Translations under genes and position numbers: made by a program
In this document: positions 1-64,000 of the stretch, one piece after another
How positions within the stretch are numbered: position 1 is the first letter of the stretch
Layout: every line of letters starts with the position of its first letter
From: Devosia subaequoris
GTDB lineage: Bacteria > Pseudomonadota > Alphaproteobacteria > Rhizobiales > Devosiaceae
Assembly (NCBI RefSeq): GCF_014197055.1
Contig: NZ_JACIEW010000001.1
Location: 620,001 to 684,000 of the forward strand
Direction: 5' to 3'
Length of the DNA: 64,000 nt
Notes under the pieces: generated by a model
What the model saw: the letters and a program-made list of their open reading frames with translations, nothing else
What the model was told of the DNA's origin: nothing
The model's database searches: none

Positions 1-398
1 AACGAATTGCCGATCCGCTCGGAGCGTTCGACGAACAACTTGGCAATCGGAGGCGGGCATATCTCTTCGGTCGTTTCGCGGAAGAGGCGGAGCCAGCGCA
101 TGAAATGGATGTCGGTCAATTCGGGGATGGCGAGATGCTTGGGCATCGGGCGGCCATTGTAGCGTCCAGTTCCCAGCAGCATGGAACTCCAAAAATCGGC
201 AATCTTGTCCAGATGTGCTGGCCATTCCGCGTCCGGAATGACGCGATTGAAAATTGGACCGATGACATCGTCGCGGCGCGCACGGGCGTAGAACTCATCA
301 ACGACAGTGCGGATCATCGCCTCATCGAGCCCTTCGGGCGTCTCCCAACCAATGCGGTGCAATTGCCTGCCCACAGGCGGCCGATCATTGGGCGGCAT
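1..398 (-). CDS. group III truncated haemoglobin, C-terminus cut by window edge
   Basis: The ATG at 398 opens a minus-strand frame that stays open to base 1, giving 132 codons; the stop lies outside the window. The translation carries the group III pattern: FYARAR with the distal-pocket Tyr of helix B, then DKIADFW, MLLGTGRYNG, KHLAI with the proximal haem-ligand His, and HFMRWLRLF. Family members bind haem and are linked to oxygen and nitric oxide chemistry in the cytoplasm. The start overlaps the 3' end of the upstream regulator by 14 bases, so the two are almost certainly co-transcribed and translationally coupled. Only a few residues should be missing at the C-terminus. Confidence 0.88.
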   Translation of the reverse strand, partial: MPPNDRPPVGRQLHRIGWETPEGLDEAMIRTVVDEFYARARRDDVIGPIFNRVIPDAEWPAHLDKIADFWSSMLLGTGRYNGRPMPKHLAIPELTDIHFMRWLRLFRETTEEICPPPIAKLFVERSERIGNS

Positions 399-1059
399 TG
401 TCGATGCTCCTGATCGCATAGGTGCAGCGGCGCCCGCCTGAAACAATATGTTCCTGACGCTCGACCTCTACCTCCGGACCCAGCACGGACCGGAACACTT
501 CGAGTTCGGCACGGCAGAAACCCTGACAAGCCGTTGCGGCAGCGCAGATCGGACAATGATTTTCGACCAGCAGCATCGACCCGTCCGGCTGCTCGGTCCA
601 GGCGGCCATGTAGCCTTCCTGACTGCGCAGGTCAGCAAGCGCAGCAACCCTGGACTTGAGGTCCGTCGCCGCCCCTACCGCCGCTTCATATGCGCTGCGT
701 GTGTCGGTCTCGCGGGCGGTGATGATGGTGTCGAGCACATCCTCGCCGAGATGGTCGCGCACGATGTCGAGCAATTGCACCGTCAACGCTGCATGTGTAT
801 CGGGAAAGCGGGCCTGTGCCGCGGGCGCAAGGCTCCACAATTGGGTTGGTCTTCCAACGCCGCCGGCTGCGGTGTGCGCTTCCACCAGGCCTTCATCGGC
901 CAGACGCTGCAATTGCTGACGGACCGCCTCGCTGGTGGTCCCAAGGGCCTTGCCCAAGGCCGCCGCTGAGCGCGCACCGTGCATCTTGAGGGCCATAAGG
1001 ATGCGTTCGGCCGGGGTGCGAGGTGACCACACAGCATTTTCCAAGGCCGAACTTGACAT
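385..1059 (-). CDS. winged-helix regulator with a C-terminal cysteine cluster (probable Fe-S sensor)
   Basis: About 224 residues. The N-terminal 70 residues form a helix-turn-helix of the DeoR/ArsR-like COG2345 type (PAERILMALK, SEAVRQQLQRL, DEGLVE). The C-terminal third holds Cys159, Cys162, Cys168 and Cys172 (C-x2-C-x5-C-x3-C) plus a last Cys near 202. This resembles SufR-like regulators that carry an Fe-S cluster; cluster binding is inferred. It overlaps the truncated haemoglobin gene and is divergent from the superoxide dismutase gene, so it may sense NO or oxidative stress. The start is uncertain: ATGs at 1122, 1086 and 1059 are all in frame and none has a good ribosome site. I prefer 1059, which leaves room for promoters between the divergent genes. 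Confidence 0.8.
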   Translation of the reverse strand: MSSSALENAVWSPRTPAERILMALKMHGARSAAALGKALGTTSEAVRQQLQRLADEGLVEAHTAAGGVGRPTQLWSLAPAAQARFPDTHAALTVQLLDIVRDHLGEDVLDTIITARETDTRSAYEAAVGAATDLKSRVAALADLRSQEGYMAAWTEQPDGSMLLVENHCPICAAATACQGFCRAELEVFRSVLGPEVEVERQEHIVSGGRRCTYAIRSIDNAAQ

Positions 1060-1145
1060 ATCATCGCAAAGGGTTTTCAAAGCCATTGCTTGGAAATTAA
1101 CCCGGCGCGCACAAACTTGCAAGCCGAATGCGAAAGGACCCGAAC

Positions 1146-1748
1146 ATGACCTTCACGCTGCCCACCCTGACCTATTCGGCCAATGCGCTTGCCGCCAACG
1201 GCATGAGCCAGGAAACACTGGAGCTGCACCACGGCAAGCACCATCAGGCCTATGTCACTGCGCTTAATGGCTTCGTCGAAAAGATGCCGGAACTGGCCGG
1301 CAAGTCGCTTGAGGAGATCGTGATCTTCGCCAAGGACAAGCCCGATCTGGCGCCGGTGTTCAACAATGCCGGTCAACACTGGAACCATATTCACTTCTGG
1401 CAGGCGCTGGCCCCAGAGGGCGGTAAGCTGCCCGGCAAGCTGGAAGCCAAGGTCATCGAGGATTTTGGGTCTGTCGATGCGTTCAAAGATAGCTTCAAGA
1501 CCGCTGCAACCACGCAGTTCGGATCGGGTTGGGCCTGGCTGGTGCTGGGCACTGACGGCAAGCTCAAGACCACCAAAACCCCCAATGGCTCGAATCCGCT
1601 GGCCACTGGCGAAGGTAAAGTGTTGCTGGGCCTGGATGTCTGGGAGCACTCTTACTATGTCGACTTCCGCAACCGCAGGCCCGACTATGTCAGCAACTTC
1701 CTCGACAAGCTCGCGAATTACGAGTTCGCCGAGGCCAATCTGGGCTGA
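1146..1748 (+). CDS. sodB: superoxide dismutase, Fe/Mn family
   Basis: Two hundred residues, the usual length. All metal-ligand blocks are present: HHGKHH near residue 28, NNAGQHWNH near residue 80, and DVWEHSYY with the Asp and His ligands in the C-terminal third. The Gln before WNH is the position used by Fe-type enzymes, so Fe is the likelier metal, though rhizobial relatives can use either. It converts superoxide to hydrogen peroxide and oxygen in the cytoplasm. I chose the ATG at 1146 over the one at 1128 because the protein then begins MTFTLPTL like its family and has AAAGGA ten bases upstream. It is transcribed divergently from the Fe-S-type regulator. Confidence 0.95.
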   Translation: MTFTLPTLTYSANALAANGMSQETLELHHGKHHQAYVTALNGFVEKMPELAGKSLEEIVIFAKDKPDLAPVFNNAGQHWNHIHFWQALAPEGGKLPGKLEAKVIEDFGSVDAFKDSFKTAATTQFGSGWAWLVLGTDGKLKTTKTPNGSNPLATGEGKVLLGLDVWEHSYYVDFRNRRPDYVSNFLDKLANYEFAEANLG

Positions 1749-1820
1749 AGGTTCGCATTGAGCCGCGACATGGAAATGCGCGGCCCACCCCATCTATCCT
1801 CCCTCAGATTGGGAGGTGCA

Positions 1821-1841
1821 GGCCGGTGTTTTGCACCGGCC
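1821..1841. terminator. hairpin downstream of sodB
   Basis: A perfect 8-base inverted repeat, GGCCGGTG and CACCGGCC, with a 5-base loop lies about 75 bases past the sodB stop. An outer pair, GTGCA and TGCAC, can extend it. No run of T follows, so it is either a Rho-assisted end or an mRNA-stabilising hairpin. Confidence 0.4.
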
Positions 1842-1868
1842 ACATTGCACTGGTAGCCTGTTTCCACC

Positions 1869-2420
1869 ATGACTATCCCCATGCCCGAGTTTGAATTGCC
1901 CGACACCATGGCTTTGAGGCCACTGCGCCGACCAGCCATCAACGACGCCGAGTTCCGTGCCGCCATGTCTGGCCTGGCTTCAAGTGTCCACGTCGTTACC
2001 GCACGGCGCGGGGACGAACGGGTGGGGCGGACGGTGACATCCGTGCTGTCGCTATCGGCCCAGCCGCCCGCCATTCTGGTTTCTATCGACATCGTGAGCC
2101 GATTGGCCGACCTGATTGCCAAGACCGGTTGCTTCTCCCTGGCCATGTTGTCGGCTGGGCAGGAGGAGATTGCTGATGCCTTCGCCGGCCGCGTGGAACC
2201 GGCCGACAGGTTCGGCATCGGGCAGTGGGGAAGCTGGCCTTCGGGACAGCCCTATCTTCAGGGGGCGGTCACGGCACTGGACTGTGAGGTGATCGGTGCG
2301 ATGGAAACAGGCACACATGTCCTGTTCGCCGGCGCAATCATCGAGGCGGAAAGCAGTACCGGTGCAAGCCCGCTGCTTTGGCATCGGCATGGCTATCGCG
2401 CATTGCGCGGGGTCGACTGA
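1869..2420 (+). CDS. flavin reductase family protein
   Basis: One hundred and eighty-three residues with the split-barrel FMN-binding fold of the flavin reductase (DIM6/NTAB, HpaC-like) family. Recognisable blocks are FRAAMSGLASSVHVVTA, GRTVTSVLSLSAQPPAILVS and the central CFSLAMLS, and the end reads LLWHRHGYRAL. Members reduce FMN or FAD with NAD(P)H and usually feed a partner flavin monooxygenase, or carry out small oxidoreductions. No monooxygenase lies next to it, so the partner cannot be named. Several in-frame ATGs occur in the first 15 codons, so the exact start is open. Confidence 0.85.
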   Translation: MTIPMPEFELPDTMALRPLRRPAINDAEFRAAMSGLASSVHVVTARRGDERVGRTVTSVLSLSAQPPAILVSIDIVSRLADLIAKTGCFSLAMLSAGQEEIADAFAGRVEPADRFGIGQWGSWPSGQPYLQGAVTALDCEVIGAMETGTHVLFAGAIIEAESSTGASPLLWHRHGYRALRGVD

Positions 2421-2506
2421 CAGGCTCGGCAATGCCACACTTCGGGCAGGCGGTCTGGCAACTTCTGCGGCCGCACGACGTTGACCCCGTAAAACGGGAA
2501 CTAATC

Positions 2507-2785
2507 GTGCCAAAATATTACTTTCACTACCGTACTGACGAAGCGCTGATCCGCGATGAATCCGGCAGCGACCACCCCGATCTGGATGCTGCAGAGCAGA
2601 GTGCCGCAGAGATGGGCCGGGCCATTATTGAAAAAGTGGCGGGTGAAGGGGGCGAGATGGACGCCCCCCGCTCTATCGAAATTACCGATGCCGCCGGGCA
2701 CGACCTGCTCTATGTCGTGTTCTGGGCTGGCCCAAAGGTCGGCGATGGTCCCGCCACCCCGATTGAACCGGCAACGGTCCACTAG
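2507..2785 (+). CDS. DUF6894 family small protein
   Basis: Ninety-two residues from a GTG start, beginning with PKYYFHYRTDE. Further blocks are DLDAAEQSAAEMGRAIIEKVA, ending in YVVFWAGPK. This is the typical small DUF6894 fold of Hyphomicrobiales: an N-terminal YYFH strand, an Asp-rich turn and an alanine-rich helix. No biochemical function is known. A longer frame runs upstream, but those residues do not fit the family and overlap a GC-rich spacer, so the GTG at 2507 is preferred. A strong hairpin follows the stop. Confidence 0.8.
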   Translation: MPKYYFHYRTDEALIRDESGSDHPDLDAAEQSAAEMGRAIIEKVAGEGGEMDAPRSIEITDAAGHDLLYVVFWAGPKVGDGPATPIEPATVH

Positions 2786-2823
2786 TCACTCAATCAACTC
2801 GCTTCATCGCTTTTAGCGCAACG

Positions 2824-2857
2824 ATGGCGGCCAACCCGGCCGCCATTTGTGCTTTTT
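2824..2857 (+). terminator. Rho-independent terminator after the DUF6894 gene
   Basis: The 9-base perfect inverted repeat ATGGCGGCC and GGCCGCCAT has a 5-base loop and is followed by TTGTGCTTTTT. It lies 38 bases after the stop codon. Confidence 0.8.
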
Positions 2858-2875
2858 CGGAGCGCCTGATCGCGT

Positions 2876-2974
2876 CTACCCGAACATTGCTCCGGCGTGA
2901 ACGGTCACCATAAAGCCGAACAGCAAGGCCGCAGCCAGACCGATATAGGACACATAGTGGGACAGTTTGGGCAT
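2876..2974 (-). CDS. possible 32-residue single-span membrane peptide
   Basis: An open frame of 32 codons on the minus strand starts MPKLSHYVSYIG and continues with a hydrophobic stretch (LAAALLFGFMVTV) before ending HAGAMFG. One transmembrane helix is predicted by eye. Support beyond the reading frame is a plausible promoter (TTGTTA, 17 bases, TAGACT) ending about 30 bases upstream and a partial ribosome site, AGCAGG, seven bases before the ATG. I do not recognise the family. It fills a gap of about 430 bases between the DUF6894 gene and the glutamate dehydrogenase gene. Confidence 0.42.
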   Translation of the reverse strand: MPKLSHYVSYIGLAAALLFGFMVTVHAGAMFG

Positions 2975-3002
2975 GGAGGAACCTGCTTTCAAAACTGTAT
3001 TA

Positions 3003-3031
3003 AGTCTACAGGACTAGTAGTGTTTTAACAA
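3003..3031 (-). promoter_or_regulatory. candidate sigma-70 promoter for the small membrane peptide
   Basis: Read on the minus strand: TTGTTA at 3031-3026, a 17-base spacer, then TAGACT at 3008-3003. The predicted start of transcription is near 2996, about 20 bases before the ATG at 2974. Confidence 0.4.
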
Positions 3032-3211
3032 GTCGTAAACGTGTTGCGGAGTTGTGGCGGCGGGAAACGGTTTGCCCGATTGTGGCGTTCGAGAGAAACG
3101 TTGTGCTGGCCCATACGGTTGAGCGGGGCGGATCGAATTCCAACCTTGGTGGTGCAGACACTGTCATCCGAGGTGCATAAGGTAGGGCTGCGAGTCACGG
3201 GGAAGCTTGGG

Positions 3212-6200
3212 ATGACGACTAGGGTCAAGGCACGATTGCTGGAGCTGGCCAAATCGAAGTCGGCGGGCGATGACAGCCTGCAACGTCTTCTCGTTGCGGC
3301 GATTTCTGCTGCCGACGCGGACGATCTGGAGCGGCAGGATGGCGATGCGCTGATTGCTGCTCTGACCACCAGTCATGAGCGGCTGACGACCACCCCACAG
3401 GGCGCGACGCGTGTTGCAACCACCGCGCCTGCTGGTCCGGGAGAGCCGCTTCTGCTCGATGTCGTCTGCCCCGACATGCCGTTCATCGTGGACAGTGCCC
3501 TGGCCGCATTGCGGGCCATGGGTGGCACAATCCGGATGTTCGCCCATCCTGTACTGCATGTTGCCAATGGCGCCGTAGTGCCCCAGGGGGGCGAGAGCGT
3601 CAGCATGCTGCATATTCAAAGCGACCCGGTCGCCGACGCGAATGCGCTGATCGAGGAAATGCAGACGACGCTGCTGGAGGTGGCGCGCGCCGTTGCCGAC
3701 TGGCAGCCCATGCTGGAGCGGGTGCGGCGCGCATCCGATGGCCTTGGGCACCTCAGGGCCGGGCAGCGCGATGAGCCAGAGCGGTTCATCGAATGGTTGA
3801 TCGAGCACAATTTCACCTTTCTCGGTTGCCGGGAATACCGCCTGGAAGGCGATGTGCTGCTACCTGTGGCGGGCACCGGGCTGGGCATCCTGCGCGACGA
3901 AGACCTCAAGGTCCTCCGCAGCGGCCCGCATTACGTGGAAAGCACGCCGCAATTGGTGGATTTCGTCGAGGGCCCAGAGCCCCTGCTCGTTACCAAGGCC
4001 AATGTGCGTGCCCGCGTGCATCGGCGCACCCATCTGGATTATGTGGGGATCAAACTGTTCGACGCGACAGGGAAAGCGAGTGGCGAACTGCGCGTGGTGG
4101 GACACTATACCGCCCAGGCCTTGGCGACCCCGCACACCGATGTACCGATCATTCGGCGCAAGATCGCCGATGTGATGCGCCAGTCCGGCGTCGATCCGCT
4201 GGGACATGCCGGCCGCACTCTGTTGGGGGCGCTGGAGAGCTATCCCAGGGACGAGCTGTTCCAGATAGATACACCGCAGCTCGCCGAGTTCGCCAGCGCC
4301 ATCGCCGGGCTTTATGATCGGCCCCGCGTGCGGGTGCTGCCGCGGATCGACCGGTTCGACAATTTCGTCTCCATTCTCGTCTATGTGCCCCGCGACCGCT
4401 ATGACGGCGCGGTTCGCGCCCGGATCACGCATTATCTCGCTGATCTCTATGATGGGCGCGTTTCGGCTTACTATCCGCATTTTCCCGAGGGGGATCTGGT
4501 GCGGCTGCACGTGATCATCGGGCGCAATGGCGGGGCAACGCCGCAGCCCGACCGGCGGGCACTGGAGACAGGCGTCGAGGCGCTGACGCATGATTTTTCC
4601 GACATGCTGATGGCGGCGGCCACCGAACAGGCGGCAGTCAGTGACTGGAAACAGGCCTTTTCGGGCGCCTATCAGAGCCGCAATGATGCACAGGACGCAT
4701 TGCGCGATATCGCGGTGTTCGAGGGGCTGGACGATGACGGCGTGGCCATTCGCCTGGTGAGGCGAACCGGCACGGATGGAGCGCTGGGGCTAAAATTCTA
4801 TCACGAAGGCACGGCGATTCCGCTGTCCGATCGCGTGCCCATGCTGGAGCATTTCGGGTTCCGGGTGATCGACGAGCGCACCTACACCATCGTGCCGCGC
4901 GATGGGGTCGAACGTTATCTGCACGATATGGTGCTCGAATTGCACGAGGACGGCAACATCGACGTTCTGGCGCGCGCAGCAGCCATTGAGGCGGGTCTGC
5001 TGGCTGTGTGGATGGGCCAGGCGGAGAGCGACCAGCTCAACGCGCTGGTGACCCTGGCTGGTCTGGAGTGGAGCGACGCTGCCCTGCTACGGGCCTTGTC
5101 GCGCTATTTGCGGCAGGTCGGCACCTCCCATTCGCAGCGCTATATCGCCAGGGCGCTGGTGACGCAGCGGGCGGCTGCGCAAGCGCTGGTGGCACTGTTC
5201 GCTGCGCTGCACGAACCTGACCTGATCGATCGTGACCATGCTGCCGAGGACGCACGCGCGGCCATTGCCGCGGCGCTCGACCAGATATCCTCGCTCGATG
5301 AAGACACCATTGTGCGGCGCTTCTGGAACCTGATTGAAGCGTCGCTGCGCACCAATGCCTGGCAGCGCGACGAAAACGGAAACAGACGGGCTGCGCTCGC
5401 CATCAAATTCGACAGCCACAAGGTCGAGGGCATGATCGCGCCCCGGCCCTATCGCGAAATCTCGGTCTATTCGCCACGTGTGGAAGGGGTGCACCTGCGT
5501 TTTGGCGCCATCGCACGCGGTGGGTTGCGCTGGTCGGACCGCCCCGAGGATTTCCGCACCGAAGTGCTGGGCCTGGTCAAGGCGCAACAGGTCAAGAACG
5601 CGGTGATCGTTCCGGTGGGGGCCAAGGGCGGATTTGTGCCCAAGCGCCTGACGGCGGGGATGGCACGCGAGGCCTGGCTGGAGGAAGGCCGGGACAGCTA
5701 CAAGGTCTTTATCGGCGCCCTGCTCGATGTGACCGACAATCTTGTCGATGGCGTTGTGGTGCCGCCGGCTGATGTGATGCGCCGCGACGGTGACGACCCC
5801 TATCTGGTGGTCGCGGCCGATAAAGGCACGGCGAGCTTTTCCGATATCGCCAACGGCATTGCCACGGCGCGCGACTTCTGGCTGGGCGACGCGTTCGCCT
5901 CGGGTGGCTCTGCGGGTTACGATCACAAGAAGATGGGCATTACGGCGCGCGGCGGTTGGGAGGCCGTGAAGCGCCATTTCCGCGAGATGGATCGCGATAT
6001 CCAGAAAGAACCGTTCACCGTCGTTGGCGTGGGCGACATGAGCGGCGATGTGTTCGGCAATGGGATGTTGCTCAGCCGCGAGATCCGGCTAGTGGCCGCG
6101 TTCGACCATCGGGACATTTTCATCGATCCGGATCCGGATGCTGCGACCAGCTTCGCCGAGCGCGAGCGGCTCTTCCAATTGCCGCGATCGAGCTGGCAGG

Positions 6201-7885
6201 ATTATGAGAAGGGGCTGATATCCGAGGGCGGCGGTGTATTCTCGCGGTCGCTGAAGTCCATCCCGCTCAGCCCGCAAATGCAGGCTGTTCTCGGGCTGGA
6301 AAAGGACGCTGCACCGCCCTCAGAGATTATTCGGGTCATCCTGATGGCACAGGTGGATCTGCTCTGGTTCGGGGGTATCGGCACCTATATCAGGGCGAGT
6401 GACGAAGACGACGCCAAGGTGGGCGACCGTGCCAATGATGCGATCCGCGTCACGGCGGATCAGGTACGCGCCAAGGTGGTTGGCGAAGGCGCCAATCTGG
6501 GTTTGACCCAGCGCGGACGCATTGCCTATGCGCTGAGCGGCGGACGGATCAACACGGACGCGATCGACAATTCGGCCGGGGTGAATTCCTCGGACCTTGA
6601 AGTCAATATCAAGATCGCGCTGGCCTCTGTGGTGGCATCGGGCACTCTACCGATGGCCGAGCGCAACGCTTTCCTGGCGTCGATGACCGAGGAAGTGGCA
6701 GCGCTTTGCCTGCGCAACAACTACTTGCAAACGCTGGCCATATCGCTGGCCGAGCGCGCGGGTCTGGCCGAGTTGCCCGACCATCGCGTGCTGATCGAGG
6801 GGCTCGAGGAGCGTGGCCTGCTCAACCGGGCCGTCGAGTTCCTGCCCAATGATGCCACGCTCGATGCGCGGGCCGCCGAAGGGCGCGGCCTTGTCCGGCC
6901 CGAACTGGCGGTAATCCTGGCCTATGCCAAGTTGACCCTGTTCGACGACCTGCTGGCGGGCACCGCCATCGATGAGCCTTATCTGGCTGGAGAACTGTTC
7001 CGCTACTTCCCGGAGACTCTGCACAAAAGCTACCCAGAGCAGGTCCAGGCCCACCGGCTGAAGCGCGAGGTGATCGCCACGGTGCTGGCCAACGCCATGA
7101 TCAATCGCGGCGGGCCTGCATTCGTCTCTGAACTCACGGCGGCGACCAGTGCCAGCGCAGGCGAAGTAGCCCTAGCTTATGCTGCGGTGCGCGACGCATA
7201 TGGTCTGCGCAGTCTCAATGCTCAGATCGATGCGCTGGACGGCGCCCTGCCCGGGTCAGTGCAATTGGCGCTCTACGCGCAGGTGGAGGCTCTGCTGCGC
7301 CAGGAGGTCCTGTGGTTCCTGCGCAATGCATCGGTTACCAGAGGGCTGGCCGAGCTGGTTGCGCGGCATCGCGACGGTGTAACGCAACTGGCGGCGGCCG
7401 AGGGCCTGCTGCCCGAGGATCAACGCCAAGCGCTTGAGGTGCGGATCAGCGGGTTGATGACGCATGGTGTTCCCGAGGCTCTGGCGCAGCGCATCGGCGC
7501 CCTGCCCTTCCTCAGTCATGCCAGCGACATAGTGCTGGTCGCAGAGCGCGGGAATGTGGATCTGACCAGAGCAGCCAAGGCCTATTTCGGCGTTGCTGGA
7601 TTGTTTGACCTGTTCCGCATTATCGAGGATGGCCGCGCTATCGTTCTGGGCGACCGGTTCGACCGCATGGCGCTGGACCGTGCTTTGGCCAATCTGATGC
7701 GCGCGCTGCGCGACCTGGCAGCCGATGTTCTGGTCGCAGGAAGTGTCGATGACTTCGTGGCGCAGCGTTCTGTTGCGTTGGCGAGGTCGGTGGCGGCGGT
7801 GAAAGAATTGACTGAGGGCGGCATTACCGTCTCGCGGTTGAGCGTGGCTGCGGGTTTGCTGACCGATCTGGCGCGAGAAGGATAA
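3212..7885 (+). CDS. gdhB: NAD-specific glutamate dehydrogenase, large (~180 kDa) type
   Basis: About 1557 residues, matching the giant NAD-GDH class found in many Proteobacteria. It oxidises glutamate to 2-oxoglutarate and ammonium, feeding amino-acid carbon into the TCA cycle. The central catalytic domain shows RWSDRPEDFRTEVLGL and VPVGAKGGF with the catalytic Lys near residue 804, and the dinucleotide-binding segment GVGDMSGDVFGNG is near 940. N-terminal ACT-like regulatory regions and a long C-terminal domain are typical of the class. The frame runs back to 3041, but those extra 57 residues are Cys/Arg-rich and unlike the family; the ATG at 3212, preceded by GGGGAAG, is the likely start. 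No clear terminator follows. Confidence 0.95.
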   Translation: MTTRVKARLLELAKSKSAGDDSLQRLLVAAISAADADDLERQDGDALIAALTTSHERLTTTPQGATRVATTAPAGPGEPLLLDVVCPDMPFIVDSALAALRAMGGTIRMFAHPVLHVANGAVVPQGGESVSMLHIQSDPVADANALIEEMQTTLLEVARAVADWQPMLERVRRASDGLGHLRAGQRDEPERFIEWLIEHNFTFLGCREYRLEGDVLLPVAGTGLGILRDEDLKVLRSGPHYVESTPQLVDFVEGPEPLLVTKANVRARVHRRTHLDYVGIKLFDATGKASGELRVVGHYTAQALATPHTDVPIIRRKIADVMRQSGVDPLGHAGRTLLGALESYPRDELFQIDTPQLAEFASAIAGLYDRPRVRVLPRIDRFDNFVSILVYVPRDRYDGAVRARITHYLADLYDGRVSAYYPHFPEGDLVRLHVIIGRNGGATPQPDRRALETGVEALTHDFSDMLMAAATEQAAVSDWKQAFSGAYQSRNDAQDALRDIAVFEGLDDDGVAIRLVRRTGTDGALGLKFYHEGTAIPLSDRVPMLEHFGFRVIDERTYTIVPRDGVERYLHDMVLELHEDGNIDVLARAAAIEAGLLAVWMGQAESDQLNALVTLAGLEWSDAALLRALSRYLRQVGTSHSQRYIARALVTQRAAAQALVALFAALHEPDLIDRDHAAEDARAAIAAALDQISSLDEDTIVRRFWNLIEASLRTNAWQRDENGNRRAALAIKFDSHKVEGMIAPRPYREISVYSPRVEGVHLRFGAIARGGLRWSDRPEDFRTEVLGLVKAQQVKNAVIVPVGAKGGFVPKRLTAGMAREAWLEEGRDSYKVFIGALLDVTDNLVDGVVVPPADVMRRDGDDPYLVVAADKGTASFSDIANGIATARDFWLGDAFASGGSAGYDHKKMGITARGGWEAVKRHFREMDRDIQKEPFTVVGVGDMSGDVFGNGMLLSREIRLVAAFDHRDIFIDPDPDAATSFAERERLFQLPRSSWQDYEKGLISEGGGVFSRSLKSIPLSPQMQAVLGLEKDAAPPSEIIRVILMAQVDLLWFGGIGTYIRASDEDDAKVGDRANDAIRVTADQVRAKVVGEGANLGLTQRGRIAYALSGGRINTDAIDNSAGVNSSDLEVNIKIALASVVASGTLPMAERNAFLASMTEEVAALCLRNNYLQTLAISLAERAGLAELPDHRVLIEGLEERGLLNRAVEFLPNDATLDARAAEGRGLVRPELAVILAYAKLTLFDDLLAGTAIDEPYLAGELFRYFPETLHKSYPEQVQAHRLKREVIATVLANAMINRGGPAFVSELTAATSASAGEVALAYAAVRDAYGLRSLNAQIDALDGALPGSVQLALYAQVEALLRQEVLWFLRNASVTRGLAELVARHRDGVTQLAAAEGLLPEDQRQALEVRISGLMTHGVPEALAQRIGALPFLSHASDIVLVAERGNVDLTRAAKAYFGVAGLFDLFRIIEDGRAIVLGDRFDRMALDRALANLMRALRDLAADVLVAGSVDDFVAQRSVALARSVAAVKELTEGGITVSRLSVAAGLLTDLAREG

Positions 7886-7971
7886 CGACGCGCGCCTCCC
7901 TCACCCGAAAGTCGGCCTTGTATGGTTGGTCCGTTTGTCGAAGGTGGGCCACAGCAAATGGAGACTTGCCA

Positions 7972-8919
7972 ATGACTGATCTCGCCCAGTGGCTGAGCAC
8001 GCAAACCGATGATGCCGATCTCAGCCATGCCATATTGTCGATGGCTGCCGCCGGTGCAGAAATTGCCGCTGTGCTGCGTCAGGCCCCCATCGCCGGGCAA
8101 ACTGGACTGGCCGGATCGGACAACGTGCAGGGTGAGGCGCAAAAGGCGCTCGATGTGATCTCAAACGACATTGTTTTGAATCACTTGGAGGCAAATGCGG
8201 CCATTTCGATTCTGGTATCGGAAGAGCTGGATGAAGCCGTTGAACTATCGAGTCAGGGCCGGTTGATCGTGGCCACTGACCCCCTGGATGGTTCTTCAAA
8301 CCTCGACGTAAATGTTACCGTAGGAACGATTTTCTCGGTTCTGGCGAGCGCAGGCGGGCCGCTGCAAAAGGGGCGGGCGCAGTTGGCCGCTGGCTATGTC
8401 GCCTATGGGCCGGCGGCGAGCCTGGTGGTGCGGATCGAGGGGCCGACCAGCATCTTTACGCTCAGCGACAAGGGCGACTGGGTGCAGACAGTGGCCGAGG
8501 CGAAGGTGCCGGTCGCGTCGGGCGAATTCGCCATCAATACCGCACGTGAACGCTTCTGGGATGCCGCAACGAGCGGCTATGTGCGCGAGAACATTGCGGG
8601 CGAAACCGGCCCGGCGGGCAAGCGCTACAATATGCGCTGGGTGGGCTCGATGGTCGCCGACATTCATCGCATCCTGATGCGGGGCGGTATTTTCCTCTAT
8701 CCGCTAGACAGCGAGACCGTCGCCAAGGGCGGACGGCTGCGGCTGCTTTACGAGGCAAATCCAATGGCCTGGCTCGTTGAGGGCGCCGGTGGCCGATCAA
8801 CGACCGGGACACAGGATATACTCGAGGTCGAGCCCACCGATATTCACCAGCGCGTACCGGTGGTTCTTGGCTCGGCAGACGAGGTGAAGCGGGTGGAAGA
8901 CTGGTATCGAAAGGGCTAG
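7972..8919 (+). CDS. fbp: class 1 fructose-1,6-bisphosphatase
   Basis: Three hundred and fifteen residues. The metal-binding signature DPLDGSSN begins at Asp103, and the sugar-phosphate site includes MRWVGSMVADIHR and the downstream GGRLRLLYEANPM. It hydrolyses fructose-1,6-bisphosphate to fructose-6-phosphate for gluconeogenesis in the cytoplasm. The ATG at 7972 has GGAGA seven bases upstream and gives a normal N-terminus; the in-frame ATG at 7918 would add an unrelated Trp/Arg-rich leader. It sits at the head of a run of plus-strand metabolic genes, but the 140-base gap to the next gene suggests separate transcription. Confidence 0.93.
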   Translation: MTDLAQWLSTQTDDADLSHAILSMAAAGAEIAAVLRQAPIAGQTGLAGSDNVQGEAQKALDVISNDIVLNHLEANAAISILVSEELDEAVELSSQGRLIVATDPLDGSSNLDVNVTVGTIFSVLASAGGPLQKGRAQLAAGYVAYGPAASLVVRIEGPTSIFTLSDKGDWVQTVAEAKVPVASGEFAINTARERFWDAATSGYVRENIAGETGPAGKRYNMRWVGSMVADIHRILMRGGIFLYPLDSETVAKGGRLRLLYEANPMAWLVEGAGGRSTTGTQDILEVEPTDIHQRVPVVLGSADEVKRVEDWYRKG

Positions 8920-9060
8920 CCGACGAGTTGCTCTGCCTCGAAGCCAAGGCTCGCAAAGCTAGTCTCGCTCAGTACCTTCCAGGAATTGCAACGTTCTCAT
9001 TGTTTCGCTAGAACTCCCGCCGAAGATGACCGGCGCTTGAGCAAGCCGGGAGGAGCCAGC

Positions 9061-10326
9061 ATGACCAACGACCCCAATCGCCTGCCCGAAACCAATTGGG
9101 GCGCCTGGCAAAGCCGGCCGTTTCACCGGCAATATCTGATGACCCAGGCGAATCGGCTGTTCGATTTCTTCGAGGCGTCCTCGCTCAATCCAAAGGGCGG
9201 ATTTTTCGAGCTTTCCGATGATGGTCAGCCGCTCTCGCCAGAAAATGGGCTGCGGCAGGTTCACGTCACGACACGCATGATTCACTGCGCCACGATCGGG
9301 AGCCTGATCGGTCGGCCCGGCTCAGATGAAATTGTCGATCACGGCATGCGTTATCTGTGGGAGAAGCATCGCGACCAGCGCAATGGCGGCTATGTCTGGT
9401 CGCTGGATGACGATGGCTATGTCGATGACAGCAAGCAGGCCTATGGCCATGCCTTCGTGCTGCTGGCGGGCGCCAGCGCCAAGCTGGTGGGACATCCCCT
9501 GGCCGACCAGGTGATCGCCGACGTTACCGAGGTGATCGAGCAACGTTTCTGGGATAAGAAGATCGGCGCCGTGCGCGAAGAATTCGGCAATGACTGGCGG
9601 CAGATAAGCACCTATCGCGGCCAGAACTCCAACATGCACCTGACCGAGGCGCTGATGGCTGCCTATGAGGCTACCGGCGAGACCGAATACCTCCGGAAGG
9701 CGACCAAGATCGCCGATCTGATCATCCACCGCAATGCGGCCAAGCTCGACTATCGCGTGGCCGAGCATTTCCATGAGGACTGGAGTCTGGACAAGGACTA
9801 TCTCGGCTCCGAGATGTTCCGTCCGTCCGGCACGACGCCGGGGCACGCGCTGGAGTGGTCGCGCCTACTGTTTCAGCTCTTCGTATTGTGCCGCAAGGAA
9901 CATAGCTGGATGACCGAGTCAGCGCGCGGCCTGTTCCGCCAGGCCATCGATCTGGGCTGGGACAAGGTACATGGCGGCTTTTTCTATACCTTGGACTGGA
10001 ACAATCAGCCCATCATGCGTGAAAAGCTGTGGTGGCCGGTGGCCGAGGCGATTGGAGCGGCGGCCTATATCGGCGCCTATGACCATGACGATTACTACCA
10101 GCGCTGGTATCGCAAGCTTTGGGACTTTGCCGAGAACCACGTAATCGACCGCGAACGCGGTGGCTGGCACAGCGAATTGACCGAGCAACTCGTACCGACC
10201 TCGCGTCTGTTTGTGGGCAAGCCCGACCTCTACCACGCTTTGCAGGCTTGTCTGATCCCGCTCTATCCGGTGACCGGAAGCCTTACGCACGGGATCATCG
10301 AGGCCGACCACCCCAAGCGGCTCTAG
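9061..10326 (+). CDS. AGE family sugar epimerase/isomerase
   Basis: Four hundred and twenty-one residues, typical for the N-acylglucosamine 2-epimerase (AGE) superfamily, an (alpha/alpha)6 barrel. Family blocks include NGGYVWSLDDDGYVDDSKQAYGHAF, the Glu/His-rich HFHEDWSLDKDY, GTTPGHALEWSRLL with the catalytic His region, and a late RGGWHSEL. Members interconvert mannose and fructose, mannose and glucose, or N-acetylglucosamine and N-acetylmannosamine. The extended pocket and lack of a nucleotide-binding motif favour an aldose-ketose isomerase of the YihS/mannose isomerase kind, but the substrate is not certain. The start is fixed by GGGAGGAG six bases before the ATG. Confidence 0.88.
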   Translation: MTNDPNRLPETNWGAWQSRPFHRQYLMTQANRLFDFFEASSLNPKGGFFELSDDGQPLSPENGLRQVHVTTRMIHCATIGSLIGRPGSDEIVDHGMRYLWEKHRDQRNGGYVWSLDDDGYVDDSKQAYGHAFVLLAGASAKLVGHPLADQVIADVTEVIEQRFWDKKIGAVREEFGNDWRQISTYRGQNSNMHLTEALMAAYEATGETEYLRKATKIADLIIHRNAAKLDYRVAEHFHEDWSLDKDYLGSEMFRPSGTTPGHALEWSRLLFQLFVLCRKEHSWMTESARGLFRQAIDLGWDKVHGGFFYTLDWNNQPIMREKLWWPVAEAIGAAAYIGAYDHDDYYQRWYRKLWDFAENHVIDRERGGWHSELTEQLVPTSRLFVGKPDLYHALQACLIPLYPVTGSLTHGIIEADHPKRL

Positions 10327-10400
10327 CCCGTTCGTCACATCGGGGCTCAACCATTGCCTGTCTGCCGCGTTGCTCTGCAAAGCAATGTGGAGAATGGGCA

Positions 10401-11186
10401 ATGGCAATTCTGGATGGCAAGGTTGCGCTGGTCACGGGCGCGGGTTCCGGCATCGGCAAGGCGACGGCACTCAAGCTTGGGCGTGAGGGTGCGACGGTGG
10501 TTGCTCTCAGCCGCACCCGCGATGAGATAGAGGCCACCGCCGCAGAAATCGAGCGCGCCGGAGGCAAGGCCACAGCGACGACCTGCGATATCACCGACGA
10601 TACGGGCATGAAGGCGACGGTCGCCGAGATTTTGGGGCACTTCGGGCGGCTGGACATCGTTGTGGCCAATGCTGGCATTAACGGGGTCTGGGCGCCGATA
10701 GACGATTTGGCGCCCGAGGAATGGGACAAAACCATCGCCGTCAATCTGCGCGGCACCTTTCTGACCATCCATCATACCGTGCCGGCGCTGGAGGCAGGTG
10801 GGGGCGGGGCCATCGTGGTGGTTTCGTCAATTAACGGGACGCGCACCTTCACCTCTCCGGGCGCAACCGCCTACACCACCACCAAGGCGGGGCAGTTGGC
10901 GATGGTCAAGCAATTGGCGCTGGAGCTGGGCCAGAAAAAGATCCGCATAAATGCCGTCTGTCCCGGCGCGATCGAAAGCGATATCGAGGACAGCACCGAA
11001 CACCGCGAAAGTGAAGAGGCCGGGATCCCCGTGCATTTTCCCGAAGGTGATATCCCGCTGACTGGCGGTGCGAAAGGCAAGCCCGGGGACGTTGCCGATG
11101 TCATCGCCTTTCTGGTTTCCGATGCGGCGCGGCATGTCACCGGCAGTCCCGTGTGGATCGATGGGGGGCAGAGTTTGCTGCGATAG
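10401..11186 (+). CDS. SDR family NAD(P)-dependent oxidoreductase
   Basis: Two hundred and sixty-one residues of a classical short-chain dehydrogenase. The cofactor loop is TGAGSGIG near residue 13, the NAG block is NAGINGVW, the catalytic Ser is in VVSSING, and the active-site pair is Tyr158 and Lys162 in YTTTK. The absence of a basic residue straight after the glycine loop leaves NAD or NADP preference open. The substrate is unknown; the family oxidises alcohols or reduces ketones. The ATG at 10401 is the first that gives the family N-terminus and has GGAGA upstream. Confidence 0.88.
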   Translation: MAILDGKVALVTGAGSGIGKATALKLGREGATVVALSRTRDEIEATAAEIERAGGKATATTCDITDDTGMKATVAEILGHFGRLDIVVANAGINGVWAPIDDLAPEEWDKTIAVNLRGTFLTIHHTVPALEAGGGGAIVVVSSINGTRTFTSPGATAYTTTKAGQLAMVKQLALELGQKKIRINAVCPGAIESDIEDSTEHRESEEAGIPVHFPEGDIPLTGGAKGKPGDVADVIAFLVSDAARHVTGSPVWIDGGQSLLR

Positions 11187-11281
11187 GGGACAGACGCACA
11201 AAAGCGTACCCCCTGGTGCTGTTGTCAGTCTTGGGCACGCGTCGTAAAGCACGGGCCAGTCCATATAGTCGGTGACGCACC

Positions 11282-12157
11282 ATGACCGCCCTACCCCCTC
11301 AACTTCCTCGCCTGTTCATTGAACGTGCGGTTACGGCGGCGCTGGAGGAAGATCTGGGACTGGCGGGCGATTTGACCAGCCAGGCAACGCTGGCGCCGGA
11401 CGCCTGGGCCACTGCCACGCTTTCGGCACGTGAAGCGGGTGTGATTGCGGGTCTCGAACTTGCCGCTGCGGCCTTCCGGCTGGTGGGCGACGGCGTCATC
11501 TTTTCAGCCAAGCTTGCCGATGGCGATCGCGTCGAGGTCGGCGGTATCGTTGCAGAGATTTCCGGTCCGGCACGACTTGTCATGTCAGGCGAGCGGGTGG
11601 CGCTGAATTTCCTGAACCACCTGAGCGGGATCGCAACCCAGACCCGGCGCTATGCCGACGCCGTCGCAGGGACGAGCGCGATGATCTGCGACACCCGCAA
11701 GACCACCCCCGGCCTGCGGGCCTTCGAGAAATATGCCGTGCGCTGTGGCGGTGGCGCCAATCACCGTTTTGCGCTCAATGACGCTATTCTGATCAAGGAC
11801 AACCACATTGCCGTCGCGGGTAGCGTGACCGCGGCCTACCAGACGGCTGAGGCCTTTGCCGGACATCTGGTGGCCATAGAAATCGAGGTAACGACGCTGG
11901 CGGAACTCGAAGAGGCGCTGGCAGCCGGCGCCCGGATCATCATGCTTGACAATATGGACAATGAGACCCTGCGCGAGGCTGTGACGCTCAATGCCGGCCG
12001 GGCGAAGCTGGAAGCATCGGGCGGTGTGAAGCTGGACCGGGTGCGATCCATCGCCGAAACCGGTGTGGACTATATCTCCACCAGCCAGATCACCATGGGC
12101 GCTACGCCGCTCGATCTTGGACTCGATGTGGTTATTGCAGCGGGACGAGGCGCATGA
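11282..12157 (+). CDS. nadC: nicotinate-nucleotide diphosphorylase (carboxylating), quinolinate phosphoribosyltransferase
   Basis: Two hundred and ninety-one residues, normal length. Key blocks are CDTRKTTPGLRAFEKYAV, the RCGGGANHRF phosphate-binding loop, IKDNHI near residue 172, and the C-terminal GGVKLDRVRSIAETGVD. It makes nicotinate mononucleotide from quinolinate and PRPP, the entry to de novo NAD synthesis. Its TGA overlaps the ATG of the following cysQ by four bases, so the two are translationally coupled. nadA and nadB are not in the window; nadE is, but elsewhere. Confidence 0.95.
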   Translation: MTALPPQLPRLFIERAVTAALEEDLGLAGDLTSQATLAPDAWATATLSAREAGVIAGLELAAAAFRLVGDGVIFSAKLADGDRVEVGGIVAEISGPARLVMSGERVALNFLNHLSGIATQTRRYADAVAGTSAMICDTRKTTPGLRAFEKYAVRCGGGANHRFALNDAILIKDNHIAVAGSVTAAYQTAEAFAGHLVAIEIEVTTLAELEEALAAGARIIMLDNMDNETLREAVTLNAGRAKLEASGGVKLDRVRSIAETGVDYISTSQITMGATPLDLGLDVVIAAGRGA

Positions 12158-12978
12158 TGTCCGAAGCCGCCGCCCTGTCTTTGACTGATATCGCCGTCGA
12201 CGCCGCTATCGCTGCTGCAGAGGTGATCTGTGCCGTTTATGACCGACCGATCCATGTCGTCACCAAGAATGACGGCTCGCCGGTTACCGAGGCTGATGCG
12301 GCGGCTGAAGCGATTATCATCGAGCATCTGAAGATCACCGGCCTGCCTGTGCTGGGCGAAGAGAGTGTGGCGGCGGGGATCATCCCGCAGCTGGGCGATC
12401 GCTATTTCGTCGTCGATCCGCTGGACGGCACCAAGGAATTCATCAAGCGCAATGGCGAGTTTACCGTCAATATTGCGCTCGTTGAGCAAGGCCGCCCAGT
12501 GATGGGAGTTGTGCTGGCGCCAGCCAGCGGCGACATCTTCGTGGGTGATGCGGATGGTGCCTGGGCCGGCAGAGTCGCAGCTGGCGTCGTGGTCGGGCGG
12601 GAGGCCATCAAGGTGGGGCTGCTGCAGCGCCCGAAGATTGTTGCCAGCCGCAGCCATGGCCATGCGGCGCTCCAGCAGCTTTGCCACACGCTGGAGGTGG
12701 AAAGCGATGTGTCGGTGGGGTCATCTCTCAAGTTCTGTCTGCTGGCGCGCGGAGACGCCCAGCTTTACCCCCGGTTTACCCCGACTTGTGAATGGGATAC
12801 CGCCGCCGGGCAGGCTGTGCTTGAAGCAGCTGGCGGCGCTGTCCTGACACTGGATGGCGCGCCGATGCGCTATGGCAAAGGGGAGCTAAAGTTCCTCAAT
12901 CCCTATTTTATCGCGGCGGCTAGCCTGGAGTTGGCGCAGACCGGGGCCAATGAGATGCGTCGCCTCATTGAATTGTGA
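12154..12978 (+). CDS. cysQ: 3'(2'),5'-bisphosphate nucleotidase CysQ
   Basis: Two hundred and seventy-four residues of the inositol-monophosphatase fold. The metal-binding triad is visible: GEES, then DPLDGTKEFI near residue 88, then CEWDTAAGQAVLEAAGG in the C-terminal half. The KEFI extension after DPLDGT is typical of CysQ rather than of inositol phosphatases. It hydrolyses 3'-phosphoadenosine 5'-phosphate formed during sulfate activation. The start (ATGATG at 12154-12159) overlaps the nadC stop, so either ATG may be used. Confidence 0.93.
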   Translation: MMSEAAALSLTDIAVDAAIAAAEVICAVYDRPIHVVTKNDGSPVTEADAAAEAIIIEHLKITGLPVLGEESVAAGIIPQLGDRYFVVDPLDGTKEFIKRNGEFTVNIALVEQGRPVMGVVLAPASGDIFVGDADGAWAGRVAAGVVVGREAIKVGLLQRPKIVASRSHGHAALQQLCHTLEVESDVSVGSSLKFCLLARGDAQLYPRFTPTCEWDTAAGQAVLEAAGGAVLTLDGAPMRYGKGELKFLNPYFIAAASLELAQTGANEMRRLIEL

Positions 12979-13110
12979 GTGCGGGCGCATCAGCGCGCCC
13001 AGAGGGCCGGAAATCATCGCACCGCCTGGCGCGACAGCTCTGTCGTGCAATCCGTGATTAACTGATCTGCGCATCCTCCCCTGCCGTAAAGCTTGCAGCA
13101 GGTGTTACAG

Positions 13111-13148
13111 CCATATATACGCCGAGCATATATCGGACCAGAATATGG
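13111..13148 (+). promoter_or_regulatory. AT-rich repeats upstream of padR, candidate PadR operator
   Basis: CATATAT occurs twice, at 13112-13118 and 13127-13133, and the two blocks with their flanks form a pseudo-palindrome (CC-ATATAT, 9 bases, ATATAT-CGG). A third partial copy, ATATGG, is at 13143-13148. In a 63% GC genome this AT-rich island, ending 16 bases before the padR start, is a reasonable autoregulatory operator and promoter region. Confidence 0.42.
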
Positions 13149-13164
13149 CCAGAGGAACGCGCGC

Positions 13165-13713
13165 ATGAACGTCAGAACTCTCTGCCTCTCCATTCTCTAT
13201 GAAGAAGAGGCCAGCGGATACGACATTCGCCGAATGTGTACGGAAGGCAATTTCGCCTATTTCGTCGAAGCCAGCTATGGCTCGATCTACCCCGCACTTG
13301 CGCGTTTGGAAGACGAAGGCCTGGTCACCAGCCGCTCCGAGCAACAGGCCGGCAAGCCCGCGCGCAAGGTCTATTCCATCACCGAGGCAGGAAAGGCCGC
13401 TTTTGCGGCCGAGCTCAGCGAGCCTCTGGGCGAAGACGTGTTCCGCAGCCCCTTCCTGCTCTTTGCGCGTTTTGCGCACATCCTTCCGCGCGATCTGGTC
13501 GAGCAGCGTTGTAATGAGTTTCTCGAGCGAACGGCCGAGGATCTCAAGAAATTGGAACAGGCACCCAAAGAGCATAGCTGCAATGCAGCAGATATGTGGG
13601 TCATCAACTACGGGCGTGCAGTATTGGAGGTTGCGGAACAACATTTGCGCACCCATATGCACGAACTAATCACAATGGCGCGAGCCGAGCCACGCAAAGA
13701 CGCGGCTGAATAA
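13165..13713 (+). CDS. PadR family transcriptional regulator
   Basis: One hundred and eighty-two residues. The N-terminal winged helix is of PadR type: LCLSILYEEEASGYDIRR, then FVEASYGSIYPALARLEDEGLVTSR and RKVYSITEAGK. The C-terminal part, VinR/AphA-like, is helical and would form the dimer interface. It is followed after 17 bases by an RND efflux adaptor and pump, so it is most likely the local repressor of that operon, released by a pump substrate. The ATG at 13165 has AGAGGA at the right distance; the upstream in-frame ATG at 13093 precedes the AT-rich operator-like repeats and is unlikely. Confidence 0.9.
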   Translation: MNVRTLCLSILYEEEASGYDIRRMCTEGNFAYFVEASYGSIYPALARLEDEGLVTSRSEQQAGKPARKVYSITEAGKAAFAAELSEPLGEDVFRSPFLLFARFAHILPRDLVEQRCNEFLERTAEDLKKLEQAPKEHSCNAADMWVINYGRAVLEVAEQHLRTHMHELITMARAEPRKDAAE

Positions 13714-13730
13714 GGGGCGAGATAGACTTC

Positions 13731-14996
13731 ATGCGTGCACTGTTCTCCTATGGCCTGGCTTTCGTCATCCTGCTTCTTGCTGGTGGCTGGCTGGCAACTG
13801 GAACCTTTGTTCAAGGCGGCCGAGGGCCCGGCGAGGGCGAGACGCCGATCATTGCCGTTATCGAAGGCGAAGAGCATGGCCCCATTGCTTCCGCATTGGA
13901 CGATGCAGGCGTGCTGGCCCAACACAGTGCACCTGAAGTCGATCCAGCGCTGACAATTGCGCAACGCAATGAAGCCACGACCGGCTCTGGCGCCCCACTG
14001 CAAAGCGTGCGCACCGAGCGGTTCACGGCGTCAGCAATGCCCATCGAGGTGCCGTTGCGCGGCCGCACTCAGGCAAAAGCAACAATCACCGCGGTGGCGG
14101 AAACTTCGGGTGCCGTAGATGTCGTGCATGTCACCAAGGGGGAGCGCGTCGAAGTCGGCGACCCCCTATGCACACTCGACCAGGGCACACGTGTCGCGGC
14201 TGTGGCCCAGGCAGAAGCCGGGCTGGCACAGGCCGAGGCAGCGCTGGCTCAGGCCCAGCTGAATTTCGATACCAATGCCGATCTGCGCGATCGCGGACTG
14301 GCCGCTGCGAATACAGCCAATGCGGTTGAGGTCGCCCTGGCCCAGGCCAAGGCTGGTGTCAGCCAGGCCAAGGCCGGCCTGGACAATGCCGAGGCAGAAC
14401 TGGAACGCACCGAGATCGTCGCCAAAGTGGCGGGGCTGGTGCAGGACCCGGTTGCGGTAGAGGGCTCCATGCTCAACGCCGGATCGCCATGTGCCACCAT
14501 CGTGCAGCTCAACCCGATCGTTTTCACCGGCATGGTGCCGGAGGCGCATATCGAACTGGCGAAGACGGGTCTCGAAGCCACGATAACGACCGTAACTGGC
14601 CAAAGCGTTGCGGGCGAGGTGACCTATGTATCAGCAGTCGCAGACAATGCGACCCGGGCATTTCCCGCTGAAATCGAAATCCCCAATGAGGATTTCGCCA
14701 TTCGCGACGGGGTGACTGCCGAGGCGATCGTGAATATCGGCACCGCTCCGGGTCATCTGCTGCCACAGTCTGTCCTGACGCTGGATGATGATGGCGTGTT
14801 GGGCGTGCGCACGGTGGAAGACGGCGTGGTTGCTTTCTACCCGATCACCATTGTGAGCGACACCCGCGAGGGCGTGTGGGTCACCGGCCTGCCACTGATT
14901 TCCGACGTGATCACCGTGGGGCAGGAGAATGTGAATTCCGGGCAGGCGGTTGATGCCGGCTCAACCGAACAGTCCGCCGAAACCGCTGCCAGCTAG
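13731..14996 (+). CDS. RND efflux periplasmic adaptor subunit (membrane fusion protein)
   Basis: Four hundred and twenty-one residues. A single N-terminal membrane helix (residues 5-23) is followed by a low-complexity periplasmic linker, then the barrel-sandwich half EVPLRGRTQAKATITAVAETSG, a coiled-coil hairpin rich in AQAEAGLAQAEAALAQAQ, and the second lipoyl half ending KVAGLVQDPVAVEGSML. It bridges the inner-membrane pump to an outer-membrane channel. The linker of about 80 residues between the membrane helix and the lipoyl domain is longer than in AcrA-type adaptors. The next gene is the pump; no TolC-type channel gene is present, so a distant one must serve. Confidence 0.92.
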   Translation: MRALFSYGLAFVILLLAGGWLATGTFVQGGRGPGEGETPIIAVIEGEEHGPIASALDDAGVLAQHSAPEVDPALTIAQRNEATTGSGAPLQSVRTERFTASAMPIEVPLRGRTQAKATITAVAETSGAVDVVHVTKGERVEVGDPLCTLDQGTRVAAVAQAEAGLAQAEAALAQAQLNFDTNADLRDRGLAAANTANAVEVALAQAKAGVSQAKAGLDNAEAELERTEIVAKVAGLVQDPVAVEGSMLNAGSPCATIVQLNPIVFTGMVPEAHIELAKTGLEATITTVTGQSVAGEVTYVSAVADNATRAFPAEIEIPNEDFAIRDGVTAEAIVNIGTAPGHLLPQSVLTLDDDGVLGVRTVEDGVVAFYPITIVSDTREGVWVTGLPLISDVITVGQENVNSGQAVDAGSTEQSAETAAS

Positions 14997-15006
14997 GAAC
15001 GCAACC

Positions 15007-18000
15007 ATGCTCGATTTTATCGAAAAAATCCTCAGGATGCCGCGGGTCGTCCTGACGATCATGATCGTCGTTCTGGCCGCTGGCGCGGGCGCCTATATGT
15101 CGATGCCCAAGGAAAGCTTTCCGGCAATCGACGTGCCGTATCTTTACGTGTCGATCAGCCAGTCGGGCGTTTCGCCCCGGGATGCGGAAAACCTTCTGGC
15201 CAAGCCGGCCGAAGAAGAATTGGCGACGCTGCCAGGTTTGAACAATATCAGCTCAACCTCCACCACTGGCCACGCGTCGGTGTTCCTCGAGTTCGATATC
15301 AATACCGACAAGGATCAGGCACTCGCCGATACGCGCGCGCGCATGGATGCGCTGCGCGCTTCACTGCCGGATGACGCCAACGACCCCACTGTCAACGAGA
15401 TCGACATCGTGGGCATGCCGATAATTTCGGTCGCTGTCTATGGATCCGCACCCGAAAAGGAGCTTGCTCGTCGCGCTGAGCTGCTGCAGGACGCCCTTGA
15501 AGGCATCGCCGAGGTACGCGAAGCCACGTTGTCCGGCGCCCGCGAGGAGCAGCTTGAAGTCCGTGTGGACCTTCTGCGCCTGGAAGCCTATGGCCTGACG
15601 GCCAACCAGTTGTTCGACGCCCTGGCCCGCAACAACATGGTGGTTGCTGGCGGAACGCTCAACACCGGACAGGGCTCGTTCAATGTTGAAGTTCCCGGTC
15701 TGATCACGACGGCCGAAGATGTGTTCAGCCTGCCGCTCAAGACTGACGGCAACACGATTGTCACCTTCGGCGATGTCGCCACCATTACCCGTACACTGGC
15801 CGATGCGACCGAATATACACAGGTCAACGGCTCCCCTGCCCTGATTCTAGGCATCTCCAAGAAGCTGGGCACCAATGTCATCGACGTTTCCGACAAGGTG
15901 CGCGCGGTGACTGCCGAGGCCGCCAAGGACTGGCCGGCGGGCGTGAGCTACTCGTTCTTCCTCGACCAGGCAGAGACCACGACGGCGCTATTCCGTTCGC
16001 TTGAAGCGGCGGTATTGACGGCGGTGGCGCTGGTGCTGATCACCTGCGTGGCCACACTCGGCGTGCGCCCCGCGATTATGATCGGCATGTCGATCCCGCT
16101 CTCGTTCATGATGGCCTTTCTGGTGGCCCAGGGTCTGGGCATGACCATCAACATGATGGTGATGTTTGGCCTGGTCATTGCGGTTGGCGTTCTGGTGGAC
16201 GATCCCGTGGTGGTGGTCGAGTATGCAGAGCGCAAATTGCAGGAAGGGGTTCCCAAGCGGGAAGCCTTCGTTATGGCCATGCGCAAGATGTTTGTGCCCG
16301 TGGTAGGTGCTACGGCGACAACGCTGGGCGCCTTCATTCCGCTGTTGTTCTGGCCCGGCATTATCGGCAAGTTCATGAGCTATCTGCCGATGATCGTGAT
16401 CATCGTCATGATCGCGTCCTTTATCTCTGCCCTGATATTCATGCCCGTCATTGGCTCGCTGATCGCCTCGACCCACGTGGACGAGAAAGAAAAGGCCAAG
16501 GCCGACATCGTCATGTATCCGGACAAGTTCGACTCCAAGAAGGTGGGCGGGCTGACCGGGTTCTATGTGCGCGCGATGGAAAAGCTGCTGCACTGGCCGC
16601 TACCAACGCTGGCTGTGGGATTCGGCGTCATCGCCACCATATTTGTGGCTTATTCGGCCAACCCAACCGGTTCAGAAGCCTTCCCGGCGTCCGAGCCCGA
16701 GTTCGCCACGGTCGCCGTGGTTGGCAGGGGCAACTACTCTCCCGAGGAAATCCGGGACATGCTGGTGGAAGTCGAAAACGAACTGATACAGGTCCAGGGC
16801 ATCCAGGACGTGATCATGCAGTTCGGCACAACAGGCGCCTTTGGCACCATGCCGCCTGACACGATCGGCAATTTCCAGCTGCAGTTGACCAACTGGAACC
16901 ACCGTGTTCCAGCCGAGGAGATATTCACCGATATTCGTGAGCGCGTGGCCGACATTGCCGGACTCGACATTCAGGTGATCGCGGCAGAGAACGGTCCGCC
17001 GGCCGGCAAGGACATCAATCTGCGTGTCGAAAGCACCAATTATGATGATCTCGTCCCTGTCGTGACGGCAATCCATGACCATCTGGCAACGTGGCCAGAA
17101 GTGGTGGACCTGGAAGACGGACGCCCCTCCCCGGGCATCGACTGGCAGATCACCGTGGACCGGGCCGAAGCCGGCAAATACGGGATTGGCGTACGTGAAC
17201 TGGCACCCTATGTGCAATTGGTCACCTCGGGCGTGAAGCTTGGCACCTATCGCGATGCACTGACGGGCGACGAACTGGATATCCGTGTGCGGCTGCCGGA
17301 GGACGAACGCACGTTTGATGCGCTGGACTCCATGCGCATCGCCACCAGCCAAGGACTTGTGCCCGTTTCGAACTTCATCGAGCGGACCGCCGTTCCCAAG
17401 GTGGCCAATATCCAGCGCCGCAACCAAGTCTACACTATGGCTGTCGCTGCGGCTCTGCCTATACTGCCAGAAGGTGTGTATGCCGCCGACAAGGTTGAAG
17501 AATTGCAGGCCTGGATCGCCCAGCAGGACTTCCCCGACCGCGTGAACGTTGAGTTCGGCGGCGCCGAAGAACAGATGGGGGACGCCAATGCTTTTATTGG
17601 CCAGGCGATGATCATGGCCCTGGTTCTCATCTCCTTCATCCTGCTGCTCGAGTACAACAGCTTCTACCAGGTGCTGGTCACGCTGATGACCGTGGTGATG
17701 TCCGTGGCCGGCGTGCTGCTTGGCATGCTGATCACCGGAATGACCTTCTCGGCGATCATGACGGGGCTGGGCATCGTGGCCCTCGCTGGTATTGTGGTGA
17801 AGAACGGCATCGTGCTGATCGACACCTATAATGACTATCACCGGCACCAGAACGTAGAAGCGGTCAAGGCGATGCTACTGACCGTGAGCCAGCGCGTGCG
17901 ACCAGTACTGTTGACGGCCTTCCTCACCGCCCTGGGCGTCATCCCGATGTGGGCCAATGTCGAGTTTGACTTCATCCGCCGCGAAATCGTGGCGGGCGGC

Positions 18001-18345
18001 ATTGCCGGCTCCTGGTTCGTTCATCTCTCGGCAGCACTCGTCTCCGGCCTGTTCCTGTCGACGGCCCTGACCCTGGTCATGGTGCCGGTGATGATTACTG
18101 CGCCGACGGTGATGTGGAAGCAGATCCGGTGGCTTGGATCGATCTTTGCGGTGATCGGCGTCTGGATTTCCAGCCCCTTCCGCCAGAAGGAAGCGGCGGC
18201 GCCAGCAGGTTTCGACGGCATGGCCGTGGAAATCCCCGAAGACGCAGATAGCACCAAGCGCTATATCGTCTCCAAACAGGCCGGGCTGACCGAAAAGGAA
18301 GCCAATGGCGTGACAGTGGTCAGCCGAAGAGATGCGGCCGAGTAG
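15007..18345 (+). CDS. RND efflux pump permease, hydrophobe/amphiphile type
   Basis: About 1112 residues. It has the internal duplication of RND pumps: an N-terminal helix, a large periplasmic loop, a block of helices, then the same again. The proton-relay pair Asp398-Asp399 is present in VGVLVDDPVVVVEYAE, so the pump should be active. The second half carries GLGIVALAGIVVKNGIVLIDTYN. It exports amphipathic compounds using the proton gradient. The C-terminal tail of about 60 residues beyond the last helix is cytoplasmic. The ATG at 15007 follows the adaptor stop by 10 bases with AGGAAC upstream. A terminator hairpin follows. Confidence 0.95.
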   Translation: MLDFIEKILRMPRVVLTIMIVVLAAGAGAYMSMPKESFPAIDVPYLYVSISQSGVSPRDAENLLAKPAEEELATLPGLNNISSTSTTGHASVFLEFDINTDKDQALADTRARMDALRASLPDDANDPTVNEIDIVGMPIISVAVYGSAPEKELARRAELLQDALEGIAEVREATLSGAREEQLEVRVDLLRLEAYGLTANQLFDALARNNMVVAGGTLNTGQGSFNVEVPGLITTAEDVFSLPLKTDGNTIVTFGDVATITRTLADATEYTQVNGSPALILGISKKLGTNVIDVSDKVRAVTAEAAKDWPAGVSYSFFLDQAETTTALFRSLEAAVLTAVALVLITCVATLGVRPAIMIGMSIPLSFMMAFLVAQGLGMTINMMVMFGLVIAVGVLVDDPVVVVEYAERKLQEGVPKREAFVMAMRKMFVPVVGATATTLGAFIPLLFWPGIIGKFMSYLPMIVIIVMIASFISALIFMPVIGSLIASTHVDEKEKAKADIVMYPDKFDSKKVGGLTGFYVRAMEKLLHWPLPTLAVGFGVIATIFVAYSANPTGSEAFPASEPEFATVAVVGRGNYSPEEIRDMLVEVENELIQVQGIQDVIMQFGTTGAFGTMPPDTIGNFQLQLTNWNHRVPAEEIFTDIRERVADIAGLDIQVIAAENGPPAGKDINLRVESTNYDDLVPVVTAIHDHLATWPEVVDLEDGRPSPGIDWQITVDRAEAGKYGIGVRELAPYVQLVTSGVKLGTYRDALTGDELDIRVRLPEDERTFDALDSMRIATSQGLVPVSNFIERTAVPKVANIQRRNQVYTMAVAAALPILPEGVYAADKVEELQAWIAQQDFPDRVNVEFGGAEEQMGDANAFIGQAMIMALVLISFILLLEYNSFYQVLVTLMTVVMSVAGVLLGMLITGMTFSAIMTGLGIVALAGIVVKNGIVLIDTYNDYHRHQNVEAVKAMLLTVSQRVRPVLLTAFLTALGVIPMWANVEFDFIRREIVAGGIAGSWFVHLSAALVSGLFLSTALTLVMVPVMITAPTVMWKQIRWLGSIFAVIGVWISSPFRQKEAAAPAGFDGMAVEIPEDADSTKRYIVSKQAGLTEKEANGVTVVSRRDAAE

Positions 18346-18368
18346 AGACATCTTTTCAAACCGTGAGA

Positions 18369-18402
18369 AAGGCCCGCAGCAATGCGGGCCTTCTTGCATT
18401 TT
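18369..18402. terminator. terminator of the PadR-RND operon, also facing the acetyltransferase gene
   Basis: A 9-base stem, AAGGCCCGC and GCGGGCCTT with a 6-base loop, is followed by CTTGCATTTTTAT. It lies between two convergent genes, and the plus-strand T tract touches the stop codon of the minus-strand gene, so it may serve both. Confidence 0.8.
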
Positions 18403-18875
18403 TATTGGGATTGGAACGCTGTCAGCGTCCAGGTGTCACCTTCGAATGCGATGTCTCGCGACGTAACCAACCTGCCGCCCAGCGCCTGAGGCCAGAATTT
18501 CCGCGCCGCAACATTGGCGTGAGGCACAGCGATATGCCAGGCGCCGGGATGCGCCTTCAGGACCAGATCGAGCGTCGACCTGCCAACGCCCCTGCCCCGG
18601 TAGGCACGGAGCACGAAGAATTCTGCCATGAACCAGCAGGGTTTCCGGCCAGTCAGCGGGCACTCCTCTATGACCAGCGCGAAGCCGGCAATCTCTTCGC
18701 CTGACATGAGGAAATAGGGATGGCGCCAGAAACGGTCGAGGAAGCCGTATTCAAACCGGCCATCCGATCCCACTGGGAATGGCATGAATTCGGTCATGTC
18801 GTGCAGATAGAGCTGGATCAGATTGGCGATTGCGCTCTTGTCATCGTCCTTCGCCCTGCGGATCGATATGGTCAT
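18402..18875 (-). CDS. GNAT family N-acetyltransferase
   Basis: One hundred and fifty-seven residues of the GNAT fold. The N-terminal strand MTISIRRAKDDDKSAIANL, the acetyl-CoA loop VLRAYRGRGVGRSTLDLVL (the R-G-R-G-V-G segment), and a late NVAARKFWPQAL helix are all present. The substrate cannot be told from the sequence. It is separated by about 145 bases from the ABC exporter upstream on the same strand, and no promoter is obvious between them. Confidence 0.88.
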   Translation of the reverse strand: MTISIRRAKDDDKSAIANLIQLYLHDMTEFMPFPVGSDGRFEYGFLDRFWRHPYFLMSGEEIAGFALVIEECPLTGRKPCWFMAEFFVLRAYRGRGVGRSTLDLVLKAHPGAWHIAVPHANVAARKFWPQALGGRLVTSRDIAFEGDTWTLTAFQSQ

Positions 18876-19021
18876 GCCGCTGCTCCGATCAAACTGCTTC
18901 GGACGGCGCCGTTATATGCGCTGTCTAATCGCTCCTGAAGGCATTGATTGATCACCGCGGGCAACAGCGCGCCAATCGCTCCAACGCCATGCTTATTGTG
19001 ACCGCAGCGTCCGCCTGACGG

Positions 19022-20917
19022 CTATTCCGCAGCCGGCGTACCGCGCTTGACGAAGCCGTCGGGGTCGTTCTGGGTGCGGGCCAGCAGTTCCGCAGCCTCG
19101 TTTGCTTCGCGCTGGCGGTTCCACATCTGGGCATACAGACCATCCTGCTGCAGCAAATTGGCATGGTCACCACGCTCGGCGACCTGCCCGTCGCGCAGCA
19201 CCAGGATTTCATCGGCATTGACGACAGTGGAGAGGCGGTGGGCAATAACGACGGTAGTGCGGTTGCGCGACACCTCGTCCAGTGCGGCCTGAATGTCACG
19301 CTCGGTCTTGGTGTCTAGGGCAGAAGTGGCTTCATCCAGGATCAGGATCGAGGGCGACTTGAGGATGGTGCGGGCAATGGCAACGCGCTGCTTTTCACCG
19401 CCCGAGAGCTTCAGGCCGCGCTCGCCCACAGGCGTGTCGTAGCCCTTGGGCAGGGTCTCGATAAAGCCGGCGACCTGCGCCATACGCGCAGCTTCCTTGA
19501 CCTCTTCGGCAGAAGCGCCGGGACGGCCATATTCGATGTTGTAGCCGATGGTGTCGTTGAACAGCACGGTGTCCTGCGGGACCATGCCGATAGCCGAACG
19601 CAGGCTCTCCTGGGTGACGTCGCGCAGATCCTGCCCGTCGATCGTCACGCGGCCATCGGTTACGTCATAGAAACGGAACAGCAGGCGCGAGATGGTTGAT
19701 TTGCCTGCACCGGTCGGGCCGACAATGGCCACCGTCTTGCCTGCGGGGACATCGAAGCTGACCCCTTTCAGGATCGGACGGTCCGGATCGTAGTGGAAGC
19801 TAACGTCCTCAAAGCGGATGACGGGACCGGTCACGGCGAGCGATTTCGCGCCGGGCTTGTCCTGAATCTCGGGATCCTGGTCGAGCAGCTTGAACATCTC
19901 CTCGATATCGGTGAGGCCCTGGCGGAGCTCGCGATAGACAAAGCCGATGAAGTTGAGCGGCCGATAGATCTGCATTAGGAAGGTGTTGAGCAGAACAAAA
20001 TCACCCAGGGTCAACGTGCCGTCCATGACGCCCAGGATGGACATGATGGAAATGGCAAGAAAGCCGCTATAGAAGATGACCGCCTGGCCGAAGTTGAGGA
20101 AACCAAGCGAGGTCCAGATGCGGATGGCCGAGCGTTCATAGCCCTCCATCGCGCCATCGAAGCGCCGGGCTTCCATGTCTTCATTGGCGAAGTACTTCAC
20201 CGTCTCGAAGTTGAGCAGGCTGTCAATCGCCTTGCCGTTGGCGTCGGTATCGCTCTCGTTCATGTCCCGGCGGATGGAGATGCGCCAGTTCGAGGCCTTG
20301 ATGGTGAAATAGAGATAGCCCCAGATCATCACCACCAGCACGCCGAGATAGCTGACACCAAACAGCCAGACAAAAATGACGGCCACCACGACAAACTCGA
20401 CCATGGTCGGGGCGATGTTGAGCATGGCGAAGCGGACCACCGTCTCAATGCCCTTGGTGCCGCGCTCGATAACGCGCGACAGGCCGCCGGTGCGCCGCTG
20501 CAGGTGAAAGCGCAGCGACAGGCGATGCATGTGGTGAAAGGTCTGCAGGGCCAGCTTGCGCACGGCATGCTGACCGACACTGGCGAACCAGACATCGCGC
20601 AATTGCTGGAAGCCGGCGTCCACGATATTGCCGACGACATAAGCGATGACCAGGACCAGGGGTATCGCCAATCCAAGCACCAAAGTCTGGTCCGGCTCGG
20701 GGCCATCCAGGCTATCGATGATGCCCTTGTAGGCGAAGGGTATGAGGGTCGTGGCGACCTTGCTCGCCAACAGCGCGGCCAGCGCCATAACCACCCGCAT
20801 CCTCAGATCGGGGCGATTATTCGGCCACATATAGGACCAGAGATTCCGAACGGTAGAAAATACCGAACCCTCATCCGCGCTGACGGACGGTTTCTTCTCA
20901 GTGCTGTCAGAAGCCAT
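19022..20917 (-). CDS. ATM1-type ABC exporter, fused permease and ATPase
   Basis: Six hundred and thirty-one residues. Six membrane helices occupy the first ~330 residues and include the ATM1-family segments RTGGLSRVIERGTKGIE and NFETVKYFANE. The ATPase has Walker A GPTGAGKST near residue 400, signature LSGGEKQRVAIART near 503, and Walker B ILILDEATSAL near 521. Bacterial ATM1 proteins export glutathione-linked metals or glutathione persulfides. The ATG overlaps the stop of an ArsR-type regulator by one base (TGATG), so the pair is coupled. This suggests a metal- or sulfur-responsive detoxification unit. Confidence 0.93.
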   Translation of the reverse strand: MASDSTEKKPSVSADEGSVFSTVRNLWSYMWPNNRPDLRMRVVMALAALLASKVATTLIPFAYKGIIDSLDGPEPDQTLVLGLAIPLVLVIAYVVGNIVDAGFQQLRDVWFASVGQHAVRKLALQTFHHMHRLSLRFHLQRRTGGLSRVIERGTKGIETVVRFAMLNIAPTMVEFVVVAVIFVWLFGVSYLGVLVVMIWGYLYFTIKASNWRISIRRDMNESDTDANGKAIDSLLNFETVKYFANEDMEARRFDGAMEGYERSAIRIWTSLGFLNFGQAVIFYSGFLAISIMSILGVMDGTLTLGDFVLLNTFLMQIYRPLNFIGFVYRELRQGLTDIEEMFKLLDQDPEIQDKPGAKSLAVTGPVIRFEDVSFHYDPDRPILKGVSFDVPAGKTVAIVGPTGAGKSTISRLLFRFYDVTDGRVTIDGQDLRDVTQESLRSAIGMVPQDTVLFNDTIGYNIEYGRPGASAEEVKEAARMAQVAGFIETLPKGYDTPVGERGLKLSGGEKQRVAIARTILKSPSILILDEATSALDTKTERDIQAALDEVSRNRTTVVIAHRLSTVVNADEILVLRDGQVAERGDHANLLQQDGLYAQMWNRQREANEAAELLARTQNDPDGFVKRGTPAAE

Positions 20918-21237
20918 CAGGCCTGTTCCGTTTCCTTGTTGGCGGCGACGGGCGCCAGCCCCTTGAGGAGACCGCCAAAGGCCGAATTGAGTTCGGCCAG
21001 TTTGTCATGGCGGAGACAATAGCGATTGCGCGTGCCATGCGGCTTGCGCTCGATCAGGCCTGCATCGAGCAGAACCTTGATATGCTGGGAGACGGTCGAC
21101 TGGGCCAGGGTCAAGCTGTCCGTTACATCGGCGCAACAGCATTGACCCTGCTGTTGGGTGGCCAGAATGCGCAGGATCTCCAGACGTACGGGGTGTCCAA
21201 GCGCACGCATGGTATTGGCAATGTCATCATCATGCAT
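20917..21237 (-). CDS. ArsR family winged-helix regulator with a Cys-Cys-Cys motif
   Basis: One hundred and six residues, the compact ArsR/SmtB size. NTMRALGHPVRLEILRIL leads into the helix-turn-helix (TLAQSTVSQHIKVLLDAGLIERK). Cys33, Cys34 and Cys35 sit just before helix alpha-3, close to the metal- or thiol-sensing position of ArsR and CadC proteins. It overlaps the start of the ATM1 exporter gene by one base and is therefore the probable controller of that exporter, responding to a soft metal or reactive sulfur species. No clean palindromic operator was found in the 60 bases upstream. Confidence 0.88.
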   Translation of the reverse strand: MHDDDIANTMRALGHPVRLEILRILATQQQGQCCCADVTDSLTLAQSTVSQHIKVLLDAGLIERKPHGTRNRYCLRHDKLAELNSAFGGLLKGLAPVAANKETEQA

Positions 21238-21346
21238 GGCGCTGTGCTCGGCGTGTCGGGACCGCCCAGTGGGGCTGGCGCTGTCCGGTTGATCGGTGAA
21301 TTACGATGGAAAATGGGGCTTGCCGCGCGGAAAATCAATAGGCCCG

Positions 21347-21372
21347 TGAAAACGGCGCCTTTCGGCGCCGCT
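21347..21372 (-). terminator. Rho-independent terminator after the LysM protein gene
   Basis: On the minus strand, GGCGCC-GAAA-GGCGCC with the stable GAAA tetraloop is followed by GTTTTC. It lies 11 bases beyond the LysM gene stop. Confidence 0.7.
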
Positions 21373-21382
21373 TTCTGGTGGA

Positions 21383-23644
21383 TTACCGAACCAGAGCATC
21401 CTCGGGCAGGTCGAAAACCTGACCCGGATAGATCCGGTCCGGATCGCGGATCTGGCCGGTGTTGGCCTGATAGATCGTCGTGTATTTGAGCCCTTCGCCA
21501 TATACGCGACGTGCGATAGTCCAGAGGTTGTCGCCGCGGCGAATAATGGCCTTGCCGGAGGCAAAACGCTGCGCATCCGGATCTCCCAAGGATACGGCGA
21601 CCATTGTCGGCACAGCAGGCTCATCCGAGACCGTTTCCGCAGGCGTCTCAACCGGCTCGGCCAGTGCCTGCTGTGGTTCCGCCGTGGTGGGCGCGTCAGC
21701 GGCAGGAGGGGCAGACGCCGGTTCGGCCGTTACGGGCTCTGTCTGCTCAACCGATGCAGCTTGCTCATCAGGTGCTTCACGCGCCGGTTCCGACTCTGCA
21801 ACGACCGGCTCAGGTGTCTCAACTGGCGGGGGCGCCTCCTCCTCGGCTGCAGCCACGTCGGGTTCGATCGCAGGCTGGTCAGGCGTCACCACCACAGGCT
21901 CGACCGGAGCGTCTGCCGCGGGGACCGCGGCTGCTGGAGCGGCGGTTTCGGGCGGCGAAGCAGGTTCGCTTTCCAGCGCTGGTGCTTGAGCAATATCGAC
22001 CGACGTTTCGGCACCCGGCACTTCCACGACGAAATTAACTTCGGCGCGCGCGATGACTTCAGCGGAGTTGGGTTGTAGCAAGTCCACGCGCACGCGCTGG
22101 CTGGGCGCGTCCAGCACCGGACCGGCCTCGACCAGCCAGCGACCACCTTCAATCGTTGCGTCCGCGACGAAGCTATCGTCGACATAGAGGCGAACAATAC
22201 CACCCTCGGGCCCGGCACCTGCAAAGAAGGTGCGGTCATTTTCGATCTCAATGGCATCGATGGTTGGCGGCACCACCGGCGCTGCCGCCAGCGTTTCGGC
22301 AGCCTGCTCGGCGACCGCTTCGGCGGCCGGATCAGGGTCCGTTGCAGCGATCTGCGGATCTTCGACGATTCCGGCTGTTGCCGCTGGTTCCGGCTCGGTG
22401 GCGGAGGCAGGCGTCGATTCAGGCTGTGGCAGAGTGGGTGCGGCTGCCTCCTCGGCCTCCTCGGCGGGAATGGTCTCTGCGGCTGGCACAGGGGTGTCGG
22501 TAGGGGGCTGCGCCTCATCTGCAGGCTGGGCATTGGTCACAGGCGCGGGCGAAACCACCGCTTCGTCCTGATCCAGGGGCTGTGCCGGTTCTGCAGGTGC
22601 CGGCGCTTGTGTTTCCGGTTGCCCCGCTACGTCCATCTCAGCAGCTTCGGTTGGTCCCGACGTGTCGACACCGGTTTGCGCTCCGGTGGCCGTTTGGGCG
22701 GGCGCAATGCGGCTTTCGTCTGCAGGAGGGGATGCGGGCTCGGGGCTGGCCGGTTCGGCAGCAGTCTCGGGCTCAGCGGCGGGGACGTCGGGTGCGAGCG
22801 GCGCGGTGGTTTGCTGGGACGCAGCAGCTTCGGAAGGTTCGAGCGCTTCGAGAGCCTGCTGTGGCTCAACGGCCGTGAGTGGCACAGCCGGCGCATCTTC
22901 GGACGCAGCAGGTTGTGCCGGAGCCACCGGATTCGCGGCAGGACGATCCTGAGCGGGTTGCAGAGGATTTGCAGCAGGAGCTAGCGCCATCTGCGTGGGC
23001 GCGTTCAGGCCCTGCAGCACTTCGCTGGCCTCGCCCGGCGTACTGGCGACGACCAGAGGCTGGCTGGATTTGTCCTCGTTGATGACGACGATAAAGGAGT
23101 CCTCGGCGCTGCCGGGCTTGCCCTCTTCGCCCAGCGTGATTTCCATTCCGCCAGGCGGCAGCGGCGCATCGGGTACGAAGACCCAATCACCGCTCGATTC
23201 CACCTCGACGGTTCCGAGCAGTTCTCCATTGGCGAACACTTCAACGCGACTGCCTGGCGTACCGCTACCAGCGATAACAACCGAGCCGTCGGGTTCGGCG
23301 CGCAGCAGGCCGAACGTGGCGGCGACAACCTGATCGACGTCGGCTTCAGCCTCCGCCTCTATAGGTGGCGTGACATCCAGTTCGGGTTCGGCAGGCACCG
23401 CTTCTTCGACACTGGCGACGACTTCTTCGGCGGGCGCTTCGGTCTCGGCAACTGCAGGCGCAGGCGGAGCCGGGATAAGCCCGACTTCAACCATCTTACC
23501 GCGTAGGCATTGCCCCATACCGTCGGGGCTGTTGAAACAGGTGACAATCGATGGACCGGACAGAACGCCTAGAACAACGAGTAGAGTGACTGCCGCTGCC
23601 CCGATCGTCAGAGCCAGAGGTCGTTTCGGAGCGGTTTCGGCCAG
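21383..23644 (-). CDS. membrane-anchored, Pro/Ala/Glu-rich LysM protein with Ig-like domains; non-ATG start
   Basis: About 753 residues if translation starts at CTG 23644, which has GGGAGG five bases upstream. The first ATG (23518) would omit a hydrophobic anchor (LALTIGAAAVTLLVVLGVL) and part of a conserved-looking CFNSPDGMGQCLRGK segment. ATT at 23668, overlapping the cimA stop, is another candidate. After the anchor come an Ig-like fold (AEPDGSVVIAGSGTPGSRVEVF), several hundred residues of acidic Pro/Ala/Glu linker, a second Ig-like fold (TFFAGAGPEGGIVRLYVDD), more linker, and a C-terminal LysM domain (IIRRGDNLWTIARRVYGEG ... YPGQVFDLPED) that binds peptidoglycan. It should span the periplasm from membrane to cell wall. 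Exact role unknown. Confidence 0.85.
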   Translation of the reverse strand: MAETAPKRPLALTIGAAAVTLLVVLGVLSGPSIVTCFNSPDGMGQCLRGKMVEVGLIPAPPAPAVAETEAPAEEVVASVEEAVPAEPELDVTPPIEAEAEADVDQVVAATFGLLRAEPDGSVVIAGSGTPGSRVEVFANGELLGTVEVESSGDWVFVPDAPLPPGGMEITLGEEGKPGSAEDSFIVVINEDKSSQPLVVASTPGEASEVLQGLNAPTQMALAPAANPLQPAQDRPAANPVAPAQPAASEDAPAVPLTAVEPQQALEALEPSEAAASQQTTAPLAPDVPAAEPETAAEPASPEPASPPADESRIAPAQTATGAQTGVDTSGPTEAAEMDVAGQPETQAPAPAEPAQPLDQDEAVVSPAPVTNAQPADEAQPPTDTPVPAAETIPAEEAEEAAAPTLPQPESTPASATEPEPAATAGIVEDPQIAATDPDPAAEAVAEQAAETLAAAPVVPPTIDAIEIENDRTFFAGAGPEGGIVRLYVDDSFVADATIEGGRWLVEAGPVLDAPSQRVRVDLLQPNSAEVIARAEVNFVVEVPGAETSVDIAQAPALESEPASPPETAAPAAAVPAADAPVEPVVVTPDQPAIEPDVAAAEEEAPPPVETPEPVVAESEPAREAPDEQAASVEQTEPVTAEPASAPPAADAPTTAEPQQALAEPVETPAETVSDEPAVPTMVAVSLGDPDAQRFASGKAIIRRGDNLWTIARRVYGEGLKYTTIYQANTGQIRDPDRIYPGQVFDLPEDALVR

Positions 23645-23667
23645 TTTGCCCTCCCGGTAAAATTCAA

Positions 23668-25311
23668 TCAGCCGGCGAGTGTTCTCGCCCGGCTGGCGTT
23701 TGCCCCCAGTGTCGAATCCTGTGCCGCCTCAGTCTTCAACAGCTTGTATGTGATTGATTCATACAGAGCTTCAAACGAGGCATCAATGATATTGGGCGAA
23801 ACGCCGATAGTTACCCAGCGCTCACCGCTGCCGTCTCGGCTCTCGACCAGTACACGGGTGACCGCGCCCGTGCCGCCGTCCAGGATACGCACTTTGAAGT
23901 CGACCAACTCCAGATCTTCGATTCGGGAGGAATACTTGCCCAGATCCTTGCGCAGGGCCTGATCCAGCGCGTTGACTGGACCATTGCCCTCGGCCACCGA
24001 CATCAGCAATTCGCCATCGACCCGGATTTTGACCACGGCTTCGGTGACTGTAACTTCCTCACCGAGGGCGTTGTGGCGCCGCTCGACCATGGCGCGGTAG
24101 TGTTCGACGTCGAAAAAATCGGGCAGCGTGCCAAGAACGCGGCGCGCGAGAACCGCGAAGGACGCATCGGCGCCGTCATAGGAGTAGCCGCGGGATTCGC
24201 GTTCCTTGACAGTGGCGAGCAGCTTTTCCAGCTTCGGATCGTCCTTTTGCAATGCAATGTCGTGTCGGGCCAATGCGGTGAGCAGGTTGGATTTGCCAGC
24301 CTGCTGTGACACCATGATGGAGCGTTCATTGCCGACGCTTTCGGGCGGCACATGCTCATAGGTAGAAAAATCCTTGAGCAGGGCCGAGGCGTGGATGCCT
24401 GCCTTGGTGGCAAAAGCCGATGCGCCAACATAAGGCGCCTGCCGCGCGGGCGCGCGGTTGAGCCGGTCGTCGAAAGCGCGCGAAATATGCGTCAACTGTT
24501 CGAGATGGTCGGGCGTGATGCCAGTTTCGAAGCGGTCGGCATAATAGGGTTTGAGCGCCAGGGTCGGGATCAGGGTCACCAGATTGGCATTGCCGCAGCG
24601 CTCGCCCAGGCCGTTCAGGGTGCCCTGCACCTGGCAGACGCCGGCTTCAATAGCGGCCAGAGCGTTGGCGACGGCCTGGCCGGTATCATCATGGGGATGG
24701 ATGCCCAAGCGATCCCCGGGCGCGATGGTCATCACGTCCGCAACGATCTCGCGCACTTCCGAAGGCATGGTGCCCCCATTGGTGTCACAGAGCACGACCC
24801 AGCGCGCACCGGCCTCAAGCGCCGTCTTCACGCAATCCAGGGCATAGGTGCGGTCGGCCTTGTAACCATCAAAAAAGTGTTCGAGATCGACCAGCACTTC
24901 CTTGTTGCCGTCCGAGGCGGTGCGCACCGAGTCGGCAATGCCTTCGAGGTGTTCGTCGGTGCTGCAGCCAAGCGCCAGCTCGACCTGATAGTCCCAGGCC
25001 TTGGCAACATAGCAGACGGCCTCTGCCGACGAATTGACCAACCCCATCACGCCGGGGTCATTTGCGGCCGAGCGCCCTGCCCGCTTGGTCATGCCGAAGG
25101 CGGTGAAAATGGCTTTGTTCGTGCGCTTTTTTTCGAAGAAGGCGGTGTCGACGGGATTGGCACCGGGATAGCCGCCTTCAATATAGTCCACACCAATCTG
25201 TTCGAGCATGCCGGCAATGGCAATCTTGTCCTCGAGCGAGAACTCAATGCCGGCGGTCTGCGCACCGTCGCGCAGGGTGGTGTCGAATAGATAAAGGCGT
25301 GTGCGGGACAT
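23668..25311 (-). CDS. cimA: citramalate synthase
   Basis: Five hundred and forty-seven residues. The catalytic TIM barrel opens with FDTTLRDGAQTAGIEFSLEDK, continues with GGYPGANPVD, and has the metal-binding HPHDDTGQAVAN; a LeuA-type regulatory domain closes the protein. It condenses pyruvate with acetyl-CoA to (R)-citramalate, a threonine-independent route to isoleucine. The length and the GGYPG segment fit CimA rather than LeuA. The ATG at 25311 gives the family N-terminus; the longer frame from 25401 adds 30 unrelated residues and overlaps the upstream gene. Its stop abuts the candidate start of the LysM gene. Confidence 0.92.
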   Translation of the reverse strand: MSRTRLYLFDTTLRDGAQTAGIEFSLEDKIAIAGMLEQIGVDYIEGGYPGANPVDTAFFEKKRTNKAIFTAFGMTKRAGRSAANDPGVMGLVNSSAEAVCYVAKAWDYQVELALGCSTDEHLEGIADSVRTASDGNKEVLVDLEHFFDGYKADRTYALDCVKTALEAGARWVVLCDTNGGTMPSEVREIVADVMTIAPGDRLGIHPHDDTGQAVANALAAIEAGVCQVQGTLNGLGERCGNANLVTLIPTLALKPYYADRFETGITPDHLEQLTHISRAFDDRLNRAPARQAPYVGASAFATKAGIHASALLKDFSTYEHVPPESVGNERSIMVSQQAGKSNLLTALARHDIALQKDDPKLEKLLATVKERESRGYSYDGADASFAVLARRVLGTLPDFFDVEHYRAMVERRHNALGEEVTVTEAVVKIRVDGELLMSVAEGNGPVNALDQALRKDLGKYSSRIEDLELVDFKVRILDGGTGAVTRVLVESRDGSGERWVTIGVSPNIIDASFEALYESITYKLLKTEAAQDSTLGANASRARTLAG

Positions 25312-25328
25312 TGGGGGCCTAACTGGGC

Positions 25329-25823
25329 TTACTGTTTCTTGGGCCAGACTTCGGTGTCGTGGTCGGGATGCTGATGCGATGTTGCCTGAATGGCGCTCCA
25401 CCAGTCTTCGCGCTCCGGATCTTCGGTAATGCCGCCATGCTCGATGGATGGCAATGTGTCGAACCAGGGCACGCGGCTTTCATTGCCGGTATTGGCGTGG
25501 GGCGGGAACTGCTCGGGATGGTCGAGAGCTCCGACCATGAAATTGACCCGATCGCCCTGGCGGTCGTCGTAGAAGAGCGGCGTACCGCAATTGGCGCAGA
25601 ACCCTCGGTCCACGTGTTCTGAGCTGCGAAAGCGGCTTGGCTCCCCCCGCGTCCAGGTGATGGCATCGCGCGGCGCGGCGACCAGGGCCGCAAAAATATT
25701 TCCGGCGGCCTTCTGGCACATGCGACAGTGACAGATGTGGGAATTGTCCAGCATCTCGGTGGCATGGAACCGCACGGCACCACATTGGCAGCCGCCGCTG
25801 ACTTCGATCTTGTAGCGTTCCAT
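25329..25823 (-). CDS. GFA family zinc-binding protein
   Basis: One hundred and sixty-four residues with both zinc sites of the GFA (glutathione-dependent formaldehyde-activating enzyme) family: GGCQCGAVRF, CHCRMCQKAAG and FCANCGTPLFY. Few family members have a proven activity, and many lack formaldehyde chemistry, so the name should be read as a fold. GGAGAAGGTG directly precedes the ATG at 25823. It lies between cysS (25 bases upstream) and cimA (17 bases downstream), so it belongs to that operon. Confidence 0.9.
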   Translation of the reverse strand: MERYKIEVSGGCQCGAVRFHATEMLDNSHICHCRMCQKAAGNIFAALVAAPRDAITWTRGEPSRFRSSEHVDRGFCANCGTPLFYDDRQGDRVNFMVGALDHPEQFPPHANTGNESRVPWFDTLPSIEHGGITEDPEREDWWSAIQATSHQHPDHDTEVWPKKQ

Positions 25824-25848
25824 CACCTTCTCCCTCCGAGGCAAAGTG

Positions 25849-27267
25849 TCATCGCTTGACCTCCCACTTGGTCTGACGCTGGCCGTTCTCGTCCTTGTAG
25901 TCCATCAGGGCGATGCCCTGTTCGGCGAGCTCGTTGCGGATGGCGTCGGCCTTGGCGAAGTCTTTGGCGTTGAGGGCGGCAAGGCGGGCGGTCACTTGCG
26001 TTTGGACCGCGCCAGCCTCCACATCCTCGCCGGAAAACCAATGTGTTGCCGTATCGGTGAGCAAGCCAAGCAAGGCCGCGCTGGCCTTGAGCGAGCGCAT
26101 GGCTGGCGCGATACCCTTGACTGCTTCGGCGCGCAGTTCATGCAAGGCTTGGACGGCTGCCGGGGTATTTAGGTCGTCATCAAGCGCGTCGACCATGCCG
26201 GCACATAAAAGTCCGCCCTCGGCCGTCACGTCGCCCACCGCACGGTACCAGCCGTTGAGCAACGCTTCAGCTTCCTCCAACCGTCGCACCGTGAAATCGA
26301 TCGGCTCACGATAATGCGTCATCAGCATCGCTAGCCGCAGCACTTCGCCGGGCCATTTGCGGCCGCCGAAGGCTTCGGTTTCGAGCAGGTCGTGGATGGT
26401 GAAGAAGTTGCCCAGCGACTTGCTCATCTTCTGGCCTTCGACCTGCAGAAAGCCATTATGCATCCAGACATTGGCCATGGCGTGCGAGCCGTGGGCGCAG
26501 CGGGACTGGGCGATTTCGTTTTCATGGTGCGGGAAGATGAGATCGAGGCCGCCTCCATGAATGTCGAAGGTTTCGCCGAGATAGCGCTCGGACATGGCCG
26601 AGCACTCAATATGCCAGCCGGGGCGGCCGCGACCCCAGGGGCTGTCCCAACCGGGTTCATCCTCGGACGATAGTTTCCAGAGCACGAAATCGGCGGGGTT
26701 GCGCTTGTGGGTGTCGATGGCGACGCGGGCGCCAGCCAGATTGTCTTCGAGATTGCGGCCTGAAAGCTGGCCGTAATCGGGCATGGAATCGACGGCGAAC
26801 AGCACTTCGCCGTCCGCCTCATAGGCATTACCCTTATCCAGCAAACGCTGGATCATCTCCTGCATCTCGACGATGTTTTCGGTGGCTCGGGGCTGTATCG
26901 TCGGCTCCAGGCAACCCAACGCCGCTACATCCTTCTGATATTGCGCTGCGGTGGTTTCGGTGACCTTGCGGATCGCCTCGTTCAGGGGCAGGTCAGGATG
27001 ATCGCGCAGGGCACGGGCGTTGATCTTGTCATCGACGTCGGTGATGTTGCGCACATAGGTGACGTGCTCTTCCCCATAGGTGTAGCGCAGCAGGCGAAAC
27101 AGCAGGTCGAAGACGATGGCGGCGCGACCATTGCCGATATGGGCGAAGTCATAGACCGTGGGACCGCAGGCATAGAGGCGCACATTGTTCTCGTCCATCG
27201 GCACGAAGGGCGCCTTGGTCCGGGTGAGCGTGTTATAGAGAGAAAGCTGCGGCTTTGCCGGGGTCAT
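25849..27267 (-). CDS. cysS: cysteinyl-tRNA synthetase
   Basis: Four hundred and seventy-two residues, standard length. The class I signatures are HIGN at residues 43-46 (in [15 protein letters not shown]) and [12 protein letters not shown] near residue 279. Zinc-site residues are present in [10 protein letters not shown] and the following [19 protein letters not shown]. It charges tRNA-Cys with cysteine. The ATG at 27267 has AGGACC upstream and gives a normal start; the frame opening at 27327 would add 20 unusual residues. It heads the minus-strand run cysS-GFA-cimA-LysM. Confidence 0.96.
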
Positions 27268-27368
27268 CGCGGGGTCCTGTGGGCCATACGGTATTGCTCT
27301 GGCGGGAGAGCCTCTATCCGTTTTCAAACCATCAGGATGAAGAAGACCGCTCCGCCAACGCTGGGGTT

Positions 27369-27398
27369 AGCAGGTAATAATGCAGCAGGTAATGGTGC
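27369..27398. repeat. imperfect 15-base tandem repeat upstream of cysS
   Basis: Two adjacent 15-base units, AGCAGGTAATAATGC and AGCAGGTAATGGTGC, differ at two positions. They lie about 100 bases upstream of the cysS start. They may be a binding site or a chance duplication. Confidence 0.4.
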
Positions 27399-27449
27399 AT
27401 GCGGTGTTCATGGCGCGGAGATTGGCCGCGCGGCCCGAAGAAATCAAGT

Positions 27450-27482
27450 GCAAATAAAAAGAGGGCGACCCGAGGGCCGCCC
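27450..27482 (-). terminator. Rho-independent terminator after the cytochrome c' gene
   Basis: On the minus strand, GGGCGGCCC and GGGTCGCCC (one G-U pair) with a 2-base loop are followed by TCTTTTTATTTG. It lies about 40 bases past the stop. Confidence 0.8.
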
Positions 27483-27523
27483 ATTCGCTTTGGAGGCGAT
27501 AGATTCGAATACGCGCGGGGCAG

Positions 27524-27973
27524 CTACTCCGCCCGGAACTGCTGGTGGCACTGGCCGCACGTGCCCATCAGAGACTGAAGCGCGGTCGCATAACCATCGG
27601 CATCGCCGGCCTCAGCGGCAGCAAGAGCCTCAGCCGCGGCAGTTTCGCTGGCATTGGCTATGGCGACAAAGCCCTCCCAGTCCTCCCAGATGGCGGGAAG
27701 CGCTTTGGTGTCGCCGACAATCGAACCTTCAGGAAAGAGGTCGGGAACGTGGCTGAAATTGTCGCGCAAAGTGGTCATGGCGGTAACCGCCTCGGCCCCG
27801 GAGAGACCGCGAGCGGAGCGCAGGACGCCGCCATTTTCCTTCATAAGGGCCTGGCGCATCTCTACAGCCTCTTCGGCTGTTTCAGGCGGCGTGAAGCCAT
27901 CCTGGGCGATGACGGCAACGGCGCCGAGAGCCAGAAAGGTGCCGATGGCGGCTGCGGAGACCAATTTCATCAT
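27524..27973 (-). CDS. cytochrome c', periplasmic c-type haem protein
   Basis: One hundred and forty-nine residues. A signal peptide (MKLVSAAAIGTFLALGAVAVIAQ) targets it to the periplasm, and the four-helix body ends in CGQCH at residues 139-143, the haem-attachment site placed at the C-terminus as in cytochrome c' (PF01322). Such proteins bind nitric oxide and carbon monoxide and are linked to NO protection rather than electron transfer. GAGGGA lies at the right distance from the double ATG at 27973. The longer frame from 28066 would mask the signal peptide. Confidence 0.9.
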   Translation of the reverse strand: MMKLVSAAAIGTFLALGAVAVIAQDGFTPPETAEEAVEMRQALMKENGGVLRSARGLSGAEAVTAMTTLRDNFSHVPDLFPEGSIVGDTKALPAIWEDWEGFVAIANASETAAAEALAAAEAGDADGYATALQSLMGTCGQCHQQFRAE

Positions 27974-28080
27974 CGTCTTGTTCCCTCGAAAATATCCTGC
28001 ACCGGACGGGTCCTCATCCCACGCCCACACGATTGCACGGCTTGGTGACAGTCCCAATGTGCACACGCGAATGTGACCAG

Positions 28081-29088
28081 CTAATCAGACAGCAGAAAGA
28101 CTGACTGTTCGATGTCGCCAAATATCGAATGCCCGGCTGCGTCCACGGCCCTAATGCGCACCTGATCTCCCGGCTTGAGAAAAGGTGTGCGGGCCCGGCC
28201 ATATTTGGCCTTTTCGGCGGTGCGCGCCTCGGCAATGCAGGCAAAGCCGATGCCGTCCGATTTCAGCGGAAGGGTCTGGTCGTGCGGGTTTGAGACCGTA
28301 CCGCCTCCAATAATGGTGCCTGCCGACAGATTGCGGGTGCGCGCCGCCTCGACGATCAGATCTGCAAAGTCAAAATGCATGCCGATACCGGCATTTGGTT
28401 GACCATATAGCTTATCATTAACCTCGATGCGGATGGGCAGATGCAGGCGATTGTCACGCCAGTTCGCGCCAAGGCTGGCCGGGGTCATCGCAATGGGCGC
28501 AAAAGCGGTGGACGGCTTGGCGTGGAAAAAACCAAAACCGTTCTGGAGATCATCGACCACCAGGCGGCGCAGCGACACGTCGTTGAGCACAGTCACCAAC
28601 CGAATGGCTGATGAGGCCTGCTCGCGCGTCGCGCCCATGGGCACAGCCCCGATAATCACGCCGACTTCGCCCTCAAAATCGAGTGCCAGATCGTCGCTGG
28701 GCACCACGATGGGTGCGGTCGCTGCCAGGAGTGAATCGGAGCCGCCCTGATAGAGCAGCGGACGGATGGATTGCAGTTCTTCGTCCTTGCTGCCCTTGAG
28801 CGACCGGACACGCTCGAGGTGGCTCATATAGGCTGAACCATCAATCCACTGATAGGCCCTGGGGAGAGGCGCATGCGCTGCCTTCGGGTCGAAGACCTGG
28901 CCGGTGATCTCGTCCGCATCAAGCTGTATCGCAAGCGCCTCCAGGGCAGGTTCGGCCCGCTCCCAATCATCCATGGCAGCCTGGAGATTGGGCGCAATGC
29001 GTCCGGCCGAAACACACCGGGCCAAATCGTTGGAAACGACCACGAGCTGGCCATCGGGACGGCCATTGCGCAGGGTGGCGAGTTTCAT
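28081..29088 (-). CDS. fumarylacetoacetate hydrolase family protein
   Basis: Three hundred and thirty-five residues. The C-terminal FAH fold carries the metal-ligand segment DFEGEVGVIIG, then LLNDVSLR-like VLNDVSLRRL, GFGFFHAKPSTAFAP, and GTIIGGGTVSN. The N-terminal part, with YQWIDGSAY, fits fumarylacetoacetases proper or closely related hydrolases of ring-cleavage products. No tyrosine-catabolism partner (hmgA, maiA) is next to it, so the substrate is not certain. It is divergent from the DUF2865 gene across about 200 bases. Confidence 0.87.
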   Translation of the reverse strand: MKLATLRNGRPDGQLVVVSNDLARCVSAGRIAPNLQAAMDDWERAEPALEALAIQLDADEITGQVFDPKAAHAPLPRAYQWIDGSAYMSHLERVRSLKGSKDEELQSIRPLLYQGGSDSLLAATAPIVVPSDDLALDFEGEVGVIIGAVPMGATREQASSAIRLVTVLNDVSLRRLVVDDLQNGFGFFHAKPSTAFAPIAMTPASLGANWRDNRLHLPIRIEVNDKLYGQPNAGIGMHFDFADLIVEAARTRNLSAGTIIGGGTVSNPHDQTLPLKSDGIGFACIAEARTAEKAKYGRARTPFLKPGDQVRIRAVDAAGHSIFGDIEQSVFLLSD

Positions 29089-29286
29089 GCGATCTCTCCT
29101 TAAGGCGTGTGTTGCCCGGACGCGCTACCGCGGGGCAAATCATGTCGCTATAATGTTGCCATGGACGTTAAAGCATTATCCACGGCGTTAGAATCGGTTT
29201 GACGCTTCAAGCCATTGATTTGCTGCAAGATCCATCAACGGCCCTAAGGCGCATGCGGGTTCGGCCTCCGCAAACGGGAATATGGC

Positions 29287-30426
29287 GTGAATATCACTTT
29301 GTCGGGGCTTCGCCCCCTTATCTTGCTGATCCTGGCGGCGATCGTGCTGGTGCTGGATGTCGATGTCGCCCATGCACAGGCCGCGCAATGCCGGCAATTG
29401 CAGTCGGCCCTGGCCCAGTTCGACCGCAATGGTGATTTTCGTCAGCTAGGCAGCAATTCCAATGCGGCGCGCCAATTGCAGCGCCAGGTTCAGCAGGCCG
29501 AAAGCCGATATATTCGCGAGGGCTGCAATGACGATGCCCGCGCCGGACGCACGTTGAGCCGCAGCTGCCAGTTAATCGCGCGCGACGTGCTGAGCCTGCG
29601 GGATGACTATGCCCAGCTCAGCCAGTCAGTGGAAACCGCCAATGCTGTGGCCCAGCAGCGCGAGGCCATCCTGCAGGAAATGGCGCGCTTCGGTTGCAAT
29701 TCAGGGTCCAACGCGACGTTCACCCGCGAGCGCCAGAACATTTTCGACCGCATTTTCGGCACGACGTCAGAGGGCGATTTCACCAATGGTGATTTCGTCG
29801 ACGGCGGCGACTATTGGGGCTATCAGGGCTACAACACTGTGCGCACCGTATGCGTGCGCCTGAGCGATGGGTATTTCTGGCCGATCAGCTATGCGACCCT
29901 GCCCGACTATCTCGGCAATGATGCGATCAGTTGCCAGCAGATGTGCCCCAATACGGCAGTCGAACTCTATTACTACAATAATCCGGGCGAAGAACCCGAG
30001 CAGATGCGCAGCGTCAATGGCGTGCCTTACGCATCCCTGCCGACGGCCTTTGCCTACCGCAATGAGTTCGACAAATCGGCCAGTTGCCACGCTGCGCCGA
30101 CCGCTGATGGGTCGGTGACAGTGGTGGCGACCGCCGATGGCAGCAGCCGGGCAATGCTGGATATCAATGGGGTGCGCATCCCCATGCCGTTGCGGGATCC
30201 GCGCGGCGTTGCGCCGGTGCAGGCAGCCCCGGTGGAAGCTGTCGCGACCGTAGCCCTCGTTGATGTGCCCCTGCCCCGTCCGCGTCCCGCCGGACCGGGC
30301 GAGATTGCTCGTCAGCCAAGTGCGCCAGTGACGCCGGAACTGCGGATCGTCCAGCTTGGTGGCAAGAGCGTCAGGGTAGTCGGTCCAGACACGCCTTACG
30401 CCCGAGCAGGACAAGCAGGGACTTGA
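29287..30426 (+). CDS. DUF2865 secreted protein
   Basis: Three hundred and seventy-nine residues from a GTG start. A signal peptide (LRPLILLILAAIVLVLDVDVAHAQ) is followed by a helical region rich in Gln and Arg and then the DUF2865 core: VCVRLSDGYFWPISYATL, CQQMCPNTAVELYYY and NPGEEPEQMRSVNGVPYASLP. Paired cysteines suggest a disulfide-bonded periplasmic domain. The C-terminal tail is Pro-rich. Function is unknown; the family is widespread in Hyphomicrobiales. Its last 18 codons are read antisense to the end of gltX. Confidence 0.88.
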   Translation: MNITLSGLRPLILLILAAIVLVLDVDVAHAQAAQCRQLQSALAQFDRNGDFRQLGSNSNAARQLQRQVQQAESRYIREGCNDDARAGRTLSRSCQLIARDVLSLRDDYAQLSQSVETANAVAQQREAILQEMARFGCNSGSNATFTRERQNIFDRIFGTTSEGDFTNGDFVDGGDYWGYQGYNTVRTVCVRLSDGYFWPISYATLPDYLGNDAISCQQMCPNTAVELYYYNNPGEEPEQMRSVNGVPYASLPTAFAYRNEFDKSASCHAAPTADGSVTVVATADGSSRAMLDINGVRIPMPLRDPRGVAPVQAAPVEAVATVALVDVPLPRPRPAGPGEIARQPSAPVTPELRIVQLGGKSVRVVGPDTPYARAGQAGT

Positions 30427-31699
30427 GTTCGGGACCGTCATGACGGCCTGTCAGGGCCATGCGTAGCGGAAGAAACAGCCCCTTGCCCTTGCGCCCGGTG
30501 CTCGCCTTGAGGGCATTGGTCCAATGGCTCCAGGTTGAGTCGTCCCAGGGTTCGGGGGGCAGCATGGCCTTGGCCAGGGCCAGGAAGTCGCGATCCTCCT
30601 CGGCCACGACCGGCTCGACCGGACCGGTCAGCAGCTTGGACCATTCCACGATGTCAGGGAATTTGACGAGGTTTTCCCGCAGCAAGGTCCACATGGCCTC
30701 GCCTTCCAGCCCAAGCGCGCTGAGGCGCGGCGCTGCATCCGCATAGGGCATCGCATGCAGCATGCGGGCGTTGAGCGTGTCGAGTTCGGCAGGATCGAAC
30801 CGGGCAGACCCATGCGAAATCATCGAGAAATCAAGCTTTTCGGCGATAGCGTCAAGGTTGTCATAGACCTCTACCGGCAGGCCGGTGCCGGTCAGGGTTG
30901 CGACAATGGCTATGGCCAGCGGCTCGTAGCCCTCTTCCCGGAAATCGGCGATCGACTGGCTGCCCAGACGTTTCGAGAAGCCCTGCCCCTGCGCGTCGGT
31001 CAACAGGTTATGATGGCCAAAAGTCGGCGGCGTTGCACCCAGGGCCTCGAAGATTTCGATCTGGGTTCCCGTATTGGACACATGGTCCTCACCCCGGATG
31101 ATGTGGGTGATATCGAGGTCAATGTCGTCGACGACGGATGGAAGCGTATAGAGGTAGGACCCATCCGCACGGATCAGCACCGGGTCAGACATGGATGCGG
31201 TATTTACCGTCTGCGGTCCCTTGATGAGGTCGTCGAACTGCACCGGGCGACCATCGAGCCGGAAGCGCCAATGCGGCGTGCGGCCTTCGGCTTCGAGACG
31301 GGCGCGATCTTCCTCGGTGAGGTTCAACGCGGCGCGATCGTAGATTGGGGGCTTGCCCAACAGACGCGCGCGGGCCCGCTTTCGGTCGAGTTCTTCCTCG
31401 GTTTCGTAGCAGGGATAGAGGCGGCCGGCGGCAACCAGACGATCGCGGGCGGCGTCATAGAGCGCTGTGCGCTCGGACTGGCGCACCAGCAGGTCGGGCT
31501 GAATCCCCAACCAGGACAGGTCCGCTTCGATGCCATCGGCAAATTCGCGGGTAGAGCGGGCGTGGTCAGTGTCGTCCATGCGCAGCACGTAGCGGCCGGC
31601 ATGGCGGCGGGCAAAATACCAATTGAGCAAGGCCGGACGGGCGTTACCCAGATGAATATGGCCGGTGGGGGACGGCGCCCAGCGAACGGTTACACTCAT
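30371..31699 (-). CDS. gltX: glutamyl-tRNA synthetase, second (GluRS2-type) paralogue
   Basis: Four hundred and forty-two residues. The class I HIGH motif is HIHLG near residue 16 and the KMSKS motif is the FSKRLGS variant near residue 240. Alphaproteobacteria commonly carry two glutamyl-tRNA synthetases; the short length and FSKRLG motif fit the GluRS2 branch, which in related bacteria can be specialised for tRNA-Gln mischarging ahead of the amidotransferase. Its ATG overlaps the nadE stop by four bases (ATGA). The other end overlaps the DUF2865 gene by 56 bases on the opposite strand. Confidence 0.9.
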   Translation of the reverse strand: MSVTVRWAPSPTGHIHLGNARPALLNWYFARRHAGRYVLRMDDTDHARSTREFADGIEADLSWLGIQPDLLVRQSERTALYDAARDRLVAAGRLYPCYETEEELDRKRARARLLGKPPIYDRAALNLTEEDRARLEAEGRTPHWRFRLDGRPVQFDDLIKGPQTVNTASMSDPVLIRADGSYLYTLPSVVDDIDLDITHIIRGEDHVSNTGTQIEIFEALGATPPTFGHHNLLTDAQGQGFSKRLGSQSIADFREEGYEPLAIAIVATLTGTGLPVEVYDNLDAIAEKLDFSMISHGSARFDPAELDTLNARMLHAMPYADAAPRLSALGLEGEAMWTLLRENLVKFPDIVEWSKLLTGPVEPVVAEEDRDFLALAKAMLPPEPWDDSTWSHWTNALKASTGRKGKGLFLPLRMALTGRHDGPELKSLLVLLGRKACLDRLP

Positions 31700-33384
31700 C
31701 CTATTGTCCCGTCCTTGTAGCCATTGGTGATGGGATATTTGCGCCCCTGCCCAAAGGCGCGAGGCGTAATCTTGGGGCCCGGCGCGGCCTGACGGCGCTT
31801 GTATTCAGCAATGTTAAGCAGACGTTCGATGCGCTTGACCAGGGCTGCGTCATGCCCGCGCGCCACGATGTCGTCCAGCGCCATTTCCTCTTCCACAATA
31901 CAGGCGAGGATATCATCGAGCACCGGATAGGGTGGCAGGCTGTCCTGGTCGGTCTGGTCGGGGCGGAGTTCCGCGCTGGGGGCCTTGTCGATGATGGATT
32001 GGGGGATGACCTCTCCTGCCCGACCCAGGCAATCGCCCGGCAGGTGCTTGTTGCGCCAGGCGGCCAGAGCGTAGACATCCATCTTGAACATGTCCTTGAG
32101 CGGATTATAGCCGCCATTCATGTCGCCATAGATGGTGGCATAGCCCACGCCCATTTCGGACTTGTTGCCCGTGGTCAGCAACATGGAGCCGAGTTTGTTG
32201 GAGACGGCCATGAGGATGGTGCCGCGCATGCGCGACTGAAGGTTTTCCTCGGCTATGTCGATGGGGCGATTGCCGAAAATGGGCTGCAACTCATTGAGCG
32301 CGGTGTCGACCGGATCGCCAATGGTGACGATGTCATAACGGACGCCGAGCCTGTCGGCGCAGTCCCTGGCATCCCGCAGGCTGGTTTCGGAGGTGTAGCG
32401 ATAGGGCAGCATGATGGCGTGGACCTTCTCAGGCCCGAAAGCGTCGGCGGCCATGGCGGCTACTACGGCACTGTCGATACCGCCGGAAAGGCCCAGCACA
32501 ACATGAGAGAACCCGTTCTTGAGAACGTAATCGCGCAGGCCGAGCACGCATGCGCGCCAGGGCGCTTCCTTGACCGAGGTCAACTCTTCGATCCGGCCGT
32601 TGTTGCAGGTCCAGCCAGCGTCGGTGCGGACCCAATCGGAGACGATGAAATCGGGTTCGAAGGACTTGCCTTGCAGGACCAGCTTGTCGCCCGGCTCCAT
32701 GGCAAAGGATGCGCCGTCAAAGACCAGTTCGTCCTGACCACCGACCTGATTGAGATAGAGCATGGGCACGCCGTCTTCGGCCACGCGGGCGCGCACCAGG
32801 TCCTTGCGGATATGCTGCTTATTGGTCCAATAGGGCGAGCCGTTGGGGCAAAGCATGATCTCGGCGCCACGCATGGCCAAATGCTCGCAGACCGGTGTGT
32901 GCCAGACATCCTCGCAGATCGGAATGCCTACTGAAACGCCCTTGATTGTGACGGGCAGCGGCAGCGGGCCGGCCTCGAAATAGCGCGGCTCATAAAACAC
33001 GTCGCTATTGGGCAATTCGCGCTTGTAGCGGATGGCCGTGATATCGCCGTGTTCAGCAACCAGAACCGCATTGTGCAAGCCCGTGACGTCGAGCCAGATA
33101 GTCGGCAGAATGAGCACCACATCGGTGCCCTTGGTATCGGCCACCAGCGCCCGCGCGGCACCGATGGCGTCCTTTATGAACTGTTCCTTGAACAGCAGAT
33201 CGTCCGGGAAATAGCCGGTGAGGAACAATTCGGACAGCATCAGGATGTCGGCTTTTGCGGCCTTGGCGTCGTCCAGCGCCTGGCGCGCGAGCGCGAGGTT
33301 TCCGGACAAGTCGCCCACCTTGGGATTGAGCTGGGCGAGCGCGATGCGAAGCTGGTCGGTCACTGGAAGCTGGCCTGGGTGCAT
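31696..33384 (-). CDS. nadE: glutamine-hydrolysing NAD+ synthetase
   Basis: About 562 residues with two domains. The N-terminal glutaminase of the nitrilase type supplies ammonia through its Glu-Lys-Cys triad: LSELFLTGY, KRELPN and GIPICEDVW. The C-terminal synthetase has the SGGIDS pyrophosphate loop near residue 298 and VGYATIYGDMNGGYNPLKD. It converts nicotinate adenine dinucleotide to NAD+. The start is uncertain between ATG 33384 and a slightly later GTG in front of TDQLRIALAQ. It is translationally coupled to gltX by a four-base overlap. Confidence 0.94.
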   Translation of the reverse strand: MHPGQLPVTDQLRIALAQLNPKVGDLSGNLALARQALDDAKAAKADILMLSELFLTGYFPDDLLFKEQFIKDAIGAARALVADTKGTDVVLILPTIWLDVTGLHNAVLVAEHGDITAIRYKRELPNSDVFYEPRYFEAGPLPLPVTIKGVSVGIPICEDVWHTPVCEHLAMRGAEIMLCPNGSPYWTNKQHIRKDLVRARVAEDGVPMLYLNQVGGQDELVFDGASFAMEPGDKLVLQGKSFEPDFIVSDWVRTDAGWTCNNGRIEELTSVKEAPWRACVLGLRDYVLKNGFSHVVLGLSGGIDSAVVAAMAADAFGPEKVHAIMLPYRYTSETSLRDARDCADRLGVRYDIVTIGDPVDTALNELQPIFGNRPIDIAEENLQSRMRGTILMAVSNKLGSMLLTTGNKSEMGVGYATIYGDMNGGYNPLKDMFKMDVYALAAWRNKHLPGDCLGRAGEVIPQSIIDKAPSAELRPDQTDQDSLPPYPVLDDILACIVEEEMALDDIVARGHDAALVKRIERLLNIAEYKRRQAAPGPKITPRAFGQGRKYPITNGYKDGTIG

Positions 33385-33493
33385 GGAACAGGACCATCCG
33401 GTGTGAAGCCGGATGCGGCGCAAGGATTAGCCGCTCACCCCGGCAAGGGCAAGCGGCGCAGGCGGGAAGCGGCGATGCGGGCTGGGCAGACGA

Positions 33494-34870
33494 CTACTCG
33501 CCGGCCAGACGCTGTTGGCGCGGCGGCTTTTGCGCGTGCACTTCTTCGGCAACCAGAAAGGCCAGCTCCAGCGCCTGGCTGGCATTGAGGCGCGGGTCGC
33601 AATAGGTATTGTAGCGATCCGACAGCGTTGCTTCGGTCACTGCAGAGACGCCGCCGACGCATTCGGTGACGTCGTCACCGGTCATCTCGATATGCACGCC
33701 GCCGGCGTAACTGCCCATTTCGCGGTGCACATCGAAGAAATTCTTCACTTCTGCCAACACACGGTCGAAGGGGCGGGTCTTGAAGCCGGTCGACGCCTTG
33801 ATGGTATTGCCATGCATCGGATCGCAGCACCAGACCACCGTGCGGCCAGCCTTCTGCACCGTTTCGATCAGGCGCGGCAGGTGCTCGTGCACCTTGTCGG
33901 CGCCGAAACGTGAAATCAGGGTGATGCGGCCAGCTTCGTCGGTCGGATTGAGCCGGTCGAGCAGGCGCAGCAGATCGTCATTGGACAGGCTCGGCCCACA
34001 TTTGATGCCGATGGGATTTTTGATGCCGGCGAAATATTCGACATGGGCCTCGTCGGGATCGCGGGTGCGGTCGCCGATCCAGAGCATGTGACCGGAGGTC
34101 GCGTACCAGTCATTGGTGATCGAGTCCCGGCGGGTCAGCGCCTCCTCATAGCCGAGCAGCAGAGCTTCGTGGCTGGTAAAGAAGCTGGTCTGCTTGAGAG
34201 CCGGTGTATTGTCGGGATTGATGCCGAGCGCCGACATGAAGGTGATGGCATCGTCGATGCGGCGAGCCACTTCCTCGAAGCGCGCATCCCAGCTTGAGCC
34301 CTTCATGAAGCCCATGGTCCACTCGTGAATGCGGGTCAGTTCGGCATAGCCGCCCATTGAGAAGGCGCGCAGCAGGTTGAGGGTTGCGGCCGACTGGCGA
34401 TAGGCCATCAGGAGGCGGTTGGGGTCAGGAACGCGCGAGGCTTCGGTGAAGGCAATGTCGTTGATGATATCGCCGCGATAGGAGGGGAGTTCAACGCCGT
34501 CGATGATTTCTGTGTCGGCAGAGCGCGGCTTCGCGAACTGCCCGGCGACGCGACCGACCTTGACGACCGGCTTGGACGCCCCATGGGTCAGGACCACCGC
34601 CATCTGCAAGAAAACGCGGAAGAAATCGCGGATATGATCGGCGCCGTGCTCGGCAAAGCTTTCGGCGCAATCGCCGCCTTGGAGCAGGAATGCGTCACCG
34701 GCTGCGACCGCTGCTAGGCGGGACTTCAGATCACGCGCTTCACCGGCGAACACCAGCGGTGGAAAGGTCGCGAGCTGGCGTTCAGCGTCCTGAAGGGCAG
34801 CCGGATCTGGATAGGCCGGCACCTGCCGGATTGGCTTCTCACGCCAGGAGCTCGGTGTCCAGGTAGTCAT
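33494..34870 (-). CDS. 3-deoxy-7-phosphoheptulonate synthase, class II (plant type)
   Basis: Four hundred and fifty-eight residues beginning [20 protein letters not shown], the classic class II start. Further family blocks are [15 protein letters not shown] with the metal-binding Cys, [14 protein letters not shown], and [10 protein letters not shown]. It joins phosphoenolpyruvate and erythrose-4-phosphate in the first step of the shikimate pathway. The ATG at 34870 is preferred because it matches the family N-terminus. It is flanked by nadE and gor on the same strand but with gaps near 100 bases, so the transcription unit is not clear. Confidence 0.95.
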
Positions 34871-34947
34871 AATCTGTCTCGCTTCGGGCCGGCAGGAAGG
34901 GTCGGGGCGATCTAGCAAGCCAGAGCGCCGCTGCCAAGCAGAAAGGG

Positions 34948-36321
34948 TCAGACGCGTTTGCAGTCGCGGTAGGAATAGCTTGGCGATTTGAAGGTCACCA
35001 GCTCTTCGGCAGCCGAGGGATGCAGGGCAATCGTGCGGTCCAAATCGACCTTGGTGGCGCCCATGCTGACGGCCACGCCGACGAGCTGGATCATTTCGGC
35101 AGCTCCTGGACCCAGAAGATGAACGCCAAGCACCTTGCCCTCGTCCTTCTCCGTGATCAGCTTCATGATCATGCGCTCGGTGCGATCGGAGAGCGTGTTT
35201 TGCATGGGCCGAAAGCGCGAGACGTAAACATCGACATCGCCGTGGGTCGCAGCCTCTGCTTCAGTCAAACCGACGGTGCCGATCTCCGGCTCAGCAAAGA
35301 CTGCGGTCGGGATCAATGAGTGATCGACCTTGAGCGGATTATCGTTGAACACTGTCTCGGCGAAGTACCAGCCTTCGCGGATGGCCACCGGGGTCAATTG
35401 GGCACGGCCAGTGACGTCGCCGACCGCGTAGATCGAGGGCACGGAGGTCTGCGAATATTCGTCGACGGCGACGGAGCCGTGCTCGGTGAGCTTCACCCCA
35501 GCGCTTTCAAGGCCGAGGCCGTCGATATTTGGCCGGCGGCCAGTGGCGAACATGACAACCCCGTAAGGAGCGGAGACACCGTCGCTGAACGTGGCAGTCA
35601 CATCGTCACCGGTCTTGGCCAGCGATTTGATGGTGGTCTGATAAATAATGCGGACGCCGCGCTCGGTGAGCCCGGCTTCAAGACCGCGCCGCATATCCTC
35701 ATCGAAGCCACGCAGGATGCAGTCACCGCGATAAATGATGGTGGTGTTGACGCCCAGGCCAGCGAAAATGGTGGCGAACTCAACCGCAATATAGCCCCCA
35801 CCCTCGATGAGGATGGAATGGGGCAGCCTGGGCAGATCGAAGGCCTCGTTGGATGTGATGCCCAACTCGGCACCCGGAATATCGGGAACGAACGGCCGCG
35901 CGCCGGTGGCCACCAGAATATATTTGGCGCTCAGTTCGCGCCCGTCGCGCACAAGACGAACGCCATTCGGACCTGTCACCTCTGCACGGTCGCGGATGAT
36001 CTCGACACCAGGCTTTTCCAGGTTGCTGGCATAGGCATGTTCGAGCCGGGTGATTTCCTTTTCCTTGGCAGCAACCAGGGTTGGCCAATCAAAGCTGGCG
36101 TCGACGTGCCAGCCAAAGCTTTGCGCAATGTCGAACTGGTCGCGGAAGCGCGCCGCGTAGACATAGAGCTTTTTGGGTACGCAACCGCGAATAACGCAGG
36201 TGCCGCCGACACGGAATTCCTCGACGATGGCCACCTTGGCGCCATAGGTCGCGGCCATGCGCGCAGCGCGGACGCCACCAGAACCGGCACCAATGACGAT
36301 CAGATCGTAGTCGAAATCCAT
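34948..36321 (-). CDS. gor: glutathione-disulfide reductase
   Basis: Four hundred and fifty-seven residues. The FAD site is [12 protein letters not shown] near residue 9, the redox disulfide is Cys42 and Cys47 in [12 protein letters not shown], and the C-terminal catalytic block is [11 protein letters not shown]. The VIRGC spacer is the form seen in alphaproteobacterial glutathione reductases. It regenerates reduced glutathione using NADPH in the cytoplasm. The upstream terminator after the DUF2059 gene shows that gor has its own promoter. Confidence 0.95.
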
Positions 36322-36403
36322 TTCAGTCCCCTGCTCGGTTCAGCGCATACCAACATGCCGACGCTCTATCGTCTAATGACGATGAATATAGTTTGGGCTT
36401 CGC

Positions 36404-36433
36404 ACAAAAAAAGACCCCGCACAAGGCGGGGTC
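36404..36433 (-). terminator. Rho-independent terminator after the rpiA-DUF2059 operon
   Basis: On the minus strand, GACCCCGC and GCGGGGTC with a 5-base loop are followed by TTTTTTTG. It lies 24 bases after the DUF2059 stop and is the strongest terminator in the window. Confidence 0.92.
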
Positions 36434-36457
36434 GGTATCCAGGCAATGCCATAGGAA

Positions 36458-36985
36458 TCAGAGCTCAATACCCTGATCGCGCAGTTCGGAGCGCACTTTG
36501 GCGAAGAATTCGGTGCGCAGGTTGTTGGTATAAACCTGCAGCACGCGACGAACATCCGCGTTCAGCTCGGAGTTGGCGGTTGCCAGCTTCTGGCCCACCG
36601 GCGACTCGTAAAAGGCCACGATTTCGGTCAGTTCCTCGAGGGTGAAGTAGATCGCGTAAACGCGGGCAAACTGATCGAGCAGTTCGCCCTTGCGGCCGTT
36701 ATAGGACTTGATGACCTCGCCAATGGCGTCGCTGGTCTCTTCCTGGATCTCCGGATTCTGGGTGATGATCTGGCGCATCGTATCGATGCCCATTTCCACA
36801 ATTGTGGTTTCGAACACGGCGCCGCGGTCGGTCAGATCAATATATTTGCGTGCCATGGCAAGCTCTTCTGGCGCCACTTCCTGGGCAGAGGCCGGTACAG
36901 CGGCTCCAAAGGTGCCGGCAACCAGTGCAGCCAGTGCCATCATCCTGGCACTGCGTGCCCAGTTTCCAATATTCCACAATGCCAT
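36458..36985 (-). CDS. DUF2059 secreted protein
   Basis: One hundred and seventy-five residues. An N-terminal signal peptide ends near VPASAQ, so the protein is exported to the periplasm. The body is helical with the DUF2059 pattern: VYAIYFTLEELTEIVAFYESPVGQKL. No catalytic residues stand out. The ATG at 36985 has GGGACGAGAC upstream and directly starts the signal peptide. It follows rpiA by 20 bases, and the pairing with rpiA and gor is common in Hyphomicrobiales. Function is unknown. Confidence 0.88.
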   Translation of the reverse strand: MALWNIGNWARSARMMALAALVAGTFGAAVPASAQEVAPEELAMARKYIDLTDRGAVFETTIVEMGIDTMRQIITQNPEIQEETSDAIGEVIKSYNGRKGELLDQFARVYAIYFTLEELTEIVAFYESPVGQKLATANSELNADVRRVLQVYTNNLRTEFFAKVRSELRDQGIEL

Positions 36986-37005
36986 CTTGTCTCGTCCCAC
37001 TCTGG

Positions 37006-37704
37006 TCAATTGCCCTTGAGAAGTGTTTCTACGCCATTCGGCGTTGCCACATAAGCCTCGCGGCACATTTTCAGGAACAGTCCATGCTGGACCACGCCCG
37101 GAATGTCCAGAAGCTCGTTTGAGAGGGCTTCTGGCTGCGAAATGCGGCCAAAAAATGCATCCAGGATGAGGTGCCCCCCATCGGTAAGGAATGGTTCGCC
37201 ATTGCCGGAAGCCCGCAATTTCAGCTCGCCCTGAGCATTATGGTGCTTCATTATTGCCGCGACAGCATGCCGTGTGGCGCCGAGGCCGAAACGGTTGACC
37301 TCGATGGGCAGCGGAAAGCGTCCAAGCGCATCGACGATTTTGGAGCTATCGGCAATAACGATCATGGCGTCCGACGCCGCCGCCACGATCTTCTCGCGCA
37401 ACAGCGCTCCGCCGCCCCCCTTGATGAGGTTGAGAGAAGGGTCGATTTCGTCTGCCCCATCAACCGTGAGGTCGAGGCGATCGAGGCTATCCAGATCGGA
37501 CAGAGGAATGCCGCATTCCCGCGCCTGGCGAGCCGTGGCCTCCGAGGTGGGAACGCCGACAATATCCAATCCTTGCGCCACGCGCGCTCCGAGCAATTCC
37601 ACGAAGTGCCTGGCGGTCGAGCCAGTGCCCAATCCCACCTTCATGCCGGAGGTAATTTCGGCGACGGCCCGAGCTGCGGCCTCACGCTTCAGCGCTTCGC
37701 TCAT
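37006..37704 (-). CDS. rpiA: ribose-5-phosphate isomerase A
   Basis: Two hundred and thirty-two residues. Signature blocks are [15 protein letters not shown], the active-site [24 protein letters not shown] with its conserved Asp, Glu and Lys, and a late [10 protein letters not shown]. It interconverts ribose-5-phosphate and ribulose-5-phosphate in the pentose phosphate pathway. It heads a two-gene unit with the DUF2059 gene. About 250 bases separate it from the divergent L,D-transpeptidase gene, and I see no specific operator there. Confidence 0.95.
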
Positions 37705-37953
37705 TGATCAGTCCTTTCGCCAATTTCGGCGGGTTTGGCAGCGAGGCACCATGACTGTCAAGCATCCGAAAGTCGCGTGTTCACGGATTGGTGACTCCAA
37801 GGTGTAACCGACTGGCAACACAATGTGGCGATGATGACGCATATGTGGCGGAAACTGGGCGGGTCCCTTTCGGCCTCGCACGAGACAAAGTAAGTAGCGC
37901 AAATAGTCGTGGACCCGAATCAGGGCAACGTATTTGAGAGGCCAAGTGGAAGC

Positions 37954-38541
37954 ATGAGCATCACAAGAATTGTATTGGCGTTTGGCATGGCAGTTTTGCT
38001 GGCAGTCAGCACCGTACTGCCGTCAAGTGCGGCTCTGTGGTATAATCCGGAAACCAACAAGTTCGAGGAACGTTCGGCCAGTGGTCGGACCGGCAGCAGC
38101 TCGATCCGCAAGCAAATCGTCAACTACGAAACCAACCACAAGCCAGGCACTATCGTCATCGAAACCAGCGAACGCCGGCTTTATCTGGTGCTCGAAGGTG
38201 GCAAGGCGATGAAATACGGCATTGGCGTTGGTCGTGACGGTTTCCGTTGGTCCGGCACCCACCGCATCACCCGCAAGGCGGAATGGCCCGGCTGGACGCC
38301 GCCGCCGGCCATGCGCAAGCGCGTGCCCGATCTGCCGGCCTATATGCCCGGTGGCCCGGACAATCCGCTGGGTGCACGGGCGCTCTATATCGGCTCCACG
38401 CTTTACCGGGTGCACGGGACGTCCGAGCCCTGGTCCATCGGCCAGGCGGTGTCGTCGGGCTGCATCCGACTGACCAATGACGACGTGATGGATCTTTACG
38501 ACCGCGTGCGGGTGGGCGCATTGATCGTGGTCAATCACTGA
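37954..38541 (+). CDS. L,D-transpeptidase (YkuD domain), exported
   Basis: One hundred and ninety-five residues. The signal peptide (MSITRIVLAFGMAVLLAV ... SSAA) is followed by a short linker and the YkuD domain. The catalytic motif is SSGCIRL with Cys170 and the upstream HGT histidine. It cross-links peptidoglycan through 3-3 bonds or attaches proteins to it, in the periplasm. The ATG at 37954 begins the signal peptide and has GTGGAAGC upstream; the frame from 37909 would add a polar leader. A good terminator follows. Confidence 0.92.
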   Translation: MSITRIVLAFGMAVLLAVSTVLPSSAALWYNPETNKFEERSASGRTGSSSIRKQIVNYETNHKPGTIVIETSERRLYLVLEGGKAMKYGIGVGRDGFRWSGTHRITRKAEWPGWTPPPAMRKRVPDLPAYMPGGPDNPLGARALYIGSTLYRVHGTSEPWSIGQAVSSGCIRLTNDDVMDLYDRVRVGALIVVNH

Positions 38542-38560
38542 TCCGAACAAGATTTTCGGA

Positions 38561-38592
38561 AAGAGCCGCCAATTTGGCGGCTCTTTTCTTTT
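38561..38592 (+). terminator. Rho-independent terminator after the L,D-transpeptidase gene
   Basis: The 9-base stem AGAGCCGCC and GGCGGCTCT with an AATTT loop is followed by TTTCTTTT. It lies 20 bases after the stop. Confidence 0.9.
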
Positions 38593-38633
38593 GGGCGCTT
38601 TGCGTCAGCGAAGCAGAGGGATAAACTGAGGGC

Positions 38634-39647
38634 ATGACCGGTTCGCCCACGCCCCAGCGCCCCCTTGTCGACAGTTTCGGCCGACGCATTTCCTATCTGC
38701 GTATCTCGGTGACGGATCGCTGTGACTTCCGCTGTGTCTATTGCATGGCGGAGGACATGACCTTCCTGCCCAAGAAGGATGTACTCAGCTTCGAGGAAGT
38801 CGAGGCCATTGCCGGCGCTTTCATTGCCCGTGGCACCACCAAGATACGACTAACAGGGGGCGAACCGCTGGTGCGGCGCGATATCATGGCCCTGGTGCGC
38901 AATCTGGGTGGCCGGATTGGCAACGGCCTGGATGAATTGACCATCACCACCAATGGCAGCCAACTCCAGAAACACGCTGAAGGCCTGTTTGCGGCCGGTG
39001 TACGTCGTCTCAATGTCTCGCTCGATACTTTGGACGCGGCCCGTTTTGCGCAGATCACACGGCGCGGACGGCTCGGCGATGTGCTGGCGGGAATTGGCGC
39101 AGCCCAGGCGGCGGGCCTGGCCATCAAGATCAACATGGTGGCGATGCGCGGCGTCAATGACCACGAAATCGAGGCCATGATGGACTGGGCGCATGGTGGA
39201 GGCATGGGGCTGACGCTGATCGAGGGGATGCCTCTTGGTGACGTCGGCATTGACCGGGTCGATACTTATCTTCCCCTGCGCGAGCTACATGACCGGCTGG
39301 CGCGCCGCTACAGCTTCACAAAGCTCGACAAGCGCACGGGCGGGCCGGCGCGCTATGTTCATGTCGCCGAGACAGGTGGAACGCTGGGCTTCATCACCCC
39401 GATGAGCCACAATTTCTGCGAGAGCTGTAATCGGGTTCGACTGACGGCCACCGGGCAGCTCTATCTGTGCCTGGGGCAGGATGATCAGGTCAATCTGCGC
39501 GATGCCTGGCGCAATGGCGGTGCTGAAGCCCTCGATGCTGCGCTGGACCACGCCATGATCATCAAGCCCAAGGGCCATGACTTCGTATTGGACCGGACGC
39601 GTGCGGACCCCGCCGTAGCTCGGCATATGAGCGTGACGGGTGGGTAA
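38634..39647 (+). CDS. moaA: GTP 3',8-cyclase, molybdenum cofactor biosynthesis
   Basis: Three hundred and thirty-seven residues. The radical-SAM cluster ligands are Cys30, Cys34 and Cys37 ([10 protein letters not shown]), the SAM-binding GGEP is present in [11 protein letters not shown], and the second Fe-S cluster is the C-x2-C-x13-C set of [19 protein letters not shown]. It starts molybdenum cofactor synthesis from GTP. The protein ends SVTGG, where MoaA enzymes have the functional double glycine. The next gene begins inside its last codons. No other moa gene is in the window. Confidence 0.96.
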
Positions 39648-40527
39648 ACCAGAGTTTTCGCCGGCAGCGCTGGACCAGGTTCTCGATAGTGCTTTTCCTC
39701 TCCGTGGACCATTACGACAGCTGACCGAAGGCGAGGAGTCCCGTGCTTTCGCCTTTGATTGCGGGGCAGAGGCTTTTGTCGTTCGTGTCAATGCTACGGC
39801 CCTCGGCTTCGAGATGGATCAGCTGATCGGTGCGGCGTTGTCCGAAAGCGCTATTCCGGTGCCGGAGGTCATGCTGGTCGCCCCTCTGGAGAACAATGCC
39901 TTTGCCTGTGTGTCCCGATTGCTGCCCGGTGACACGCTGCAGGCACTGCCTGAAGGCGGCGCGTTCGAATTTGGTCACGGCGTCGCCCAGGTGCTTGATC
40001 GGCTCGCCGCCCTCGACACGGCCACACTGCATCGTTTGGCCGCGTCCCCGCTGATGGCCGCGCGTTCAAGCTGGTCGGATTTCGTTGCCGCGGTCGCGCA
40101 GTTGGACTGGCGCCATACCGGTGCCGACGCGCGCGCTTCAATTGATCGCTGGGCAGAGCTGGTCGCTGGAAACGTCGCCAAGCTGCCGCAGCGCCGGGGA
40201 CTGGTGCATGGCGATTTCGGATCGAACAATGTTCTGGTGCTGCGCGGCCTGGTCAGCGGGGTGCTGGATTGGTCCGAGGCCAGGATTGGCGACCCACTTT
40301 ATGATCTGGCCAATGTCCTGTTCTGGCGAGGCTGGCTGGACTGCATGGAGCAGCAGTGCCGCTATTTCGAGCAGCGTGAACCTTGGCGCCTGGCAGAACC
40401 AGAGACCTTAAGCTTCTACCAATTGCAGATCGGGCTACTGACGCTGCACGAAGCATTCTCTGATGGCGATGTGCGGCTCATCGACTGGGCCATGCAGCGC
40501 TGTTCGGCGCTCGCTGAAGCGCTCTAG
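39640..40527 (+). CDS. APH-family phosphotransferase (small-molecule kinase)
   Basis: Two hundred and ninety-five residues from a GTG inside the end of moaA (8-base overlap). It has the aminoglycoside-phosphotransferase/choline-kinase fold: [19 protein letters not shown] for the nucleotide site, the catalytic loop [10 protein letters not shown], and the metal-binding [16 protein letters not shown]. The substrate is unknown. Relatives such as Hph confer antibiotic resistance, but most chromosomal members act on ordinary metabolites, so no resistance should be assumed. Coupling to moaA may be positional only. The 3' end overlaps the VOC gene on the other strand by four bases. Confidence 0.87.
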
Positions 40528-40925
40528 CGTCCCTCTGCACGCTCGATCAGTTCGACAAGCGCTCCGTCTGGATCCCGCACGAAGGCCACGCGCGTGATCA
40601 TCTCGGTGTTATAGGCGGCGCGGGGCCGCTCCGCGATTTCGACTCCGGCTTCTTCAAGCGTTTCGATCATGGTGTCCACATCGTCATAGGCCAGCGTGAT
40701 GTGACGAAAGCCGGCTTCGGAATGGGGCACATCTCGAAATGGCCCGACGTCTGAGGCGGGTGCAGCGATTTCGAGCATACCACCACCGGCGTCGAGAAAG
40801 GCGAGCTCGCCGCCGGCAGTGGTTCTGCGATACTTCAGACGTAGACCCAGCAATCCACAGTAGAAATCAATGGCGCGCTCCATGTCGCTCACGGTCATGC
40901 CGACATGTTCGAATCCGAGCAACAT
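40524..40925 (-). CDS. VOC family protein (glyoxalase/dioxygenase fold)
   Basis: One hundred and thirty-three residues, a single VOC module pair. It starts GFEHVGMTVSDMERAIDFYCGLLGLRL, has HITLAYDDVDTMIETLEEAGV in the middle, and ends FVRDPDGALVELIERAE. Metal-ligand residues (His, Glu) are at the expected places. The fold serves lactoylglutathione lyases, dioxygenases and binding proteins, so the reaction is not fixed by sequence alone. It lies 10 bases downstream of the Lrp-type regulator gene on the same strand, suggesting co-transcription. Confidence 0.88.
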   Translation of the reverse strand: MLLGFEHVGMTVSDMERAIDFYCGLLGLRLKYRRTTAGGELAFLDAGGGMLEIAAPASDVGPFRDVPHSEAGFRHITLAYDDVDTMIETLEEAGVEIAERPRAAYNTEMITRVAFVRDPDGALVELIERAEGR

Positions 40926-40935
40926 GGTTCAAAGC

Positions 40936-41421
40936 CTATTTGTCATCGTCGGAGATGATGGCGAAATCGAGCGGCAGAGCCGTGGTGTACTTGATCTGAC
41001 CCATGGCAAAGGCCGAGCTGACATCGGTCAAATTGATCTTGCTGATCAGACGCTTGTAAAACGTGTCATAGGCACCGATGTCGGGCACAACGACACGCAT
41101 GAGATAATCAACATCGCCGCTCATACGATAGAATTCAACGACTTCTGGAAATTCATCGATCACGCCAGAGAATTTGCGCATCCAGGAATCGTTGTGTTCA
41201 TTGGTCTTGACCGACACGAAGACGGTGACCCCGACGTTGACCTTGACCGGATCAAGCACCGCCACACGCCGTTGAATGATTCCATCTTCTTCCATCTTCT
41301 GGATACGGCGCCAGCAGGGGGTGGTGGAAAGCCCCACCTTTCGACCAATCTCGGCGACCGGCATGGTGGCATCTCGCTGCAGGAGCGTGAGGATTTTCCG
41401 GTCGATCTTGTCCAATGCCAT
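40936..41421 (-). CDS. Lrp/AsnC family transcriptional regulator
   Basis: One hundred and sixty-one residues. The N-terminal helix-turn-helix is LDKIDRKILTLLQRDATMPVAEIGRKVGLSTTPCWRRIQKMEEDGII, and the C-terminal RAM ligand-binding domain includes VSGDVDYLMRVVVPDI (here MSGDVDYLMRVVV) and a terminal ITKINLTDVSS-like strand. Lrp proteins bind amino acids and often repress their own genes. A perfect palindrome, GCAATA-T-TATTGC, lies 85 bases upstream and is a good candidate operator. It precedes the VOC gene by 10 bases. Confidence 0.92.
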   Translation of the reverse strand: MALDKIDRKILTLLQRDATMPVAEIGRKVGLSTTPCWRRIQKMEEDGIIQRRVAVLDPVKVNVGVTVFVSVKTNEHNDSWMRKFSGVIDEFPEVVEFYRMSGDVDYLMRVVVPDIGAYDTFYKRLISKINLTDVSSAFAMGQIKYTTALPLDFAIISDDDK

Positions 41422-41436
41422 CTCGATCTCTTGAAA

Positions 41437-41490
41437 TCAGATTTCGCTCAGCCAGTAGAACTTGACCACCAGCGCCAACACAAGTGCCAT
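41437..41490 (-). CDS. possible 17-residue hydrophobic leader peptide upstream of lrp
   Basis: A 17-codon frame (MALVLALVVKFYWLSEI) begins at 41490 and stops 15 bases before the Lrp-type gene, between it and the candidate operator. A GTG two codons upstream could also start it. No hairpin pair typical of attenuation was found. It may be a leader or a chance frame. Confidence 0.2.
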   Translation of the reverse strand: MALVLALVVKFYWLSEI

Positions 41491-41505
41491 AGCCACGGTT
41501 GACGC

Positions 41506-41518
41506 GCAATATTATTGC
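41506..41518. promoter_or_regulatory. perfect palindrome upstream of lrp, candidate Lrp-type operator
   Basis: GCAATA-T-TATTGC is a 13-base perfect palindrome with an AT-rich centre, the usual form of Lrp/AsnC sites. A further GCAAT follows at 41524-41528. It stands between the divergent lrp and histidine kinase genes. Confidence 0.5.
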
Positions 41519-41719
41519 TCTTCGCAATCGAACGAATGCCGAGAGACTATCTTAACGTTCTTGCGCGGCAACAGGCCAGAGCATTCTTGGGCGGCGGACT
41601 TTCAACAGGATGGCTGGGACCGGAAATCGGCGAGGCGGTTTCACGCCCTGTTAACCAAGGCGCCCCTAAGGTTCGATCCAGAGCGTCGCGAGCGCGTTTT
41701 TGTTCGCAGTATCGAGTAA

Positions 41720-43252
41720 ATGAGTAAGTCTTCCATGTCGGTCCACGACGCCAGTGTCCGCGCACGCCACGGACATGACGGCAAGCGTACAGCACAGAAA
41801 GCCGTGCTCGAAGCGCGTCAGCGACTGACGTCGAGCTCTGGTACGCGCGCCGATTTCGATTTCGAGCTCATGCATGATTATGCCGATTCCCGGATCGGCG
41901 CGGCGCTGCCCATGGCCGCCATTGTCAGCATTCTGGCGGTTGTCGCGAGTTTCTGGGTGCCCCTGATGGTCACGACCGTCTGGGCGGGCCTGGTCATTTC
42001 GAGCCTGCTGGTCGTTGTGGTCACCGCGCGCCGGTTCAAATCGGTCGATCCGCACAAGTTCAACGCAGCCCGCTGGACCACCAGCTTTGTCGCCGCCGAA
42101 AGCCTTGGAGGGCTGGCGCTGTCGCTACTGGCCCTGTTTACTCTGGTAACGGACCCCGAGGCACTGGCACCAGTGATGTTTGCCATGGTGCTGGTGAGCA
42201 TCGCCAGCAATGCCATCGCCACCCACACACTGCCCCCGGCCACGCTGATGAGCACGCTGCCGGTAACGACGACGGTGTCGATTTCGCTGATCGCGTTGGG
42301 TGGCACGCTCAACTATACGCTGGCGGCGGTGGCCATTTGCGGTGAGATTTTCTTCGTTTATCTCGCCCGTCAGCTGCACAATTCGGAGCTGGAAACCATT
42401 ACCCACCAGGCCGAGAAAGATACGCTGATCTATGAGCTGGAAGAGGCGCGCAACATGTCGGACGAGGCGCGCCGACATGCCGAGCAGGCCAATATCGCCA
42501 AGAGCCAGTTCCTGGCCACGATGAGCCATGAGTTGCGCACACCGCTCAACGCCATTATCGGCTTTTCCGAGGTGCTGAAATCCGAACTGCTCGGACCACA
42601 TCAGGTGCCGCAATACAAGGAATATGCTGGTGACATTCACGCCAGCGGACAGCATTTGCTCAATCTGATCAACGAATTGCTGGACCTCAGCCGCATCGAG
42701 GCAGGCAAGTATGAGCTCAATGAAGAAGTCGTGTCGCTGGTTGATATCGCGGACGACTGCCGGCGGATGATGGAGCTGCGAGCCAAGTCCAAGAATATCG
42801 AACTGGTGTTCAACGTGGGCGATAACCTGCCTCGTCTCTGGGGAGACGAGCGCGCCATCCGGCAGGTGGTGCTCAACCTGCTTTCCAATGCGATCAAGTT
42901 CACGCCGCAGCAGGGCAGGATCGTGCTCGTGGTGCAGCGCAGCGGCGATGGCGGGCAGTTGATTTCGGTGAAGGATAACGGGCCGGGCATTCCCGAAAGT
43001 GAAATCGCAACCGTTCTGTCTTCTTTCGGCCAGGGCTCGCTGGCGCAGAAGACCGCCGAACAGGGCGCGGGCTTGGGTTTGCCGATCGTGCAGAAGATCA
43101 TGGACCTGCATCAGGGGCGGTTCGACCTGTTCTCCAAGCTCCGCTTCGGCACTGAGGTGATCGCCACCTTCCCGCGCGCCCGGGTGATGGATGCCCTTGC
43201 GCCGGTGGTGGAAAAGCGCAATCGGCTGGAAATCTATTCAGAAGCCGGGTGA
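41720..43252 (+). CDS. membrane sensor histidine kinase, PleC/PdhS-like
   Basis: Five hundred and ten residues. About six hydrophobic segments between residues 57 and 205 form a membrane sensor, followed by a coiled-coil linker and the kinase core: HisKA with His270 in TMSHELRTPLNAI, the EVLKSELLG helix typical of PleC/PdhS/DivJ-type kinases, N box NLLSNAIKF, G1 DNGPGIPE and G2 GAGLGLPI. It has no receiver domain and no neighbouring response-regulator gene, as is usual for orphan kinases acting on DivK-like partners. The signal and partner are unknown. Confidence 0.9.
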   Translation: MSKSSMSVHDASVRARHGHDGKRTAQKAVLEARQRLTSSSGTRADFDFELMHDYADSRIGAALPMAAIVSILAVVASFWVPLMVTTVWAGLVISSLLVVVVTARRFKSVDPHKFNAARWTTSFVAAESLGGLALSLLALFTLVTDPEALAPVMFAMVLVSIASNAIATHTLPPATLMSTLPVTTTVSISLIALGGTLNYTLAAVAICGEIFFVYLARQLHNSELETITHQAEKDTLIYELEEARNMSDEARRHAEQANIAKSQFLATMSHELRTPLNAIIGFSEVLKSELLGPHQVPQYKEYAGDIHASGQHLLNLINELLDLSRIEAGKYELNEEVVSLVDIADDCRRMMELRAKSKNIELVFNVGDNLPRLWGDERAIRQVVLNLLSNAIKFTPQQGRIVLVVQRSGDGGQLISVKDNGPGIPESEIATVLSSFGQGSLAQKTAEQGAGLGLPIVQKIMDLHQGRFDLFSKLRFGTEVIATFPRARVMDALAPVVEKRNRLEIYSEAG

Positions 43253-43313
43253 TCAGTGCGCCGCGCCGAAATTTCGCCGCGATCACGCTGAGGATCGCGT
43301 GTCTGGAGGCTCG

Positions 43314-43967
43314 ATGTTTATACGCCCACTTCTGACCGCTTTGGTGCTGCTGGCAACACCATTGGGCACCAATGCCCAGCAATTACCCCTAGCGGTTGAT
43401 GGTCCTTCTGCGGCGGCGGACGCCGCGGAGTTCGATACCAGCTATCGGCACTCTCCCAGCATATCGGCGCGGATGCAGCGGGAGTTTCTCTCCCGTATTC
43501 GCTGGTCGGTCGGGCCCGAGGTGCGAGACAGCCTGGTAGAAGCGTTTAAAGAGCGGAGCCCAAACGAGATCTGGCAGGAGCTTGTCGCGCCGGACGGGCT
43601 GACCACCAACAATGTGGCTGACGCGTTGACTTCTTACTGGGTGCTCAACTGGGTTGCAGCCAATGGCGCCTATGCCGTCGAGGTCGACAGTCGCCCGATC
43701 CAGCGGCAACTGCGCCAGGCGTTCGCCAATGATCCGAATTTTCTTACGCTCAGCGACCAGCAACGGCAGGAAATGGCCGAGGGCTATATCCTGAACTTTC
43801 TGGTCGAGCACGCGGCGCTCAATAACGCTTTAGCGCAACAGGACATTGAGGCGCTCTACACTCTGGCAATGGCGTCGGTGTCGCGCTTTCACGACCAGAT
43901 GAAAGTCAATTTGCTCGATCTGGTCCCTGGCCCCAACGGTTTCCAGGGTCGACCACAGGACGATTAG
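43314..43967 (+). CDS. DUF6683 family exported protein
   Basis: Two hundred and seventeen residues. A signal peptide (MFIRPLLTALVLLATPLGTNAQ) is followed by the DUF6683 pattern: TSYRHSPSISARMQREFLSRI, a conserved WQELVAPDGLTTNNVADALTSYWVLNWVAANGA, then a helical end. The function of the family is unknown. GGAGG lies six bases before the ATG at 43314, which fixes the start. It follows the histidine kinase by about 60 bases, and its stop overlaps that of cobT by four bases on the opposite strand. Confidence 0.85.
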   Translation: MFIRPLLTALVLLATPLGTNAQQLPLAVDGPSAAADAAEFDTSYRHSPSISARMQREFLSRIRWSVGPEVRDSLVEAFKERSPNEIWQELVAPDGLTTNNVADALTSYWVLNWVAANGAYAVEVDSRPIQRQLRQAFANDPNFLTLSDQQRQEMAEGYILNFLVEHAALNNALAQQDIEALYTLAMASVSRFHDQMKVNLLDLVPGPNGFQGRPQDD

Positions 43968-44983
43968 ACAGACTTGCCGCTGACCGAGGCGCCCTCAAAG
44001 GTGGCCATGTTGTCGTGCAGGTGCAGGGCTGTCTTGGCCAGCACAGCAGCGAGGGCAGCTCCGCTCCCCTCGCCCAGACGCATGCCCAGATCGAGCAGGC
44101 CGGACTGTCCCATCTTCGAGAGCACCTGTGCATGGGCGCCTTCGGCAGAAACATGGGCGAACAGGCAGTGGTTGATGGCTGCCGGATTGACCGCGTGCGC
44201 GATGGCCGCGGCCGCGGTTGCGACATAACCATCGACGATGACCGGCACCTTCTGATGCCGCGCTGCCACCAACGCCCCAAGCATGGCGCAGATTTCGCGG
44301 CCGCCGAGGCGAGCGAGGATGGCGAGCGGATGGTCGAGCTCGGCCTTGTGCAGCGCCAGTGCGCGGTCAACGACATCGGCCTTGCGCTTGAGGGCTTCAT
44401 CGTCGACGCCAGTGCCCCGGCCGACCCAATCGGCGCCGGTGCCGCCATAGAGCGCCGCATAGATGGCGGCCGCGATGGTGGTATTGCCGATGCCCATTTC
44501 GCCCAGGCAGATCAAGTCCGGCTTGCCGGCCACCGCTTCCATGCCATAGGCGATGGTGGCGGCACACATCTGGTCATCGAGTGCAGGTTCCTTGGTGATG
44601 TCGCCGGTTGGCAGCTCCAGCGCCAGTTCGAAGACCCGCAGATTGATTTCGTGCAGCCCACAAATCTGCGAGATCGCGGCGCCGCCATTGGTGAAGTTGG
44701 ACACCATCTGGGCTGTGACCTCGCGAGGAAACGCGGAAACACCCTGTTCGGTCACGCCGTGATTGCCGGCGAAAATTGTGACCATCGGATTGTCGAGACG
44801 CGGCTTTGAGCGGTGCTGCCAGCGCGCCAGGAATTCCACCAGCCCTTCAAGCTGGCCAAGCGAACCGGGGGGCTTGGTCAATTGGGCGTCACGCTGCCGG
44901 ATAGCGGTCACGGCCTGCTCATCGCCATCGGGCACGGCCACGAGCAGTTCGACAATGTCAGCAAAGGCAGGGTTGAGTGGCAT
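43964..44983 (-). CDS. cobT: nicotinate-nucleotide-dimethylbenzimidazole phosphoribosyltransferase
   Basis: Three hundred and thirty-nine residues. Family blocks are DAQLTKPPGSLGQLEGL, FAGNHGVTEQGVSAFPREVT, CLGEMGIGNTTIAAA, and the C-terminal GMRLGEGSGAAL with the catalytic Glu. It makes alpha-ribazole phosphate for the lower ligand of cobalamin. The ATG at 44983 gives the normal start; the frame reaches back to 45334 but that extension runs antisense through cobS. It is divergent from cobS, and no B12 riboswitch is visible between them. Confidence 0.96.
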   Translation of the reverse strand: MPLNPAFADIVELLVAVPDGDEQAVTAIRQRDAQLTKPPGSLGQLEGLVEFLARWQHRSKPRLDNPMVTIFAGNHGVTEQGVSAFPREVTAQMVSNFTNGGAAISQICGLHEINLRVFELALELPTGDITKEPALDDQMCAATIAYGMEAVAGKPDLICLGEMGIGNTTIAAAIYAALYGGTGADWVGRGTGVDDEALKRKADVVDRALALHKAELDHPLAILARLGGREICAMLGALVAARHQKVPVIVDGYVATAAAAIAHAVNPAAINHCLFAHVSAEGAHAQVLSKMGQSGLLDLGMRLGEGSGAALAAVLAKTALHLHDNMATFEGASVSGKSV

Positions 44984-45138
44984 AGCAGGTCCGGCGCGAT
45001 ATGGTAGGAAGGCGCGCGTCTTGTTGCCCATTACGGAGCGAAAAGCAATTGAGCGAGAACGGAGCTGAAGCCGACCGAGCCGAGCGGATCGACACTGCCA
45101 GCCGTGATGCCTATGCGCCGCCCCCCCCTCGGGGCGGA

Positions 45139-45900
45139 ATGGGTCTTTTGGACGATCTGGTGATGGCGCTACGGTTCTTTTCTCGCCTGCCAACAGGCGC
45201 CACGTCACATGAATTGCCTGATCTCGGGCGGATCGCCATGGCTCTGCCGCTCGCTTCGGTGGTGATGGGCATTGGACCAGTTCTGTTGCTTGCCGGGGTT
45301 TGGCTGGGCCTGCCTGGATATTTTGCAGCAGCATTGTCGGTCGCGGCCATGGTGCTGGTCGGTGGCGGCATGATGGAGGATGCGCTCGCCGATGCCGCCG
45401 ATGGGCTGTTCGGTGGGCCGACGCCCGATCGACGGCTCGAAATTCTCAAAGACAGCCGCCATGGCACCTATGGGGTAGCGGCGCTGTGCCTGTTTCTGGT
45501 TTTGCGGGTAAGCGCCATTGGCAGTGTGGCGACAATCAATCCGCCAGCGGCGGCGGGGCTGTGGCTAGCCGCCAATATTGCCGGACGGTCGGGGGCCTTG
45601 TGGGTGGCCGTTGCCCTCCCCCCTGCCCGCGCCGATGGCGCCGCGTCCGCAGTGGGAGCGCTACCCGTGTCGCGATTTGCCATCGGGGCGACGCTCGCTT
45701 TGCTGCTGGTCTTCGTCATCGGAGCACCGGCATCAAGCTTGCTTGGTGTCGCTTCTGCAGCTTTCGTTGTTGCCCTGGTCGTTCTGGGGTGGACGGCGCT
45801 CTGCAAACGGCTGGTGGGGGGACAAACCGGTGACCTGATTGGCGCGGCGGGGGCACTGGGGGAAATCGCGGCCCTGACCGTGTTGCTGATCTTCGCGTGA
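45139..45900 (+). CDS. cobS: adenosylcobinamide-GDP ribazoletransferase (cobalamin synthase)
   Basis: About 253 residues of a polytopic membrane enzyme. It starts LLDDLVMALRFFSRLPTG, and the active-site region is GGGMMEDALADAADGLFGG with the conserved acidic residues, followed by LKDSRHGTYGV. It joins adenosylcobinamide-GDP to alpha-ribazole at the inner membrane, the last step of cobalamin assembly, using the product made via CobT. GGGGCGG lies just before the ATG at 45139. An upstream in-frame TTG near 45049 would add a 30-residue polar leader and cannot be ruled out. Confidence 0.93.
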   Translation: MGLLDDLVMALRFFSRLPTGATSHELPDLGRIAMALPLASVVMGIGPVLLLAGVWLGLPGYFAAALSVAAMVLVGGGMMEDALADAADGLFGGPTPDRRLEILKDSRHGTYGVAALCLFLVLRVSAIGSVATINPPAAAGLWLAANIAGRSGALWVAVALPPARADGAASAVGALPVSRFAIGATLALLLVFVIGAPASSLLGVASAAFVVALVVLGWTALCKRLVGGQTGDLIGAAGALGEIAALTVLLIFA

Positions 45901-45962
45901 CGCCTTGAAATCGCCGCGCCAGCGCCCTTAATCGGAATGAGGAATGTGAAAGGTCAGACTTG

Positions 45963-46649
45963 ATGGGCTTTATCGGCATCGCACTGATCATTGCTGCGGG
46001 CATCGTGCTGCTGATCAGTGCCGACGTCGGGAGCATGGTCGGGCTGAACCAAATGCAGACGGCGCAATTGGTGCCGCTACTGGTGCTGCTGATCATCTTT
46101 GCCGGAGGCCTGTTCACCCGACGTCACCGCGCCTCTGAACTGCTGGGCGGCTTGCTGCTTTGGGTCGGCCTTTTTGGCGTGGCCATGGTGACCTATGCCT
46201 ATCGCGACGAATTGCTGGGTGTTGTGGGCCGGGTCGCTGGAGAATTGCAGCCTGGCGTAGCTCTGGTGGACAGCGAAGCGGGCACTGCGACCTTCCGGCG
46301 CGGCATTGGCGGTCACTTCGAGGTCAATGCCACGATCAATGGCCATACCACCCCGATGATATTCGACACGGGCGCGAGCGCTGTGGTGCTGACCATTGCA
46401 GATGCAGAGGCCGCCGGTGTGAACGTCGAGGGGCTGCGCTACAGCGTTCCGGTATCGACGGCCAATGGCCAGGGGCTCGCCGCCCGGACGCGGCTCGACA
46501 GCATTGAAGTGGGCGGCATCATGCGGCGGAACCTGACCGCCTTTGTCACCGAGCCAGGAGCGCTGGAGACCAGCCTGCTGGGCATGACGTTTCTTGAGAC
46601 CCTCAGCCGATACAGCGTGACGCAGAATTCTCTGGAACTGGTGGATTGA
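45963..46649 (+). CDS. membrane-anchored retropepsin-like aspartic protease (TIGR02281 family)
   Basis: Two hundred and twenty-eight residues. Three hydrophobic segments occupy the first ~80 residues; the rest is a single-lobe aspartic protease with the catalytic DTG at Asp135 (MIFDTGASAVVLT), a flap-like STANGQGLAART, and the closing LLGMTFLETLSRY. Such clan AA proteases act as dimers, here facing the periplasm. Substrates are unknown. The ATG at 45963 is used rather than the TTG before it. It follows cobS by about 60 bases, so they may share a transcript. Confidence 0.9.
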   Translation: MGFIGIALIIAAGIVLLISADVGSMVGLNQMQTAQLVPLLVLLIIFAGGLFTRRHRASELLGGLLLWVGLFGVAMVTYAYRDELLGVVGRVAGELQPGVALVDSEAGTATFRRGIGGHFEVNATINGHTTPMIFDTGASAVVLTIADAEAAGVNVEGLRYSVPVSTANGQGLAARTRLDSIEVGGIMRRNLTAFVTEPGALETSLLGMTFLETLSRYSVTQNSLELVD

Positions 46650-46677
46650 AAAAGGGGCGGGCCCGCAGGCCCGCCCC
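46649..46677 (-). terminator. Rho-independent terminator of the alpha/beta hydrolase gene
   Basis: A perfect 10-base inverted repeat, GGGGCGGGCC and GGCCCGCCCC with a 4-base loop, has TTTTTC on its minus-strand side. It sits 8 bases beyond the hydrolase stop. The plus-strand side lacks a T run, though the hairpin may still slow transcription from the protease gene. Confidence 0.85.
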
Positions 46678-46684
46678 AGGATTG

Positions 46685-48403
46685 TCAGCTCACCGGGAAC
46701 TGGGTGGCCTGTCCCGCCACAATGTACCAAGTCACGAATAGCGCGTTTATGAACGCTCCCGGCAGATAACTGCCGGTTCGCCGATAGGTGAAGGTGGACA
46801 GGAAGGCGATGATGGTCATCAGTGGCAGGAACTGGATGGCGATCACCGTGTTCAGCGGTTCCTCGATGCTGAACAGATGACCGGCAAACAGCAACCAGCC
46901 ATACTGGAATGCCAGGAAGACCAGAAAGCCCAGCGCCAGTGCGCCGATATTGGACAGATACTGCTTGAGGCGGCTGTCCCCGGCCACCGTCAGTCCGGTA
47001 TGCAGGCCGCGTAGCGCCAGCACGAAGAACAGGGTGAACGGCACCAGATAGACCAGCGCAATCTTGGCCTGAACCAGGCTGAGGGGCTTGAGCGCCACAA
47101 CCCAGAAGCGGAAGTCGATCTTGAAGAGGAAATCCGCTGCCAGGACAAACAGGTAGCCGATGCCGACCGTCGCCAGTGCGATCAGGATAGAACCGGAGAT
47201 ATTGCCCCGGGCGTTGACCTTTTCACCCCGCAGCACAAGTCCGACCAGGAAGACGATAAGGCCGTTCAGCACCGCCCAGAAGGCGATCTGGCTGGTAATC
47301 GTCTGCGGCAGCAGCGCCGAGGCCGGGAGAAGCTGCTCACCCCAGCCGAAGAACAGGTAGTAGGTCAGCACCGGGACAAAGGCGCTGATTGCAAAGCCGA
47401 GCCACCACTTGGCACCACGCTCCGAATGCGCCGCCTTGACCGGCGTGTCGCGCAGATGGGCGAAGGCCTGAGCGCCCAGTAGCGCCTGAAACGTGCCAGC
47501 CAGCAGCACCACGAAACCGACCAGCGCGATCAGCGTGCCAATTTCCTTCCACAACCAGATCTGGTCGGAAGACGGCAAGGGTTCGGCCCCATCCAGTGTC
47601 TCGGCGAACCAGTCGATGGAGTAACCGATGGCTTCGGGCGAGATGTGATCGCCCGGATGGGTGGTGTTGGGCATTTGGAGAATGCGGGCCGTGCCCTGGG
47701 CGATATCGCCATAGACCTGGCCAGGCACCACGGCCTGATCGGTGCCAAAGACCGCCTGCAGCTTGGGGCTGTCAGCAACATCCTGGGCCCGGTCGACATT
47801 CCACATCAGCTGCGAGAATTCGTCGTATTTGGAGAAGACGACCGCAAGATTGCGGGGCCATTCCGGGGTCCCTTCCATGGCGAAGGGTGCGCCGGTGCTC
47901 GAGCCTTCGAGCACGAGGGACTTGTAGGCGTCAGGCATGGTGGCCGCCGCCGCTAGCACGGTCCAGCCGCCCATGGAGTGGCCTTCAAGGCCAATATTGT
48001 CGGTATCGACGATGTCGAGACCGCGCAGATAGGCCAGTGCGCCGGGCCCGCCAAAGCCGTTAGCGAAGGCCGGACCGTCGGAATAGCCATGTCCGGACTG
48101 GTCGAGAGCCAGGACGACATAGCCGCGCCGCGCATATTCTATCGCAAAGCCGGACTGGGTCTCGCGGCTATTGATATAGCCGTGCACCGCCAGGATCGCC
48201 GGGGCCTTGTTTTCCGCCGAGACGCCCGGAGGCACATAGAGCAGGCCGCTCAGGACCTGGCCGTTATTGCCGTTGAAACGGATATCGCGAATGGATATGC
48301 CGCCTGATGTCTGAATGAAGTGCGCAAGCAATGCGCCGATGAGAATGATGACCCATCCTAGGTGGAACAGGCGAAGGTTCTTGTTCAGCAATTTTGCCCC
48401 CAT
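46685..48403 (-). CDS. alpha/beta hydrolase fused to a C-terminal multi-span membrane domain
   Basis: Five hundred and seventy-two residues. One membrane helix (about residues 14-32) leads to an extracytoplasmic alpha/beta hydrolase of dienelactone-hydrolase/S9 type: AILAVHGYINSRET, LDQSGHGYSDG, and the nucleophile elbow GHSMGGW, with a likely catalytic His in TTHPGDH. From about residue 290 onward there are roughly eight hydrophobic spans with no second enzyme motif that I recognise. The hydrolase may act on lipids or membrane-associated esters, and the C-terminal domain could be a permease or an anchor. The fusion is unusual; function unknown. Confidence 0.82.
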   Translation of the reverse strand: MGAKLLNKNLRLFHLGWVIILIGALLAHFIQTSGGISIRDIRFNGNNGQVLSGLLYVPPGVSAENKAPAILAVHGYINSRETQSGFAIEYARRGYVVLALDQSGHGYSDGPAFANGFGGPGALAYLRGLDIVDTDNIGLEGHSMGGWTVLAAAATMPDAYKSLVLEGSSTGAPFAMEGTPEWPRNLAVVFSKYDEFSQLMWNVDRAQDVADSPKLQAVFGTDQAVVPGQVYGDIAQGTARILQMPNTTHPGDHISPEAIGYSIDWFAETLDGAEPLPSSDQIWLWKEIGTLIALVGFVVLLAGTFQALLGAQAFAHLRDTPVKAAHSERGAKWWLGFAISAFVPVLTYYLFFGWGEQLLPASALLPQTITSQIAFWAVLNGLIVFLVGLVLRGEKVNARGNISGSILIALATVGIGYLFVLAADFLFKIDFRFWVVALKPLSLVQAKIALVYLVPFTLFFVLALRGLHTGLTVAGDSRLKQYLSNIGALALGFLVFLAFQYGWLLFAGHLFSIEEPLNTVIAIQFLPLMTIIAFLSTFTYRRTGSYLPGAFINALFVTWYIVAGQATQFPVS

Positions 48404-48505
48404 TGGCCGTTTGGAACGTCAACCGAAGGGTGGCTTATACCGCGATCCGAAACAAAATCGAATGAAAACGAAAACCTTCCACCACAAAGCGAAAGGCTAA
48501 TTCCA

Positions 48506-49525
48506 CTATGCCGGAGCCAGCGCCCGCTCTTCCACCGCTGCCAGAGCGCGGCCGAACACCTCGGGGCCGGCATTGGGACGGCAGGCGTCGACGCTGAGGA
48601 TCTGGCGGAACTGGCGGGCGCCCGGCCGGCCATTGGCGAGTCCCAACATGTGGCGGGCGATATTGTTGAGGCGGGCACCGGCCTGCAACTCATTCTCGGC
48701 GTAATCCGCCATCAACGTCATGACCCCGGTCAGATCTGGCACTGGACGGGGGTCGCCAAAGACCCGCGCATCGACTTCGGCGAGCAGCATGGGATTGTGA
48801 TAGGCGGCCCGCCCCAGCATGACGCCATCCACATGGTCGAGATGCTCCATGGTCTGGTCGATGGTTTCGATGCCGCCATTGATCGTGGTCGGCAAAGGTG
48901 CCAGCCGCTTGGCCAGCCGGTGCACGCGCGGGTAGTCGAGCGGCGGGATCGTTCGGTTTTCCTTGGGGCTGAGCCCCTTTAGCCAGGCCTTGCGGGCATG
49001 GACGTAGAGCGCATCGACGCCCGCTTCGACCATGGCGTCGGCGAAGCGATCAAGGCTCTCTTCGGTATCCTGATCGTCAATGCCGATCCGGCACTTGACG
49101 GTTACGGGTCGATCCGTGGCATCGCGCATGGCGCGAACGCAGGTGGCGACCAGCTCGGGCTCGGCCATCAGACATGCTCCGAACCGACCGGACTGGACCC
49201 GATCGGACGGGCAGCCGACATTGAGATTGATTTCGTCATAACCGAAGGTTTCAGCAATCGCCGAGGCCTTGGCCAGTTCTGCGGGGTCGGAACCGCCAAG
49301 CTGGAGCGCCACCGGATGCTCGACAGCGTGGAAGCGCAGATGGCGTTCGGCATCGCCATGCACGATGGCGCCGGAATTGACCATCTCAGTGAACAACAAG
49401 CTATGGCGCGTCAACAGGCGATGGAGGAAACGGCAGTGCCGATCCGTCCAATCCATCATCGGGGCCACCGAGAAGCGGCGGGCCCGTTGCAAGGTGATCG
49501 CGCTGTTTTGGTCAAGCTGCGGCAA
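48506..49525 (-). CDS. dusA: tRNA-dihydrouridine synthase A
   Basis: Three hundred and thirty-nine residues. The FMN-dependent TIM barrel opens RFSVAPMMDWTDRHCRF, has LNVGCPSDRVQSGRFGACLM with the catalytic Cys, VKCRIGID, VHARKAWLKGLSPKENR (a DusA hallmark), and closes INGGIET. It reduces uridines 20 and 20a in the tRNA D loop. Divergent from the stress-protein gene. Confidence 0.95.
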   Translation of the reverse strand: MPQLDQNSAITLQRARRFSVAPMMDWTDRHCRFLHRLLTRHSLLFTEMVNSGAIVHGDAERHLRFHAVEHPVALQLGGSDPAELAKASAIAETFGYDEINLNVGCPSDRVQSGRFGACLMAEPELVATCVRAMRDATDRPVTVKCRIGIDDQDTEESLDRFADAMVEAGVDALYVHARKAWLKGLSPKENRTIPPLDYPRVHRLAKRLAPLPTTINGGIETIDQTMEHLDHVDGVMLGRAAYHNPMLLAEVDARVFGDPRPVPDLTGVMTLMADYAENELQAGARLNNIARHMLGLANGRPGARQFRQILSVDACRPNAGPEVFGRALAAVEERALAPA

Positions 49526-49601
49526 AAGTCCGGCGTCCTTGGTGTGTTTTGTGTCCTGCGGCCCGAAATAGTGCGGAAGGTGCGCTCATGCAATCTCCCC
49601 A

Positions 49602-49615
49602 CTGATCTGGATCAG
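49602..49615 (+). promoter_or_regulatory. FNR/FixK-like box upstream of the universal stress protein gene
   Basis: CTGATCTGGATCAG is a 14-base palindrome and matches the FNR/FixK consensus TTGAT-N4-ATCAA except for the outer base of each half. Its centre is 67 bases before the usp ATG, which would put a class II start point (box at -41.5) about 26 bases before the ATG. Confidence 0.55.
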
Positions 49616-49675
49616 TGCGTGATGCCACGCGTTGATGTAGTGTGGGAACACAATTAAGCGTCAAGGGAGTTCGCC

Positions 49676-50125
49676 ATGTATGCCAATATCGTGTGCGGTG
49701 TCGACGGATCTGATCTCTCCAACAAGGCGCTGCGCCATGCGCTGGCGCTGGCAGCCAAGACCGGCGGCAAGGTCACTGCCGTAACCGTTACGGAACCCTC
49801 CATCATCGTTGCGCCGGGAGCCGAGATCATGATGGTGGACACCAGCTCAATCATCGAAGACCTGGACAAGGCGAAAGAAGAAACCGCCCAGAGCATCCTG
49901 ACGGACGCCGAAAAGATCGCTGGAGAAACCGGCGCCCATCTGGCGCAGATGCACGTGGCCAACAGCCACGCTGCCGAGGGAATCCTGCACGCGGCCAAGG
50001 AGCTTTCCGCCGATCTCGTCGTGATGGGCTCGCATGGCCGGCGGGGGTTGGGGCGCTTGTTACTGGGCAGTCAGGCCTCCGAAGTGCTGGCCCATGCGGA
50101 TATGCCCGTGCTGGTGGTCAAATAG
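49676..50125 (+). CDS. universal stress protein (UspA family)
   Basis: One hundred and forty-nine residues, one USP domain. It starts YANIVCGVDGSDLSNKALRHALALAAK and carries the ATP-binding run GSHGRRGLGRLLLGSQASEVLAHADMPVLVVK, so it is the nucleotide-binding kind. USPs support survival in starvation, anoxia and oxidative stress. GGGAG lies 7 bases before the ATG. The upstream FNR/FixK-like box suggests induction by low oxygen, which is typical for usp genes of this group in related rhizobia. Confidence 0.93.
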   Translation: MYANIVCGVDGSDLSNKALRHALALAAKTGGKVTAVTVTEPSIIVAPGAEIMMVDTSSIIEDLDKAKEETAQSILTDAEKIAGETGAHLAQMHVANSHAAEGILHAAKELSADLVVMGSHGRRGLGRLLLGSQASEVLAHADMPVLVVK

Positions 50126-50201
50126 AACTAACATGTCAGTGGTGGCATGGTGGCGAGAAATGGTCTAAGTCGCTCCGCATCTGTTCAAATCAGGTTCGGC
50201 C

Positions 50202-51575
50202 ATGACCCAGACCCCTCCCCGCCATGTTGCCGTCATCGATATCGGCAAGACCAACGCCAAGGTGGTGCTTATCGACAGCACCACTGGCGCGCAGATTGCC
50301 GCAGAGGGTGTGCCGAATACCATCCGCACGGACGGGCCTTATCCCCATGCCGATGTCGAGATGCTGTGGGGTTTCATTTTGAGGGCATTGAAGGGGCTGC
50401 ACCAAGACCATGGGCTCGAGGGCATCTCCATCACCACGCATGGGGCCACAGGCGCGCTGCTGGCGGGCGACGAACTGGCCCTGCCCGTACTCGATTATGA
50501 ATTTGACGGACCCGAGGCTGTCGCAGCCGACTATGCGGGCGTCCGCCCTGGCTTCAGCGAGAGCCTGTCCCCTCGTCTCCCAAACGGGCTCAACTGGGGG
50601 GCGCAGCTTTATTGGCAATCCCGAGAGTTTTCCGAGGATTTCGCCAGGGTGACGGCCATTGTGCCCTACCCGCAGTACTGGGCATGGCGACTGACAGGTG
50701 CGCTGGCGAGCGAGGTGACATCGCTCGGTTGCCATACCGATCTCTGGGCGCCGGATCGCGGCGATTTTTCCAGCATGGTCGACGCGCTGGGCTGGCGCAA
50801 CCTGTTTCCGGGTGTGCGGCCGGCTGCATCAGTCATCGGCACGCTTCAGGCGGACATTGTCTCGGAAACCGGATTGTCGACCGACACGCCGGTAACCTGT
50901 GGCATTCACGACTCCAATGCTTCGCTGGTGCCGCATCTGGGCCATCATGAGGTGCCATTCACCATCGTCTCCACCGGCACCTGGTCGATCCTGATGACGG
51001 TGGGCGGCGATACCGGGGCGCTCGATCCGGGCAGGGATAGTCTCGCCAATGTCGATGCCTATGGCCGGGCGGTACCTACGGCGCGTTTCATGGGCGGGCG
51101 GGAATTCGACACTTTAGTGCCGGACATCGCAGAGCCGACCGAGGCAGATCTGGCGTTTGTGCTAGCCAATGACGTACAGGCGCTGCCGAGTTTTGCGCCT
51201 GGCGTCGGGCCATTTGGCGACAAGACCGGGCGCTGGAGCTGTGATCCGGACAGTCTGACGCCTGGTCAGCGCACCGCGGCGGCCTCGCTTTATCTGGCGC
51301 TGATGGCGCGTGCCTGCCTGGACCTGTGCGGTCTGGGCCGCAGCATTACGCTGGAAGGGCCGTTGGCACGCAACCGGCTGTTCGGGCAGGCCCTGGCGCA
51401 ACTGAGCGGGGTGCCGGTGTTCGCGTCGGGCGATGCGACGGGAACAAGCCTGGGGGCCAGCCTGTTGTTCGGTGGGGTCTTGCCTGAAGCCGGGGGCAGC
51501 CATGCGCTTGTCCCCCTGCAAGCTGAGGGGCTTGCGGCCTATATTGAAAGGTGGAGAGAGCGCGCACAAGAGTGA
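50202..51575 (+). CDS. FGGY family carbohydrate kinase
   Basis: Four hundred and fifty-seven residues with the two-lobed FGGY fold. The N-terminal phosphate loop is VIDIGKTNAKVVLID, the catalytic segment is TCGIHDSNASLVPH, and the C-terminal lobe has ITLEGPLARNRLFGQAL and GDATGTSLGASLL. It phosphorylates a sugar or sugar alcohol with ATP. The sequence is nearer to the rhizobial fuculokinase/rhamnulokinase-like group than to xylulokinase or glycerol kinase, but the substrate cannot be fixed. No sugar transporter or isomerase gene is adjacent. Confidence 0.88.
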   Translation: MTQTPPRHVAVIDIGKTNAKVVLIDSTTGAQIAAEGVPNTIRTDGPYPHADVEMLWGFILRALKGLHQDHGLEGISITTHGATGALLAGDELALPVLDYEFDGPEAVAADYAGVRPGFSESLSPRLPNGLNWGAQLYWQSREFSEDFARVTAIVPYPQYWAWRLTGALASEVTSLGCHTDLWAPDRGDFSSMVDALGWRNLFPGVRPAASVIGTLQADIVSETGLSTDTPVTCGIHDSNASLVPHLGHHEVPFTIVSTGTWSILMTVGGDTGALDPGRDSLANVDAYGRAVPTARFMGGREFDTLVPDIAEPTEADLAFVLANDVQALPSFAPGVGPFGDKTGRWSCDPDSLTPGQRTAAASLYLALMARACLDLCGLGRSITLEGPLARNRLFGQALAQLSGVPVFASGDATGTSLGASLLFGGVLPEAGGSHALVPLQAEGLAAYIERWRERAQE

Positions 51576-51606
51576 TGCGCACGCACCCCAGCTAATGGAG
51601 CACCAT

Positions 51607-52896
51607 ATGCCATCCCCTAGACATAAAGTCGTCATTGTCGGCGGGGGATTTGGAGGCCTGTCGGCGGCCAAGGCACTCAAGAAGGCTGATGTCGATATTG
51701 TCCTGATCGATCGGCGCAATCACCATCTGTTCCAACCACTGCTCTATCAGGTCGCCACGGCGGCGCTGAGCCCGTCCGAAGTCGCGTGGCCGATCCGGCA
51801 TCTACTGCGCCGGCAGGGCAATGTGCGGGTGCTGATGGGCACAGTCATTGGCGTCGATACCGAGGCACGTGAGGTCCTGCTCGAGCACGGCGAACGCGAA
51901 GGCTATGACAGCCTGGTGCTGGCGACGGGCGCACAGGATTCTTATTTCGGCAATGACGAATGGAAGCGCTTCGCACCGGGTCTCAAAACGGTGGAGGACG
52001 CCACGGCGATCAGGCGCAAGCTGTTGCTGGCCCTTGAGGCCGCGGAACGTGAGTCTGATCCGGAACGGCGCCGGGCATTGCTGACCTTCGGAATCATTGG
52101 CGCGGGTCCAACGGGTGTCGAACTGGCGGGCGCGATCGTGGAACTGGGTCGCTCCAGCATCAAGGGACAATTTCATACACTGGACCCGGAGGCGCTTCGG
52201 GTCGTGCTGATCGAGGGTGGCGACCGGGTCCTCTCGAATTTCGACAAGGAGCTTTCGGACTACACCCACAAGGCTCTCGAAGACATGGGCGTTCAGGTGG
52301 AACTGGGCGAGATGGTCAGCTCGATAGACGCCGAGGGGATCAGCTATGGCAAACGGCGGCTGGAAACGCGCACCGTCATCTGGGCCGCTGGCGTTGCCGC
52401 AACTCCGGTTGCCGAGTGGCTAGGCATAAAGGCAGACCGCGGGGGGCAGATCAAGGTAGCGCCGGACCTGACCGTGCCTGGCCTGCCAAACGTCTACGTC
52501 GTTGGTGACGTGGCCAAGGTCAGTCGGGCCGACGGCAGACCGGTCCCGGGGGTGGCTCCGGCCGCCAAGCAGGAGGGGCAATACGCGGCAAAGGCCATTC
52601 AGGACCGACTTGCCGGGCACGAGGTCGAGCCGTTTGTGTACAAGCATGCCGGTGATCTGGCGACTATCGGGAAAAGCTCAGCGGTGATCGATTTCGGTTT
52701 CACCAAGATCAAGGGCTGGGCCGCCTGGTGGCTCTGGGGCATTGCCCATATCTATTTTCTGGTCGAAACCCGCACACGCATTTTCATCACGCTGAGCTGG
52801 CTGTGGATCTATCTCACAGGCCAGCGCAGCGCGCGGCTGATCACCCATGGGGAGGCGACGAGCCAGAAACCGCTTGATGAAGTGGACGAGGACTAG
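51607..52896 (+). CDS. ndh: type II NADH dehydrogenase (NDH-2)
   Basis: Four hundred and twenty-nine residues. The FAD loop is VVIVGGGFGGLSAAKAL, the NADH loop is GIIGAGPTGVELAGAIVEL, and the quinone-site segments HLFQPLLYQVATAALSP and VAPAAKQEGQYAAKAI are present. The C-terminal amphipathic and hydrophobic tail (WWLWGIAHIYFLVETRTRIFITLSW) anchors it to the membrane. It passes electrons from NADH to quinone without pumping protons. The ATG at 51607 is preferred because GGAG lies at the right distance; an ATG at 51595 is in frame. Confidence 0.94.
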   Translation: MPSPRHKVVIVGGGFGGLSAAKALKKADVDIVLIDRRNHHLFQPLLYQVATAALSPSEVAWPIRHLLRRQGNVRVLMGTVIGVDTEAREVLLEHGEREGYDSLVLATGAQDSYFGNDEWKRFAPGLKTVEDATAIRRKLLLALEAAERESDPERRRALLTFGIIGAGPTGVELAGAIVELGRSSIKGQFHTLDPEALRVVLIEGGDRVLSNFDKELSDYTHKALEDMGVQVELGEMVSSIDAEGISYGKRRLETRTVIWAAGVAATPVAEWLGIKADRGGQIKVAPDLTVPGLPNVYVVGDVAKVSRADGRPVPGVAPAAKQEGQYAAKAIQDRLAGHEVEPFVYKHAGDLATIGKSSAVIDFGFTKIKGWAAWWLWGIAHIYFLVETRTRIFITLSWLWIYLTGQRSARLITHGEATSQKPLDEVDED

Positions 52897-53807
52897 CGCG
52901 CGTTGAGTACCACCGTATCGGGCTTGGCCAACTCACGCTCCCGCAACCAGATATAAAGGCCGGACCCGATGACAATCGGCGCGCCGACATAGAGCCAGAC
53001 ATCCGGCGGCTGGTTGAAGATGATCCAGCTCGCCGCCGCCAGAAAGAAAATCTGGAAGTAGGAGAACGGAGCCAGCACGGTCGCTGGGGCCAGGCTCGAG
53101 GCCACCGTGATGAGCTGGTGACCGACAAAGCCAAAGACGCCGATTGAGAAGAAGACGAACCAGCCGTCGGCTGTGCTGGGGAACGACCAGAAGAACGGCA
53201 CGACCGGCAAGAGGAAGACCGTGGCAAAGATGCCTACATAGAACTGGCTGGTGGCGGCGCTGTCATAGCTGGACACCTTGCGGGTGAGCAGCATGTAGAA
53301 GGCCGTGCTGAGTGCCGCAGCAAGCGAAAGCAGGGTTGCGGGGTGGAAGGCGTCGCTGCCCGGCCGCACAATAACCAGTACACCGAGGAAGCCGACCGCG
53401 ATGGCGCTCCAACGGCGCCAGCCGACCTGTTCACCCAAGAGCGGCACCGACAGGGCGCAGATCAGCAGTGGTACGGTGAAGGCGATGGAGCCGGTAACGG
53501 TCAGTGGCAGCAACTGCACGGCGAGGAAATTGCAGCTTGTTGCGCCCAGCAGGGCCAGCGCGCGAAAGAACTGCAATCGAATATTGCCTGAGCGCACCAT
53601 CGTCCTGCCGTGGCGCGGCAGGTGTATCGTGGCGACGAGTACAAGGTGGATCGCGTAGCGCAGAAAAACGATCTGAATGAAAGAGATGCCAACCAGCCCG
53701 AGCCATTTGGCCGAGGAATCGATGCCGGTCAACATGAGATAGGCGGCAAGCGCCAAGCCGATGCCCAGCAGACGTTGCTCTGCGGGCGGAGAATAGGGAC
53801 GAGACAT
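52893..53807 (-). CDS. DMT superfamily transporter (EamA type)
   Basis: Three hundred and four residues with ten hydrophobic spans arranged as two EamA repeats; the second begins near LLSLAAALSTAFYMLLTRK. It is an inner-membrane transporter for an unknown metabolite. The stop overlaps that of ndh by four bases on the opposite strand. It lies about 105 bases downstream of the beta-mannosidase gene, with a GC-rich hairpin between them, so a shared transcript is possible but not shown. Confidence 0.9.
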   Translation of the reverse strand: MSRPYSPPAEQRLLGIGLALAAYLMLTGIDSSAKWLGLVGISFIQIVFLRYAIHLVLVATIHLPRHGRTMVRSGNIRLQFFRALALLGATSCNFLAVQLLPLTVTGSIAFTVPLLICALSVPLLGEQVGWRRWSAIAVGFLGVLVIVRPGSDAFHPATLLSLAAALSTAFYMLLTRKVSSYDSAATSQFYVGIFATVFLLPVVPFFWSFPSTADGWFVFFSIGVFGFVGHQLITVASSLAPATVLAPFSYFQIFFLAAASWIIFNQPPDVWLYVGAPIVIGSGLYIWLRERELAKPDTVVLNAR

Positions 53808-53912
53808 CTAGAGTTCCAGAGGCCGCAGAGGGTTGCGACCGCTGGCAAGGCTGGACAAGAGCGCCGCCCAAGTCAATGACCGGGCGGCATTTTCTTGTAT
53901 GGAAGCGAGGGA

Positions 53913-56432
53913 CTAAAACGTCTCTGCCAGGTGCTGGACTTTCAATGAGCCAGCAAGATCGCTGGAGCTGACCGAGTGTCCATGGCGCGGAATGAAGCTC
54001 AGTTCCACGGGCCTGCCTGGCAGCAAGGTGATGGCATTGTCCGAGAAATAGCCCGGTGCATCCACAGTGGCCGTGGTGAAGAAGGCCGGCTTGTCCGCCT
54101 CAAGGGTGAGCACGGCCTTGCCATCCCGATCCGACCATTCGGCGCGAATCTCGGCTCCGACCAGCTCGTATGCCTTGTAGGGCTTGGGGAAATAGTCATT
54201 CTCGCCCAAGATGTTGCCCTGTGCGTCCCGCCAAACGAAGTACAGAAATTCGTCTTCGGCCAGGTCAGCGAAGGGGATATCGGCCACCGTGATTGCTGCA
54301 TCCGGACCAACCGCCGAATTTCCGGAAAAGACCACGCGGCTTCCGCCCGTCACCTTGACGGCAGTTACTTCGAGCGCAATCGACACCGGCTTGCCGGTAT
54401 CGTTGATGGCCCGCAGGGCGATCTGGTCGGGCAATTGTCCTTCGACCGGGGTGCCACGCGTATTGGTCTGCACTTCGGTGATCTGGGGCACGGCAACGAC
54501 GTTGACAGGCAAGAAGAAGCGCCGAGCCATGTAGTGCATCAGCTTCCACTGCCCGCCATAGTCCAGGCTGGACCAGCTCGCCACCGGCCAGATGTCGTTG
54601 ATCTGCCAATAGAGCGTGCCCATGCAGCGCGGCTTGGTGGAGCGCCAGTATTCGATGGCGGTCTTGATGGCGAGCCCCTGCTGGATCTGGGAGAGAAACA
54701 CCATCTGCTCAAAATCGCGCGGGAAGCGGAAATAGCGCGTCATGGTTTCAAGAATGCGCGCGTTGCCGCCTGCATTGCGCTGGTGGTTTTCCATGACGGG
54801 CGATGACGGATTGCGATCCTTTTCAAGCGCAAAAGTCTCCACGACATTCATTGAGGTGAAGGACTGGAAGCCGAACTCTGAGGCAAAGCGCGGATTGACC
54901 GTGCGGTAGGCCTCAAAACTCTTGGCCGAGTGCCAGACGTCCCAATAATGCAGGTCGCCGCGCGTATCGGAGTGCCAACCATCGGAGAAGTCCATATAGC
55001 CCAGCGAGGGGGAGGACGGCCAGAAGCGGCGCGCCGGGTCTTCATCCTCGACAATGCGATGCAGCATCGAGTTGAGCCGGTCGTAATTGGCGATGTAGCG
55101 TTCCTTGTCCGCCTTGGTCTCGGGATACCAGTCGAGCGAACCGATCACCTCGTTATCGCCGCACCAAAGGGCAATCGAGGCGTGGTGGCTCAGCCTGTGC
55201 ACCTGCTGGGTGATTTCGGTCTCAACACTTTTGAGGAATGTACGGTCTGACGGATAGCTCATGCAGGCAAACATGAAATCGTGCCAGATGAGAATCCCCA
55301 GTTCGTCGCAAAGGTCGTAGAACCAGTCGGGTTCATACTGTCCGCCACCCCAGATGCGCAGCATATTCATGTTTGCCGCCTTGGCGCTTTTGAGCAGGTC
55401 GCGAATGACGGCGGGGGTGACACGGCTGGGGATGGCATCAGCCGGAATCCAGTTGGCACCCATCATGGTGATGTCGCGACCGTTGATGCGGCACTTGAAG
55501 GTGTGATCGATCTCGTCCTTCTCCACGACCCAGTCGAGCTGGCGCAGACCGATCTTACGGTTGGTCACTTCGCCCTCGAGATTGGTCACAAGGTCGTAGA
55601 GCGGCTGCTCCCCCTGCCCCGCCGGCCACCAGATCTTCGGGTTCTCGATGGTCACATTGTGAGTGACGACGTTGTCGCCTTGCTGGACCACCACCTTGTC
55701 GGTGATGACCTGACCATCGATATTGTGTTCGAGTTCAACCTCTCCTTGAGCAAAGGCGAAAAGCCGAGTCTTTATCGAGAGTTCGACCGAATTCTGGCCA
55801 TGGGCCTGATCGACCTGGACGCTTTCCTGCCGGGCCAGGCGGGACTTGCGCAGGCTCATGGTGCCGTAGACGCCAATGGGCATGAGGCAGATGCCCCAGT
55901 CCCAACCCGCATGGCAGGCCGCCTTGCGGATAAAGTTCATGTGGATACCCTTCAACCCATTGGTCTGGTAGTTCTTGGTGAACGGGATCGGGAAAGGGTG
56001 AGCATCAGCGCGCGCCTTGGCGACATCCGGCGCGATATCGAAATCGATGCGCAGCGTGTTTTCGCCAGCTTTCACCTTGCCGGTCACATCGATATCGTTT
56101 CGCACGAAGCTGTTGTCGGTCCGCGCAATCTCCTCGCCATTGAGGAAGATGGTGGCGATGCAATCCACCTCCGCCAGTGTCAGGGTCAGGTAGCCGTCGA
56201 TATCGGTAGCTGCCGCGGTGAACCGGCGCTCGACGCTCCACGCCGTCTCGTTGACCCACATCACCTCTTTCTCGTTCTCACCGAAATAGGGATCGGGGAT
56301 CAGGTCTGCGGCCAGCAGCGCGTGATGAACATCACCGGGCAGGTTCATGATCGTTGAAATGTCCCGCGTGCCTGCGGTCAGCGTGAATTCGCCACCCAGA
56401 TCAAGAGCGGAATTGTGGGTTGAAACGGCCAT
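53913..56432 (-). CDS. glycoside hydrolase family 2, probable beta-mannosidase
   Basis: Eight hundred and thirty-nine residues, the normal size. The jelly-roll start (LPGDVHHALLAADLIPDPYFGENE, WVNETAWSVERRF) is that of beta-mannosidases. The catalytic barrel includes ANWIPADAIPSR, NMLRIWGGGQYEPDWFYDLCDELGI, the acid/base WCGDNEV near residue 426, and the nucleophile SEFGFQS near 519. There is no signal peptide, so it should act in the cytoplasm on short mannosides. GGAGG precedes the ATG at 56432. No mannoside uptake system is next to it. Confidence 0.92.
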   Translation of the reverse strand: MAVSTHNSALDLGGEFTLTAGTRDISTIMNLPGDVHHALLAADLIPDPYFGENEKEVMWVNETAWSVERRFTAAATDIDGYLTLTLAEVDCIATIFLNGEEIARTDNSFVRNDIDVTGKVKAGENTLRIDFDIAPDVAKARADAHPFPIPFTKNYQTNGLKGIHMNFIRKAACHAGWDWGICLMPIGVYGTMSLRKSRLARQESVQVDQAHGQNSVELSIKTRLFAFAQGEVELEHNIDGQVITDKVVVQQGDNVVTHNVTIENPKIWWPAGQGEQPLYDLVTNLEGEVTNRKIGLRQLDWVVEKDEIDHTFKCRINGRDITMMGANWIPADAIPSRVTPAVIRDLLKSAKAANMNMLRIWGGGQYEPDWFYDLCDELGILIWHDFMFACMSYPSDRTFLKSVETEITQQVHRLSHHASIALWCGDNEVIGSLDWYPETKADKERYIANYDRLNSMLHRIVEDEDPARRFWPSSPSLGYMDFSDGWHSDTRGDLHYWDVWHSAKSFEAYRTVNPRFASEFGFQSFTSMNVVETFALEKDRNPSSPVMENHQRNAGGNARILETMTRYFRFPRDFEQMVFLSQIQQGLAIKTAIEYWRSTKPRCMGTLYWQINDIWPVASWSSLDYGGQWKLMHYMARRFFLPVNVVAVPQITEVQTNTRGTPVEGQLPDQIALRAINDTGKPVSIALEVTAVKVTGGSRVVFSGNSAVGPDAAITVADIPFADLAEDEFLYFVWRDAQGNILGENDYFPKPYKAYELVGAEIRAEWSDRDGKAVLTLEADKPAFFTTATVDAPGYFSDNAITLLPGRPVELSFIPRHGHSVSSSDLAGSLKVQHLAETF

Positions 56433-56691
56433 GAAACTATCCTCCGATTCCGGCATTTGCCGAACTGCGGTGGCCAATACCAGTCTCTGCAATCGATTTC
56501 AATGCAACGTTACAACGCGTTTCCGCCCTCCGGCATGCCAGGAAGATGGCGAAACCGTGACCCACCAGCGCTTTCCCAAGCCTCCCCGGAAGCGTATCGT
56601 TCGATGGGCAAAATGCGGGAACAAGAGCCACGGTCGATGAGCGGCCAGACGGGCCTGCAGGGGATTTCGCCAAAAGTAAGGGAGACGTCGC

Positions 56692-57003
56692 ATGAACAAG
56701 TACATGTTGGCCTATCACGGCGGAGGCATGCCAGAGACACCAGAGGAAGGTGCCAAGGTCATGAAGGCATGGAACGACTGGTATGGCTCGCTCGGCGACA
56801 AGCTGGCCGACGGCGGAGCCCCCCTCGGGCGCTCAATGACCGTGGGTAGCAAAGGCGTGGAGGAAGGCGGCGGCCCAAATCCGCTGTCCGGCTATACGCT
56901 GGTCAATGCCGATAGCCACGAAGCGGCCAACGAGATCGCCAAAGGCTGTCCGATCCTGAGCGACGGCGGCACGGTGGAGGTGTGTGAAATCCTCGAAATG
57001 TAG
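56692..57003 (+). CDS. YciI-related (DGPF-like) small protein
   Basis: One hundred and three residues of the dimeric alpha/beta YciI fold: MNKYMLAYHGG, TPEEGAKVMKAWNDWYGSLGDKLADGGAPL, and SGYTLVNADSHEAANEIAKGCPIL. The family is related to chlorodioxygenases and to ECF-sigma partner proteins, but no sigma factor is next to it, and no function can be given. GGGAGA lies at the right distance from the ATG. The ~260 bases upstream, up to the beta-mannosidase start, contain no further gene I can support. Confidence 0.87.
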   Translation: MNKYMLAYHGGGMPETPEEGAKVMKAWNDWYGSLGDKLADGGAPLGRSMTVGSKGVEEGGGPNPLSGYTLVNADSHEAANEIAKGCPILSDGGTVEVCEILEM

Positions 57004-57048
57004 GGATTTCTTCGGGCACTTGCCGCACTTGTGGAATTAGCCGGCAGA

Positions 57049-57070
57049 GGGCGGCGCTTTTGCGCCGTCC
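57049..57070. terminator. weak hairpin after the YciI gene
   Basis: GGGCGGCGC and GCGCCGTCC form a 9-base stem (one G-U pair) with a TTTT loop 45 bases after the stop. There is no T run after it. Confidence 0.4.
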
Positions 57071-57207
57071 TCAGGCCTCCTGTTGTTGGCTACCACATCG
57101 TGGCGCCTTCCAATATTTGTCCGGATAACCCCGCCAGCGGAAACGTTTTTACAGATGCGTTAGTAATTATCCGCATAGGCTCGCCGCATGAAAGGCGAGC
57201 GAGCACT

Positions 57208-59175
57208 ATGTCTGTATTCAGGCGCTTCTTAAATACCAATCTGTCGCCGACTGACACGCCTGAACTCGCCCTCGCACAATGGCGGGCCCTGAGCCGTCAG
57301 GTGCCATTGATGTACATCATGCTGGTCGCCAACACGCTCATTCTGGCGTGGACGCATCTGGATGCCGCGCCAGTAGAACTGACCGTCTATATTCCGGCTG
57401 CGCTGACAGCCATCTGTTTCCTCAGGACCATTATTTGGTGGCGCTCGAGAGAACGCGTAATGAACCCGACCAGGGTTCGTTCCCAACTCCGCGGCATCAT
57501 CTGGACCGGAGCAGCGGTGGCTTTGGGCTTTACCGCCTGGAGCTTCAGCCTGTTCCCCTATGGAGACGCGCATCTCCAGTCACAAATAGCCTTCTATATG
57601 GGCATCACCACTATCGGCTGCATGTTCTGCCTGATGCATGTCCGCGTCGCGGCCCTTGCCGTAGGCATCTGCGTGCTGGGGCCATTCACTGTGTTCTTCT
57701 CTGCGACGGGAGAAGAAACCCTGGTCGCCATTGCGGTCAACATGGTTCTGGTCGTCGCCGTCCTGCTGATCATTCTGCTGAGCAATTCTCGCGACTTTGC
57801 AGATCTGGTCGCCTCACGCAGTGCCATAGCTCGACGGCAGTTGGAAACCTTGCGTCTTGGCGAGGAAAACCAGCGGCTGGCCAACATGGATACCCTCACG
57901 GACCTGCCCAATCGGCGCAGCTTCGATCGGCATCTCGCCACGGTTCTGCAGGAAGCGGAACTGGAGGGGCGGCGGATCGTGGTAGGCCGGCTCGACCTGG
58001 ATGGGTTCAAGTCGATCAATCAGATCTTCGGACAATTGGCGGGTGACAGAGTTCTCGTGGAAGCGGCGCGTCGTATCGACTCGCTGCGTCGAGCAGATAC
58101 GTTCCTGGCCCGGCTGGAAAGCAATACATTCGGCCTGATCCTAGTCGAACCGATAGACCGTCAAACCCTTGTGCACGCGGGTGAAGTCCTGTGCGGCGCC
58201 ATGCGCCTGTCCTTCGAACAGCCCGAAGGCGTCATCCGCCTGACGGCATCGGCGGGGTTTGCCGTCTCCGAACCCGGCGACACCGGTGACCATCTCTTCG
58301 ACCGTGCAGATTATGCCTTGTCAGCGGCAAAGCGGGAGCAGCGCGGCAGCGCAGTTATCTTCTCGGAGGTCCATGCAAAAGAGATCAGCAAGGTCCGCCA
58401 TATGGAGCACTTGCTGTATTCCGCCGATCTCGACGATGAAATCTATGTGGTGCTGCAGCCGCAATATGATGTTTCGCTCGGCGCAACCACCGGGTTTGAG
58501 GTACTGGCGCGATGGCGCAGCCCAGTCCTGGGCGAAATTTCTCCGGCAGAATTCATTCCCATGGCCGAACGCACCGGGCGGATCAGCAATGTCACTCAGA
58601 GCGTGCTGCGCAAGGCCCTGGCGATCAGCCGGACGCTACCGCCAAGCATCAGGCTTTCGGTCAATCTTTCCGCAAACGACATTGGCTCAACCACGGCCAT
58701 CGAACAGATCGCAGCGCTCTTTGACCGCAGCCGGGGTCATTGTCAGATCGACTTCGAGGTGACCGAAACGGCTGCGATGCGCGATCTCAAACAGGCCAAT
58801 CGGTCACTGTTGACGCTGCTTGGCCTTGGAGCTCGGATTGCGCTGGACGATTTTGGGACCGGGCATTCCAGCCTGACGCATGTGCAGCAATTGCCATTGC
58901 ATCGGATCAAGATCGACCGCAGCTTCGTGGCAGAGGTCACCAACGACCTCGCCAGCCGCGCCATCGTCAAGACAATGGTCGATCTATGCCGCAATCTGGG
59001 CATCTCGTGCGTGTTCGAAGGGGTGGAAACCGAGGAGCAATTGCAGGCGCTGGTCGCGCTGGGCGGGACCGTCATGCAAGGCTATTTCTTCGGGCGCCCC
59101 ATGGCCGTGGAAGAAGTCGGGGCCTATCTGAGGCGGGAGCGCACTCCGCAACGCGATGGCAGGGTTGCAGGCTGA
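57208..59175 (+). CDS. membrane GGDEF-EAL protein: degenerate GGDEF, intact EAL (c-di-GMP phosphodiesterase)
   Basis: Six hundred and fifty-five residues. Five or six hydrophobic spans fill the first ~195 residues. The GGDEF domain starts LTDLPNRRSFDRHL but the signature is ESNTF (residues 304-308) in place of GGDEF, so it should not make c-di-GMP, though it may bind GTP. The EAL domain is complete: EVL at 431-433, the Asn in SVNLSAND, FEVTET, LDDFGTGHSSL, KIDRSFV, EGVET and QGYFFG. It should hydrolyse c-di-GMP at the membrane and influence the motile or sessile state. The ATG at 57208 has AAAGGCGAG upstream; the frame back to 57031 adds unrelated residues. Confidence 0.9.
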   Translation: MSVFRRFLNTNLSPTDTPELALAQWRALSRQVPLMYIMLVANTLILAWTHLDAAPVELTVYIPAALTAICFLRTIIWWRSRERVMNPTRVRSQLRGIIWTGAAVALGFTAWSFSLFPYGDAHLQSQIAFYMGITTIGCMFCLMHVRVAALAVGICVLGPFTVFFSATGEETLVAIAVNMVLVVAVLLIILLSNSRDFADLVASRSAIARRQLETLRLGEENQRLANMDTLTDLPNRRSFDRHLATVLQEAELEGRRIVVGRLDLDGFKSINQIFGQLAGDRVLVEAARRIDSLRRADTFLARLESNTFGLILVEPIDRQTLVHAGEVLCGAMRLSFEQPEGVIRLTASAGFAVSEPGDTGDHLFDRADYALSAAKREQRGSAVIFSEVHAKEISKVRHMEHLLYSADLDDEIYVVLQPQYDVSLGATTGFEVLARWRSPVLGEISPAEFIPMAERTGRISNVTQSVLRKALAISRTLPPSIRLSVNLSANDIGSTTAIEQIAALFDRSRGHCQIDFEVTETAAMRDLKQANRSLLTLLGLGARIALDDFGTGHSSLTHVQQLPLHRIKIDRSFVAEVTNDLASRAIVKTMVDLCRNLGISCVFEGVETEEQLQALVALGGTVMQGYFFGRPMAVEEVGAYLRRERTPQRDGRVAG

Positions 59176-59178
59176 AAG

Positions 59179-59205
59179 AAGGGCGGCGCCATTGGCCCCG
59201 CCCTT
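59179..59205. terminator. hairpin between the convergent EAL and ABC exporter genes
   Basis: AAGGGCGG and CCGCCCTT form an 8-base stem around an 11-base loop that can pair further (GGCGCC and GGCC). It lies 3 to 30 bases from both stops and may act in both directions. Neither side has a long T tract. Confidence 0.55.
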
Positions 59206-59211
59206 ACCGAT

Positions 59212-61062
59212 CTACTGCGCCGCGACTTCGGCCTGATCTACGTCGAGGAACCCACCCGACTGACGCGCCCAGAGCTGGGAATAAATCCCGCCACTGTCGA
59301 CCAACTCGGCATGACTTCCCTGCTCGACAATGACACCCTTATCGAGCACGACAAGCCGATCCATCATGGCGATAGTGGAGAGCCGATGGGCAATGGCAAT
59401 CACCGTTTTGCCTTGCATGAGCATCTGCAACTGCCCCTGAATGGCGGCTTCGACCTCGGAATCCAGCGCTGAAGTAGCTTCGTCCAGCACCAGGATGGGC
59501 GCGTTCTTGAGCAGAACACGGGCAATGGCGATGCGCTGGCGCTGGCCGCCCGACAGTTTGACGCCGCGCTCGCCAACATGAGCGTCGTATCCCTTGCGGC
59601 CCTGCGGATCGGTTAGCGTCTCAATGAACTCGGCAGCTTCGGCCTGTTCGGCGGCCGCGCGCATCATCTCCTCGGTCGCATCAGGGCGGCCATAAAGAAT
59701 GTTTTCGCGAACCGAGCGATGCAGCAAGGAGGTGTCTTGCGTGACCACGCCGATATTGGCGCGCAGGCTGTCCTGCGTGACGTTGCCAATATCCTCGCCA
59801 TCAATGAGGATGCGGCCATCGGCGCGATCGTAGAAGCGCAGCAGCAAATTGACCAGGGTCGACTTGCCGGCGCCCGAGCGACCAACCAGCCCGATCTTCT
59901 CGCCGGGTCGTACATGCAGGTTGAGCCCCTCAATGACGCCCGAAGCCTTGCCATAGTGGAAGGCGACATTCTCGAACTTGATGTCACCTGTAACGCGCGG
60001 CAGTGCCTTAGCCTCGGGCTTGTCCTGAATAACGCGCGGCAGGGAGATGGAATTGATGCCATCCTTTACCGTGCCGATATTCTCGAACAGCGACGACATC
60101 TCCCACATCACCCACTGGCTCATGCCCTGGAAGCGCATGACCAGGCCCAGTGAAACGGCCAGAGAACCTGGCGACATCAAGCCCTGCATCCAAAGCCAGA
60201 TTCCCATGGCACCGACCGCGAAGAGCAGCAGCGAGTTGGACCAGAGCACCAGGATGTTGAGCACGGTGAACAGGCGCATCTGCCTGTAGACCGTGTCGAG
60301 GAAGCCATCCATAGCTTCCTTGGCGTAGGACTCCTCGCGATTGGAATGGCTGAACAGCTTTACAGTCGCAATGTTGGTATAGCTGTCGACAATCCGCCCC
60401 GTCATCATCGAGCGCGCGTCGGCCTGAGCCTGGGAAATCTTGCCCAGGCGCGGGATGAAATAGATCATGAGCGCCGCATAGCAGGCCAGCCAGACCAGGA
60501 AGGGGATGGCCAGTCGCCAGTCCGTCGAAGCTGCCAGGATCACCGCACCGGTAAAATAGACGACGACATAGACCAGCATGTCGAGCAGCTTCATCACCAC
60601 CTCGCGCACGGCGAGCGACGTCTGCATGAGCTTGGCTCCGATGCGGCCGGCAAACTCGTCCTGGAAGTAGCTCATCGACTGCCGGATCAGGTAGCGATGC
60701 GCCATCCAGCGGATGCGCTGGGGGAAATTGCCCAACAATGTCTGGTGCATGGTTAGCATCGAAACCAGCATGATCGCGGGCACGACGATGACGATCATCG
60801 CGGCCATCAGCGCCAGCTTCCAACCGTCGGTCTCAAGGAACGTGGCGGGATCTGCGTCGGCCAGCCAATTCACTACGTCGCCAATGAAGCCAAAAATGAT
60901 GACTTCACCGATGGCCACCAAGGCGGCAGTAAGGGCCATCAGGAGCAGCCAGCGCTTGGCGCCTTTGCTGTAATGAAGACAGAACTCCAGCAATCCCTTG
61001 GGGGGTTCGGTCGGGTCGCCCTTGGGATAGGGATCAAGTCGTGATTCAAACCAGCGCAACAT
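59212..61062 (-). CDS. ABC exporter, fused permease and ATPase (MsbA/MdlB-like), behind a SoxR-type operator
   Basis: Six hundred and sixteen residues. Six membrane helices precede an ATPase with Walker A VGRSGAGKSTL, Q-loop VTQDTSLLHRSVRENI, signature LSGGQRQRIAIARVLL and Walker B ILVLDEATSALDSE. It is a homodimeric exporter of lipids or drugs; the substrate is unknown. A perfect SoxR-type box lies 53 bases upstream with its -35 element pointing into this gene. SoxR in other bacteria controls exporters of redox-cycling compounds, so that is the likely role. No soxR gene is in the window. The ribosome site is weak. Confidence 0.92.
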   Translation of the reverse strand: MLRWFESRLDPYPKGDPTEPPKGLLEFCLHYSKGAKRWLLLMALTAALVAIGEVIIFGFIGDVVNWLADADPATFLETDGWKLALMAAMIVIVVPAIMLVSMLTMHQTLLGNFPQRIRWMAHRYLIRQSMSYFQDEFAGRIGAKLMQTSLAVREVVMKLLDMLVYVVVYFTGAVILAASTDWRLAIPFLVWLACYAALMIYFIPRLGKISQAQADARSMMTGRIVDSYTNIATVKLFSHSNREESYAKEAMDGFLDTVYRQMRLFTVLNILVLWSNSLLLFAVGAMGIWLWMQGLMSPGSLAVSLGLVMRFQGMSQWVMWEMSSLFENIGTVKDGINSISLPRVIQDKPEAKALPRVTGDIKFENVAFHYGKASGVIEGLNLHVRPGEKIGLVGRSGAGKSTLVNLLLRFYDRADGRILIDGEDIGNVTQDSLRANIGVVTQDTSLLHRSVRENILYGRPDATEEMMRAAAEQAEAAEFIETLTDPQGRKGYDAHVGERGVKLSGGQRQRIAIARVLLKNAPILVLDEATSALDSEVEAAIQGQLQMLMQGKTVIAIAHRLSTIAMMDRLVVLDKGVIVEQGSHAELVDSGGIYSQLWARQSGGFLDVDQAEVAAQ

Positions 61063-61384
61063 GTCTTAAGACCATTCGTTCAAAGCGGCATCGGTTCAGT
61101 CGCCCATACCTGTGCGACCTCAACCGCAGTTGAGGTCAAGGCATATCTGGCCGACGGTTCGAAGCCGCGCGGAAATTTCGGAACCATCGCTCATGCGACC
61201 GAAAAAGGCACAGAGGAACGACGTGCAGGCGGCTGCCTAGCATCCTCTCCTCAAAGCGTCCCAATTGACGCCACAAGAGTCATGCTATGCAGTCGAGAGC
61301 CGCATAGGATACACGAGAATGCAGAATCGGCTGTCACCAGACGGCCACACCTTAGTCAGAACACCATGACAATTGGACCGCTTC
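61063..61384. other. 322-base intergenic region, divergent promoters of the ABC exporter and pepN
   Basis: No gene of convincing quality lies here. Besides the SoxR-type box near its left end, it holds a possible weak plus-strand promoter for pepN (TTGACG near 61265) and a 16-codon chance frame ending about 15 bases before pepN. Confidence 0.6.
61116..61139 (-). promoter_or_regulatory. SoxR-type operator overlapping the promoter of the ABC exporter
   Basis: GACCTCAAC and GTTGAGGTC are perfect inverted repeats separated by 4 bases, giving the SoxR core CCTCAA-N6-TTGAGG at 61118-61135. On the minus strand the -35 element TTGACC (61139-61134) leads into the box exactly as in known SoxR promoters, where the operator fills a 19-20 base spacer. 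The matching -10 (CACAGG or ACAGGT) is poor. The box ends 53 bases before the exporter ATG. Confidence 0.72.
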
Positions 61385-64000
61385 ATGCGCACCGAGAGTG
61401 AACAGACCATCTACCTCAAGGACTATGCCCCGACCCCGTACCGGATCGTGTCAGTAGAGCTTGATTTCAAGATCCTGGAAGAAAGCACCCGCGTGCGGGC
61501 GCAACTGACTGTGGAGCCGCGCGAGGGCACCGCGCCGGGCACGCCGTTGGTGCTCGACGGAGACGAGCTAAAACTCGACTCGATCGCGCTGGACGGCGCG
61601 CCGCTGATGCAGTCCGCTTATGCGAGCGATGCCAATTCGCTGACTCTGGTGGAGCCGCCGCACAAGCGTTTCGTGCTCGAAACCGAAGTCACGCTGAACC
61701 CGGCAGCCAATACCAAGTTGATGGGGCTTTATCGCTCCAGCGGCACGTGGTGCACGCAATGCGAGCCGGAGGGCTTCCGCCGGATCACCTATTATCTCGA
61801 CCGCCCGGACGTACTCGCCCCGTTCAAGGTACGTATGAGCGCACCAAAGTCCGTGGCGCCGGTCTTGCTGGCCAATGGCAATCTGGTCGACCAGGGCGAT
61901 CTGGGCGAGGGCATGCACTTTGCCGTGTGGGAAGACCCTTTCCTCAAGCCAGCCTACCTGTTTGCACTGGTTGCGGGCGATCTCGGGTCAATCAAGGACA
62001 GCTTCACCACGATGAGTGGTCGCGAGGTCGAGCTGGGCATCTATTGCACCCATGGCAAGGAAGCCGAATGCGCCTATGCCATGGACAGCCTGATCCGCTC
62101 CATGGCCTGGGACGAGCGCCGCTTCGGACGGGAATATGACCTGGACGTCTTCAATATCGTCGCCGTATCGGATTTCAATTTCGGCGCCATGGAGAACAAG
62201 GGCCTCAATATCTTCAACGACCGGCTGGTCTTCGCCAAGCCGGAGACCGCCACTGATGCCAATTATCATGGCATCGAGCGGGTCATCGCGCACGAATATT
62301 TCCATAACTGGACCGGCAATCGCATCACTTGCCGCGACTGGTTCCAGCTCTGCCTGAAGGAAGGGCTGACGGTATTCCGCGACCAGGAATTCACCAGCGA
62401 CGAGCGCAGCCGTCCGGTGCAGCGCATCCATGACGTGCAGAACCTCAGAACCAGCCAGTTCCCGGAAGATGGTGGTCCGCTGGCCCACCCGCCGCGTCCG
62501 GACAATTATCGCGAGATCAACAACTTCTATACGACCACGGTCTATCAGAAGGGTGCGGAGATCGTACGCATGCTGGCCACCATGCTGGGCGAAGCCGGCT
62601 TCCGCAAGGCGATGGACCTCTACTTCGAGCGCCATGATGGTGATGCCACGACCATCGAGGCCTTTATCAAGGTTTTCGAGGATTCGAGCGGGCGCAACCT
62701 CAGCCAATTCGCCACCTGGTATCTGCAGGCAGGAACGCCGCAGGTGAAGGTCTCGGATAGCTATGATGCTGCCAGCCAAAGCTACACGCTGACCCTCAGC
62801 CAGACCAATGACCCCACGCCGGGCGAACCCACCAAAAAGCCTCTGCTGATCCCCGTGCGGTTCGGGTTGATCGGCCCAAATGGCAGTCCGCTGGGCTGGA
62901 CCGGCGTATCTGGCGGCACGGTGGAAGACGATCTGATCCTGTTCGACAGCGATAGCGCAACGTTGACGTTCGAAGGTGTCGCCAACAAGCCGGTGCCCTC
63001 GCTGTTCCGGGGCTTTTCGGCACCGGTCAAGCTCAGCACCAATCTCAGCCAGGACGACTTGCTGTTCCTGGCACGCCATGACAGCGACCCGTTCAATCGC
63101 TGGGACGCGTTGCAGACGGCATCGACCACCCTGATCGCCAATGCGGCACAGGGTAAGGCATGGTCCGAGGATGACGTCGACGCCTTGCGCGCCGCACTTA
63201 TTGATACGCTGGAAAATGGCGAGCTTGATGACGCCTACAAGGCGCAGGCACTGGACATTCCGGCCGAGACGGTCGTCGGCCGGTACATTGGCAAGGACGT
63301 CAACCCGGATGCGGTTGCCGCTGCCCGCAAGGGGCTGGTCACGGCCCTGGTGTCGCCGGTCGCATCCAAACTCGCCAGCACCTATGAGGCGTTGGCAAGC
63401 AGCGACGCCTATAGCCCCAACGCGGCGCAGGCCGGACGTCGTTCGTTGCGCAATGGCCTGCTGTCTTTGCTGACCACCGGGTCTGACCGTGGCGCCGCCC
63501 TCGCAGCCAACCAGTTTGAAGTAGCGACCAATATGACTGACCGCTATGCGGCAATGGCCATTTCGGTGCGCAACTGGACGAGTGAGGCAAGCGCCCTGCT
63601 CGGCGCGTTCCGTACACGCTTCGCCGGTGATCCGCTGGTGTTCGACAAGTGGCTAACGGCTTCAGCCCAGGCGCCGGACGAGGACGTGATTGATCGGATG
63701 CGTGCGACCCTGGCGGCACCGGACTTCCCCAAAACCAACCCCAACCGGCTGCGCTCGCTGCTGGGCAGTTTCGTGATGGCCAATCCGGTCCAGTTTACCC
63801 GCGTGGACGGGGCCGGATTCCGGTTCATTACCGAGGCGGTGGCCGAGATCGACAAGGTCAACCCGCAGGTCGCCTCGCGCATTCTTACCGGCTTCCGCGT
63901 CCTGCCGATCCTGGAGGCGTCGCGCCGCGAGGCGGGCATGACCGCCCTCCAGGCGCTCAAGGAGCAGCATACGCTTAGCCGCAATGTGGGCGAAATCCTC
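61385..64000 (+). CDS. pepN: aminopeptidase N (M1 family), C-terminus cut by window edge
   Basis: The frame from ATG 61385 stays open for 872 codons to the last base, and only a few residues should be missing since relatives have about 880. The M1 signatures are GAMENKG at residues 267-273 and the zinc site HEYFHNWTGN (His303, His307) with the third ligand Glu 19 residues further on, in LKEGLTVFRDQEF. It removes N-terminal residues from peptides in the cytoplasm. The N-terminus (TIYLKDYAPTPYRI) and the four-domain length fit the E. coli PepN branch. The ribosome site is weak. Confidence 0.95.
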   Translation, partial: MRTESEQTIYLKDYAPTPYRIVSVELDFKILEESTRVRAQLTVEPREGTAPGTPLVLDGDELKLDSIALDGAPLMQSAYASDANSLTLVEPPHKRFVLETEVTLNPAANTKLMGLYRSSGTWCTQCEPEGFRRITYYLDRPDVLAPFKVRMSAPKSVAPVLLANGNLVDQGDLGEGMHFAVWEDPFLKPAYLFALVAGDLGSIKDSFTTMSGREVELGIYCTHGKEAECAYAMDSLIRSMAWDERRFGREYDLDVFNIVAVSDFNFGAMENKGLNIFNDRLVFAKPETATDANYHGIERVIAHEYFHNWTGNRITCRDWFQLCLKEGLTVFRDQEFTSDERSRPVQRIHDVQNLRTSQFPEDGGPLAHPPRPDNYREINNFYTTTVYQKGAEIVRMLATMLGEAGFRKAMDLYFERHDGDATTIEAFIKVFEDSSGRNLSQFATWYLQAGTPQVKVSDSYDAASQSYTLTLSQTNDPTPGEPTKKPLLIPVRFGLIGPNGSPLGWTGVSGGTVEDDLILFDSDSATLTFEGVANKPVPSLFRGFSAPVKLSTNLSQDDLLFLARHDSDPFNRWDALQTASTTLIANAAQGKAWSEDDVDALRAALIDTLENGELDDAYKAQALDIPAETVVGRYIGKDVNPDAVAAARKGLVTALVSPVASKLASTYEALASSDAYSPNAAQAGRRSLRNGLLSLLTTGSDRGAALAANQFEVATNMTDRYAAMAISVRNWTSEASALLGAFRTRFAGDPLVFDKWLTASAQAPDEDVIDRMRATLAAPDFPKTNPNRLRSLLGSFVMANPVQFTRVDGAGFRFITEAVAEIDKVNPQVASRILTGFRVLPILEASRREAGMTALQALKEQHTLSRNVGEIL

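Follow-up and report, generated by a model that had tools for sequence, protein, structure and literature searches.

The window analysed here is a stretch of 64,000 nucleotides from the genome of Devosia subaequoris (contig NZ_JACIEW010000001.1, positions 620,001 to 684,000). An open reading frame with an ATG start at positions 46685-48403 of the window encodes a product that joins an alpha/beta hydrolase to a membrane half (Table 1). The N-terminal helix and eight-span domain described in the initial annotation are both real. Family-averaged hydropathy showed one N-terminal segment (core at residues 13-27) and, beyond residue 290, eight main ones, and AlphaFold2 modelled the full-length protein with a mean pLDDT of 91.5 and a pTM of 0.91, with helices at residues 2-31, 283-309, 331-346/348-358, 368-390, 402-427, 443-470, 478-507, 516-543 and 547-564. 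The C-terminal half modelled alone gave a pLDDT of 90.2 and a pTM of 0.90. The hydrolase domain probably lies on the outer face of the cytoplasmic membrane, where the initial annotation had also placed it, and the loop charges fit this predicted topology: the mean number of Lys/Arg per loop was 2.1, 3.0, 3.8 and 1.6 for loops assigned to the inside and 0.5, 0.2 and 0.03 for those assigned to the outside, two loops being exceptions, namely the outer hairpin at 428-442 (2.4) and an inner loop of three residues at 544-546 (0.3).

Table 1. Features of the fusion gene and two nearby genes, in window positions. AF2, AlphaFold2.
Feature	Position	Strand	Basis
Whole gene, alpha/beta hydrolase and eight-helix membrane domain, 572 aa	46685..48403	-	ORF, 38-row family alignment
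N-terminal membrane helix, about residues 7-31	48311..48385	-	Hydropathy, AF2 helix 2-31
Alpha/beta hydrolase domain, about residues 37-272	47588..48295	-	Pfam and PDB profile matches
Nucleophile elbow GHSMGGW, residues 141-147, Ser143	47963..47983	-	G141, S143 and G145 in 38/38 rows
Glu195, proposed catalytic acid after strand 185-189	47819..47821	-	38/38 rows; role inferred from position
His249, proposed catalytic histidine	47657..47659	-	38/38 rows; role inferred from position
C-terminal membrane half, residues 276-572, eight helices	46688..47578	-	AF2 of half alone
CPBP/Rce1/APH-1-like part, about residues 331-564, helices 2-8 of half	46712..47413	-	VIA-align
Outer beta-hairpin KIDFRFWVVALKPLS, residues 428-442, D430 and invariant R432	47078..47122	-	AF2, alignment, loop-charge analysis
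RRTGSYLPGAFIN, residues 541-553, aligned with last CPBP motif	46745..46783	-	hhalign, column count
Clan AA aspartic protease gene, TIGR02281 family	45960..46649	+	4.2e-36
FGGY-family kinase gene	50202..51575	+	TIGR02628, 2.7e-13, under cut-off

The coverage of the protein by Pfam and NCBIfam was limited to the hydrolase part, where Pfam matched Abhydrolase_1 (3.5e-13; 50.2 bits against a curated cut-off of 25.8), Hydrolase_4 (2.5e-11) and AXE1 (3.9e-7). By profile, the closest solved chains were the MHETase MHT043-5 (2.3e-21) and PET46 (8b4u; 3.1e-20), followed by feruloyl and acetyl-xylan esterases, other esterases and TTL lipase, one entry of which contains a monoacylglycerol intermediate. 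Foldseek likewise matched the hydrolase to PET46 and TTL lipase, at E values of about 1e-7. TTL lipase, PET46, MHT043-5 and the feruloyl and acetyl-xylan esterases have the fold and the GxSxG motif in common with the Devosia hydrolase, and as far as is known they are soluble enzymes. The Devosia protein differs from Hydrolase_4- and AXE1-type enzymes in its attached membrane half and in having Glu195 as the proposed acid. Of the GHSMGGW motif from which a serine hydrolase had been predicted, G141, S143 and G145 are kept in all 38 aligned members, and S143, E195 and H249 are likewise each invariant. We propose these three residues as the candidate catalytic triad because of their order along the chain, read against the strand order of the AlphaFold2 model. 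The further prediction of a serine hydrolase that acts outside on a lipid or ester is consistent with these domain matches and, in some lineages, with glycerol- and monoacylglycerol-lipase-type gene neighbours.

The gene occurs once in its own genome and at full length in 18 of 75 genomes of the genus Devosia, its own included. Another Devosia genome (G057) carries a piece of the gene at a contig end, and in G074 only the last 35 codons are left, at 89% identity and with an in-frame stop (L100, G074:C1:901366-901470). The G074 fragment resembles a decayed copy, and the gene may therefore be lost at times. A D. marina protein with 97% identity is the closest relative named. In one scan, 84,980 species genomes yielded 122 places with a relative, and the best 80 of these 122 were 50-97% identical and came from Devosia, Bradyrhizobium, Limimaricola, Maritalea, Sphingomonas, Spirochaetes, Chloroflexi, a Gemmatimonadetes MAG and others. 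Since the gene is full length in 18 of 75 Devosia genomes and has relatives at 50-64% identity in several phyla, it is not a chance ORF. We aligned 38 full-length members from six phyla, with identities down to 24%.

Does the membrane half ever occur with another partner, a question that the initial annotation had suggested asking? With the C-terminal half alone as query, matches were found in 9 of 398 Pseudomonadota, 8 of 301 Chloroflexota and 12 of 247 Spirochaetota genomes, as well as in 11 of 11 chosen carrier genomes, three of which recur in the Chloroflexota and Spirochaetota searches. These amounted to 37 different matches, one of them (G477) with an in-frame stop. All 37 lie in open frames of at least 571 amino acids, and thus no free-standing membrane half was seen. 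Hydrolase_4 matched all 38 aligned full-length members at E values up to 10, and the full-length profile detects a member in each of the 126 loci of our neighbour survey. Members of this uncharacterised fusion family are widespread, occurring in Alphaproteobacteria, Spirochaetota, Chloroflexota, Gemmatimonadetes, Deinococcus, Haloarcula and Bacillota. Word searches of the literature, mostly outside subscription papers, returned no account of an alpha/beta hydrolase fused to a membrane domain.

The copies of Maritalea, Deinococcus ficus, Haloarcula and Jeotgalibaca are plasmid-borne, and the Jeotgalibaca copy is flanked by transposase genes (L113, 4115-4270 and 7154-8965); plasmid location and flanking transposases are signs of mobility. 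The Gemmatimonadetes relative (L167/L081) is interrupted by one in-frame TGA between frames 5965-7149 and 7153-7689 of L081, which may reflect sequencing error, decay or recoding. A relative with 26% identity over 95% of the query is present on MT838697.1 (L218), an unverified 6.4-kb faecal scaffold labelled 'Bacteriophage sp.', which may be a mislabelled bacterial contig.

What is the membrane half? The initial annotation saw no known signature in it, which is true for Pfam and NCBIfam: searches with the whole protein and with the C-terminal half found no family above cut-off for the half, and known transporter profiles in the two databases gave no match above cut-off either. When 31 C-terminal halves were compared with Pfam, only scattered weak matches appeared; one half touched EamA at 0.05, and DUF412 (6 of 31 halves, best 0.018) and DUF7318 (4 of 31, best 0.0085) were set aside as weak. 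The CPBP family PF02517 was found in none of the 31 halves at E values up to 10, and it was absent among the 25 of 46 families listed for the 38 full-length members. A search of PDB sequences with the C-half profile at E values up to 10 reached no chain of 6u0o, and its single match, at 1.7, was taken as chance. Foldseek found no match for the C-half model in the PDB (best E 0.42), and its best 50 rows, which included GPCRs, TMEM16 and CitS, had TM-scores of 0.25 or less and were regarded as noise.

Where the Foldseek search proposed in the initial annotation gave nothing, a second structural comparison and profile alignments did give a lead. We ran VIA-align over the 1000 best Foldseek chains. 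Its best alignment was to chain A of 6u0o, the SagB-SpdC complex, over residues 53-291 of the C-half model (204 residues, rmsd 4.2 A), with a Z of 9.7, although for helical bundles a Z under about 13 may reflect a mere common arrangement. Chain A appears to be SpdC, judging from its length of 248, from the span that aligned (6-223) and from the eight helices reported within SpdC 1-252 (PMC5854430). Searches with E. coli FlgJ, which has a SagB-type domain, did not reach 6u0o, nor did two CPBP profiles. Ranks 2-4 were chain C of the gamma-secretase entries 8oqy (Z 5.7), 8oqz (Z 5.6) and 5a63 (Z 5.0). Chain C of 5a63 is given as APH-1A in PMC7387801, and from the entry titles chain C of 8oqy and of 8oqz would also be APH-1. 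As SpdC is described as a CPBP protein that lacks the key protease residues (PMC7387801) and APH-1 as a recognised relative of the Rce1 fold (PMC6588880), the four leading rows appear to belong to one superfamily. The other rows, among them an ECF S-component, YiiP and bile acid transporters, had Z scores of 4.7 and down and were rejected as ranking below SpdC and APH-1. Rce1 itself (4cad) was not in the list, which excludes nothing.

Profile comparisons pointed in the same direction. With hhalign, the probability of a match between the family and CPBP was 2% with a profile of 9 CPBPs, 27% with 41 and 65% with 21 (P 5.9e-5), and all three runs placed RRTGSYLPGAFIN opposite the last CPBP motif. 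Searched against the PDB, the 21-row profile picks up RCE1 (4cad) at 3.1e-14 and the 9-row profile no chain. Against the 41-CPBP profile, the C-terminal half scored 33.35, compared with 12.5-20.8 for four unrelated polytopic families and 15-16 for reversed decoys. None of 160 block shuffles of 4, 8 or 12 columns reached this score (best 32.33); 9 of 60 shuffles of 25 columns did, and blocks of that size can carry the last motif whole. In its modelled helix arrangement and in the RTGSxxxxxxxH/N region, which falls in the last core helices, the Devosia half appears to resemble CPBP, Rce1 and APH-1 proteins. Thus, while the initial annotation could not place the half in a known transporter family, we can place it by fold, with moderate confidence, among CPBP/Rce1/APH-1 proteins.

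Unlike PF02517 proteins, members of the family lack the residues of a CPBP protease. The EExxxR motif is present in 0 of 38 members and in 39 of 41 CPBPs. The two conserved intramembrane histidines of CPBP are not conserved here, the H468 column being the only one in which histidine reaches half of the rows (20/38). At the position of the last-motif histidine, 20 of the 38 members have N and the others C, S, A, G and other residues. Could the half still work as an intramembrane protease by means of an active site that has been rebuilt? The CPBP-like fold and the conserved polar residues D430, R432, Y452 and Y501 would suit such an enzyme, but with EExxxR missing throughout, a sole half-filled histidine column and a last motif whose commonest residues are not histidine, we consider this very improbable. 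We think it likely, by a comfortable measure, that the half is a divergent CPBP-like domain that is proteolytically dead. The fusion to the hydrolase is found in every member sampled, with the candidate catalytic residues invariant and the protease motif absent.

Conservation in the membrane half leans toward the side on which the hydrolase is predicted to lie. Twenty positions are invariant in the 38 rows, three of them in the membrane half (W376, R432 and Y452). Of the 30 best conserved positions of the half, 16 are in its predicted outer half; 16 of the 30 are polar or aromatic, and 13 of these lie there (binomial P 0.010). With loops included, the outer side is more conserved overall (P 0.002); within the membrane helices alone, conservation of the outer half is not significantly higher (P 0.19). 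This pattern suits a domain that cooperates with the hydrolase, without proving it. Alternatively, the half could be an elaborate anchor that plays no part in catalysis, its likeness to CPBP proteins being convergence of helix bundles. The modest profile scores, the failure of Foldseek to find a match and a VIA-align Z under the tool's bar for helical bundles are all compatible with an anchor. However, the lone N-terminal helix would do as an anchor, three residues of the half do not vary across 38 rows from six phyla, and 13 of 16 conserved polar or aromatic residues lie in the predicted outer half, on the hydrolase side, all of which makes a mere anchor unlikely. Because the best structural alignments are to SpdC and APH-1, with weak to fair profile support for CPBP, we favor a scaffolding or substrate-positioning role for the dead CPBP-like domain over a role as a transporter.

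What might the hydrolase cleave? We surveyed gene neighbours in 126 of 217 loci, a set from which L082-L101, L114-L142 (short flanks, mostly repeats) and L168-L209 (CPBP loci) were left out and in which some places are represented by two loci (such as L079 and L152). Six loci have GlpK- or GlpD-type genes next to the hydrolase gene, namely five of the ten Chloroflexota loci and Deinococcus ficus. In D. ficus the order is hydrolase, glpK and the glycerol-3-phosphate dehydrogenase/oxidase gene glpD. In the Chloroflexota (L143-L152), the adjoining genes are on the same strand, in the orders hydrolase-glpD-glpK (L150), hydrolase-glpK (L152), hydrolase-glpD (L146) and glpD-hydrolase (L148 and L149). 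GlpK was above curated cut-offs in L150 and L152. GlpD was below them in L150 (best model E 1e-83) and in L146, L148 (a short frame of 464 amino acids) and L149, where the best-model E values were about 1e-100 to 1e-112. At an E value of 1e-12, no glpK or glpD gene was found in the remaining five Chloroflexota loci, one of which (L151) adjoins a CoA-transferase gene, in the 13 Spirochaetota loci (L153-L165, which include short ones), in the Bradyrhizobium loci or in the Haloarcula locus. In Jeotgalibaca, glpK, dhaKLM and a glycerol dehydrogenase gene are found within about 3.3 kb, and transposase genes intervene. One alphaproteobacterial locus (L213) has GlpK- and GlpD-like genes upstream, and we did not count it as a glycerol operon because these genes score below curated cut-offs and opposite-strand ORFs intervene. 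A Rieske-domain gene with a LigXa-type C-terminal domain lies downstream of the Chloroflexota relative in L148 (6665-8071, minus strand); it is a possible hint of aromatic-ester substrates there.

No glycerol gene adjoins the Devosia loci, and the substrate is therefore least certain for Devosia itself. In five of these loci, the window's own included, the neighbour is dusA, a housekeeping gene that offers no clue. The FGGY-family kinase in the window is not GlpK; a similar gene is found close to the hydrolase relative in L008 and, by eye, in L047. The clan AA aspartic protease gene lies tail to tail with the hydrolase gene, and its product has N-terminal membrane segments by eye; L047 and L008 hold similar genes, again judged by eye. 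Closest to the Devosia pair in the 38-row tree are L006 and four loci from Limimaricola (two) and Maritalea (two). In these four loci, LysR and a TRAP transporter of three genes come before the hydrolase. Beyond the LysR gene, three of these four loci carry a gene for a monoacylglycerol-lipase-type hydrolase. The product in L004 matches LipS at 2.6e-50, a thermostable monoacylglycerol lipase at 1.8e-47 and monoacylglycerol lipases down to 8e-44, and those in L005 and L007 resemble it. In the fourth locus the corresponding place, beyond the fetched stretch, is annotated as an alpha/beta fold hydrolase. In L006, from a gammaproteobacterial MAG, a beta-lactamase/esterase-family gene (PF00144, 4.7e-73; 4616-5959, plus strand) directly precedes the relative. 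Altogether, the neighbours in some other microbes hint at the breakdown of glycerol-containing fats.

Glycerol kinase was also looked for in whole carrier genomes. We tested 20 of them (its own, 10 Chloroflexota, 7 of 13 Spirochaetota carriers and 2 others), and all 20 encode GlpK over the curated cut-off, compared with 34 of 61 genomes in the Chloroflexota sample and 39 of 60 in that of Spirochaetota. Within Chloroflexota, GlpK was present in 10 of 10 carriers and in 32 of 59 genomes without carriers (P 0.004), and within Spirochaetota in 7 of 7 and 37 of 58 (P 0.055), with genome size and completeness free to vary in both comparisons. Loci linked to glycerol occupy five places of the 38-row tree, although some forks between them are open and the five places need not mean five origins.

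By sequence, the hydrolase comes closest to enzymes that act on polyesters and aromatic esters, which counts against a glyceride. The substrate could thus be a non-glycerol ester (aromatic, polyester, sugar acetyl or xenobiotic), with the glycerol neighbours limited to particular lineages. The position of MHT043-5 and PET46 as the best solved relatives, followed by feruloyl and acetyl-xylan esterases, favors such a substrate, as does the lack of adjoining GlpK or GlpD genes in alphaproteobacterial loci, those of L213 being of a distant type and not adjoining. Against it, TTL lipase is among the solved relatives and has been captured in one entry with a monoacylglycerol intermediate, the glycerol links are scattered over five places of the tree, and a monoacylglycerol-lipase-type neighbour is present in the clade next to Devosia. 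We regard non-glycerol esters as a tentative possibility, on the unlikely side. An acylglycerol or other glycerol ester would, from the neighbours, be the most likely substrate.

The initial annotation proposed that the fusion couples hydrolysis to transport, and we found no direct support for this. In such a scheme the eight helices would form a permease or channel for a product (glycerol, monoacylglycerol or the acid), and hydrolysis outside would be coupled to uptake by the same chain. The glycerol genes that adjoin in six loci would fit, as would the fact that a MIP-family glycerol channel is present in only 9 of the 20 carriers and absent in 11, among them G476 with its hydrolase-glpK pair, though GlpK is universal in them. 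However, because some of the genomes are drafts or MAGs, the absence of MIP is weak evidence, and among the five Chloroflexota with the glycerol pairing only G476 is without a channel, the other four (G520, G624, G640 and G666) having one. Moreover, no Pfam or NCBIfam transporter family matches the C-terminal half above cut-off, and the best structural match of the half is a scaffold fold. We therefore consider a permease quite unlikely. A more specific version, in which an outward lipase cuts acylglycerol and the fused pseudo-protease domain, as a pore that handles lipid or product, lets glycerol or monoacylglycerol reach cytoplasmic GlpK by way of the same chain, is a long shot. If true, the same-chain pore would represent hydrolysis-coupled uptake by a CPBP-fold domain, which to our knowledge is known nowhere else.

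How would a dead CPBP-like domain serve a hydrolase? The S. aureus peptidoglycan release complex SagB-SpdC (LyrA), the source of our best structural alignment (6u0o), offers a model. SpdC has eight predicted membrane segments (PMC5854430), and it is reported to scaffold the membrane-associated hydrolase SagB and to orient the SagB active site (PMC10581084, PMC12272431). The Devosia protein resembles this complex in its tethered and, by prediction, outward hydrolase and in an eight-helix domain that lacks protease residues and has, with moderate confidence, the CPBP fold. It differs in being one chain rather than two, and in that SagB is a glucosaminidase acting on glycan, whereas the Devosia enzyme is an alpha/beta hydrolase. 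The LnsA-LnsB system for lipoprotein N-acylation also teams a remote-CPBP membrane protein with diverged motifs with a separate enzyme, as described in PMC7387801. It consists of two genes and carries out acyl transfer with an NlpC/P60 enzyme, and it has no alpha/beta hydrolase fusion.

Because the parts are like those of SagB-SpdC, with a tether helix, an outward hydrolase and a dead-CPBP-type domain in one chain, we propose that the protein is a single-chain membrane hydrolase of acylglycerols or other esters, positioned by its pseudo-CPBP domain as SpdC positions SagB. We give this proposal an even chance. The N-terminal helix and membrane domain, both evident in the architecture, would hold the serine ester hydrolase on the outer face if the predicted topology is correct. 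The membrane half, a probable CPBP/Rce1/APH-1-fold domain that has diverged and lacks the protease motif, would orient the hydrolase, and probably its lipid substrate too, at the membrane surface. Glycerol released from the substrate may then pass to GlpK and GlpD, and the acid may enter by a route of its own, such as the TRAP transporter of Limimaricola and Maritalea.

Proteins with the CPBP fold that lack protease residues, such as SpdC, LnsB and APH-1, are thought to serve membrane enzymes, each as a separate subunit. Fusion to a quite different hydrolase over several phyla would make hydrolase scaffolding a general use of the CPBP fold. If our proposal is true, this family would provide a single-chain system for testing CPBP-fold scaffolding. 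It would also give a suggested function to a widespread gene that is annotated only as 'alpha/beta hydrolase', and may point to a membrane-bound route of acylglycerol use.

Follow-up and report, generated by a model that had tools for sequence, protein, structure and literature searches.

The perfect palindrome upstream of an ABC exporter gene in Devosia subaequoris is probably an authentic ancestral SoxR operator that was orphaned by deletion of soxR, which would leave the exporter under basal or other control. The window is the whole stretch of 64,000 nucleotides that was analyzed. The genome under study is designated G000, D. marina G020, D. indica G015, and a soxR-bearing sister species G064.

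The palindrome and the exporter gene

The features around the palindrome are as follows.
59212..61062, minus strand: intact gene behind the box, encoding a predicted type IV ABC exporter half-transporter of 616 aa (PF00664 + PF00005)
61109..61114, minus strand: CACAGG, the poor −10 position at a 19-bp spacer
61116..61137: perfect inverted repeat GACCTCAAC-CGCA-GTTGAGGTC, with 9-base arms and a 4-base loop
61118–61135: SoxR box core CCTCAACCGCAGTTGAGG (CCTCAA-N6-TTGAGG), with 0 mismatches to the dyad
61134..61139, minus strand: TTGACC, putative −35 element for the exporter, overlapping the box
61385..64000, plus strand: pepN (aminopeptidase N; TIGR02414, 1118 bits), divergent neighbor extending past the window end

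The preliminary description, made from the window only, had claimed a perfectly symmetrical box with 9-base arms, a minus-strand TTGACC overlapping it 53 bases before the exporter start, and a poor −10 element, and the sequence agrees with it on all these points. The 53 bases are counted from 61116 to the ATG at 61062. Read on the minus strand, the site is TTGACCTCAACTGCGGTTGAGGTCG-CACAGG, with TTGACC in the usual SoxR register. The −10 position is likewise poor in soxR-bearing relatives of the same subclade; in the upstream regions of the orthologues from soxR-bearing relatives it reads CAAGGG/CAAGGC/CATGGC or TAGnnn. A genome-wide search for further copies of the box, also proposed in that description, found the perfect CCTCAA-N6-TTGAGG core only once in the 3.79 Mb genome.

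The exporter consists of a PF00664 membrane domain fused to a PF00005 ATPase, in which the Walker A motif (GRSGAGKST) and the signature motif (LSGGQ) are present. With the domains fused and the motifs intact, it is, judged by its sequence, a type IV (ABCB-like) exporter. It resembles MsbA- and ABCB1-type proteins in profile and PDB searches, scoring below every NCBIfam cut-off shown, and its nearest solved relatives in the PDB search are ABCB1/ABCB19-type multidrug exporters. The protein may protect the cell against redox-active compounds, with phenazines or quinones, named in the preliminary description, as candidate substrates. In most Devosia, a second or third paralogous exporter (~48% identical) stands in tandem with this one; no tandem paralogue is among the matches listed for G000, G020, G015, G069, and G064. 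Control of pepN by the box is not evident. Blocks within the exporter–pepN intergenic region (61160–61330) are strongly conserved, for example GGTTCCGAAATTTCCG on the exporter strand. These blocks are also found in box-less Devosia and are perhaps promoters of either gene.

Conservation of the box and its association with soxR

Nearly all Devosia genomes carry the exporter, the nearest orthologues of the G000 protein being those of D. marina (97%) and D. indica (95%). We scored the box in the upstream regions of 72 Devosia orthologues; G062 was unscorable, since its contig ends too early. Of these genomes, 16 have a perfect box and another 5 a box with a single mismatch. It lies ~72–79 bp upstream of the start codon in every case, and more distant Devosia, among them D. 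insulae, show the same arrangement of box and exporter. The context is mostly CCTTGACCTCAA, and TTGACCTCAA is retained in 15 of the 16 orthologues with a perfect box, the exception being G015 (TTGGCC). The 6-bp spacer varies freely (CTGCGG, GCGCGT, CCATGC, GTGCGC, and GCGGAC), while both half-sites are unchanged, as expected of an operator.

Taking a TIGR01950 score above the cut-off as presence, soxR is found in 14 of 75 genomes of the genus. A 15th soxR-bearing genome is G053, where soxR is split by a frameshift. An exporter box that is perfect or has a single mismatch is present in 14/15 soxR-bearing genomes versus 7/57 soxR-lacking ones (Fisher p = 5e-9, a value that ignores kinship and is uncorrected for phylogeny). 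The trait is scattered over the exporter tree. Six sister comparisons were made (G054/G033, G051/G066, G032/G073, G035/G074, G022/G018, and G064 versus G069), and each time the worse site belongs to the side that lacks soxR, so that the association is not an accident of one clade. In the G064/G069 clade, the worse site holds for G069 only, and G000, G020, and G015 tie with G064. The soxR promoter itself carries the box in most soxR-bearing genomes, and in G064 and G054 the exporter box and the soxR box make up the entire set of perfect boxes.

The pairing of a SoxR-type box with the exporter, advanced in the preliminary description from one site, is thus conserved upstream of the orthologous genes in relatives and tracks soxR across Devosia. 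One of the two refutations stated there, a missing box before the exporter in close relatives, is therefore not borne out. On these comparisons, the site is by descent a SoxR box and the exporter was probably a member of the SoxR regulon in the ancestor of Devosia, because the box follows soxR and the spacers vary around fixed half-sites.

The split soxR of G053 should be noted here (G053:C1:1294428-1294846; L058, L061). It lies in two frames, owing to a frameshift or a sequencing error, and the exporter box of this genome is still perfect.

A chance palindrome, or a hairpin of the leader RNA, was considered as another explanation. The site would fold if transcribed, and ~0.17 perfect cores are expected by chance in a whole genome at 61% GC. 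However, the numbers expected from composition fall to 6e-4 per genome for the extended 8+8 site and 6e-5 for the full 9+9 site, and the conservation of the site follows soxR. Box-less orthologues have no general hairpin there, and the only Rfam match nearby is sub-threshold and located elsewhere. This explanation is extremely unlikely, being largely refuted by the co-occurrence with soxR. The leader hairpin in particular was rejected, as orthologues lacking both soxR and the box show no hairpin excess at the box position. The Rfam match (L19_leader, 61184–61224) scores 24 bits against a threshold of 36 and was judged to be due to chance.

Deletion of soxR at its ancestral locus

The preliminary description had considered a direct, living SoxR–exporter circuit plausible and had named a genome without a soxR homologue as evidence to the contrary; G000 is such a genome. 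The best TIGR01950 score in G000, 46 bits, stays below the cut-off of 116.9, and the SoxR of G064 used as a query retrieves only MerR paralogues with 25–32% identity. Scans with PF00376 and PF13411 give five MerR-family proteins in G000. Reading their sequences revealed the C-x2-C-x-C-x5-C cluster motif in none of the five, the C-termini being CueR/MerR-like or lacking any such element. The sister G064 SoxR has this motif and matches E. coli SoxR (175 bits) with CIGCGCLSTETC.

The locus where soxR would be expected is present in G000, contiguous, and empty. In G064, soxR (L134 9017-9478) lies between a hydrolase-like gene, conserved and without a Pfam domain, and a divergent gene for a 134-aa membrane protein (9549-9953). 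The gene order is the same in G054, G032, and G012, and also in G005 and G051, whose hydrolase-like gene is more distant. Occupation of the same locus in deeply separated Devosia indicates that the order is ancestral and that the absence in G000 is a loss; a recent insertion of soxR in G064 was rejected on the same ground. Aligned to L134, the corresponding sequence of G000, G020, G015, and G069 runs from 9002-9004 straight to 9964-9968. Both soxR and the membrane-protein gene are missing, and next to the hydrolase-like gene stands the gene that in G064 lies on the far side of the membrane-protein gene. The junction sequence is identical in G000 and G020, suggesting that the loss is older than their split. 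G073 has a separate empty site at the soxR locus.

The 134-aa membrane protein (L134:9549-9953 in G064) belongs to no Pfam family, is encoded divergently from soxR, and was lost together with it. Homologues stand beside soxR in G054, G032, G012, G005, G051, G022, and G008. It is probably a SoxR target using the same box as soxR.

A circuit could still be alive if soxR had been missed, lying in a gap of the assembly or on a plasmid that escaped sequencing, since the G000 assembly is only a draft in 29 contigs. This is very unlikely, given a completeness of 99.98%, the likewise missing soxR in three close relatives, and the contiguous, empty ancestral locus.

An orphaned operator accounts for these observations as follows. 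In the Devosia ancestor, SoxR would have bound the site and activated the exporter, whose promoter would have had a long spacer of 19 bp behind TTGACC. Unwinding of a long-spacer promoter by the activator is established for MerR and SoxR; oxidation of SoxR by redox-cycling compounds would thus have unwound this promoter and turned the exporter on. In the lineage of G000, a clean deletion of ~0.9–1 kb then removed soxR together with its divergent small membrane-protein partner. Expression of the exporter presumably now rests on low basal activity or on other elements, and redox induction through SoxR would be gone. With its cognate regulator deleted, the operator has most likely become a relic, and the site may now be idle.

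The site after the loss of soxR, and known systems

The state of the box in the genomes that lost soxR should be noted, since it bears on whether the site could still be in use. The perfect core is retained in the three soxR-less sisters G000, G020, and G015, despite a fourfold-site divergence of 37% between the exporter genes of G000 and G020. Within the clade, half-sites have changed at 4/16 positions versus 37/57 in the spacer and leader (p = 0.005), and between G000 and G020 alone at 0/16 versus 13/59 neighboring positions (p = 0.03). These small numbers give hints of constraint on the half-sites after the loss of soxR.

Such constraint would be expected if selection maintained the palindrome for a dimeric regulator other than SoxR, or for RNA polymerase acting alone through TTGACC. 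Symmetric compensatory changes occur in soxR-less genomes, namely CCTCGA-N6-TCGAGG in G010 and GATCTCGA..TTGAGATC in G069. In other Devosia, a near-identical site, TTGACCTCAAGTTAACTTGAAG, goes with a separate MerR-family regulator encoded next to an MFS pump, which indicates that boxes of this kind are open to MerR proteins besides SoxR. However, this MFS-linked paralogue family and its site are both absent from G000, and the five MerR proteins of G000 look like CueR, MerR, and conserved housekeeping types. The compensatory cases are only two and could be produced by quasipalindrome template switching, and the boxes of other soxR-less genomes are decayed or absent. Use of the box without SoxR is unlikely, and it is a little more doubtful still that the operator was kept by selection after the loss of SoxR and passed to another regulator or to the bare long-spacer promoter. 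If true, such a takeover would mean that a member of the SoxR regulon was rewired with its operator unchanged. Takeover by the SoxR-like MFS-linked MerR protein itself was rejected, as the protein is not in G000.

This second MerR-family regulator (L287, L294, and L299) is divergent from the MFS pump in many Devosia, where cross-talk with SoxR boxes is possible. Its long-spacer site, TTGACCTCAAG-N-CTTGAAG, is near-identical to the SoxR box. The protein differs from SoxR, to which it is ~37% identical in G069, in having a CueR-like C-terminus without the four-Cys cluster.

Returning to the orphaned SoxR operator, the arrangement can be compared with known SoxR targets. The soxS promoter of E. 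coli has the CCTCAA-N6-TTGAGG dyad within a 19-bp spacer, starting at the −35 element; its target is a transcription factor, and its −10 element is better than that of the Devosia exporter promoter. The mfsA box of Stenotrophomonas maltophilia, CCTCAACTGCAGTTGAGG, is identical at 17/18 positions to the Devosia box in its minus-strand reading, CCTCAACTGCGGTTGAGG (PMC4411124). SoxR binding to the mfsA box has been demonstrated and is abolished by mutation, and there too the box overlaps the −35/−10 region and drives an efflux gene (PMC4411124). The mfsA product, however, is an MFS pump encoded divergently from soxR with SoxR present, whereas in G000 the box precedes an ABC exporter gene that is not linked to the ancestral soxR locus, and soxR itself has been lost by deletion. 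In Streptomyces coelicolor, the ABC transporter SCO7008 (ecaA) is a direct target in the SoxR regulon (PMC4146615). It shares with the Devosia exporter the tie of an ABC transporter to SoxR, but Streptomyces belongs to another phylum and has the regulator (PMC4146615).

SoxR control of an ABC transporter is thus already known; an ABCB-like ancestral target in Devosia and its orphaned box would be new. Our literature search found no paper on SoxR in Devosia, the matches being an unrelated ArsR-type SoxR and a review, and nothing on point concerning the evolution of SoxR regulons. An ABCB-type exporter would add an alphaproteobacterial case to the transporter-centered SoxR regulons. The genus would also offer a datable loss of a regulator whose operator can be seen at every step of decay, from perfect through one mismatch and degenerate to gone, which may help the study of how a regulon dissolves. 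For annotation, a perfect box in a genome should not be taken as proof of a living circuit.

Further perfect boxes are found in soxR-rich Devosia, before an MFS transporter gene in G022 and before an ornithine cyclodeaminase-like gene in G012. These genes (loci L141:2795-4297 and L143:2284-3282) are possible extra SoxR targets.
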